Source of the DNA: an uncultured Oscillospiraceae bacterium
GTDB taxonomy: Bacteria > Bacillota > Clostridia > Oscillospirales > Ruminococcaceae
Assembly: GCA_949299455.1 (NCBI GenBank)
Contig: CASGAN010000013.1
Location: forward strand, 1-42,478
Direction: 5' to 3'
Length of the DNA: 42,478 nucleotides
The notes beneath the pieces are model-generated. The model saw nothing but the letters and a program-made list of their open reading frames with translations. It ran no database searches and was not told where the DNA came from. Below are positions 1 through 42,478 of the stretch, piece after piece. The translations under genes were made by a program, and so were the position numbers. Positions within the stretch are counted from its first letter, which is position 1. Every line of letters starts with the position of its first letter.

Positions 1-291
1 TAAGTTTTTTTGATTAATTTCACCATCAAGCCCGCCAAAGCCTCTATATTCCGGCAAAAAGACGCCATAACCTTTTCTTGCAAAATACAGGCTATACTCC
101 CCTGCACCTGCACCAATATCAAGAATCCTGTCACCTTTTTTTAAGTATTTTTCGATGTAGTGAACAGTGGTGAGAAATTCAACACGCGCAGCCTTGGAGT
201 GATTCAGTCTGCTGTCCTCATTGAAAATGTCGTAGATTCTATTCACGCGTTCCGTCTCATTTTCTATTGCTTTAATTTCATTGAAGTTCAT
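1..291 (-). CDS. SAM-dependent methyltransferase N-terminus (partial; anomalous 3' part)
   Basis: An open frame runs from ATG at 291 to the window edge (97 codons). Residues 1-75 read as the start of a class I SAM-dependent methyltransferase: a helical N-terminus, then the SAM motif I stretch DRILDIGAGAGEYSL at residues 54-68. After residue 75 the sequence no longer fits. FLPEYRGFGGLDGEINQKNL resembles the segment after an early beta strand of an alpha/beta hydrolase (YRGxGG, like the YRGYGxS of that fold). A methyltransferase would have its acidic SAM-ribose-binding strand there. The frame stays open across the change. The ORF lies 31 bp downstream of rlmD on the same strand, so co-transcription is possible. 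The substrate cannot be told. The fused part may be an assembly chimera at a contig end. Confidence 0.6.
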   Translation of the reverse strand, partial: MNFNEIKAIENETERVNRIYDIFNEDSRLNHSKAARVEFLTTVHYIEKYLKKGDRILDIGAGAGEYSLYFARKGYGVFLPEYRGFGGLDGEINQKNL

Positions 292-322
292 CCGAATCCC
301 CCTATAAACAGCCCTTTTATTG

Positions 323-1693
323 TTATCTTTCCATTTTCACGATACATTCACAATGCGTTGTCCGCGGGAACATGTCAACCGGGATAATCTCTTTAACCGC
401 ATATCCGGCATCTGTCAAAAGGCGAGTATCCCGTGCCGCCGTTGCCGGATTACATGACACCATCACAAGCCGTTTTGGTGCCATTGCTTGGATTGCATCG
501 ATGACTTCCCCGTCCAGTCCCTTTCGCGGCGGGTCCACTACGATCACGTCCGGTGCAATCCCGGACGACGCAAACCGTTTGGCCGCTTCTTTGGCATCTG
601 CACAATAAAACGACGCATGCGAAATCCCGTTTCGTGCAGCGTTTTCTTTTGCATTTTCGATTGCCTCGGGCACGATCTCTACACCAATCACTTCTTTCAC
701 CTGTGAAGCTGCCGCAAGTCCGATTGTTCCCGCACCGCAGTACAGATCAAGCAGCAAATCGTCTTTGCTGAGCGATGCACAGGAAAGCGCCGTCTGGTAC
801 AGCACCTCTGCCTGATCACGGTTGACCTGATAAAACGAAAGCGGAGAAAGTGTAATCCGCACGCCGCACAAAATGTCTTCAATCGTGTCGCTTCCCGCAA
901 GCGTGATGCACTCTTTTCCCAAAATGACGTTCGTTTTTTCCGGATTGACATTGAGCACAACGCTTGCCACCTGCGGATACTGCTTCACGAGCTCCTGTGC
1001 AAGTTCGGAAAACAAATGAGCCGCCGGTGATGCACACACAAAGCAGACCATGATCTGATTCGTTTTCTCGCCAATGCGCAGATACAAATGACGCAAAATT
1101 CCGCTGTGCATTTGCTCGTCATATACCGGAATATTATGCAGCTGCACATACCGGCTGACCGTCTCACGGATGCGGTCAAAAACCGGCGGATGGAGTGCAC
1201 AGCGGCTGCTGTCAATAATCCGGTGACTGCGTCTTGCATAAAATCCGCACTGCACCTTCTTCTCTTTGGAAAGTCCGAACGGATACTGCGCTTTATTCCG
1301 ATACCGGTTCACCCGCTCACTTTTAATAATCGGCGAAACCGATGTCAAAATTCCGCCGAGACGCGAAAACGCATCTGCAACCATTTCTTGTTTTAAACGG
1401 CATTCCTCTTCATAGGAAATATGCCGAAACGAACAGCCGCCGCACTGTTTAAACTGCGCGCAGTCCGGCACCACACGCGTTTTCGACGGGATAAGCACCG
1501 ATTCAAGCCGTCCATAGCCAAAGCTTTTATTTTTCTTCACAAGCCGAATCATACAGCGGTCTCCCACAGCTGTATCCGGCACAAATACCGCATACTGTCC
1601 GATCCGTCCGACACCGTTACCCTCGTTTGTCATGCCGGTAATCTCTATTTCATACAGATGATTTTTTTGAATATCCGTCATCTCGTTTTTCAT
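323..1693 (-). CDS. rlmD: 23S rRNA (uracil-5-)-methyltransferase RlmD/RlmCD
   Basis: A 456-residue RNA m5U methyltransferase of the TrmA/RlmD family, which methylates 23S rRNA uridines (U1939, and in Gram-positive RlmCD also U747) in the cytoplasm. An N-terminal TRAM-type OB domain (about residues 10-70) is followed by the [4Fe-4S] cysteines C78, C84, C87 and C165. The C-terminal Rossmann domain has the SAM loop LLDLYCGAGTIGLAA, and the catalytic cysteine sits in VMVSCNPATAARD near the end. Length is normal for the family. ATG at 1693 is used; the SD-like GGGAG is about 12 nt upstream, rather far, so the later ATG of MTDIQK is possible. It is divergent from the beta-galactosidase gene and has its own promoter (1734-1762). 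Family assignment is secure; the exact target base is inferred. Confidence 0.93.
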   Translation of the reverse strand: MKNEMTDIQKNHLYEIEITGMTNEGNGVGRIGQYAVFVPDTAVGDRCMIRLVKKNKSFGYGRLESVLIPSKTRVVPDCAQFKQCGGCSFRHISYEEECRLKQEMVADAFSRLGGILTSVSPIIKSERVNRYRNKAQYPFGLSKEKKVQCGFYARRSHRIIDSSRCALHPPVFDRIRETVSRYVQLHNIPVYDEQMHSGILRHLYLRIGEKTNQIMVCFVCASPAAHLFSELAQELVKQYPQVASVVLNVNPEKTNVILGKECITLAGSDTIEDILCGVRITLSPLSFYQVNRDQAEVLYQTALSCASLSKDDLLLDLYCGAGTIGLAAASQVKEVIGVEIVPEAIENAKENAARNGISHASFYCADAKEAAKRFASSGIAPDVIVVDPPRKGLDGEVIDAIQAMAPKRLVMVSCNPATAARDTRLLTDAGYAVKEIIPVDMFPRTTHCECIVKMER

Positions 1694-1733
1694 GCCGTCA
1701 ACATACTCCCTGCGTTATAAAATGATTTCATTT

Positions 1734-1762
1734 ATTATACCATGATTCCCGTCTGGCTTCAA
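1734..1762 (-). promoter_or_regulatory. sigma-A promoter of rlmD
   Basis: On the minus strand TTGAAG (1757-1762) and TATAAT (1734-1739) are separated by 17 bp, about 40 bp upstream of the rlmD start. Confidence 0.75.
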
Positions 1763-1795
1763 TCAAGGAAATTTACAAGATTCTGTTTTTTGGTG

Positions 1796-4817
<3,022 letters not shown>

Positions 4818-4838
4818 ACCGAATCAAAACGATAAACA

Positions 4839-4872
4839 AAAATGTCCGTCTTTTTTAAGACGGACATTTTTT
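4839..4872. terminator. bidirectional intrinsic terminator between lacZ and sigG
   Basis: AAATGTCCGTC and GACGGACATTT pair around a short T/A loop, with A- and T-runs on both flanks. It can stop lacZ transcripts (+) and sigG transcripts (-); the sigG stop codon is at its edge. Confidence 0.88.
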
Positions 4873-5641
4873 ACAGCACTTTTTTAATTTTTTTAAGCGC
4901 ACCTTTTTCAAGCCTTGATACCTGTGCCTGACTGATGCCGATTTCGTTGGCCACTTCCATCTGTGTCTGCCCGTTAAAAAAGCGGAGATGAATGATCGTC
5001 TTTTCCCGCTCACTCAGCTGCTGCATCGCCTCTTTCATCATGATCTCGGAAAGCCAGCTTTCCTCGCATGTCTGATCGCCGACCTGATCCATCACATAAA
5101 TCGTGTCGCCGCCGTCCGAATAGACGGGTTCATACAATGACACCGGTTCAACGATCGCCTCCAAAGCTAGTACCACACGTTCTTTCGGCAAAGAGAGTTC
5201 CTTTGCGATCTGATCGATTGTCGGTTCAGCATTATTCTGCGCAGTCAGCCGCTCTTTCACCTGCATGGCGCGATATGCAATATCTTTTAGTGACCGGCTG
5301 ACCCGCAGTGTGTTGGAATCCCGCAGATGACGCCGGATCTCTCCTTGAATCATCGGCACCGCATACGTTGAAAACCGCACATCCTGTGTAATATCAAAAT
5401 GGTCGATTGCTTTCATAAGCCCGATACATCCGATCTGAAACAGATCATCCGGATTTTCTCCCCGATTTGCAAAGCGCTGAATCACGCTCAAAACAAGCCG
5501 CAGATTGCCGCAGATGAGCTTTTCGCGTGCAGTCGCATCTCCCTGCTGCATCTGTTTTAAAAGCGTCATTTTTTCGCTTTCTTTTAACATTGTAAGCTTT
5601 GCTGTATTGATCCCGCAAATTTCCACTTTGCCGTATGCCAA
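4871..5641 (-). CDS. sigG: sporulation RNA polymerase sigma factor sigma-G
   Basis: A sigma-70 family factor that directs late forespore transcription during endospore formation. The N-terminal signature KVEICGINTAKL is typical of sigma-G. Region 2 contains NLRLVLSVIQRFANRGE and DLFQIGCIGLMKAIDHFD, and the C-terminal region 4 helix-turn-helix is MEVANEIGISQAQVSRLEKG. From the TTG at 5641 the product is 257 residues, the normal length. An in-frame ATG at 5683 exists, but it has no ribosome site and lies upstream of the -10 of the promoter at 5672-5701. The TTG at 5641 (or 5644) instead follows AAGGCGGAG at proper spacing. In many Firmicutes sigG follows spoIIGA-sigE; here it stands alone, divergent from dnaD. 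Confidence 0.93.
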   Translation of the reverse strand: MAYGKVEICGINTAKLTMLKESEKMTLLKQMQQGDATAREKLICGNLRLVLSVIQRFANRGENPDDLFQIGCIGLMKAIDHFDITQDVRFSTYAVPMIQGEIRRHLRDSNTLRVSRSLKDIAYRAMQVKERLTAQNNAEPTIDQIAKELSLPKERVVLALEAIVEPVSLYEPVYSDGGDTIYVMDQVGDQTCEESWLSEIMMKEAMQQLSEREKTIIHLRFFNGQTQMEVANEIGISQAQVSRLEKGALKKIKKVL

Positions 5642-5671
5642 CAATATCTCCGCCTTTCGTTTTCCTGCGGA

Positions 5672-5701
5672 GAGTATGGTCATTGTGCACGCGGTTTATG
5701 C
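5672..5701 (-). promoter_or_regulatory. sigma-F/sigma-G type promoter of sigG
   Basis: On the minus strand GCATA (5697-5701), an 18-bp spacer and CATACTC (5672-5678) closely match the forespore consensus GMATR-N18-CATAMTA. The start near 5665 lies just upstream of the AAGGCGGAG/TTG start site. This agrees with known sigma-F activation and sigma-G autoregulation of sigG. The match is by eye. Confidence 0.75.
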
Positions 5702-5728
5702 AGCTTTTTTCTTCAAAAACTTTCATGA

Positions 5729-5757
5729 TTGAGAAAACGGCACAACTGTGCTATAAT
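5729..5757 (+). promoter_or_regulatory. sigma-A promoter of the dnaD-dnaI operon
   Basis: TTGAGA (5729-5734), 17 bp, TATAAT (5752-5757), ending 51 bp before the dnaD start codon. Confidence 0.8.
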
Positions 5758-5808
5758 AAATTGCACGGATTGATTGATCCCACCAGACAGTCAGAGAGGA
5801 GGACTTTT

Positions 5809-6714
5809 ATGACATATAAAATCAATTTTGCACGGTATGCAAACCATTTTGCACTGCCAAAAGATATCGTTGACGAATCACTTTGTGATATGGATGATGT
5901 CTATTTAAAAGTCATTCTTCTGATTTTTAAACAGCCTGAAAAAGAATGCAGTATTCATCTGCTCTCCCATTTGCTCGATAAACCGGAGAAAAAAATCGAG
6001 GAAGCTATTTCCTATTGGATCAGCCGCGGCTTATTGGTCGCACAAAACGCGCAGAAAAAAGCAGATGTTGTTGTCCTTTCACAAAAAGTGGCATCCCATC
6101 CTGCACCGAACCTCAGTGTCACACCGGAGGCAAAATACCTGCTGCAATGTATCGAAAGTCTGCTTTCACGCCCTGTCACGGCAGTCGAATCGAAAACGGT
6201 CATTCAGATTCTCGAATACTTAAAAATGCCCGCGGACGTTGTGCTGATGGCAGTGGACTACTGTGTTTCCATCGGAAAAATGAGCGCGCGTTATCTCGAA
6301 AAAACGTGTGCTGCCTGGGCTGACAACGGTATTCTGACACACGATCTTGCGGAACAGTATCTGACCTTTTTAAAACAAAGCAAAAGTCATGAAGCTATCA
6401 TCCGGAAAATCACCGGTATTGAGACACGGAATTTTACCGAAAATGAAAAAACGTTTATCCGCCGTTGGTTTGATGAATATCAATTTGACGAAGAAATGAT
6501 CACGCTTGCATATGAACGGATGATTCGTTTTATCGGAAAAATATCGTTTCCGTATCTGAATACCATTTTGACCTCATGGTTTGAAAAAGGATACCGCCAT
6601 CCTGAGGATATCAATGAAGAAAAACGCGAGAAAGTGTCTTCGATTTCAGAAAAGCCGACGTATGATCTGGACGAACTGGAGCGCTTTTGGGAACATGCAC
6701 CTGATATGAAATAA
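5809..6714 (+). CDS. dnaD: DnaD-domain replication initiation/restart protein
   Basis: A 301-residue protein of the DnaD/DnaB group, which in Firmicutes remodels origin DNA and recruits the helicase loader. The N-terminal part (about 1-100) looks like the winged-helix domain (IHLLSHLLDKPEKKIEEAIS). The C-terminal part (about 205-275) is the DnaD/phage-associated domain with YLNTILTSWFEKG, the family's YxxxILxxW motif. A longer frame reaches back to 5635, but GAGAGGAGG directly before the ATG at 5809, together with the promoter, decides the start. It is followed after 15 bp by the DnaI-like ATPase, the usual pairing. The C-terminus is charged and probably disordered. Confidence 0.88.
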   Translation: MTYKINFARYANHFALPKDIVDESLCDMDDVYLKVILLIFKQPEKECSIHLLSHLLDKPEKKIEEAISYWISRGLLVAQNAQKKADVVVLSQKVASHPAPNLSVTPEAKYLLQCIESLLSRPVTAVESKTVIQILEYLKMPADVVLMAVDYCVSIGKMSARYLEKTCAAWADNGILTHDLAEQYLTFLKQSKSHEAIIRKITGIETRNFTENEKTFIRRWFDEYQFDEEMITLAYERMIRFIGKISFPYLNTILTSWFEKGYRHPEDINEEKREKVSSISEKPTYDLDELERFWEHAPDMK

Positions 6715-6729
6715 AAAGGAGGATTCCCC

Positions 6730-7701
6730 ATGCGGAAAGAATCGTTTCACCGTGCGATGAAAACGGTGCATGAACGCCATGATGCAGCAGAAGCGGCAGC
6801 CGAGCAGCGTCGTTTGGAAATTGCTTTAAAAATCCCCGAAATTACTGTGCTCACCAATCGGCTGACACAGACTTGTACGGAAATCACACGCGCTGTCTTT
6901 TCAAAAGAAGAAAACGCGCAGAAAGCAATCGAACGTTTGATGCAGGAAAATCTATCGGCACAGGAAAAAATCAAACAGCTGCTTGCGCAAAACGGCTATC
7001 CTACAGACTATTTGTTTGCAGCGTATACGTGTGCAGCCTGCTCGGACACCGGATATATCGACGGTACACAGTGCAGATGCTTAAAAGAATTGATCGTCCA
7101 GTATGAAATCGAATCGTTTAATGCACAAAACCAGATTTCTGCTGTTACGTTTTCGCAGTTTGATCTCTCCTACTATAACGGCGACGCACGCGCACAGATG
7201 GAGCGTGTGTTTGCATTCTGCAAACAATATGCAGACCAGTTCTCCCGCAATGCGGTCAGCATTTTGATGCAGGGCGGCGTCGGTCTTGGAAAGACGCATC
7301 TTTCTCTTTCGATCGCATCCGCTTTGATGGAAAAAGGATATGCAGTGCTGTATCTTTCGGCACCCGATTTGTTCCGAAAACTGCAAAACGAGTATTACGG
7401 AAAATCGGAAACAAAAACGGATACAATGGATTTGATTCGTGCCGCAGATCTTGTAATTATTGATGATCTCGGTGCAGAGCTCGAAAACCAATTCAATTCC
7501 ATGGCATTTTATAACATCGTTAATCTCCGTCAGAATATCATGCGGCCGATGATTATCAATACAAACCTTTCGTTTAAAGAAATTGAACAGCGCTATTCGC
7601 AGCGCATGATGTCGCGTTTGCTCTCGTTTCGGTGTCTTAAATTTGCAGGAACCGACATTCGCCAAATCAAAATGCGGCTTCAATACGGCGCTGCAACATA
7701 A
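6730..7701 (+). CDS. dnaI: DnaI/DnaC-type replicative helicase loader ATPase
   Basis: A 323-residue AAA+ ATPase that loads the replicative helicase onto DNA. The N-terminal half carries a coiled region (about 20-90) and a zinc-binding knuckle, C101xxC104 with C115xC117, as in DnaI-type loaders. The ATPase core has Walker A GGVGLGKTH (Lys188) and Walker B LVIIDDLGAE (241-250), and ends with SRLLSF, a likely arginine finger region. AAAAAGGAGG precedes the ATG. It is the second gene of the operon with dnaD and is closed by a strong terminator. Function by family is clear; the partner helicase is not in this window. Confidence 0.9.
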   Translation: MRKESFHRAMKTVHERHDAAEAAAEQRRLEIALKIPEITVLTNRLTQTCTEITRAVFSKEENAQKAIERLMQENLSAQEKIKQLLAQNGYPTDYLFAAYTCAACSDTGYIDGTQCRCLKELIVQYEIESFNAQNQISAVTFSQFDLSYYNGDARAQMERVFAFCKQYADQFSRNAVSILMQGGVGLGKTHLSLSIASALMEKGYAVLYLSAPDLFRKLQNEYYGKSETKTDTMDLIRAADLVIIDDLGAELENQFNSMAFYNIVNLRQNIMRPMIINTNLSFKEIEQRYSQRMMSRLLSFRCLKFAGTDIRQIKMRLQYGAAT

Positions 7702-7712
7702 CAATTCTCATA

Positions 7713-7746
7713 GAAAAAGCCGGCAGGATTACTGCCGGCTTTTTCC
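7713..7746 (+). terminator. intrinsic terminator of dnaD-dnaI
   Basis: AAAAAGCCGGCAG and CTGCCGGCTTTTT pair around GATTA, followed by T residues. Its near symmetry could also let it stop leftward transcripts from the transaldolase gene. Confidence 0.9.
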
Positions 7747-7785
7747 GTTTGAATAGAAAGAAAAGAAAGTGAAGATTGCAGTATT

Positions 7786-8433
7786 TTATTGTTTCGGAAC
7801 ACCTTCCCAGTCTTTTAAGAAGCGTGCAATTCCTGCATCTGTCAGCGGATGACCGATCATCTGCATGATGACTTTATACGGAATGGTTGCAATATGGCAT
7901 CCTGCTTTTGCCGCTTCGATTACATGAATCGGATGACGGATACTTGCGGCAATAATTTCTGTGGAAAGCTGATGTACCCTAAAAATCTCAGCGATATCAC
8001 GAATCAGAATCATACCTTCCGAGCCGATATCATCAAGCCGTCCCAAGAACGGGCTGACATAACTTGCACCTGCGCGTGCGGCCAGAAGTGCCTGTGCTGC
8101 GGAGAAAATCAATGTCACATTTGTGCGGATTCCTTTTTCAGAAAGGATTTTGACAGCCTTTAAGCCTTCTGCACACATCGGGATTTTGATGACGATATTT
8201 TCGTGGATTTTCGCAAGTTCCAATGCCTCCGAAACCATTTTTTCATGCTCAAGCGAAATGACTTCTGCAGAAATCGGACCATCCACAATCGTTGTAATCT
8301 CTTTGACCACCTCAACAAAATCACGGCCTTCTTTTGCGATCAGTGACGGATTTGTTGTCACGCCGCAAATCACGCCAAGTTCGCTCGCTTCACGAATTTC
8401 TTCTGTGTTTGCTGTGTCAATAAATAATTTCAT
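7786..8433 (-). CDS. tal: transaldolase-like protein (TalC/fructose-6-phosphate aldolase family)
   Basis: A 215-residue short-type transaldolase of the TalC/MipB/FSA family, moving a dihydroxyacetone unit between sugar phosphates in the non-oxidative pentose phosphate pathway. The opening [13 protein letters not shown], the GVTTNPSLI motif and the Schiff-base lysine Lys83 in IVIKIP are diagnostic. The single-domain barrel length matches the family. Most bacterial members near this sequence act as transaldolases, some as fructose-6-phosphate aldolases; the sequence alone does not decide which. Start: AAAGGATAGGGG precedes the ATG. It stands alone with its own promoter and a structured leader of about 115 nt (8434-8550), so transcript elongation may be controlled. 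Confidence 0.93.
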
Positions 8434-8550
8434 ATTCCCCTATCCTTTCGTTTGTGCTCGCACACGGTGCTCCCCTAAAGAAAGCGCTATTCGTGTTCGA
8501 GCACGAATGCGCTTGAAAGAAAAACCGCAGCTGCGGTTTTGTTCTTTTCT
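8434..8550 (-). promoter_or_regulatory. structured 5' leader of the transaldolase gene (attenuator-like)
   Basis: The predicted transcript begins near 8550. About 10 nt in, it forms a terminator-like hairpin (8521-8540, ACCGCAG/CTGCGGT followed by TTTTTCTTT). A second long hairpin follows (8482-8514, AAGCGC+ATTCGTG pairing with CACGAAT+GCGCTT, one bulged A). The GTGCTCG in its loop region is complementary to CGAGCAC near the ribosome site, so an alternative fold exists. No known riboswitch class was recognised. Confidence 0.55.
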
Positions 8551-8556
8551 GCCATA

Positions 8557-8585
8557 ACTATAGCACATTTATATGATGGTTGCAA
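8557..8585 (-). promoter_or_regulatory. sigma-A promoter of the transaldolase gene
   Basis: TTGCAA (8580-8585), 17 bp, TATAGT (8557-8562) on the minus strand. Confidence 0.75.
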
Positions 8586-8629
8586 GTGGTTTTAAAAAAT
8601 TTTTCCCGGATAAAAGCAATGCACGTCCT

Positions 8630-9613
8630 TTACATTTCGGCATCATTTTCCGCATTGATCATTCGGCGAATCTCAGCCATCCGTTCATGATATAAATCGA
8701 GATTGTTATATTCTCCGATTCCCACATACGCTTCCAACACCAGATAAAACATCCGGTACAACTGTATCCGCTTTCTGCGATGTTCCTCGGTTGGTGCTGG
8801 CGGATGGAATCCATACCCTCTTTGCATTTCTTTATCTTCCATCCATGGACTCGAAAACTCAAAATCCGGATCACCAAATACCGCGCGATCACCATCAATC
8901 ACCGCACGAATGACAGACGGATCCTGTTTATCAAGCAGCACATTTCCTGCCCATAAATCTGTGTGCATCAAATGCGGCGTTTCAATCTCATCAAAAAGCG
9001 AGCGATGTTTGATAAACTGTTCTTTGATTTTCTCTGCTTCCGCAGCAGAAATTCCGTCAAACTTTTGCAAACGATCTGTCATATCTGTAATTTCAAAAAG
9101 AAGCGCTTCTCCCCATGATGCAAACTGATATCCTTCCAAAATACGTGACACAAATCCAAAAAACGATCCGGTAACCTGATGGAGTTTTGCTAAATAACGC
9201 CCGAGTGTAAAGCAAAGTTCGTTTCGCTGTGCAGCCGAAAGATTCACTTTTACCATGGCGACAGACGGAATGTATTCCACAATCATATAGTCGCGGTCAA
9301 CCACCGTTTTGGATGTATCACACACCAAAATATGAGAAGAAGGAATGCCGATCTGACGGCAAACATCGCAGACATATTCTTCCGCCCGCATAAGATTCTG
9401 CTCAAATCCCATGATACGCTCCCGGTGAACCGGTCCAAGACGCAAGATCGCCTCTTTGCATGGATCACCATATACGACATGATACGTCGTATTAAACATA
9501 CCGCCGTCCAAAAGCGTCGCTTTTATAACGTGGTTTTCCTGCAGCAAATGAAGAAAAATCCGACTGATTTCATCACTTGTTGCCTCTTTAAAAATACTGG
9601 ATTGAAAATTCAT
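8630..9613 (-). CDS. APH-fold phosphotransferase (aminoglycoside phosphotransferase family)
   Basis: A 327-residue kinase of the APH/choline kinase-like fold, using ATP or GTP to phosphorylate a small hydroxylated substrate. The catalytic Brenner-type loop is HTDLWAGN (His217, Asp219, Asn224). The metal-binding segment IDGDRAVFGDPDFEF follows at about 239-253, where the usual DxD/DPxxD pattern is clear. The N-lobe has LLDGGMFNTTYHVV, like the nucleotide-binding strand-turn-strand. The family covers antibiotic kinases, homoserine and methylthioribose kinases and many of unknown substrate. Nothing here supports calling it a resistance gene. It is monocistronic behind its own promoter and ahead of the transaldolase unit. 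Confidence 0.85.
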   Translation of the reverse strand: MNFQSSIFKEATSDEISRIFLHLLQENHVIKATLLDGGMFNTTYHVVYGDPCKEAILRLGPVHRERIMGFEQNLMRAEEYVCDVCRQIGIPSSHILVCDTSKTVVDRDYMIVEYIPSVAMVKVNLSAAQRNELCFTLGRYLAKLHQVTGSFFGFVSRILEGYQFASWGEALLFEITDMTDRLQKFDGISAAEAEKIKEQFIKHRSLFDEIETPHLMHTDLWAGNVLLDKQDPSVIRAVIDGDRAVFGDPDFEFSSPWMEDKEMQRGYGFHPPAPTEEHRRKRIQLYRMFYLVLEAYVGIGEYNNLDLYHERMAEIRRMINAENDAEM

Positions 9614-9658
9614 GCAAAAGCCCCCATCACAATTGTTCTTTCATTGGGTAGTGCTTTT

Positions 9659-9687
9659 ACTATAGCATGTTTACAATTGGGATACAA
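9659..9687 (-). promoter_or_regulatory. sigma-A promoter of the APH-fold kinase gene
   Basis: TTGTAT (9682-9687), 17 bp, TATAGT (9659-9664) on the minus strand. It starts only about 28 bp after the dapL stop. No hairpin terminator separates the two genes, so read-through from pyrG-purF-dapL is possible. Confidence 0.7.
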
Positions 9688-9714
9688 GCGTTTTTAAGCG
9701 TGTTGTGCTCTCGA

Positions 9715-10920
9715 TTATTGACGAACTGGTTTTTCTTTGGAAAGGAGTGCAACCAAACGGCGCGCCGCTTCTTTGGTATCTTCCGGACTGCCGAATGTGG
9801 AGAACCGGAAATAACCCTCACCACATGCGCCAAAGCCTTCACCGGGTGTACCGACCACCTGGATTTCATTCAGAATCCAATCAAAGAATTCCCAGCTTCC
9901 CATGTTATCCGGGCATTTCATCCAGATATACGGCGCATTCCTTCCGCCGCAGTACCAAATGCCGATCGAATCAAGCGCTTCCATCAAAATGCGCGCATTA
10001 TTTTTATAAATTTGAATGTTCTCATGAATCTGGCGTTGTCCCTCGTCCGTAAAAACAGCCGCGCCGCCCTTTTGAATAATATACGACACACCGTTTGTCT
10101 TAGTGGTTCGGTTGCGCACCCACATTTCATTCAGGTTCATCCCGTTTCGATACAGCGCCTTCGGAATCACAGTATAGCCTAAACGCGTGCCTGTAAAACC
10201 TGCTGTTTTGGACAGAGAACAAATCTCGATTGCACACGTTTTTGCACCTTCGATTTCAAAAATGCTGTGCGGCAGTGTTTCATCCTCAATGAACGCCTCA
10301 TATGCCGCATCAAACAGAATCACTGCACCGTTTTCGTTCGCAAAACGAACCCACTGTGCAAGCTGTTCCCGGCTGAAAACCGCACCGGTCGGATTGTTCG
10401 GAGAACACAAATAGATGATATCCGCTTTTGTGTGTTCATCCGGCAATGGCAAAAATCCATTTTCTTTGCTCGATGCCAAATGCACAATATTTCTTCCTGC
10501 CATCACGTTTGCATCCACATATGCCGGATATGCCGGTTCGATGACAAGTGCGTCGCTTTCACGGTCAAACAAATCAAGTAAATCGCCGAGTTCGTCGCTC
10601 GCACCGCTCGATACAAACACTTCATCCGTCGTCACAGCTACACCATGTTTTCCGTAATAGTCGGCAATCGCTTCCCGCAAAAACGGCGCGCCGCATTCCG
10701 GCATATATCCGTGAAAACGTGCAGCATCTGCCTGATCGTCGACTGCTTCGTGAAGGGCTTTTACCACTGCGCCGCAAAGCGGAAGTGATACATCACCGAT
10801 TCCCATACGGTATAAATGCGCATCGGGATGTTCTTGTAAATATGCTTTCGTTTTTTGCGCAATATGATAAAACAGATACGATTCTTTTAAGTTGCTGTAA
10901 TACATATTTGGCTGAAGCAT
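9715..10920 (-). CDS. dapL: LL-diaminopimelate aminotransferase
   Basis: A 401-residue class I/II PLP aminotransferase making LL-diaminopimelate from tetrahydrodipicolinate and glutamate, for lysine and peptidoglycan synthesis. MGIGDVSLPL near residue 40, the PLP lysine Lys238 in SLSKTAGFTGTR, and the DapL-specific loop RNRTTKTNGVSYIIQ support this over other transaminases. It lies 12 bp after purF as the last gene of the pyrG-purF-dapL unit, with a GGAGG-type ribosome site in the gap. The glutamate donor links it loosely to the glutamine theme of the operon. No terminator is seen after it. Confidence 0.92.
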   Translation of the reverse strand: MLQPNMYYSNLKESYLFYHIAQKTKAYLQEHPDAHLYRMGIGDVSLPLCGAVVKALHEAVDDQADAARFHGYMPECGAPFLREAIADYYGKHGVAVTTDEVFVSSGASDELGDLLDLFDRESDALVIEPAYPAYVDANVMAGRNIVHLASSKENGFLPLPDEHTKADIIYLCSPNNPTGAVFSREQLAQWVRFANENGAVILFDAAYEAFIEDETLPHSIFEIEGAKTCAIEICSLSKTAGFTGTRLGYTVIPKALYRNGMNLNEMWVRNRTTKTNGVSYIIQKGGAAVFTDEGQRQIHENIQIYKNNARILMEALDSIGIWYCGGRNAPYIWMKCPDNMGSWEFFDWILNEIQVVGTPGEGFGACGEGYFRFSTFGSPEDTKEAARRLVALLSKEKPVRQ

Positions 10921-10932
10921 GCTGAATTCCTC

Positions 10933-14067
<3,135 letters not shown>

Positions 14068-14091
14068 TTCTCTTCGTTATCTTCTGGGCAT

Positions 14092-14140
14092 AAAAAAAGA
14101 CAATGATGCCTTTAATGCGAAAACACTAAAGACACCATTG
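14092..14140 (-). terminator. intrinsic terminator (attenuator) in the pyrG leader
   Basis: Arms 14127-14140 and 14101-14114 pair over 14 bp (two G-U) around a 12-nt loop, followed by a seven-U tract (14092-14098). It starts within about 10 nt of the predicted transcript start and lies 110 nt before pyrG, so pyrG expression needs read-through or antitermination. Confidence 0.88.
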
Positions 14141-14144
14141 CCTT
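14129..14144 (-). promoter_or_regulatory. AxxGxx hexaloop hairpin (candidate ANTAR target), pyrG leader
   Basis: AAGGC-[AAUGGU]-GUCUU: five pairs, including a G-U next to the closing C-G, and a hexaloop with A1 and G4. Most of it overlaps the 5' arm of the terminator at 14092-14140, so the two folds exclude each other. Confidence 0.65.
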
Positions 14145-14154
14145 TTACCCGAAT

Positions 14155-14183
14155 ATTTTACACGTTTTTTGAGTGTTTGTCAA
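14155..14183 (-). promoter_or_regulatory. sigma-A promoter of pyrG-purF-dapL
   Basis: TTGACA (14178-14183), 17 bp, TAAAAT (14155-14160) on the minus strand. The predicted start is at the CGGG around 14148. It begins about 30 bp after the asnB stop, with no terminator between. Confidence 0.85.
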
Positions 14184-14213
14184 CTGATCTGCAAGTGTTT
14201 TTATGAAAACGAT

Positions 14214-15797
14214 TTATTTTCCGCTGTCACCGTAGTTTGAAAGGACACGCGCAGAAGGATCGTTTACATCACAGCCCTCCCACGATTTATTCGGCATCCA
14301 GAAATCAACGATCATTTCGCTTTGACCCGGATAGTATTTTTCAAAGATCTCACGGTAAAGAAGCGATTCTTTTGTAAACGGACGTGCATGCGTATATTTT
14401 TTACATCCCGCTTCAAATGCCTCATCTGTATAGACTTGCTCTGCATATTCTTTCAGGTCATCTACCATCGAATGTCCGACTGCATCGGAAAACGCAGCTT
14501 TTTCACGCCAGAGGATTTCGGTTGGCAGATATTCGCCGTCCTCGAATGCATGCCGGAGCAGGTATTTGCCTTTTCCGTAGGTGTTTTGTTTCATATGCGG
14601 ATCAAGTGCCATCACATATTTTACGAAATCAAGATCGCCGAACGGTACACGCGCTTCCAGCGAGTTTACAGAGATACAGCGATCTGCACGAAGCACATCA
14701 TACATATGAAGTTCGCGAATACGTTTCTCTGATTCCTGCTGAAATGCCTCAGCACTCGGTGCAAAGTCGGTGTATTTATATCCGAACAGCTCATCGGAAA
14801 TCTCACCGGTCAGCAGTACGCGAATGTCTGTCTGCTCATGAATTGCCTTGCAGATCAGATACATACCCATGCTGGCACGAATGGTTGTAATATCAAAGGT
14901 ACCAAGCGTTTGAATCACTGTTTCAAGCGAGGAGAGCACCTCTTCGGGTGTCATATAAATCTCAGTGTGATCGCTGCCAATATATTCGGCGACCTGCCGT
15001 GCATATTTAAAGTCGATTGCATCCTTTTGCATCCCGACTGCAAACGTTTTAATCGGCACAGTACTTTCTTTTGCAGCGATTGCACACACAAGCGAAGAAT
15101 CCAATCCGCCGGAGAGCAAAAATCCTACTTTTGCATCCGCAACCAGTCGTTTTTTCACACCGGCAATCAATTTTTCACGAATCTGACGGCAAGCGGTTTC
15201 AAGGTCATCGCGGCAGACAGCTTCCGGCTTTGCAATGTCACAATAGCAGACGAATTCGCCTTTTTGATAATAATGTCCGGGCGGAAACGGTATGATGTTC
15301 GCCGCGATTCCAACAAGGTTCTTAGCCTCGCTTGCAAAAAGAATCGCACCGTCATCATCATATCCATAATACAGCGGCCGAATCCCGATCGAATCGCGTG
15401 CAGCAATAAATTCGCCGGTCTGTCCGTCATACAAAATGCACGCAAACTCCGCATCCAGCATCGAAAACATCTCGACACCGTATTCCCGATACATCGGCAG
15501 CAGAATTTCACAGTCGCTGTCACTTTGAAACGAATACCCTTTTTCCTTTAAACGTTCTTTCTCTTTTTCAAATCCATACAATTCGCCGTTGCATACCACA
15601 TAGCTTCCGTCCAGTTCAAACGGCTGCATTCCGGAAGGCGTCAGTCCCATAATCGCCAGTCGGTGAAAGCCCATCAAGCCTTTTCCTGTATCAACGATCC
15701 GGCTGTCATCCGGTCCGCGGGAAACCGTCCGCTCAAAGCCTTTTAAAAATGAAGAATAGGCGGCATCGCTTTTGCAATAGCCCATAATCGAACACAT
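14214..15797 (-). CDS. asnB: asparagine synthase (glutamine-hydrolysing), AsnB type
   Basis: A 527-residue class II amidotransferase converting aspartate + glutamine + ATP to asparagine. Cys2 in MCSIMGY is the glutaminase nucleophile; RGPDDS and NGELYG belong to the glutamine site. The synthetase half has the pyrophosphate loop SGGLDSS and LTGEISDELFGYKY, the E. coli AsnB-like arrangement. GGAGG lies 8 nt before the ATG. A T-box leader with a probable AAC specifier (15815-16075) agrees with control by uncharged tRNA-Asn. It lies after glnN on the same strand and may be transcribed with it as well as from its own start. Confidence 0.95.
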   Translation of the reverse strand: MCSIMGYCKSDAAYSSFLKGFERTVSRGPDDSRIVDTGKGLMGFHRLAIMGLTPSGMQPFELDGSYVVCNGELYGFEKEKERLKEKGYSFQSDSDCEILLPMYREYGVEMFSMLDAEFACILYDGQTGEFIAARDSIGIRPLYYGYDDDGAILFASEAKNLVGIAANIIPFPPGHYYQKGEFVCYCDIAKPEAVCRDDLETACRQIREKLIAGVKKRLVADAKVGFLLSGGLDSSLVCAIAAKESTVPIKTFAVGMQKDAIDFKYARQVAEYIGSDHTEIYMTPEEVLSSLETVIQTLGTFDITTIRASMGMYLICKAIHEQTDIRVLLTGEISDELFGYKYTDFAPSAEAFQQESEKRIRELHMYDVLRADRCISVNSLEARVPFGDLDFVKYVMALDPHMKQNTYGKGKYLLRHAFEDGEYLPTEILWREKAAFSDAVGHSMVDDLKEYAEQVYTDEAFEAGCKKYTHARPFTKESLLYREIFEKYYPGQSEMIVDFWMPNKSWEGCDVNDPSARVLSNYGDSGK

Positions 15798-15814
15798 AAA
15801 AGATTCCTCCGTTT

Positions 15815-16075
15815 TTTCATCAATTCAGCATTCTATAGGGCAAGTGCTGTACTCGCGGTGCCACCTATCTTTTCACTCATTTTTGTCTGCCTCAAACAAG
15901 GCTTCTCCGACTGACGCGGGAGAACACGGCGCACCTACTGGGAAACACTCTCGTGATTCCGTTCAGATTGCAGCTCGAAAAGTGTTTTTCAAACAGACCT
16001 GCCATACGGATTCCACCCGCCCGTACTCTCTTTAGACAAGCGCCCTGCTTTACTTTTCTTTTCTCAAACGCTTTT
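15815..16075 (-). promoter_or_regulatory. T-box leader of asnB, probable tRNA-Asn specificity
   Basis: The T-box core AGGTGGCACCGCG is at 15854-15866. The antiterminator folds fully: ATAGG (15864-15868) with CCTAT (15835-15839), the 7-nt UGGCACC bulge, and GCGAG (15852-15856) with CTTGC (15840-15844). Stem I features are present: AGAGAG, then a TACGG/CCGTA hairpin with a GGUGGAA-containing loop (about 16000-16030). AAC (15984-15986), followed by ACUUUUCGAGC, fits the specifier position, meaning asparagine. I find no hairpin with a U-tract between the T-box and asnB, so control may be translational or use a weak terminator. Confidence 0.85.
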
Positions 16076-16091
16076 GATATCAAGATTATTT

Positions 16092-18191
<2,100 letters not shown>

Positions 18192-18210
18192 AATCAAAAA
18201 CTCCTTTTGA

Positions 18211-18269
18211 CTTTGTTCAATTCAAACAAAGCACTCATTTGATTCTTGCATCAAAGACTCCCTTGCCTT
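18211..18269 (-). promoter_or_regulatory. second AxxGxx hairpin and following stems, glnN leader
   Basis: At 18254-18269 the RNA AAGGC-[AAGGGA]-GUCUU repeats the stem of the first hairpin with a different loop that keeps A1 and G4. It is followed by UUUGAU/AUCAAA (18238-18255) and CUUUGUU/AACAAAG (18211-18231), the latter just before AAAGGAG. No convincing U-tract follows, so this copy does not obviously overlap a terminator. Confidence 0.55.
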
Positions 18270-18291
18270 CTCGCATTTGGTTTTCAATAAG

Positions 18292-18331
18292 AAAAAAGGC
18301 GCCTTTGAGTTCATTCCTCAAAGACGCCTTT
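18292..18331 (-). terminator. intrinsic terminator (attenuator) in the glnN leader
   Basis: Arms 18317-18331 and 18295-18309 pair over 15 bp (one G-U) around GAAUGAA, followed by a U-run. It begins about 10 nt after the predicted transcript start and about 100 nt before glnN. Confidence 0.9.
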
Positions 18332-18336
18332 GCCTT
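18321..18336 (-). promoter_or_regulatory. AxxGxx hexaloop hairpin (candidate ANTAR target), glnN leader
   Basis: AAGGC-[AAAGGC]-GUCUU, with the same stem as in the pyrG leader. Its loop and 3' arm are part of the terminator's 5' arm, so forming it prevents termination. Confidence 0.68.
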
Positions 18337-18345
18337 ATGTGCTGC

Positions 18346-18374
18346 ATTATACACCCGATTTTCTCTGTTGTCAA
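18346..18374 (-). promoter_or_regulatory. consensus sigma-A promoter of glnN
   Basis: TTGACA (18369-18374), 17 bp, TATAAT (18346-18351), a full match on the minus strand. Predicted start near 18339. Confidence 0.9.
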
Positions 18375-18436
18375 CTCATTTTTGCAATTTTTATTTTTCA
18401 TTCCTGCATAAAATTAAAATCTTATTCACTTTTACA

Positions 18437-18465
18437 TTGACAAAGCGGTTGCTTTCGTGTATAAT
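18437..18465 (+). promoter_or_regulatory. consensus sigma-A promoter of the glutamate synthase-glnA-ANTAR operon
   Basis: TTGACA (18437-18442), 17 bp, TATAAT (18460-18465), a full match. It is back-to-back with the glnN promoter, whose -35 ends 62 bp away. Predicted start near 18472. Confidence 0.9.
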
Positions 18466-18472
18466 ACCTGAC

Positions 18473-18494
18473 AAATGAGCAAAGGCGTTCATTT
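18473..18494 (+). promoter_or_regulatory. AxxGxx hexaloop hairpin (candidate ANTAR target), glutamate synthase leader
   Basis: AAAUGAGC-[AAAGGC]-GUUCAUUU forms eight pairs. The closing C-G and next G-U are kept as in pyrG and glnN. The outer pairs differ in sequence yet still pair (UGA/UCA instead of AG/CU), which looks like covariation. It overlaps the terminator at 18481-18535. Confidence 0.68.
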
Positions 18495-18535
18495 TGGTAC
18501 AGTACCCTTATGTGTATCAAAATGAGCGCTTTTTT
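18481..18535 (+). terminator. intrinsic terminator (attenuator) in the glutamate synthase leader
   Basis: AAAG-CGTTCATTTTG (18481-18496, one bulged G) pairs with CAAAATGAGCGCTTT (18518-18532), followed by a T-run to 18535. The 21-nt loop contains a small GGTA/TACC hairpin. It lies about 30 nt before the first gene. Confidence 0.87.
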
Positions 18536-18564
18536 CTTTGCTTGATTTTCAAGAAAGGACAGGG

Positions 18565-19668
18565 ATGGATATGAAAAAAGAAGGTCAAGTGCGCATTCCG
18601 TCCGGATGTGCAATCGCTGCCGTCATTTCCAAAGAAGGACGCAGAATGTCCGGCGAAGCAATCATCAACGCAATGAAACCCATGCACGATCGTTCCAATG
18701 GTCTCGGCGGCGGTTTTGCAGGATACGGAATTTATCCTGCATATAAAGACTTCTATGCACTGCACATGTTCTTCGATTCACGCACAACAAGAAAGGAATG
18801 CGAAGCATTTTTAAAAGAACGATTTGAAATCGTTTTTTCCGAATTGATTCCAACACGGAAAATAAAAGCCATCACCGATGAACCGATTATCTGGCGGTAT
18901 TTTGTTTCGCCGCTTTCCTCGGTTTACACTGCAATGCAGATTGACGAAAAAGAATTCATCGCTCGCACAGTCATGCAGATCAATGCACAAATGGACGGCG
19001 CTTATGTATTTTCAAGCGGAAAAAACATGGGAGCATTTAAAGCGGTCGGTTTCCCGGAAGATGTCGGTGTCTTTTATCAACTGGAAGAATACGAAGGCTA
19101 TTCCTGGACTGCACACGGACGATATCCAACCAACACACCCGGCTGGTGGGGCGGCGCACATCCGTTCACACTGCTTGACTGGTCGATTGTGCACAACGGC
19201 GAAATTTCTTCTTATGATGCAAACCGCCGCTTTATCGAAATGTTCGGCTATCAGTGCACACTCCAAACCGACACGGAAGTCATTACCTATATCATGGATT
19301 ATCTGATCCGTGTGCAGGGACTCACACTCCGGGAAGCTGCAAATGTTGTTGCCGCACCGTTTTGGAGCACAATCGAAAGAAAAACAGATCCGGCTGAACA
19401 AGAAAAATACCGGTATTTGCGTACTGTCTTTTCAAGCCTGCTGATCACCGGTCCGTTTTCCATTGTGCTTGGGTTTGAAGGCGGCTTGATGGCATTAAAC
19501 GACCGACTAAAGCTTCGCTCTATGGTCATCGGCGAAAAAGATGATAAAACATTCATCGCCAGCGAAGAATCCGCAATTCGTGCAATGGAACCGGATGCAC
19601 AGCATATTTGGGCGCCGGCAGGCGGCGAACCTGTCATTATTCAAGTAAAGGACGGTGCATTCGAATGA
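18565..19668 (+). CDS. gltB1: glutamate synthase glutaminase module (class II amidotransferase)
   Basis: A 367-residue stand-alone amidotransferase domain of split glutamate synthase, releasing ammonia from glutamine for the FMN subunit encoded next. GFAGYGIYP, AHGRYPTNTPGWWGGAHPF and DWSIVHNGEISSYDANRR are the conserved class II glutamine-site segments. The likely nucleophile is Cys15 in IPSGCAIAAVIS, so the first 14 residues would be removed, or the N-terminus behaves differently from the usual MCGI form. GAAAGGA precedes the ATG at 18565; a second ATG at 18571 is possible. Its stop overlaps the next start (ATGA at 19665). First gene of a five-gene operon behind the terminator leader. Confidence 0.9.
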   Translation: MDMKKEGQVRIPSGCAIAAVISKEGRRMSGEAIINAMKPMHDRSNGLGGGFAGYGIYPAYKDFYALHMFFDSRTTRKECEAFLKERFEIVFSELIPTRKIKAITDEPIIWRYFVSPLSSVYTAMQIDEKEFIARTVMQINAQMDGAYVFSSGKNMGAFKAVGFPEDVGVFYQLEEYEGYSWTAHGRYPTNTPGWWGGAHPFTLLDWSIVHNGEISSYDANRRFIEMFGYQCTLQTDTEVITYIMDYLIRVQGLTLREAANVVAAPFWSTIERKTDPAEQEKYRYLRTVFSSLLITGPFSIVLGFEGGLMALNDRLKLRSMVIGEKDDKTFIASEESAIRAMEPDAQHIWAPAGGEPVIIQVKDGAFE

Positions 19669-21170
19669 GCATCTCATTGATTTATCCTGAATTTGAGGTT
19701 GTCCGCAACGACAGCCGCTGTAATAACTGTCGGATCTGCGAACGCCAATGTGCCAACGAGGTACACCGCTTTGATCCGACGCAGGGCGTAATGATCAGTG
19801 ACGAATTGAAATGCGTCAACTGTCAGCGCTGTGTTTCCATGTGCCCGACCAGAGCACTGAAAATCGTAAAAAGCGACTGTGCTCTTCGCGAAAACGCAAA
19901 CTGGACAGCAAATACAATGAAAGAAATCTATAAACAAGCCAACAGCGGCGGTGTATTGCTCTCCTCGATGGGCAGTCCTTCAGAGCTTCCTGTTTATTGG
20001 GACAGGATTCTGCTCAATGCGTCGCAGGTAACCAATCCGTCGATCGATCCGCTGCGTGAGCCAATGGAAACGCGTGTATCGCTCGGAAAAAAGCCGCAGC
20101 AAATCAAACGTGATGCATCCGGCCGCATGATCTGTGAACTGCCGCCGCAAATCGAGCTTTCCATGCCGGTGATGTTCTCTGCAATGAGCTATGGTTCCAT
20201 CAGCTATAACGCACACGCTGCACTGGCGCGTGCCGCAACAGAACTCGGCATTTACTACAACACCGGTGAGGGCGGTTTGCACGAAGACTTCTATTGCTAC
20301 GGGGAAAACACGATCGTGCAGGTGGCTTCCGGACGGTTTGGTGTGCACGAGGATTATTTAAACGCCGGTGCCGCAATTGAAATCAAAATGGGACAAGGTG
20401 CAAAACCAGGGATCGGCGGCCATCTTCCGGGCACAAAAATCATTGGTGATGTGTCCCGCACCCGCATGATTCCCGAAGGTTCCGATGCAATATCCCCTGC
20501 ACCGCATCATGATATCTATTCGATAGAAGATCTCCGCCAGCTTGTCTTTTCATTAAAAGAAGCAACCCGCTATCAAAAACCGATTATCGTAAAAGTGGCT
20601 GCTGTTCACAACATTGCGGCAATCGCCAGCGGTATTGCGCGAAGCGGTGCCGATATCATTGCAATCGACGGATTCCGCGGCGGCACAGGTGCCGCACCCA
20701 CCAGAATCCGCGATAATGTCGGAATTCCGATTGAATTGGCGCTCGCAGCTGTCGATCAGCGTCTGCGGGAAGAAGGAATCCGCAACCATGTTTCCCTCAT
20801 CGTCGGCGGTTCAATCCGCAGTGCATCAGATATTGTAAAAGCGATTGCACTCGGTGCAGATGCATGTTATATCGCAACTGCCGCACTGCTTGCGCTTGGT
20901 TGTCATCTTTGCCGCACCTGCCAAAGCGGCAAATGCAACTGGGGCATTGCAACCCAGCGTCCGGAACTGGTCAAACGGCTTGATCCTGATGTCGGCAGTG
21001 AACGGCTTATCAACTTAATGGATGCCTGGCGCCACGAAATCAAAGAATTGATGGGCGGAATGGGCATCAACTCCATTGAAGCACTGCGCGGAAACCGTCT
21101 GATGCTGCGCGGAATCGGCTTAACGCAAAAAGAACTTGAAATCCTCGGTATTTCGCACGCAGGAGAATAA
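19665..21170 (+). CDS. gltB2: glutamate synthase FMN/iron-sulfur module with N-terminal ferredoxin domain
   Basis: 501 residues. The N-terminus has two [4Fe-4S] motifs (CNNCRICERQC and CVNCQRCVSMCP). They are followed by the FMN-binding GltS barrel that forms glutamate from 2-oxoglutarate and ammonia: GEGGLHEDF, IKMGQGAKPGIGGHLPG, IDGFRGGTGAAP, and the [3Fe-4S] cysteines in CHLCRTCQSGKC. This is the archaeal/clostridial split form, in which the GltB domains are separate genes. The built-in ferredoxin domain, and the absence of a GltD flavoprotein gene nearby, suggest electrons from ferredoxin or from a distant GltD; that part is inference. A longer frame reaches 19608, but the ATGA overlap at 19665 is the sensible start. 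Confidence 0.92.
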   Translation: MSISLIYPEFEVVRNDSRCNNCRICERQCANEVHRFDPTQGVMISDELKCVNCQRCVSMCPTRALKIVKSDCALRENANWTANTMKEIYKQANSGGVLLSSMGSPSELPVYWDRILLNASQVTNPSIDPLREPMETRVSLGKKPQQIKRDASGRMICELPPQIELSMPVMFSAMSYGSISYNAHAALARAATELGIYYNTGEGGLHEDFYCYGENTIVQVASGRFGVHEDYLNAGAAIEIKMGQGAKPGIGGHLPGTKIIGDVSRTRMIPEGSDAISPAPHHDIYSIEDLRQLVFSLKEATRYQKPIIVKVAAVHNIAAIASGIARSGADIIAIDGFRGGTGAAPTRIRDNVGIPIELALAAVDQRLREEGIRNHVSLIVGGSIRSASDIVKAIALGADACYIATAALLALGCHLCRTCQSGKCNWGIATQRPELVKRLDPDVGSERLINLMDAWRHEIKELMGGMGINSIEALRGNRLMLRGIGLTQKELEILGISHAGE

Positions 21171-21222
21171 ACGTGTTTTTCTTTTAAAATACGTAGAAAA
21201 AATATTGGAGGTGCGATATAAT

Positions 21223-21945
21223 ATGAATAAAATACAGGCAAACGACATGGATTACAAAGCTTTAAACGAAGTACTGCGCACAGATCAAACGGAAACGTAT
21301 CTGAGCGGATGCTGCGGACAGCGTTTTATCGGTGCAGGTATGTCAAACAAAGCGATTACCATCGACGGTATTCCCGGCAACGCGCTCGGTGCATACTTAA
21401 ACGGTGCAGTAATTACAGTAAACGGGAATGCACAGGATGCTGTGGGCGATACAATGAATGACGGTCAGATCGTCATTCACGGAAACATCGGAGATGCTGC
21501 CGGGTATGCGATGCGCGGCGGAAAAATCTTTGTAAAAGGAAATGCAGGCTACCGCGCAGGCATCCACATGAAAGCATACAAAGACAAAATTCCTGTTTTA
21601 ATCATCGGCGGACATGCAGGCAGCTTCCTCGGCGAATATCAAGCCGGCGGCATCATTATTGTACTGGGACTTTATGAAGACGATCGTCCGATCGTCGGAA
21701 ATTTTCCATGTACCGGAATGCACGGCGGAAAGATGTTTTTACGCAGCACATGCAGTGACATCCACTTTCCCCACCAAGTAACCGCGCGCGAATTGCATGC
21801 AGAGGAAAAAGATGAGCTTTCCGCCTATCTTCGTGAATACTGTGATCTGTTCGGCTTTGATTTAAACACCATGTTGGATGCACCTTTCACTGTCATTACA
21901 CCTGACAGTAAAAATCCATACAAACAAATGTATGTGCAAAACTAA
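21223..21945 (+). CDS. gltB3: glutamate synthase GXGXG (beta-helix) module
   Basis: A 240-residue third module of split glutamate synthase, the GXGXG right-handed beta-helix that in the fused enzyme scaffolds the glutaminase and FMN domains. Repeated Gly motifs are visible: GNALGAYLNG, GNAQDAVGDTMNDG, GNIGDAAGYAMRGG, GNAGYRAGIHM and GGHAGSFLGEYQAGG. The frame is open from 21136, but TTGGAGGTG sits 8 nt before the ATG at 21223. It is followed by glnA after 21 bp. A similar module also occurs in formylmethanofuran dehydrogenase subunit C, but the context settles it as glutamate synthase. Confidence 0.9.
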   Translation: MNKIQANDMDYKALNEVLRTDQTETYLSGCCGQRFIGAGMSNKAITIDGIPGNALGAYLNGAVITVNGNAQDAVGDTMNDGQIVIHGNIGDAAGYAMRGGKIFVKGNAGYRAGIHMKAYKDKIPVLIIGGHAGSFLGEYQAGGIIIVLGLYEDDRPIVGNFPCTGMHGGKMFLRSTCSDIHFPHQVTARELHAEEKDELSAYLREYCDLFGFDLNTMLDAPFTVITPDSKNPYKQMYVQN

Positions 21946-21966
21946 AAAGAAAGCAGGTAGCGATCT

Positions 21967-23184
21967 ATGAAATATTCAAAAGAAGAAGTCTTGCAGTATG
22001 TGCAGGAGGATGATGTGAAGTTCATTCGTCTGGCCTTCTGCGATGTGTTCGGCAAGCAAAAAAACATCTCCATCATGCCGCAGGAACTTCCGCGCGCTTT
22101 TGAATACGGAATTGCATTTGATGCCTCTGCGATTGCGGGATTTGGCGATGAAACCCACTCGGATTTATTGCTTCATCCGGAGCCGGAAACGCTGATGCAG
22201 CTCCTCTGGCGTCCCGAACACGGAAAAGTGGTTCGCATGTTTTCAAGCATCTCGTATCCAGACGGCACACCGTTTGAATGCGATACACGCAGTCTGCTCA
22301 AACAAGCGGTTGCAGACGCACAGCGCGCCGGTTTTTCGTTCTCATTCGGTGCAGAGCAGGAATTTTATCTGTTTTGTTTGGATGAAAACGGGAATCCGTC
22401 AACCATTCCGTACGATAATGCCGGCTACATGGATATCGCACCCGAGGATCGAGGCGAAAATATCCGACGTGAAATTTGCCTGACACTCGAACAAATGGGA
22501 ATTCAGCCTGAAAGCTCTCATCATGAGGAAGGTCCCGGTCAAAATGAAATTGATTTTAGATATTCTGATCCGCTGACTGCGGCTGATAACACGATGACAT
22601 TTCAAACGATCGTCAAAACCGTGTGCCGCCGCAATGGATTGTTTGCTGATTTTGGGCCGAAACCACTCAGCGACAAACCCGGAAACGGATTTCATATCAA
22701 TATGTCCGTCAAGCCATGCAGTGCGTCTGAAAATCTTTGTTATATGATCGCCGGAATTTTAGATAAAATTCCGGAAATTACTGCGTTTTTAAATCCGACC
22801 CAAGCTTCCTATGAACGGTTCGGAAAAAACAAAGCACCGGCATATATTTCCTGGTCCAGCGAAAACCGCTCCCAGCTTGTCCGTATTCCCGCAGCAATCG
22901 GTGAATACCGGCGTGCAGAACTGCGCTCACCTGATCCGACAGCAAATCCATATTTGGCATTCACACTGATGATCTACGCGGGTTTATACGGCATTGAACA
23001 TCAGCTTGATCTGCCTCCTGCTGCAAATTTCAATTTATATCATGCAGATGCACAAACACTCCAGCAGTTTTCAAAACTGCCAACCAGCTTGCAGGAAGCC
23101 GCACAAATTGCAGCATCCAGCGCATTTGTCAAAGCACATATTCCGGAAAAGATTTTAAATCTTTACTGCAAAGAATGTATGTAA
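21967..23184 (+). CDS. glnA: glutamine synthetase type I (short form)
   Basis: A 405-residue GSI enzyme, somewhat shorter than the usual 440-470. The beta-grasp domain (FCDVFGKQKNISI) is followed by the catalytic domain with FGAEQEFYLF (metal ligands), HHEEGPGQNEIDFRYSD, NGFHINMS, and RIPAAIGEYRRAELRSPDPTANPY with the glutamate-flap and arginine contacts. No E. coli-type adenylylation segment is evident. With the preceding three glutamate synthase genes it makes a complete GS-GOGAT cycle in one operon, beside the divergent GSIII gene. The AAAGCAGG ribosome site is weak but suitably placed. Confidence 0.93.
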   Translation: MKYSKEEVLQYVQEDDVKFIRLAFCDVFGKQKNISIMPQELPRAFEYGIAFDASAIAGFGDETHSDLLLHPEPETLMQLLWRPEHGKVVRMFSSISYPDGTPFECDTRSLLKQAVADAQRAGFSFSFGAEQEFYLFCLDENGNPSTIPYDNAGYMDIAPEDRGENIRREICLTLEQMGIQPESSHHEEGPGQNEIDFRYSDPLTAADNTMTFQTIVKTVCRRNGLFADFGPKPLSDKPGNGFHINMSVKPCSASENLCYMIAGILDKIPEITAFLNPTQASYERFGKNKAPAYISWSSENRSQLVRIPAAIGEYRRAELRSPDPTANPYLAFTLMIYAGLYGIEHQLDLPPAANFNLYHADAQTLQQFSKLPTSLQEAAQIAASSAFVKAHIPEKILNLYCKECM

Positions 23185-23217
23185 TGATTTAAAAAATCAT
23201 ATGAGGGGGATGTATAA

Positions 23218-23802
23218 ATGAGTCTGAAAGAACGCATTTATCGTGTTTTGATTGTTTCATCATCAGACAAATTTAATGCTGCTGTTTCTGCTTGCCTTCC
23301 GGAATCAAAGTATTCTCCAATCAAAATTGTTTCAACAATCCGCGCTGCAAAACAAATCCTCACGGAATATTCGTTTGACCATATCATCATCAACGCTCCG
23401 CTTCCGGACGATTTCGGCCTGCATTTTGCCATTGACACTTGCAGCATAAAAGAAACTGTTGTATTGTTGATCGTTTGTGCAGAGTTATATGAAGAAATTT
23501 ATGATAAAGCCGCATCGCACGGCGTTTTTGTATTGTCAAAACCTACATCAAAACCTGCTTTTTTTACTGCACTCAGCTTCATGGCAAGCGCACGAGAACG
23601 CTTTCGAACGTTAGAAAAGAAAACACTCTCCATTGAAGAAAAAATGGAAGAAATCCGAATGGTCAACCGGGCAAAATGGATTTTAATCAGTGAATTAAAA
23701 ATGGATGAGCCAAGTGCACACCGTTATATTGAAAAACAGGCAATGGATCAGTGTGTGACAAGAAAAAATATTGCAGAACAAATTATCAAAATGTATTCCT
23801 AA
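23218..23802 (+). CDS. ANTAR-domain RNA-binding antiterminator with degenerate receiver (NitR-like)
   Basis: 194 residues. Residues 8-125 fold like a response-regulator receiver, but the phospho-acceptor Asp is Asn59 (HIIINAPLPDD) and the acidic pair is replaced by serines (IVSSSDK). The conserved Lys108 (LSKPTSK) remains, so phosphorylation is unlikely to be the signal. A coiled linker (about 125-145) leads to the ANTAR helices, about 140-194: NRAKWILISELKMDEPSAHRYIEKQAMD and KNIAEQIIK. ANTAR proteins bind AxxGxx-loop hairpins and prevent terminator formation. As last gene of the glutamate synthase-glnA operon it probably controls its own operon, glnN and pyrG through the hairpins described. 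Clostridial NitR next to glnA is the nearest known parallel. Confidence 0.88.
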   Translation: MSLKERIYRVLIVSSSDKFNAAVSACLPESKYSPIKIVSTIRAAKQILTEYSFDHIIINAPLPDDFGLHFAIDTCSIKETVVLLIVCAELYEEIYDKAASHGVFVLSKPTSKPAFFTALSFMASARERFRTLEKKTLSIEEKMEEIRMVNRAKWILISELKMDEPSAHRYIEKQAMDQCVTRKNIAEQIIKMYS

Positions 23803-23824
23803 ATAATAGACCAACAGATAAAAA

Positions 23825-23866
23825 GAAACGACCGCCGTTCCAAAAGGAACGGCGGTCGTTTCTTTA
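23825..23866 (+). terminator. intrinsic terminator of the glutamate synthase-glnA-ANTAR operon
   Basis: A perfect 17-bp stem (23825-23841 with 23846-23862) around AAAA, then TTTATT. It is nearly symmetrical and may also stop leftward transcripts of the GH85 gene. Confidence 0.93.
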
Positions 23867-23904
23867 TTAGATCAATCATTTGATCGTTTCATCACAGACA
23901 GTGA

Positions 23905-25422
23905 TCAGCGCGCATCTCTTCTTTTTTTAAAGGTCAGAATTGCTGCACCTGCCATCAGGAATGCCATTGGAAGCGCCACCGGTGCATAGTCGCCGGTATC
24001 AGGATTCTCAGGGTCTGTCGGCTCTTCCGGAGTTCCCGGATCAGTCGGAAGAAGTTCTGCATCTGCCAGTGCTTTTTCGAGCACAGCATATGCTGCTTCA
24101 ATCTCTTCCTCCGTTCCGCGTGCCGCAATAATCTCTTCTGCTGCTTTGATTGCTGCACGAATTGCCTGTCCGCTTTCCTCTGTGTATTTGCTCAAATCCA
24201 GCTGTTTTGCTGTGCTGAGCAATCCAATCAATGCACTTTGTTCGCCGGAAGCAACCAATGCTTCTTTTGCTTTAAACAGTGCATCATATGCTGCATCTAC
24301 TGCATCCTGTATGCGTTCATTTCTATGGAAATCTTCACCCGAAGCAGAAATGCCCAGCGTTGAGTTCGGACAATACAGTGCAAATGACAATTTCATTTTT
24401 CCGTTTGCGTCCAGCAGCATATAATCACGGAATTTCGTATTCATGCCGTCTCGCTGTACATCAAGGCCCGCATATGCATCAAATGGGCTGCGGTTGATCG
24501 AATTCATGGTATTGACCGTCGTCGAAACTTTCGATTCATACCAGTTATAATTCATAAAAAACTCATCAACGCAGTAGTTGCCCTCTGCATCCGGTTCCAT
24601 CCACGCTTTGTTCTCTTCATTAACTGCGTCCTGATGCGAAATGCTGCCGCCCGGAACCATTGCATCATACCAACTGATCAAAATATCCGGACACTTTTTG
24701 CGCATATACTTCATCATTGCGTTCAGCCTGGATGCATCTTCAGCACTGCATCCAGACGATTCCTGATTGAAGAAATATCCGTCAAAGCCGTAATACTCCA
24801 TAACCTCGAGCAGTTTATCCGCAACCGGGAAGCTTCCGTCCGCAGCTTGCTGTGTAAATGCTCTGACTTCTTCTACATAACCGTCTCCAGAACCCCACGG
24901 AAATCCCAGTGTTGCAACGACCGGTACGCCGTTTGCGTGCGCCGCGTCGGTGAATTCACCGGTCGGACAGGTGATGATACCCTCTTCAGAACCGGACCAG
25001 TACACAAACGAATCTGCGTACTGCCAGTAGTTAAACGACCAGCTCATGAAATTGTCGGTACCCTGTGCGCCCGTCGTGTCATGCGCCGAGTTGGCAAGCG
25101 AACAAAGCATCAGTTTTGCTTCCGGATTTGCTTTTGGATTCACAACAAATCCGCCTGTCCGATTTGCCAGCGGAATGCTCGCACGACTATAGCGGGCGTC
25201 CGGATCTGACTCCGGTGTCCATTCCAGGATGGTTGCAGAACTGAAGGACGGGCCGATCGGCATCAGCGATTCATGTGCAGCATACGCTTCGTTCATTTCT
25301 GCAGAACCGTCTTTTCCAGGCGTTCTTGCCGATGCCGGAAGCGCTGCACCCACATATGCCGATGCGGCAATCGCTGCTGCCAGCATACCTGAACCAACCC
25401 GCTTGAGTTTGCTGATTCTCAT
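23905..25422 (-). CDS. wall-anchored GH85 endo-beta-N-acetylglucosaminidase-like protein
   Basis: 505 residues. A signal peptide (about 1-33, ending near ALPASA) is followed by a GH85 catalytic region (about 60-370) with FNYWQYADSFVYWSGSEEGI and YYGFDGYFFNQESSG. Asn219 and Glu221 correspond to the substrate-assisting Asn and acid/base Glu that cleave the chitobiose core of N-glycans. Then comes a helical FIVAR-like domain (about 372-455), a Pro/Thr linker, NPDTG (473-477) as sortase-type signal, a membrane helix (480-498) and KKRR. The GH85 part stops at about residue 370, where family members usually continue into further beta-domains, so it may be minimal or shortened. GGAG lies 9 nt before the ATG. 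Likely role: harvesting host or dietary glycoproteins at the cell surface. Confidence 0.86.
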   Translation of the reverse strand: MRISKLKRVGSGMLAAAIAASAYVGAALPASARTPGKDGSAEMNEAYAAHESLMPIGPSFSSATILEWTPESDPDARYSRASIPLANRTGGFVVNPKANPEAKLMLCSLANSAHDTTGAQGTDNFMSWSFNYWQYADSFVYWSGSEEGIITCPTGEFTDAAHANGVPVVATLGFPWGSGDGYVEEVRAFTQQAADGSFPVADKLLEVMEYYGFDGYFFNQESSGCSAEDASRLNAMMKYMRKKCPDILISWYDAMVPGGSISHQDAVNEENKAWMEPDAEGNYCVDEFFMNYNWYESKVSTTVNTMNSINRSPFDAYAGLDVQRDGMNTKFRDYMLLDANGKMKLSFALYCPNSTLGISASGEDFHRNERIQDAVDAAYDALFKAKEALVASGEQSALIGLLSTAKQLDLSKYTEESGQAIRAAIKAAEEIIAARGTEEEIEAAYAVLEKALADAELLPTDPGTPEEPTDPENPDTGDYAPVALPMAFLMAGAAILTFKKRRDAR

Positions 25423-25461
25423 CTTTTCATTCTCCTTTCATGTTTGGTTTTTCTTCTTCTG

Positions 25462-25491
25462 ATTATTACTTCCGAAAACGTCAGTAATAAT
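25462..25491 (-). promoter_or_regulatory. inverted repeat in the GH85 5' untranslated region
   Basis: ATTATTACT (25462-25470) and AGTAATAAT (25483-25491) form a perfect 9-bp inverted repeat with a 12-bp spacer, starting just after the predicted transcript start. It could be a repressor operator or an RNA stem. Confidence 0.45.
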
Positions 25492-25500
25492 TGCGATTTG

Positions 25501-25529
25501 ATTATAAGATATATTGCATAGATTATCAA
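25501..25529 (-). promoter_or_regulatory. sigma-A promoter of the GH85 gene
   Basis: TTGATA (25524-25529), 17 bp, TATAAT (25501-25506) on the minus strand, in AT-rich DNA. Confidence 0.78.
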
Positions 25530-25780
25530 TGGAATATAATAAAACTTTTAACCATTATATACATGAGCGTGCGCATTTTTCTTGAACACTTTTAAAAATG
25601 CCCTTTCATAATATAAAATAATCTCTAATCAAAACCCACGGCGCATATTTAAAACACCTACAATTTATTTACAAAAAACAGAACGTTGCGTTCGGTACGT
25701 GCAGCAGTCATTCTATTATGCACAAAATTTTTCTTCTTTTTTGTACATATCCTTTCTTCGAGATTCGGCAATCTTCCGCA
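25530..25780. other. AT-rich intergenic stretch without recognised features
   Basis: Together with the GH85 promoter region this makes a 418-bp gap between coding sequences. I see no conserved ORF, RNA motif or repeat in this part. Confidence 0.5.
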
Positions 25781-25820
25781 TAAAAAATCCCTTATGCATG
25801 ATAACATGCATAAGGGATTC
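25781..25820 (-). terminator. intrinsic terminator of the paaK-ior-ACT operon
   Basis: Perfect 15-bp stem (25786-25800 with 25805-25819) and 4-nt loop, followed on the minus strand by a T-run. It is 20 bp after the ACT gene stop. Confidence 0.9.
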
Positions 25821-25840
25821 GAACGCAAAAGAATCAATAT

Positions 25841-26263
25841 TTAAAATTCGTCACTGCACATCACTTTAAAACCGTTTTCTGTGAAAATCCGCACAGCTTC
25901 TTCGTTGTTTGCAACACGCAGGATGACATACGCGGTATCTTCCGATCGGCTGATAAACGCATACATGTATTCCACACTGATGTTGTTATCGCGCAGCACT
26001 TCCATCGCCGCAGCCAGTCCGCCCGGACGGTCGTCAATGCCGATCGCAACCACTTTTGTAAGCGAAACGGTGAATCCGTCTGCTTTTAAGACATCAGCCG
26101 CTTTCTGCGCATCATTTACAATCAGGCGAAGGATGCCAAATTCCTTTGTATCAGCAATCGAAAGGGCACGGATATCCACGCCGTTTTCTTTTAAAATTTT
26201 GGTGATTTCCGCAAGTCTGCCGCGTTTGTTTTCAATAAATACGGACAACTGATTGATCGTCAT
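25841..26263 (-). CDS. tandem ACT-domain protein
   Basis: 140 residues made of two ACT folds (about 1-68 and 70-140), each a small-molecule-binding regulatory domain; IENKRGRLAEITKILKENGVDI and DRPGGLAAAMEVLRDNNISVEY are the characteristic helix entries. There is no catalytic domain. Such stand-alone tandem ACT proteins regularly follow phenylacetate-CoA ligase and indolepyruvate oxidoreductase genes. They are thought to sense an amino acid or aryl acid, but the ligand is unknown. It is the last gene of the operon, 24 bp after paaK, with AGGGGAGG before the ATG and a strong terminator behind. Confidence 0.9.
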   Translation of the reverse strand: MTINQLSVFIENKRGRLAEITKILKENGVDIRALSIADTKEFGILRLIVNDAQKAADVLKADGFTVSLTKVVAIGIDDRPGGLAAAMEVLRDNNISVEYMYAFISRSEDTAYVILRVANNEEAVRIFTENGFKVMCSDEF

Positions 26264-26287
26264 AAAAAAGACCTCCCCTTTTTTATC

Positions 26288-27604
26288 TTAATCGTATGTA
26301 TGGCGGTTGTCAATAATACGTTTCGCTTTTCCCTCACTGCGTTCAATCGATTTCGGTTCCACAATCGTGACGCTTGCCGAAAGACCGAGCACAGAGTGCA
26401 GACGTCCTTTGATCTCGCGTTCTTTCTCCTCAACCAGACGAACAGCATCAAAGTCCATTTCCGGCGACATTTCCACACGAACCTCCAATGTGTCAAGATT
26501 ATTCACACGATCAACAACGAGCTGATAGTTCGCAGTCACATCTTTTGTATGGAGCAAAACTTCCTCGATCTGGCTTGGGAATACATTGACGCCGCGGATA
26601 ATGAGCATATCGTCGCTTCTGCCGCGTGGTTTGCCCATTTTGACAAGCGTTCTGCCGCAGGCACACGTTCCATGTGTTAAGCAAGTGATATCGCGGGTGC
26701 GGTAGCGAATGAGCGGAAGCGCTTCTTTTGTGATGCAGGTGAACACCAGCTCACCGTATTCCCCATCCGGCAGAACTTCGCCGGTTTCCGGATTGATAAT
26801 CTCCGGGATGAAAAAGTCCTCGTTTACATGCAAGCCGTCCTGACATTCACATTCAAACGCAACACCCGGACCCATGACTTCCGACAAGCCATAGATATCG
26901 TATGCTTTGATGCCGAGTTTTTCCTCAATGCTTTTTCGCATCTGCTCGGTCCATGGCTCTGCGCCGAAAATGCCGGCTTTCAAATGAATCGCCGAAAGCG
27001 GAATCCCTGCTTCCTCACGTGATTCGCCAAGATACATTGCATACGACGGTGTGCAGCAGAGAATGGTTGAACCAAAGTCCTGCATAATGGTCAGCTGGCG
27101 CGCCGTATTGCCCGATGAAGCCGGAATAACGGTCGAGCCCATCGCCTGACCGCCGTAGTGCAGACCGAGTCCGCCGGTGAACAAGCCATATCCATAGGAA
27201 ACGTGGAGCACATCTTCCCGTGTTCCACCTGCGGCAGTGATTGCACGTGCTGCACACTCACCCCATGTTTTTAAGTCATTTTCCGTATAACCGACAACAG
27301 TCTGTTTTCCGGTCGTGCCGCTGGATGCGTGAATTTCCGTCACTTGACCAAGCGGAAGTGCAAACAATCCATACGGGTAGTTGTCACGCAGATCCGTTTT
27401 ATTTGTAAACGGCAGTTTGCTCAGATCATCAACACTTTTGATATCCTCCGGACGAATGCCGCATTCATCCAGCTTCTTTTTGTAAAACGGTACATTCTCA
27501 TACACGCGTTTGACCATGTCTGCAAGCCGGTCAGACTGTACAATCCGCATCGTATGTCTTGACGCCGTCTCAATTTCCGGCGTTCTGAACTTTCCCATTG
27601 CCAT
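26288..27604 (-). CDS. paaK: phenylacetate-CoA ligase (copy 1)
   Basis: A 438-residue adenylate-forming ligase activating phenylacetate or a related aryl acetate with ATP and CoA. IHASSGTTGKQTVVGYT is the AMP-binding P-loop. YGLSEVMGPGVAFEC, the RYRTRDITCL aspartate segment and RGVNVFPSQIEEVLL (C-terminal hinge region) are typical of PaaK. It has a close paralogue at 29953-31254 in the same operon. In gut Clostridia the iorAB-paaK set turns aryl pyruvates from aromatic amino acids into aryl acetates and their CoA esters; running the ligase toward ATP formation would conserve energy. Direction and true substrate are inferred. Its start overlaps the iorB stop. Confidence 0.93.
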   Translation of the reverse strand: MAMGKFRTPEIETASRHTMRIVQSDRLADMVKRVYENVPFYKKKLDECGIRPEDIKSVDDLSKLPFTNKTDLRDNYPYGLFALPLGQVTEIHASSGTTGKQTVVGYTENDLKTWGECAARAITAAGGTREDVLHVSYGYGLFTGGLGLHYGGQAMGSTVIPASSGNTARQLTIMQDFGSTILCCTPSYAMYLGESREEAGIPLSAIHLKAGIFGAEPWTEQMRKSIEEKLGIKAYDIYGLSEVMGPGVAFECECQDGLHVNEDFFIPEIINPETGEVLPDGEYGELVFTCITKEALPLIRYRTRDITCLTHGTCACGRTLVKMGKPRGRSDDMLIIRGVNVFPSQIEEVLLHTKDVTANYQLVVDRVNNLDTLEVRVEMSPEMDFDAVRLVEEKEREIKGRLHSVLGLSASVTIVEPKSIERSEGKAKRIIDNRHTYD

Positions 27605-28188
27605 CAGCCCCTCTCATAAGATGCGCCCAAATCGAACGCCTTTTGGTTTACTTCCAGGAATTTTTTCGGCACGCACTCATTGATCGATGCATTCCAAACG
27701 TCTTTATCAAAATCCATGAAATTCGACAGCACGCCGATCAATACGACGTTGATCGCTTTCGCCGAACCAGCTGCTTCTGCAAGTGAAAGTGCATCGAGCG
27801 CCAGCACATCTGCACCGCAGTCTTTCATTTTTTCAATCAGATTCTCCGGATAAACGGCTGCACCGGTGATGACCGGCATCGGATCAATCTGTTGTGTATT
27901 GGTAATGAGCTTGCCGCCTTTTTTCAGATACGGCAGATACCGTGCTGCTTCGAGCTGTTCAAACGAAAGAATGACATCCGCCTGTCCGAGATCGACGGTC
28001 GGCGAATCAACACGATCACCGAACCGCACATATGTCACAACGCTGCCGCCGCGCTGGCTCATGCCGTGCACTTCGCTGACTTTGACGTCAAAGCCCTGAC
28101 GGATGATTGCATGACCGAGAATCCGGCTGGCAAGCAGAGTGCCCTGTCCGCCCACGCCGACAATCATAATGCTTTTTGTCTGATTCAT
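27604..28188 (-). CDS. iorB: indolepyruvate:ferredoxin oxidoreductase, beta subunit
   Basis: A 194-residue gamma-domain-type subunit of the 2-oxoacid:ferredoxin oxidoreductase family, partner of IorA. The N-terminal GVGGQGTLLASRILGHA is its nucleotide-like loop, and EVHGMSQRGGSVVTYVRFG is the family's conserved stretch. It overlaps iorA by ATGA at 28185-28188 and the following paaK at its stop codon, so the three are translationally coupled. With IorA it decarboxylates indolepyruvate or phenylpyruvate to the acyl-CoA, reducing ferredoxin. Confidence 0.94.
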   Translation of the reverse strand: MNQTKSIMIVGVGGQGTLLASRILGHAIIRQGFDVKVSEVHGMSQRGGSVVTYVRFGDRVDSPTVDLGQADVILSFEQLEAARYLPYLKKGGKLITNTQQIDPMPVITGAAVYPENLIEKMKDCGADVLALDALSLAEAAGSAKAINVVLIGVLSNFMDFDKDVWNASINECVPKKFLEVNQKAFDLGASYERG

Positions 28189-29927
28189 GCTTTGTCTCCT
28201 CCTTTGTCAAATGCGTCAAACGCACAGAGCGAACTGCACAGTCCGCATCCCACGCAAAGCGTCTGATCGACAACTGCTTTTCCGTTTTTCATGCTGATTG
28301 CCGGACAGCCGATCTTCATGCACGATTTACAGCCGCGGCATTTATCGGAAACGACGGTAAACGGCGGATTGTGTTTGACATATTTTAAAAGTGCGCACGG
28401 ACGGCGGGAAATGATAACGGACGGTTCTTTTGCTGCAAGTTCTTCCTTGAGCACGCGGTCACACGTTTTTAAATCATATGGGTCAACGACCTGCACACGG
28501 CGGATACCCATCGCCTCACACACTTTTTCGAGACTGATTTTTGCCGCCGGATCACCCTTGATATTATATCCGGTCGTCGGGTTCTGCTGATGGCCGGTCA
28601 TGCCGGTAATCGAGTTATCGAGAATAATCACAGTCGAATTGCTTGCGTTATATGCCACGTTTGCAAGTCCTGTCATGCCGGAGTGCATAAATGTACTGTC
28701 ACCGATGACAGCAACCGAGCGGCTCTCGCTCTCCTCGCCGCGTGCTTTGTTAAAGCCGTGCAGACCGGAAATCGAAGCACCCATGCAGACGGTCGTATCC
28801 ATTGCCGCAAGCGGTGCCAGTGCGCCGAGCGTATAGCAGCCGATATCACCGGACACCATGACTTTGTTTTTCGAAAGTGTATAGAAAAGGCCTCTGTGCG
28901 GACATCCTGCACACATCACCGGAGGACGCACCGGAATATCGTCAGAAAGTGCTGTTGTGTCCGGCACTTCGCCGGCCAGCTTTTCTCTGACCATATTCTG
29001 CGAGATCTCCCCAATCAGCGGGAAGGTATCTTTTCCGTGCACGGGAATGCCAAGCGCTTTCACATGGCGTTCAATGACATCATCGAGCTCTTCAATGATG
29101 TAAAGGGTTTCTACTTTACGGGCAAAATTTCGAATTTTTTCGACTGGAAGCGGGTGTACCATGCCGAGTTTTAAATACGATGCGCTGTCACCCATTGCTT
29201 CGCGTGCATATTGAAACGACGGACCGTTTGTAATAATGCCGATTTTGGTGTCACCCATGATTTCGACGTTCAAATCACACGTTTCTGCGTATTCTGTTAA
29301 GTCTTTGATGCGCTGTTCGACAACCGGATGCTTTTTCTTCGCCATGCCCGGCATCATAACATATTTCTGCGGGTTCTTCTCGTATGGCTTCAACGGCAGT
29401 TCTGTCCGCGGCTCGGTTTCCACCAAACTCTGCGAATGTGCGATTCGGGTGGACAGCCGCAGAATGACCGGTGTGTCGAACTGCTCGGACAGTTCGTATG
29501 CACGTTTTGCAAACGCTTTGCACTCTGCGGAATCCGACGGCTCAAGCATCGGCACTTTCGATGCAATCGCATAGTGACGCGAATCCTGCTCGTTCTGCGA
29601 CGAGTGCATACCCGGATCATCTGCAACCGCGATCACAAATCCGGCATTGACACCAGTATACGACGCGGTAAACAGCGGGTCTGCTGCCACGTTCAAGCCG
29701 ACATGTTTCATTGCACAAAACGAACGCTTTCCGCCGATTGAAGCACCGATTGCCACTTCCATGGCGACTTTTTCGTTCGGCGCCCATTCACAGTAAATCT
29801 CATCGTATTTTGCTGCTTCCTCTGTAATTTCTGTACTCGGTGTTCCCGGGTAACTGGAAACCACGCCGCAGCCCGCCTCAAACAATCCGCGTGCAACTGC
29901 TTCGTTTCCAAGCATCAGCTGTTTCAT
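28185..29927 (-). CDS. iorA: indolepyruvate:ferredoxin oxidoreductase, alpha subunit
   Basis: 580 residues. The N-terminal pyruvate-oxidoreductase-like domain begins MKQLMLGNEAVARGLFEAG; SYPGTPSTEI follows. The thiamine-diphosphate-binding domain (about 340-480) contains CAGCPHRGLFYTL and the ThDP motif around GDSTFMHSG...NVAYNASN. The C-terminus carries two [4Fe-4S] ferredoxin motifs, CRGCKSCMKIGCP and CVGCGLCSSLC. The enzyme oxidatively decarboxylates aryl pyruvates from tryptophan, phenylalanine and tyrosine transamination. It is the second gene of the operon, 25 bp after the upstream paaK copy, with a GGAGG-type site. Confidence 0.95.
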   Translation of the reverse strand: MKQLMLGNEAVARGLFEAGCGVVSSYPGTPSTEITEEAAKYDEIYCEWAPNEKVAMEVAIGASIGGKRSFCAMKHVGLNVAADPLFTASYTGVNAGFVIAVADDPGMHSSQNEQDSRHYAIASKVPMLEPSDSAECKAFAKRAYELSEQFDTPVILRLSTRIAHSQSLVETEPRTELPLKPYEKNPQKYVMMPGMAKKKHPVVEQRIKDLTEYAETCDLNVEIMGDTKIGIITNGPSFQYAREAMGDSASYLKLGMVHPLPVEKIRNFARKVETLYIIEELDDVIERHVKALGIPVHGKDTFPLIGEISQNMVREKLAGEVPDTTALSDDIPVRPPVMCAGCPHRGLFYTLSKNKVMVSGDIGCYTLGALAPLAAMDTTVCMGASISGLHGFNKARGEESESRSVAVIGDSTFMHSGMTGLANVAYNASNSTVIILDNSITGMTGHQQNPTTGYNIKGDPAAKISLEKVCEAMGIRRVQVVDPYDLKTCDRVLKEELAAKEPSVIISRRPCALLKYVKHNPPFTVVSDKCRGCKSCMKIGCPAISMKNGKAVVDQTLCVGCGLCSSLCAFDAFDKGGDKA

Positions 29928-29952
29928 ATGTAAAATTCCTCCTTAATAACCG

Positions 29953-31254
29953 TCAGTTCTGTCCGCGCAGATCGACAATGCGTTTTGCCTTGCCCTGGAA
30001 CCGCTCCAGCGATTTCGGCTCAATCAGCGATACCTTGCAGTCAATGCCGAGCACTGTATGCAGGTTTGCTTTCACCTGTTTTTGCAAGTGCTCGAGTGCA
30101 CCATAATCTTCAAGTAAGCGGCCGTCAACCAGCTCCACCTGAACCTCAAGCGTATCCATAAAGCCTTCCCGGCGGACAATCAGCTGATAATGCGGACCGA
30201 TATTCTCCATCTGAACCAGAACACTTTCAATCTGGCTCGGGAAGACGTTTACGCCGCGGATTTTGAGCATATCATCTGTTCTGCCGGTTGTTTTATCCAT
30301 ACGGACAAACGTTCTGCCGCATGCGCACGGCTCGTAATTTAAACGTGTGATATCCTTTGTACGGTAACGGAGCATCGGAATGCCCTCTTTTGTAAGCGTT
30401 GTGATGACAAGCTCGCCGCGTTCGCCTGCTTCGAGTGTTTCGCCGGTCTGCGCATTGATGATTTCCGGATAGAAATGGTCTTCGTTCACATGCAAACCAC
30501 ACCGCAGATGACATTCACCCGAAACGCCAGGACCCATGAGCTCGCTCATGCCATAGTTATCGGTTGCAAAGAGGTTGAATCCTTTTTCCACCTGTTCGCG
30601 CATCTCCTGTGTACATCCTTCAGAGCCGAACAATCCAAGCCGAAGCTTTAACTCATCATTGGAAATGCCGCATTCACGCGCAACCTCACTCATGTAAAGC
30701 GCATAGGACGGTGTGCTGACCAGTGCAGTGACACCGAAGTCCTTGAGCATCATAACCTGTTTTTTCGTATTGCCGGAAGACGCCGGAATGATCGTTGCAC
30801 CCAGCTTTTCAAGTCCATAGTGAAGTCCCAGCGCACCGGTGAACAATCCGTAGCCGAACGCAATCTGAACAATATCCTCATCTGTTGCACCCACTGCGGC
30901 GCAAAGACGCGCCACACAGTCCGACCAAGTATCAAGGTCTTTTCGTGTGTATCCAACGACCGTTGGTTTTCCGGTCGTACCACTCGACGCGTGAATCCGA
31001 ACGATTTCTTTCATCGGCTTACCAAACAATCCAAACGGATACGTATCGCGGATGTCGGCTTTCGTCGTAAACGGAATATATTGGATATCGGACAGACATT
31101 TTATTTTTTCCGGCACAACACCGGCATTTTTCAAACGTTCATGATAAAAAGGTACATTGTTATAGCAATAAGCCACGACCCATTTAAGCCGTTCCAGCTG
31201 CATTTCTTCAATTTTTTTTCGCGGCATCGTTTCGATGTCTTTTTGGAAAAACAT
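29953..31254 (-). CDS. paaK: phenylacetate-CoA ligase (copy 2)
   Basis: A 433-residue PaaK-family ligase leading the operon. IHASSGTTGKPTVVGYTRKDL, YGMSELMGPGVSGEC and RGVNVFPSQIESVLV match copy 1 closely, but the sequences differ throughout, so this is an old duplication and not a recent repeat. Two ligases around one oxidoreductase suggest different aryl acids, for example phenylacetate versus indole- or 4-hydroxyphenylacetate; this cannot be read from the sequence. TGAGGTG lies upstream of the ATG, and a good promoter sits 48 bp before the start. Confidence 0.93.
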   Translation of the reverse strand: MFFQKDIETMPRKKIEEMQLERLKWVVAYCYNNVPFYHERLKNAGVVPEKIKCLSDIQYIPFTTKADIRDTYPFGLFGKPMKEIVRIHASSGTTGKPTVVGYTRKDLDTWSDCVARLCAAVGATDEDIVQIAFGYGLFTGALGLHYGLEKLGATIIPASSGNTKKQVMMLKDFGVTALVSTPSYALYMSEVARECGISNDELKLRLGLFGSEGCTQEMREQVEKGFNLFATDNYGMSELMGPGVSGECHLRCGLHVNEDHFYPEIINAQTGETLEAGERGELVITTLTKEGIPMLRYRTKDITRLNYEPCACGRTFVRMDKTTGRTDDMLKIRGVNVFPSQIESVLVQMENIGPHYQLIVRREGFMDTLEVQVELVDGRLLEDYGALEHLQKQVKANLHTVLGIDCKVSLIEPKSLERFQGKAKRIVDLRGQN

Positions 31255-31302
31255 ACAAGCACCTCATTTATATTTTATTGCTTTAAAGCGGTTGTGAATA
31301 TT

Positions 31303-31331
31303 ATTATAACGCCTCTGTTGTGAAAATGCAA
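31303..31331 (-). promoter_or_regulatory. sigma-A promoter of the paaK-iorAB-paaK-ACT operon
   Basis: TTGCAT (31326-31331), 17 bp, TATAAT (31303-31308) on the minus strand. Confidence 0.78.
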
Positions 31332-31341
31332 CAAAAAAAGC

Positions 31342-31379
31342 AAAAAAACTGTGCCCAAAAACAAATTTTCAGGCACAGT
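31342..31379 (-). terminator. intrinsic terminator of the CNNM/CorC gene
   Basis: ACTGTGCC (31349-31356) pairs with GGCACAGT (31372-31379), extended by A/T pairs, and is followed on the minus strand by seven T. It overlaps the region of the paaK operon promoter -35. Confidence 0.88.
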
Positions 31380-31384
31380 CTGCT

Positions 31385-32653
31385 TTATTCTTCTTCCTGT
31401 TGCTGTTCTTCCGGCTCTTTTTCGACAATCAGCGACGTAATGCGCTGATCGGTAACGGTCTCAACCCGAACAGTCAGTGATTCAAATGTAAATGATTCAT
31501 TCTCCTGCGGAATATGTTCAAACATGTCAAGCGCCCAGCCACCAACCGATTGACTGCTTCCGTCATAAGAACAGTCTTCCATATCGAGATATTCAAACAG
31601 ATCGAACACATTGGTGTCGCCGTTCACCCGATAAGTATTTTCACCGATCGGCACAATTTCTGTTTTTACCTGATCGCTTTCATCCCAGATATCACCGACA
31701 AGCTCTTCGATGATGTCTTCAATCGTAATAATGCCGATCGTTCCGCCGTAAGAGTCCGTCACAACTGCCATGTGCATAACCTCACGCTGCAGTTCTTTTA
31801 GCAATGAGGAAATTCGTTTTTTCGGCGGCACAAACAGCACCTTTTGTACAAGCGGCAGAACCGAAACGTTTCCGTTCTGCTTTAAATATGCCTGTACAAA
31901 ATCTTTTTGCGTGATAACACCCAAAATATTATCGATCGTCTTTTCATACACCGGCAGTCTCGAATAGCCTGTGGAGAAAAACAAGTCGAGCACTGCCTGC
32001 GGATCTTCTGTTGTCGACACAGCAGCAACATCGACACGCGGTGTCAAAATCTCATCGACCATGATATCGTCGAACTCAATCGCTGACTGCACCAATTCGC
32101 TCTCATGCTCATTAAGCACACCTTCGTCCTCGATCTCTTCGATAATGACTTTTAATTCCTCTTCTGTAACACTCGGCTGATTGTCCTCATCCTTTGAAAA
32201 CAGCTTGACAATCGCCTGCAAACAAAAGACGAATGGTGAAAACACCTTCATACATGCCCACAAAATACCTGATGAACGCAATGCGCGTTCTTCCGGGCTG
32301 CGTTTTGCAAGAGATTTCGGCAAAACCTCTCCGAAAATCAAAACAACAATCGTCAGAACGACGGTAGAAAGCATTGCACCATATGCCGGAAACCATTTTG
32401 TAAATAAAATTGTTCCAATGGATGCAGACGCGATATTTACAATGTTATTACCGATCAAAAGCGCTGACAGTGCGCTATCAAATCGGTCAGAAATTTTCAG
32501 TACTCGTGATGCACGCTTATCGCCTGCATTCACATAATTCTTCATTCTCGCACGGCTAAAACTCGAAAATGCTGTTTCTGTGCCCGAAAAAAACGAAGAA
32601 CAAATAATCAAAATAATAATTGCAACAATCTGTATCGCGGCAGATTCGTCCAA
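31385..32653 (-). CDS. CNNM/CorC-family membrane protein (hemolysin-like)
   Basis: 422 residues. The N-terminal DUF21/CNNM transmembrane domain (about 1-190, at least three hydrophobic helices) has FFSGTETAFSSFSRARMKN and the LLIGNNIVNIASASIGT signature. It is followed by a CBS pair (about 205-330; DEILTPRVDVAAVS and YGGTIGIITIEDIIEELVGDI) and the C-terminal CorC_HlyC domain (about 340-410). This family transports or regulates magnesium and related cations; the hemolysin name is historical. The start is TTG with AAGGAG 8 nt before it; no ATG fits. It is single, with its own promoter (32688-32716). Confidence 0.93.
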   Translation of the reverse strand: MDESAAIQIVAIIILIICSSFFSGTETAFSSFSRARMKNYVNAGDKRASRVLKISDRFDSALSALLIGNNIVNIASASIGTILFTKWFPAYGAMLSTVVLTIVVLIFGEVLPKSLAKRSPEERALRSSGILWACMKVFSPFVFCLQAIVKLFSKDEDNQPSVTEEELKVIIEEIEDEGVLNEHESELVQSAIEFDDIMVDEILTPRVDVAAVSTTEDPQAVLDLFFSTGYSRLPVYEKTIDNILGVITQKDFVQAYLKQNGNVSVLPLVQKVLFVPPKKRISSLLKELQREVMHMAVVTDSYGGTIGIITIEDIIEELVGDIWDESDQVKTEIVPIGENTYRVNGDTNVFDLFEYLDMEDCSYDGSSQSVGGWALDMFEHIPQENESFTFESLTVRVETVTDQRITSLIVEKEPEEQQQEEE

Positions 32654-32687
32654 ACAGAATCACTCCTTAATAATATATACATAGTTT

Positions 32688-32716
32688 ACTATATCAGATT
32701 TTGACTGCTGTGTCAA
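32688..32716 (-). promoter_or_regulatory. sigma-A promoter of the CNNM/CorC gene
   Basis: TTGACA (32711-32716), 17 bp, TATAGT (32688-32693) on the minus strand. Confidence 0.83.
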
Positions 32717-32837
32717 TGAAAAACCTCTGTATATCTTTGATACGTTACAGTCATCCAAATCAAGCACTAAAGAATATCCGGTTAACTGATACGCTCATCG
32801 CAGCGTTTAAATAAACATTGTATATTGTCTGCCCGAT

Positions 32838-32876
32838 AAAAAAGAAGCCCTTCCGCATTGAAGGAGCTTCTTTTTT
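32838..32876. terminator. intrinsic terminator behind the broken URO-D-like gene
   Basis: AAAGAAGC-CCTTC and GAAGG-A-GCTTCTTT pair around CGCATT with one bulge, with A- and T-runs on both sides. It serves leftward transcripts from the URO-D-like gene and could work in both directions. Confidence 0.82.
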
Positions 32877-32937
32877 ATAACGATACCCAATGGTCTTATA
32901 CTTTTGATCAATAAAAATCTCTACATATCAGATCTTA

Positions 32938-33936
32938 TCAGCGCTGTACAGCCTTTTTTGCATATTCCTGCAGCAATCGCACATATGTTTCATATTGCTT
33001 CGCAGAAACATCAGGTGGTGTTTGATGATCGACACTCGGGATGTATCCTCCGCTTTTCATGGCAGGCAAAAGGCGTTCAAATTCCAGTCGCATTGCTTCT
33101 TCTCCCAAATGCATAACCATCTTGTTATAGCCGCCGATCATCAGCCAATCCGGATGATTGCGCCGAATTCGATTTACATCCACGCCCGCCTGACGCTCCA
33201 AAGGCAGAACACCTTCAATCCCTGCTTCCTTAAACCAGGGAATCAACGGTTCCACGTCGCCGTCTGTATCAATCAGCACGCGTACGCCCGCCTTTTTAAG
33301 CACAGGAATGACCTGCTGATAATATGGAAGCATAAATGTATCAAACAATTCCCTTGAAATCATTGGTCCGTGATTATACGACATGTCCTCCGCAAACGTC
33401 ATAAATTCCGGCTGCATCACCGGAAGCAGCTGTTCCAGACACCGAAGATGATAGTCCGCAAGATCTTGATTCATACGCAGCATCAGCTCAGGTTCATCGT
33501 AAAAGGCATATAAATGCGCCTCAATGCCGAACAATGTTCGCGGAAACCAGAAAAAGCCTTCCAACGTCAGCCACTGTGCATAATCTCCGTTTTCATGTCC
33601 TGCTTTCCAGTATTTTGCACATTCTACCGCTTGCTGAATATTTTCTTCCGGATAAAGCAGCGGCTTGATCCGATCATATTCCGCCGCATCACATAAAATA
33701 CCAGTACCGTGAGATGACGGCTGCGGGCATTGCGCTCCTCTTGGCGACACAGAAATTTGACGCAGCGGATCAAGTCCAAACCAATTCTGCAATGCATCCG
33801 GTCCGTCTCCGTGCTGCACACCCTCACTGTTTCAGCGCTTTACCGTGAGATCCCACCAAACTGCCCATTCCACAACCGGAAGCCGATCGGGCACATCTCG
33901 ATTCAGCACGGCGCGCACACGCTCACGATTGGTCAC
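32938..33936 (-). pseudogene. uroporphyrinogen decarboxylase-like protein, interrupted by TGA at codon 35
   Basis: GTG at 33936 follows GGGGGAG and opens a frame of 333 codons with one in-frame TGA at 33832-33834. The protein reads VTNRERVRAVLNRDVPDRLP ... WWDLTVKR*NSEGVQ, then 298 further residues of a URO-D/cobalamin-methyltransferase-like barrel (GHENGDYAQWLTLEGFFW, GVRVLIDTDGDVEPLIPWF, GGYNKMVMHLG). Relatives, as I recall them, have Trp where the TGA stands, so a TGG to TGA change is the simplest explanation. TGA is an ordinary stop elsewhere in this window. Reinitiation at GTG 33819 could give a protein lacking the first 39 residues. The family is often found near sugar or glycoside genes; its substrate is unknown. 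Confidence 0.85.
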
Positions 33937-34030
33937 AATAAACTCCCCCTTGTTTTGTCGATGCTTTCAGTATATACTAAAGAAAAATGAAATAAAACCG
34001 TCATAAATGCTGTTTTTTGGGGGTGTTTTT

Positions 34031-34645
34031 GTGGAGCGAGCGCTTCAGATGCGCGGCGGCTTTTCGATTGATACACTGCGGGTAGATATTCCATGCAGCA
34101 CACATTCACATGATTTTTTAGAATTGGCATATATCAAAAACGGTTGGACACTGCACACACTGAACCAATGTCAAAAGCGTCTGACTGCCGGCGATTTTAT
34201 GTTGGTTGATTTCGGCGAGGCGCATAGCTATGATGACGGAAGTGACGATCTTACAGTCATCAACTGCTTGTTTCAACCTGCTATGATTGATCCATCGTTT
34301 GGACATTGCCGCAGTTTCTCTCTCCTACTGGACAGCCGTGTACCAGGTGTTGGATATGCCGGCACCCATTTCGGCAACAAACTGCTTCATGATGATTCGG
34401 GACAAATTCTGTTCATTTTAGAAAGACTATCACACGAAATCCACCAGCAAGCGATCGGCTATGTCCCTATGCTGCGAATTTTGCTGATGGATTTGATGAT
34501 TCAGCTCATGCGACAATTAGACATTCAAACACCATGCCGTCCCGGTATCGAGGTGGGATGGATTGTAGAGCAAATCAATCAAAATGTTGCATCAACGCAC
34601 TGTCTTACCACATCTTTTTCATTTGCACCTGTGCTGTCAGTTTGA
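34031..34645 (+). pseudogene. AraC-family regulator truncated before its DNA-binding domain
   Basis: The N-terminal cupin-like effector domain of an AraC regulator is intact (HSHDFLELAYIKNG, RLTAGDFMLVDFGEAHSY, about residues 20-110), followed by the helical linker (about 125-180). The frame ends at INQNVASTHCLTTSF, exactly where the double helix-turn-helix domain of about 100 residues should begin. The last part is antisense to the end of the lipoprotein gene, so the 3' end was lost in a deletion or misjoin near 34580-34610. Start: GGGGGTG with GTG at 34031; the in-frame ATG at 34007 lacks a ribosome site. It is divergent from the URO-D-like gene with only about 95 bp between. Confidence 0.8.
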
Positions 34646-35010
34646 ATCAAGTGTCCTGAGTGATTTAAATAATATAAATGCTCCTTATAATAATACATAC
34701 TATTCAAGCTATTCCATACAAGCCGGACTGCGGTACATCCGGCATCCGGATCTTCTTCATGCTTGCAGTCGGGCTTTCCGCAGACCGGTGCCGCTGTATT
34801 TGTTTTGGGATCAATATATTGATAGCGCCAGCTGTCCGACCAATAAAATCCGCCTGTTTCATCCATCATCGGTGACCTCAAACTTGAAATTGCCGCATTA
34901 TTGTACGCAATCACTTGTTCATTCTCTGCTGTATTCTGACAGCCGGTCACACTCATACAGAGCATAGCGGCTGCAGCAAGCATCGACATTACTTTTATTG
35001 ATTTTTTCAT
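34579..35010 (-). pseudogene. lipoprotein of the beta-propeller (DUF5050-like) type, 3' truncated
   Basis: 143 residues from ATG 35010 (AAAGGAGGTC before it). A lipoprotein signal peptide with lipobox SVTGC is followed by MDETGGFYWSDSW and CGKPDCKHEEDPDAGC. YYYKEHLYYLNHSGHLIQTD is the beginning of the repeated YxxxLYYL-type blades found in secreted Clostridia lipoproteins of 400-500 residues. Only about one blade remains before the frame ends in VVRQCVDATF over the AraC gene's end. Both genes are thus cut at the same point. The cysteines in CGKPDCKH resemble a small metal site common in these proteins; function unknown. Confidence 0.75.
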
Positions 35011-35241
35011 GGTAAGACCTCCTTTTACGCTTGATCCACACTGCAATTCAAATGTTTTTCATTGATTCAATTCTAAAATATTCACAAAAGCAAAAAAATG
35101 ACGACAAAATCCACACAACCAGCAGTGTAATCATGATAAAAAATCACATTTCTCTTGCGAAGTTGTTTCATCTGACATCCCTCTTTCCAGTCTGCCTCCA
35201 TAGCGAAACAGGTTTATTCATTTTTGTCAATTTATACTTTT

Positions 35242-35270
35242 AATTTACCATAATATCGCACACATGTCAA
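35242..35270 (-). promoter_or_regulatory. candidate sigma-A promoter of the lipoprotein gene
   Basis: TTGACA (35265-35270), 17 bp, TAAATT (35242-35247) on the minus strand. It would give a long leader of about 225 nt. Confidence 0.55.
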
Positions 35271-35403
35271 TATAAACAATCTTAATTATACATTTTTTGT
35301 GTCTATATTGCGCAAATTTATTTCATTTTTATCTCAATCCTCATCTCTCACTTTTCTCGCACTTTATTCTTCGCAGAACCCTTTTATTGTTTTTACACAA
35401 GAA

Positions 35404-35433
35404 AATAAGCCTCCATTATATAAATGGAGGCTT
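35404..35433 (-). terminator. intrinsic terminator behind the DUF5703-type glycosidase gene
   Basis: Perfect 11-bp stem (35407-35417 with 35423-35433) and 5-nt loop, followed on the minus strand by TATTTTC. It lies 110 bp after the gene. Confidence 0.75.
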
Positions 35434-35543
35434 GATCACGCATATAGACAGCATCTTACTGCCGAATGATTCATTTTTAAACTATCGACATCTTGAGTGA
35501 ATATGTGTATTGTTCATGTCGCTGTCATGCATGAACAAAATTC

Positions 35544-37789
35544 TCAATCAGTTCTTTGTTTCTGCAAGCAATCGATAACGGTATACTGTGCAGTATCTTC
35601 GCCAGTCAGTGTATACTGCAATGTTCCGTCTTGATATACGGATTCAATCGTAATGCCGCCCTCCAAATGGAGCTTAAATGAAACATCCCATTCGTTTGGC
35701 CATGCCGGCAATACATAGATCGTATTTTGGCATTGCTGTACCAGCATATCCTGCAAACCGATCATACCGCTGCCGCCCCAGTTGTGATCCGGTACCCAGT
35801 CGTGGCCCGGACCCCAGAACGCCGGGAATCGTCTCGGACCGTTTTGCATCTTCTTTGTGTTGATTTCACGTGCTTCTTCGGTTAATCCCATCCGCGCAGT
35901 AAAAATACCGTCCTGATGCCAGCTGATGTAATCCTTTTGCCCGTCCGGCACATGATTCCATGTATGAATCGCTGTCGTGAGATTATCGCGGCCGATGCCG
36001 TACTGCTCATACGGAAATACCGGATACAGCTCCGGAATTTCGAAATTGATGCATCCGGACCAAAAATCCGCAGGTTTGATGCATTTGCCGCCGTAAATAT
36101 CCACTGTCGGAATCTGAGGCAGATGTGAAAACAGCTCCTCGTAGTACGCGCAGTCGACATACTGCGGCAATCCACACAGTTTTTTTATGACTGCGCGCAG
36201 TCCGCTGACTGCATCCGTCGGATTGACTGTGTTTTTATATGTTTCGAGCGCAGTGGACGGCGAAATGAACAGCTTGCCGTTTTCGTCGTATTCAGACATC
36301 GTGTTTTCTTTGTAGATTTGTTTGTAATGCTCAAAATAGAACCGGACACAGCTTTCAATGAACGGAATATACTGCTTGATATCCGCTTTTGTATATTCAT
36401 GATATTTTAAAATCATATATGAAAATTCAAGCTGTGTGCTGTATTCATACCGTGTCCATGGACCGCGCAGTTCTGCTTTGTCGAAGTGCTTTGGCCGGTG
36501 ATGGTTTTCATCCGACGTATTGTCAAAGCCATAATTCCACCAGATCGACAGTCCCGTGTTTTCAAGCTGCTCACAGAACGAACAGCCTTCGTGTCCCCAG
36601 TATTCTCTCGTGCGGATTTCGGCATTCGAAAGCAGATTGTTGTAAAAATCGAACTGCGGTGCCATCATGTCAAAATCGCCCGATTTGAGCATCGGCAGTA
36701 AACCAGACGCTGATTCTGCGCGGTAAATGCACCGCCGCCCCACATACGAAAATCCGGTGTTTTTCCGCGGTGACGCTCGTCCACGCTGAAGCACGCATCG
36801 GTGGTAAACAGTCCGCCGTTGAATTTCGTCGGATATTTGCCATATGCGTTGCACCCGAGCATATACCGAAACAGTGTGTAGTTCCTTGCAAGCGTGTATC
36901 CTGTATCGGTTTCACCTTTTTCGTCATTGATCGCGATATAGCTGCGGTCAAAAAAGTCTGCCCACCATTTGACTGCCGTTTGTTTTGCATCCACCGCAGA
37001 CACCATTGCACAAAGATGTGACACAAACGTTTCTGCCTGCGGTGTCTGTTCGCTGTGCAGGAAAACACTGAAATGATGGGTTGTTTTTTCTGCCGAACGA
37101 AGCCGGTATCCATGATACGGAACATCGGCATAGCTTCCCTCATACTCTCCTGCAAACGTGCAGTCTGTACCTGTCAGTCTGCCACCGAAAATCAAATCCT
37201 TTTGACAGTTTGTGAGCCGATCTTTGACATGGCCGAGTCCCTGTGCATCGACGGACTTGTCAAACAAAAGCTGATCGTTTCGGTTTTGGTGATAAAAGAG
37301 CACTTCGCTGTCGTTTGCCGTCACCACATCCGGATAGGTATAAACCTCCTCCGGATAAGACACAAAACTGGACGCCGCCATGCGTTCTTCACCACAAAGC
37401 GGACGTACATCAAACCGCCAATTTTCATACGAAACGTTCACCGCAATTTTCTTTTTCGCTGCCACATCCACATGGCAGACCGGCTGTGTGACCTCAAACC
37501 AGATATTCACCTGCACATCATCGCCTGCAATCCACACAGAACCGTCTTTCAGCGAAAGCTGCTGGCGGAATGTGTGTTCAAACGGATTCTCTTCAAAATG
37601 AATGCGGATTCGTCCGGCTTTCAGCATCTGATTGTTTTCATCAAAATGACCGCTCCGATCCAGATAAAACAAAATATCATTTTCTTCCGTCCAAATACTT
37701 GCCCCTGTATCAAAGCCGCCACAAGGCATTGCCTCTCCTGAATGCTTGCTTTGCGTATTCCATATGACATCATATCGACTGACATCCAT
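35544..37789 (-). pseudogene. DUF5703-type six-hairpin glycosidase, broken by a 1-bp frameshift
   Basis: Two overlapping frames together encode about 750 residues. The N-terminal part (37789 to about 36696) has the beta-sandwich start MPCGGFDTGASIWTEENDIL and FYLDRSGHFDENNQMLKAGR, typical of DUF5703. The C-terminal part resembles an (alpha/alpha)6 glycosidase: GHEGCSFCEQLENTGLSIWW and FWGPGHDWVPDHNWGGSGM. The first frame reads QNQRLVYC and the second PMLKSGD. Restoring one G in TG(G)CCG near 36695 gives RLVYWPMLKSGD. GAGGTG precedes the ATG at 37789. No signal peptide is seen. It probably acted on plant or host oligosaccharides with the AraC and URO-D genes nearby; the substrate is unknown. 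Confidence 0.83.
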
Positions 37790-37867
37790 ATTGGTCACCT
37801 CTTCGGTATTTTTTTGCCTATTTTAAACCATTCAAACGAGAGATGCAAGAGCAAAAACAAACTTTTT

Positions 37868-39337
37868 TCAGGACAGCATTTGCATTTTTGTAGCAATCTG
37901 TTCGGCAAATGCGCGGTCATGCTCGACAAAAATCATTGTCGGATTTGCCGTCTGCAAAAGCGCTTCAATTTGCATTCTCGAATAAACGTCAATGTAATTG
38001 AGCGGTTCATCCCACAAATAAAGATGTGCTTTTTCGCAGAGGCTTGTTGCAATCAGCACCTTTTTCTTTTGTCCCTGCGAATACCCTTGCATTGGTTTTT
38101 CAAACTGTACCCGCTCAAAGTCGAGCTTTCTTAAAATCGTTTTAAACAGCGTTTCGTCAATCCCCGTTTCCAAAATCCATTCGGGAAGCGTTCCCCACAA
38201 AAACGACGGGTCTTGCGGAAGATACGAAATGATAAGCCCTGATGCACACAAAACCGTACCGGTATGCGGAATGTTCTGTCCCAAAATCAACTTGAGCAGA
38301 CTACTTTTTCCGCTGCCGTTTTTGCCGGTCAAACAAACACGTTCCCCCTGTTCCACCGCAAACGAAACCGGATCGCAGACGGCGTTTTCATCATAGGAAA
38401 CAGAAACATCCGAAAGCGTCACAAGTGTTTTTTTATGATGCGTCAGCGGATGGATTTTCAGTGCTTCGGCTTTTTCTGTATTTTTCAAAAGCGCAGCAGT
38501 CTGTTCGATTGCGCGTTCTCTTCGCTGTGCAATCGCCTTTGCCCGCTTCATCATCTTTGCGGATTGATGCCCGATATATCCTTTGTCTGCCGAACCATCG
38601 CCGTATTTTGACGCTTCGATCTGATCCGACCAGCTCGATGTTCTGGCAGCGGATTTGCGCAGACGTGTGATATCATGCTGCAGCCGCTCGTTCTGCTTTT
38701 CTTCAAACTGCTGCTGCCGCGAAAAGTTTTCCCACCAGGAAGAAAAGTTCCCTGCCTGTACATCAATCGTCGTTTTGTTGATCGACAGAATATGATCGAC
38801 ACAATCATCCAAAAACGCCCGGTCATGCGATACAAGAATGTATCCTTTCTTCTGGTGCAAATATGACGCAACCACCTGCCGGGCATGCAGATCCAAATGA
38901 TTGGTGGGTTCGTCGATCAGCGGAAAATGACCTTCATTGAGGAAAAATGCCGCCAACAGCGCTTTTGTCTGTTCTCCGTTTGACAGCGTACCAAATGGGC
39001 GCCACAACACCTCCGGCTCAAGTTCCAAATAGGAAAACTCCCGCAGAAGTTCCCATTCTTCCGCTGTCGGACAGATTTCATTTAAAATGTCGGTCGTCAT
39101 CCGGCTTTTATCTTCAATCGGATACGGAAAATAGTCAAACGATGCGGTACCGGTAATCGTTCCGGTATAGGGATACTGATGCTGCAATAGGCGCAGCAGT
39201 GTTGTTTTTCCGCGGCCGTTTCTGCCGATGAGTCCAAGTTTCCAGCTCGTATCAAATTGGAAGCTGCAATCTTCAAACACGTTATCATAGCTTCCCGGAT
39301 ATGCGAATGTCACATGATCAAATCGAATCATTGCCAT
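37868..39337 (-). CDS. ABC-F ATPase, Lsa/CplR-like ribosomal protection protein
   Basis: 489 residues with two ABC ATPase domains and no membrane segments: Walker A GRNGRGKTTLL and GKNGSGKSSLL, signature FGTLSNGEQTK and YSQGQKKK. The charged helical linker (about 190-300) is the element that reaches the peptidyl-transferase centre. LWDEPLNYIDVYSRMQIE and PTMIFVEHDRAFAEQ are typical of the Lsa/CplR group, whose known members protect ribosomes from lincosamides, pleuromutilins and streptogramin A. Whether this one gives resistance is not shown. AAGGAG precedes the ATG. A leader with a 7-codon peptide, hairpins and a terminator (39371-39598) points to drug-induced attenuation. The motif after Walker B in domain 1 is LIDEPTNHLD. 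Confidence 0.9.
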   Translation of the reverse strand: MAMIRFDHVTFAYPGSYDNVFEDCSFQFDTSWKLGLIGRNGRGKTTLLRLLQHQYPYTGTITGTASFDYFPYPIEDKSRMTTDILNEICPTAEEWELLREFSYLELEPEVLWRPFGTLSNGEQTKALLAAFFLNEGHFPLIDEPTNHLDLHARQVVASYLHQKKGYILVSHDRAFLDDCVDHILSINKTTIDVQAGNFSSWWENFSRQQQFEEKQNERLQHDITRLRKSAARTSSWSDQIEASKYGDGSADKGYIGHQSAKMMKRAKAIAQRRERAIEQTAALLKNTEKAEALKIHPLTHHKKTLVTLSDVSVSYDENAVCDPVSFAVEQGERVCLTGKNGSGKSSLLKLILGQNIPHTGTVLCASGLIISYLPQDPSFLWGTLPEWILETGIDETLFKTILRKLDFERVQFEKPMQGYSQGQKKKVLIATSLCEKAHLYLWDEPLNYIDVYSRMQIEALLQTANPTMIFVEHDRAFAEQIATKMQMLS

Positions 39338-39370
39338 ATGCTCATCTCCTTCATTCTGCTGATGTTACAT

Positions 39371-39405
39371 AAAAACAGAGCTGCAAGAATGACTTCCTGC
39401 AGCTC
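39371..39405 (-). terminator. attenuator terminator before the ABC-F gene
   Basis: GAGCTGCAGGAA pairs with TTCTTGCAGCTC (12 bp, one G-U; 39378-39405) around GTCA, followed on the minus strand by TGTTTTT. It is 34 bp before the ABC-F start and downstream of that gene's own promoter, so it must be bypassed for expression. Confidence 0.85.
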
Positions 39406-39422
39406 TTCACATCACAAACAGA

Positions 39423-39531
39423 CCGTTTCTTACAAAACGGATCGATTGCATATGGAACAGGCGTTACAATGAATTCATTTCTTGCATCAACACAGCCAAA
39501 TGGACAGACTTCACCCGTCATTTGCTGTGTT
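39423..39531 (-). promoter_or_regulatory. leader hairpins between the leader peptide and attenuator
   Basis: AACACAGC-AAATG (39519-39531) pairs with CATTT-GGCTGTGTT (39489-39502), 13 bp with one bulge, about 10 nt after the leader peptide stop. CCGTTT/AAACGG (39423-39440) forms a second stem. Ribosomes stalled on the leader peptide would cover the first stem's approach and could switch the fold. Confidence 0.6.
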
Positions 39532-39541
39532 CTCTTTTGAT

Positions 39542-39565
39542 TTATCTGCAAGAAATAGAACTCAT
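39542..39565 (-). CDS. 7-residue leader peptide MSSISCR
   Basis: ATG at 39565 follows a good ribosome site (GAGGTG, 5 nt spacing) and encodes Met-Ser-Ser-Ile-Ser-Cys-Arg before TAA. It starts about 21 nt after the predicted transcript start and precedes the hairpins and attenuator of the ABC-F gene. Antibiotic-resistance ABC-F and methyltransferase genes are often controlled by such short peptides, on which drug-bound ribosomes stall. No length or sequence family match is claimed. Confidence 0.65.
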   Translation of the reverse strand: MSSISCR

Positions 39566-39592
39566 TTTTTCACCTCATTATCTTTTTTGCTT

Positions 39593-39621
39593 ATTATAGC
39601 ACACCAAAAACCGAACCGCAA
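39593..39621 (-). promoter_or_regulatory. sigma-A promoter of the ABC-F gene
   Basis: TTGCGG (39616-39621), 17 bp, TATAAT (39593-39598) on the minus strand, starting 10 bp after the stop of the upstream permease gene. Confidence 0.8.
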
Positions 39622-39630
39622 GCATAAACT

Positions 39631-40428
39631 TTATACCTGCATTTCTTTTCGCTTAAATATGACAATGGCAGCGACAGAAAAACAAACGGCACTAAAAAAC
39701 AACACCGCTGCACCGATCCATGCGGATGTGTTTGCCAAAAGCAGTCCTTCCGGACGAAACAGAGTGAAAAAGGTCGCATGTTTGATGTTTTCGAGCTTTC
39801 CGCCCATATTGGCAAGCATTTGAAGCACATACATGAACGCCGTCACGCCTGCACTGACTGCAACGCTGTGCTTGCTTTCATTGAATATACACGAGCACAA
39901 AAAGCAAAACGCACCGATAAACAGCTGCAAACAAAGCAATCCTGCATTCAGACGGATCAGCTGTGCAAACGGCAATTCCCCGGGAAACATGATTTGTGCC
40001 GCAGTATATTCAAGCACTGTGCAGTATATAAGCAGAAGCACAATCCCACTGATCAGCGCCGCCAGCTGTGTGACTGCAATCGTCACACGCTTGACCGGTG
40101 CCGCAAGCAAAAACGCCATACTGCCGCGGTCCACATATTTTGCCGCAAGGCCATTTGCACGAATGATCGAATAGACCATTGGAAACACAATCATAATCAT
40201 TCCATACAAATAAGAAGACAGGAAACCACCCAATGTATCGTTTCCCCCTGTCATTCCCACAGCAGCCATCAAATCAGGCATCAGCTTTTCAAACTGACGG
40301 ATTGCATCCGATAAATCGGGATCATACATGCCGACAATCATAGTGATGTACATGGTTAGTATTCCGGCAAAAATCAAGAGCAGTTTAAACGAGCCCTTCA
40401 TCTCTTTTTTATATAATGTTCGGTTCAT
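39631..40428 (-). CDS. ABC-2 type exporter permease
   Basis: 265 residues with about six hydrophobic segments (for example LLLIFAGILTMYITMIVGMY near the N-terminus and AAVLFFSAVCFSVAAIVIF near the C-terminus). YVDRGSMAFLLAAPVKR between helices is the segment typical of ABC-2 permeases that contact the ATPase. Its ATG overlaps the ATPase stop (ATGA at 40425-40428), so the two form one exporter. Related pairs move lipids, peptides or drugs outward; the substrate is not evident. No terminator is seen before the ABC-F promoter. Confidence 0.88.
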   Translation of the reverse strand: MNRTLYKKEMKGSFKLLLIFAGILTMYITMIVGMYDPDLSDAIRQFEKLMPDLMAAVGMTGGNDTLGGFLSSYLYGMIMIVFPMVYSIIRANGLAAKYVDRGSMAFLLAAPVKRVTIAVTQLAALISGIVLLLIYCTVLEYTAAQIMFPGELPFAQLIRLNAGLLCLQLFIGAFCFLCSCIFNESKHSVAVSAGVTAFMYVLQMLANMGGKLENIKHATFFTLFRPEGLLLANTSAWIGAAVLFFSAVCFSVAAIVIFKRKEMQV

Positions 40429-41252
40429 TTCTGCTGCTCCTCCCCATAATAATGCAAAAAGATTTCTTCCAGTGTTTGTTTTGCTGTCACCGTCACTTGA
40501 TTGCGCTGCTGCGCATTCTGCACACCGTCAAAATCCTTTGCAAAGCATAAAGCGGTTTCCTCGTTTTCCAGTGTGACTGTATAAGTTTTTACATGACGGG
40601 CACAAAGCGACTGCGCGTCATCCAATGCGACCAGCTGACCACTGCGGATAATACCGATACGATCGCACGTTTTCTCTACCTCTTCGAACAAATGACTGGA
40701 CATCAAAATGGTTTTGCCGCGCTTTTTCTCTTCCATAATCAGCTCGACGAAGCGATTTTGCATCAACGGATCAAGACCGCTTGTCGGTTCATCGAGAATG
40801 AGGATCGCAGGATCATGCATAAACGCAGCAACAATTCCGATTTTCTGTTTCATTCCTTTGCTCATTTTTTTAATCTTTCCGTCGGGATTCAGCGAAAACC
40901 GGTCAATCAGTTCCTTGGTTCGTCCTGCATTCTTCATGCCGCGGTACGACTGTAAGAATGCAAGATATGCACTGCCTTTCATTTCATCAAAAAAAGCGAT
41001 TTCACCCGGAATATATCCAAGATTTTTTTGAATCTGTGCGGCATCTTTCCAGCAATCTAACCCGCCAATCGTGCAGCTGCCCTGCTGTGCTTTCAAAAAT
41101 CCCATCAAGTGGCGGATCGTCGTTGTCTTGCCGGCACCGTTTGGACCCAAAAAGCCAAAAACCTCCCCTTCAGAAATGGAAAAATTCAAATGGAAAACGC
41201 CTTTGTTGTTTCCGTAATCTCTGGTCAAATCACAAACATCTATAGTCCCCAT
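40425..41252 (-). CDS. ABC exporter ATP-binding protein
   Basis: A 275-residue ATPase of the DRR/CcmA-like exporter group. Walker A is GPNGAGKTTTIRHLMGF, the signature region KKMSKGMKQKIGIVAAF, Walker B ILILDEPTSGLDPLMQ, and the H-loop MSSHLFEEVEK. A C-terminal extension (about 215-275) probably binds regulators or dimerises. An in-frame ATG at 41276 exists, but AGGAGGG lies 7 nt before the ATG at 41252. It pairs with the permease just downstream. A candidate promoter is at 41298-41326. Confidence 0.92.
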   Translation of the reverse strand: MGTIDVCDLTRDYGNNKGVFHLNFSISEGEVFGFLGPNGAGKTTTIRHLMGFLKAQQGSCTIGGLDCWKDAAQIQKNLGYIPGEIAFFDEMKGSAYLAFLQSYRGMKNAGRTKELIDRFSLNPDGKIKKMSKGMKQKIGIVAAFMHDPAILILDEPTSGLDPLMQNRFVELIMEEKKRGKTILMSSHLFEEVEKTCDRIGIIRSGQLVALDDAQSLCARHVKTYTVTLENEETALCFAKDFDGVQNAQQRNQVTVTAKQTLEEIFLHYYGEEQQK

Positions 41253-41297
41253 ATGTGTCCCTCCTGCTAAATGCATACACGATCATCAGACGCGGCC

Positions 41298-41326
41298 ACA
41301 TTAATATATTTTGTGGTTTTGGTCAA
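41298..41326 (-). promoter_or_regulatory. candidate sigma-A promoter of the ABC exporter operon
   Basis: TTGACC (41321-41326), 17 bp, TAATGT (41298-41303) on the minus strand; the -10 is weak. Confidence 0.5.
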
Positions 41327-41387
41327 CATGTTTATATTCTCCATATCGCTTTTCTTTGCTGTGCTCCTTTTAAATCTGCTGATACAG

Positions 41388-41427
41388 AAAAAACTTCTTT
41401 GCGCATCCCGTGCACAAAGAAGTTTTT
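41388..41427 (-). terminator. intrinsic terminator of the penicillin-binding protein gene
   Basis: AAAAACTTCTTTG and CAAAGAAGTTTTT arms flank a 12-nt loop, with T-runs on either side. It is 5 bp after the gene's stop. Confidence 0.88.
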
Positions 41428-41431
41428 ATAA

Positions 41432-42478
41432 TTATTGAATTGCTGAAACCATCGATTGCTCAGAATCAGATGTGGACTGCGCACCTCCGTGACCGGTGCA
41501 GACCGGCGGAATGTTCGATTCACGGAAATAGCCCGTTTTTGTCGAGGTACAATTGCCTCCTGCAAGCAATCCAGTCTCTGTGCAGTAACGTTCCTGAACA
41601 ACACCTGTCATATTCAGATCAAATTTCTTGCTCGGAAGATCCTGCTGTACCGACTCCATGACTGTTTTCCACAGAGAAATATCGTGACGTCCCATTTTGT
41701 TGCTGATTGCGGAGTTATCGTCAAAGCCATAGCGAATGGATGCCACATAATACGGTGTACAGCCTGCAAACGCCAAATCGATATAGTCGTTTGACGTACC
41801 CGATTTACCGACAACCTCCCATTTGGAAGACGCCGCACGCGCGCCGGTACCGCCGTTGTTGACAGCTTCCCAAAGCATCCGGTTCATAACGGTTGCCGTA
41901 TCCGTGGAAATAACCTGTTTTTTCTCGCGCTTTGTATTGTCGAGAATTACTTTTCCGCTCATATCCACAACTTTTGTATAGGTGGTCGGCTCAACATAAT
42001 ATCCGCCGTTTCCAAACATCTGATATGCCGCTGTCAATTCGACCAGGTTCGTCGCCGCACTGCCGAGCGCCATGCTGTCCTCACCAATCTGGCTTGTATC
42101 TTTCACAAGCTTCGAAAATCCCAATTCATCTTTCATGAATTTGTAAGAGTTATCGACACCGAGCGACTGCACAAGCTGTACCGGAATTGTGTTGAGTGAG
42201 TTTCGAACTGCATCGACAATCGATACCGGACCATTGTATTTTTTGGAATAGTTGCTCGGCCACTGACGTTTTTCGCCTGTTTTCGGATCGGTGATTTCCA
42301 TAACCGGTTCGTCCATCATCACAGTCGACCAGGTAATCAAATTCTGTTCAAGCGCCGGTGTATATGCAGAAAGCGGTTTGATTGTAGAACCAAACCCGCG
42401 GTATGCCATGGTCGCGCGGTTAAAGCCGCGTGCCTGGTCTTTTTCACCGCGGCCGCCGACAATTGCCTTCACCTGTCC
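41432..42478 (-). CDS. class A penicillin-binding protein, C-terminal part (partial)
   Basis: The 3' end of a PBP1A/1B-type peptidoglycan synthase; the N-terminal membrane anchor and glycosyltransferase domain lie beyond the window. The transpeptidase motifs are in order: STIK in YRGFGSTIKPLSAY (SxxK nucleophile serine), SLN in VRNSLNTIPVQLV (SxN), and KSGTSN (KTG box). LGSAATNLVELTAAYQMFGNGG is the typical segment between the second and third motifs. The tail after the transpeptidase domain is short (CTETGLLAGGNC, then a Ser/Gly-rich end), without the long disordered tail of some Firmicutes relatives. The frame is open to base 42478; the true start is not visible. Confidence 0.93.
   Translation of the reverse strand, partial: GQVKAIVGGRGEKDQARGFNRATMAYRGFGSTIKPLSAYTPALEQNLITWSTVMMDEPVMEITDPKTGEKRQWPSNYSKKYNGPVSIVDAVRNSLNTIPVQLVQSLGVDNSYKFMKDELGFSKLVKDTSQIGEDSMALGSAATNLVELTAAYQMFGNGGYYVEPTTYTKVVDMSGKVILDNTKREKKQVISTDTATVMNRMLWEAVNNGGTGARAASSKWEVVGKSGTSNDYIDLAFAGCTPYYVASIRYGFDDNSAISNKMGRHDISLWKTVMESVQQDLPSKKFDLNMTGVVQERYCTETGLLAGGNCTSTKTGYFRESNIPPVCTGHGGAQSTSDSEQSMVSAIQ

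What the first reader, a model, noticed from the sequence alone, without database searches (positions are those of the whole stretch)
14092..18535. Three glutamine-related operons share a start-proximal AxxGxx hairpin/terminator leader, with an ANTAR protein in one of the operons
Seen: pyrG (14129-14144), glnN (18321-18336) and the glutamate synthase operon (18473-18494) each have a hairpin of the form GC-[AAxGGx]-GU with loops AAUGGU, AAAGGC and AAAGGC. Each is embedded in the 5' arm of a strong terminator directly behind a 17-bp-spacer sigma-A promoter. Outer stem pairs differ between leaders but still pair. Known: ANTAR proteins antiterminate by binding AxxGxx hexaloop hairpins. Inference: the ANTAR protein at 23218 controls all three, giving one regulon of glutamine synthesis, glutamate synthesis and the glutamine-using CTP synthase. 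The unusual points are that only one hairpin lies before each terminator instead of the usual pair, that it sits almost at the transcript's 5' end, and that pyrG is included.
Basis: partly seen in the sequence, partly recalled or inferred. Interest (0 to 1): 0.85.

Follow-up and report, generated by a model that had tools for sequence, protein, structure and literature searches.

The report
One-hairpin ANTAR switches controlling glutamine genes
Genes for making and using glutamine in this gut bacterium start with a tiny RNA switch that probably works with one docking hairpin where the best-studied switches of this kind need two, and related bacteria put the same switch on further nitrogen and nucleotide genes.

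Summary
pyrG, glnN and the glutamate synthase operon each have a consensus promoter, then almost at once one C-[AxxGxx]-G hairpin embedded in the 5' arm of a strong terminator. One ANTAR gene was found in the genome. A covariance model built without the window or its genus finds all three leaders (61.8, 49.2, 36.7 bits). With no selection on the loop, 75 of 108 promoter-proximal hexaloop hairpins in 80 ANTAR-bearing loci are AxxGxx, all 75 closed by C-G. Stems covary. ANTAR was found in 37 of 40 class genomes with a model match and 108 of 251 without. None of 54 such leaders has a transcribed partner hairpin upstream, although a like scan finds textbook pairs before glnA in 3 of 10 other genomes. 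In relatives the module also precedes gdhA, glnA, guaA, purC, purA, asnA, asnB and amt. The ANTAR gene follows glnA in 68 of 68 loci; Asn replaces the phospho-Asp in 80 of 80 sequences. Best reading: a single-hexaloop, 5'-terminal variant of ANTAR antitermination governing glutamine economy. Binding and antitermination are untested.

The parts
14155..14183 (-). pyrG promoter TTGACA-17-TAAAAT
   Evidence: sequence
14128..14145 (-). pyrG leader AxxGxx hairpin (AAAGGC-AAUGGU-GUCUUU)
   Evidence: (36.7 bits, model without window or genus)
14092..14146 (-). pyrG leader terminator; its 5' arm contains the hairpin
   Evidence: -30.3 kcal/mol, z -10.9; span
12369..13991 (-). pyrG, CTP synthase (glutamine amidotransferase)
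   Evidence: Pfam CTP_synth_N E 1.2e-124, GATase 4.5e-41
10933..12372 (-). purF-like glutamine PRPP amidotransferase, overlaps pyrG by 4 nt
   Evidence: Pfam GATase_6 8.1e-21 and Pribosyltran 4.9e-05; the name is inferred from this pair
18346..18374 (-). glnN promoter TTGACA-17-TATAAT
   Evidence: sequence
18321..18336 (-). glnN leader AxxGxx hairpin 1 (AAGGC-AAAGGC-GUCUU)
   Evidence: (49.2 bits)
18292..18331 (-). glnN leader terminator
   Evidence: leader segment -25.9 kcal/mol, z -5.7; span
18253..18270 (-). glnN leader second AxxGxx hairpin (GAAGGC-AAGGGA-GUCUUU); own terminator weak in this species
   Evidence: (z -1.4)
16092..18197 (-). glnN, type III glutamine synthetase
   Evidence: Pfam GSIII_N 9.8e-81
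18437..18465 (+). glutamate synthase operon promoter TTGACA-17-TATAAT
   Evidence: sequence
18473..18494 (+). glt leader AxxGxx hairpin (AAAUGAGC-AAAGGC-GUUCAUUU)
   Evidence: (61.8 bits)
18481..18535 (+). glt leader terminator
   Evidence: -28.5 kcal/mol, z -6.3; span
18538..21945 (+). split glutamate synthase genes: GATase domain, FMN/synthase domain, GXGXG domain
   Evidence: Pfam GATase_2 2.8e-11, Glu_synthase 1e-139, GXGXG 5.9e-30
21967..23184 (+). glnA, type I glutamine synthetase of 405 aa, directly upstream of the ANTAR gene
   Evidence: Pfam Gln-synt_C 1.9e-86; PDB relatives
23218..23802 (+). ANTAR protein: pseudo-receiver (Asn59 for the phospho-Asp) + linker helix + ANTAR domain with His168
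   Evidence: Pfam ANTAR 3.4e-15, Response_reg 6.7e-05 below its cut-off; only ANTAR found in the assembly; alignments

Best explanation
The three leaders are transcription attenuators run by the genome's ANTAR protein, in a minimal one-hairpin form. RNA polymerase starts within a few bases of the hairpin. By default the hairpin's 3' strand is taken by the downstream arm and a strong terminator forms after about 50-65 nt. When the ANTAR protein is active it grips the AxxGGx hexaloop and C-G closing pair of the weak 5'-terminal hairpin, the terminator cannot form, and the operon is read. The module recurs across many Clostridia families on genes that make, supply or spend glutamine and ammonia, including nucleotide genes. 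Shown here: anatomy, conservation, paired changes in the stem, lack of a partner hairpin, gene targets, co-occurrence with ANTAR. Inferred: that this protein binds and antiterminates. Further inference: activity is set not by a kinase (the phospho-Asp is gone) but by a partner, most likely the glutamine synthetase encoded next to it, so that the switch is on when glutamine is short.
For: The model without window or genus finds the three leaders at 61.8, 49.2 and 36.7 bits; the next full-length match in the genome has 28.7 bits and no such hairpin. Loop-blind count: 75 of 108 promoter-proximal hexaloop hairpins are A..G, all 75 closed by C-G (crude p about 4e-64 against 1/16). Upstream of gltGAT 42 of 45 regions have it within 30 nt of the -10 box; 36 of 38 when the window and loci fetched by the motif are set aside. 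Stem: 97.8% of cells paired, 51 two-sided changes against 18.9 in shuffles, 0 of 500 as high. One ANTAR gene found. ANTAR found in 37 of 40 class genomes with a model match against 108 of 251 others. One-hairpin leaders also turned up before glt, glnN or glnA in 8 of 14 further ANTAR regions from genomes that the model had scored as negative. Other targets: gdhA, guaA, purC, purA, asnA, asnB, amt, N-acetyl sugar amidotransferase. ANTAR follows glnA in 68 of 68 loci with enough upstream sequence; Asn59 in 80 of 80 sequences. Loop positions 1, 2, 4 and 5 agree with the published eut consensus AGCAANGRRGCUY (PMC3369931, passages).
Against: No binding or read-through data. For EutV both hairpins are needed in vivo and a single stem-loop binds less well (PMC3369931, PMC8934654, passages); NasR binds one hairpin at about 12 uM against about 1 uM for two (PMC7496416, passages). 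The residue matching EutV Tyr164, which stacks on loop G4, is His here. In the covariation test two of five measures are less striking (pairs with two-sided change 4, reached by 35 of 500 shuffles; further pair types 10, by 23 of 500), and much of the change is between the glt-type and glnN-type stems. Five assemblies (G190, G030, G035, G360 at 97-99% and G079 at 88% completeness) have elements or matches and no ANTAR gene found; G414 likewise, with a distant glnA. Within the family alone co-occurrence is weak (17 of 18 against 92 of 130, p 0.02). Transcription starts are inferred from promoter consensus only.
Confidence: 0.82

Rival explanations
1. Canonical two-hairpin ANTAR elements: a second hairpin exists but was missed because transcription starts farther upstream or the partner lies elsewhere, for example the second glnN hairpin.
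For: The ANTAR targets characterised in the papers cited here have two hairpins. 28 of 158 promoter-proximal elements have a second module 61-162 nt downstream.
Against: 0 of 54 promoter-proximal leaders with a known gene in the 80 ANTAR loci have a transcribed A..G hexaloop hairpin 14-70 nt upstream, with any closing pair. With a looser set, 4 of 190 hairpin+terminator matches in these loci have a C-AxxGxx-G hairpin 14-45 nt upstream; by eye three are chance and one overlaps the promoter. In the 151 elements there is one, L184, inside its own terminator. The scan does find real pairs before glnA in 3 of 10 other genomes. pyrG and glt here have no second module. Downstream modules lie beyond the first terminator, far from the 5-12 nt linker reported for eut.
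Confidence: 0.06
2. Nucleotide-sensing attenuation unrelated to ANTAR, such as CTP-sensitive reiterative G addition at the pyrG start, as in Bacillus subtilis.
For: pyrG of B. subtilis is controlled this way (PMC4448216, passages), and the window's pyrG start reads GGGU.
Against: The G run is not kept in relatives: CUGGUA in G112, CGGAAA in G101, CCCCGUG in G140, while the hairpin is. It cannot explain the same module at glnN, glt, gdhA or asnA.
Confidence: 0.04
3. The hairpin is a protein site, but for another RNA-binding protein, or the ANTAR protein acts the opposite way, favouring termination.
For: Only comparative evidence links protein and RNA; six assemblies have an element or match and no ANTAR gene found.
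Against: Loop, closing pair and overlap with the terminator follow the known ANTAR mode; the protein is the only ANTAR found and sits in a target operon.
Confidence: 0.07
4. Fixed terminators: the leaders are constitutive brakes or sources of short RNAs without regulation.
For: Strong terminators right after strong promoters would give abundant short RNAs.
Against: Loop positions not needed for a terminator are conserved: six loops, all AANGGN, make 70 of the 75 A..G hairpins in the loop-blind count, and the alternative stem keeps its pairing.
Confidence: 0.03

Closest known systems
EutV/P1-P2 antiterminator RNA of Enterococcus faecalis eut genes (Ramesh 2012 PMC3369931, abstract and passages; Walshe 2022 PMC8934654, abstract and passages)
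   Same: Hexaloop with A1 and G4, C-G closing pair in the eut consensus, hairpin overlapping the 5' arm of an intrinsic terminator, ANTAR protein with a receiver-like domain.
   Different: One hairpin, not two; placed at the transcript's 5' end; protein lacks the phospho-Asp and has His at the place of Tyr164; targets are glutamine genes.
AmiR of Pseudomonas aeruginosa (PDB 1qo0)
   Same: ANTAR protein with a pseudo-receiver controlled by a partner, not a kinase (PMC8934654 and PMC3369931, passages).
   Different: No AmiC homologue was looked for; the adjacent gene is glutamine synthetase; only a weak match by sequence (E 0.0089).
NitR antiterminator of Clostridium acetobutylicum and the ANTAR gene Clo1313_2030 in the C. 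thermocellum ammonia-assimilation cluster (PMC4676874, one passage)
   Same: ANTAR gene linked to ammonia assimilation genes, with the same proposed antiterminator role.
   Different: No RNA element is described in the passage read; an antisense RNA is mentioned there; the original paper was not looked up.
Predicted ANTAR targets at glutamate and glutamine synthase genes in Desulfotomaculum species (Ramesh 2012, passages)
   Same: ANTAR regulon of nitrogen assimilation.
   Different: Found with a two-hairpin model; no nucleotide genes named in the passages read (its supplementary tables were not available).
B. subtilis pyrG attenuator (through PMC4448216, passages)
   Same: Terminator before pyrG that responds to events at the transcript start.
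   Different: Regulated by CTP-sensitive slippage, not by an RNA-binding protein.

Membership tests
Two-hexaloop ANTAR RNA element (P1-P2) | Hexaloop with A at position 1 and G at position 4 | tested here: met
   Three window leaders; 75 of 108 in the loop-blind count
Two-hexaloop ANTAR RNA element (P1-P2) | C-G pair closing the loop | tested here: met
   75 of 75 A..G hairpins, no selection on the pair
Two-hexaloop ANTAR RNA element (P1-P2) | Hairpin overlaps the 5' arm of an intrinsic terminator | tested here: met
Two-hexaloop ANTAR RNA element (P1-P2) | Second hairpin P1 upstream with a short linker | tested here: not met
   0 of 54 leaders; positive control: pairs in 3 of 10 other regions
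ANTAR protein (PF03861) | ANTAR domain above the curated cut-off | tested here: met
   56 bits against 27.3
ANTAR protein (PF03861) | Aromatic residue at the place of EutV Tyr164, which contacts loop G4 | tested here: inconclusive
   His168 here and in 79 of 80 sequences; His is common in the class
EutV-like ANTAR response regulator | Phospho-acceptor Asp in the receiver | tested here: not met
   Asn59 in 80 of 80 sequences
ANTAR antitermination system | Protein binding to the hairpin and regulated read-through | not testable with these tools
   Needs bench work
B. subtilis-type pyrG reiterative attenuator | Conserved G run at the start allowing slippage | tested here: not met
   GGGU in the window; not kept in G112, G101, G140
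T-box leader | Match to RF00230 for any of the three leaders | tested here: not met
   Only the asnB leader (15833-16077) matches, 80.5 bits, below gathering 93; no Rfam family at gathering in the window

The most novel reading that the evidence does not exclude
One-hairpin, 5'-terminal ANTAR attenuation is the common form in Clostridia, and the two-hairpin form known from EutV is one variant beside it. A pseudo-receiver ANTAR protein encoded behind glutamine synthetase reads glutamine status through GlnA and governs the whole glutamine economy of many gut Clostridia, including purine and CTP synthesis. Some lineages (genus g146) also make an orphan short RNA with the same site that may act as a decoy.
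Probability: 0.45. Interest if true: 0.85.

Novelty: new variant of a known kind. Interest (0 to 1): 0.7.

Why it matters
Work on EutV left an open question: a dimer contacts one hexaloop, yet two are needed in vivo. A natural one-hairpin class, with related genomes that keep two hairpins before the same gene (glnA), makes that question testable by swapping leaders and proteins. It also joins nitrogen assimilation and nucleotide synthesis in one RNA-based regulon in gut bacteria. A search with a strict two-hairpin model could miss it.

Tried and rejected
An idea that failed. I first thought that one-hairpin leaders go with ANTARs that have His at the Tyr164 place. Ten of 10 typed ANTARs from genomes with a model match have His, and 6 of 8 from genomes without a match have Tyr/Phe, but those eight came mostly from the top of a score list that favours canonical ANTARs. 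A further 20 from lower in the list gave 18 His (one of them read by eye) and 2 Tyr; overall 10 of 10 against 20 of 28, p 0.06. Worse for the idea, all ten regions have Tyr/Phe ANTARs, and six of them show a single AxxGxx hairpin+terminator before glnA with no partner 14-70 nt upstream. So the residue does not decide between one and two hairpins, and one-hairpin leaders are wider than the His type. I took this claim out of the novel case and lowered my interest score from 0.73 to 0.70.

Other negatives. Rfam at gathering gave nothing; the permissive search gave only the asnB T-box as credible. Of 78 model matches in the own genome, 20 were fetched, three being the window's; of the other 17 the script flagged two (L118, hairpin inside the promoter; L133, no terminator seen by eye) and I read L117 and L119. 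None is such a leader; the remaining 58 weaker matches were not read. A genome-wide loop+T-run pattern gave no excess over its reversed control (88 against 106). The looser family pattern matched 51 of 148 genomes, but its reversed control matched 15 (my count). At E 0.1 the model matches 141 of 148 family genomes and is then unspecific; L151 and L153 look like another kind of site and L158 has a 3-bp stem. A loose two-hairpin pattern over 20 genomes was too noisy: 57 against 20 control matches in ten Tyr/Phe-type genomes, 56 against 60 in ten others. Structure prediction was never accepted. Ten paper searches showed no description of one-hairpin ANTAR leaders or of ANTAR control of pyrG, guaA or purC; several listings were capped (for example 20 of 681 papers), the library lacks most subscription journals, and supplementary tables were not available.

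Counting notes. The 151 promoter-proximal elements include loci fetched by motif or model, so loop and distance figures from that set are biased; the sets chosen by protein only are and the 36 of 38. Of 58 candidate leaders, 46 went into the model; the 12 left out are the window's three, L031 (two), L034, L017, L020, L026, L038 minus strand, L056 purC and L063. The 37 of 40 and 17 of 18 tallies were read by me from the lists. The model misses real elements, so 40 of 291 is a lower bound and the 251 are not clean negatives.
Full report
Observation. The three leaders are real and as described. Each has a consensus promoter with a 17-bp spacer, then a hairpin stem 7-9 nt after the -10 box, then a terminator whose 5' arm contains the hairpin. 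The leader segments fold at -30.3, -25.9 and -28.5 kcal/mol, none of 200 shuffles doing as well; the isolated hairpins fold at -5.2, -3.1 and -6.1. The strict promoter+hairpin pattern occurs three times in the 2.22-Mb assembly, all in this window, with 0 control matches. One ANTAR gene was found in that assembly (99.76% complete), the one at 23218.

The glnN leader has a second AxxGxx hairpin at 18253-18270. In this species its surroundings do not fold into a clear terminator (z -1.4), but tandem modules are common in relatives: 28 of 158 promoter-proximal elements have a second module 61-162 nt downstream, 19 of the 28 before glnN. pyrG overlaps a purF-like gene, another glutamine amidotransferase. 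asnB, between pyrG and glnN, has a T-box instead.

Is it chance? Three tests. First, a model built from 46 leaders of other genera found the window's three at 61.8, 49.2 and 36.7 bits. Second, in 80 loci chosen only for an ANTAR protein (80 kept of 191), I collected every hexaloop hairpin of at least 5 bp lying 3-16 nt behind a good promoter, with no condition on loop or closing pair: 75 of 108 are A..G, all 75 closed by C-G. Third, upstream of gltGAT 42 of 45 regions have the hairpin within 30 nt of the -10 box (36 of 38 without the window and motif-fetched loci). Of the three misses, L013 has it slightly farther on, L046 has A for the closing C, and in L082 no promoter was found. The stem keeps its pairing: 97.8% of cells paired, 51 two-sided changes against a shuffled mean of 18.9; two weaker measures are reached by 35 and 23 of 500 shuffles, and much of the change separates glt-type from glnN-type stems. 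The commonest 5' stems are AAGGC and UGAGC, with UGAAC and ACAGC forms in other genomes.

One hairpin, not two. In 132 of 151 elements the stem starts 6-10 nt after the -10 box (partly motif-fetched), which on the usual spacing puts it at about +1 to +5 (inference). In the 80 ANTAR loci, 0 of 54 promoter-proximal leaders with a known gene have a transcribed A..G hexaloop hairpin 14-70 nt upstream, whatever its closing pair. Among all 190 hairpin+terminator matches there, 4 have a C-AxxGxx-G hairpin 14-45 nt upstream, none credible by eye. As a positive control the same scan, on 12-13 kb around the ANTAR genes of ten other class genomes, found textbook pairs in three (G368, G379, G150), loops 33-39 nt apart, the second in a terminator, each before a 444-codon ORF that reads as glnA (identified by eye). 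Six of the other seven regions have a single AxxGxx hairpin+terminator before glnA and no partner, here with weaker or more distant promoters. So both forms occur before the same gene, and the absence of a partner is not a blind spot of the scan.

Protein. In 80 aligned sequences (the window and 79 relatives) the place of the phospho-Asp is Asn in 80 of 80, so this is a pseudo-receiver. glnA ends 15-290 nt upstream in 68 of 68 loci with enough sequence. The ANTAR domain has His168 (79 of 80) where EutV has Tyr164, and Trp154 (79 of 80) where EutV has Gly. His at this place is widespread in the class, also where the model found nothing (18 of 20), and one-hairpin leaders occur with Tyr/Phe ANTARs too, so it does not explain the one-hairpin form. 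GlnA aligns with known type I synthetases over nearly its full length.

Regulon. By NCBIfam, targets in relatives include gdhA (L038, L193), guaA (L036, N-terminal domain over its cut-off), purA (L106, L156; L038 partial), purC (L056, L155, L169, L196), asnA (L161, L168, L177, L159), amt (L182; L174 has only a marginal hairpin), N-acetyl sugar amidotransferase (L175), large gltB (L110; L172 partial) and a gatD-like gene below the cut-off (L187). asnB (L190) and pyrG are named by similarity to window proteins. Some of these modules have no promoter close by (for example L038 purA, L106 purA, L112 pyrG). Matches that do not fit well: ilvE in G079 (L164), a PEP-synthase-like ORF behind the glt-type leader of L082, and a glycosidase-like ORF 326 nt behind the leader of L163, where by eye a fragment of glnA coding sequence remains.

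Distribution. The model at E 1e-5 matches 40 of 291 class genomes under 17 family labels; ANTAR was found in 37 of these 40 and in 108 of the other 251. Not all 40 matches were inspected. The model is not exhaustive: of 14 ANTAR regions with the His type from genomes it had scored as negative, 8 have a promoter-proximal one-hairpin module before glt, glnN or glnA, one more (G162) has such modules before genes not identified, and one (G189) shows a doubtful pair. Against the link, G190, G360 and G414 have a match and no ANTAR found; in the family scans so do G035, G030 and G079. In five of these six glnA was not found either at E 1e-20 (G414 has one at 42% identity), and the G035 leaders lie on a 6.7-kb contig. 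Joint loss or assembly gaps fit, but are not proven. Within the family alone the association is weak (17 of 18 against 92 of 130, p 0.02).

Comparison with the known. ANTAR proteins antiterminate by stabilising hexaloop hairpins that overlap terminators; EutV needs two hairpins in vivo and tolerates little change of linker (PMC3369931, passages), although a dimer contacts only one hexaloop and the minimal binding motif was redefined as one hexaloop (PMC8934654, abstract and passages). NasR binds a single hairpin at about 12 uM against about 1 uM for the pair (PMC7496416, passages). ANTAR links to glutamate and glutamine synthase genes are known (PMC3369931, passages; PMC4676874, one passage, cites nitR of C. 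acetobutylicum). New here, as far as the searches listed under Tried and rejected reach: the one-hairpin 5'-terminal architecture as a conserved class, and its reach into CTP and purine genes.

Mechanism. Shown: two mutually exclusive folds, conserved loop, stem that keeps pairing, terminator, one ANTAR gene found. Inferred: protein binding to the loop holds the 5' hairpin, blocks the terminator and opens the operon. Further inferred: since the receiver lacks the usual phosphorylation site and glnA is adjacent in every locus that could be checked, glutamine synthetase may hold the ANTAR protein inactive when glutamine is plentiful, as GS controls GlnR in other Gram-positives (PMC9249791, search listing with the start of its abstract only) and AmiC controls AmiR.

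Noticed in passing
window 15833-16077 (-): asnB has a T-box leader (RF00230, 80.5 bits, E 5.7e-17, below gathering), whereas a relative (L190) has the ANTAR-type hairpin before asnB.
   Followed up: partly
window 14001-14067 (-): Between the pyrG terminator and the pyrG start lies an inverted repeat with 15-nt arms (14053-14067 and 14001-14015; fold -27.4 kcal/mol, z -4.1) without a T run; not seen by eye in the same-genus leader L165.
   Followed up: partly
L197, L199, L207 around 1500-1600 (+); L198, L208, L209 on the other strand: In genus g146 a conserved promoter + AxxGxx hairpin + terminator has no convincing gene behind it, and in L197, L199 and L207 the next 100 nt or so are also conserved by eye: possible orphan small RNA or ANTAR decoy (the other three loci were aligned in the wrong orientation and read by eye only).
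   Followed up: partly
L163 (G079) about 2052-2250: A glt-type leader followed, by eye, by a remnant of glnA coding sequence, in a genome where no ANTAR or glnA was found: looks like a decayed operon.
   Followed up: partly
L182 (G113), minus strand, 3071 and 3175: Ammonium transporter leader with two AxxGxx hairpins of quite different stems 104 nt apart; its product carries a C-terminal P-II-like domain.
   Followed up: no
window 21967-23184 (+): GlnA is 405 aa; against a PDB relative of 446 aa it lacks about 15 residues at internal loops and about 20 at the C-terminus.
   Followed up: no
L264, L265, L268, L269, L270, L271 before glnA: Tyr/Phe-type ANTAR genomes with a single hairpin of the form (A)GAAC-AxxGxC-GUUCU (stem base varies) before glnA, a second family of one-hairpin leaders with weaker or more distant promoters.
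   Followed up: partly
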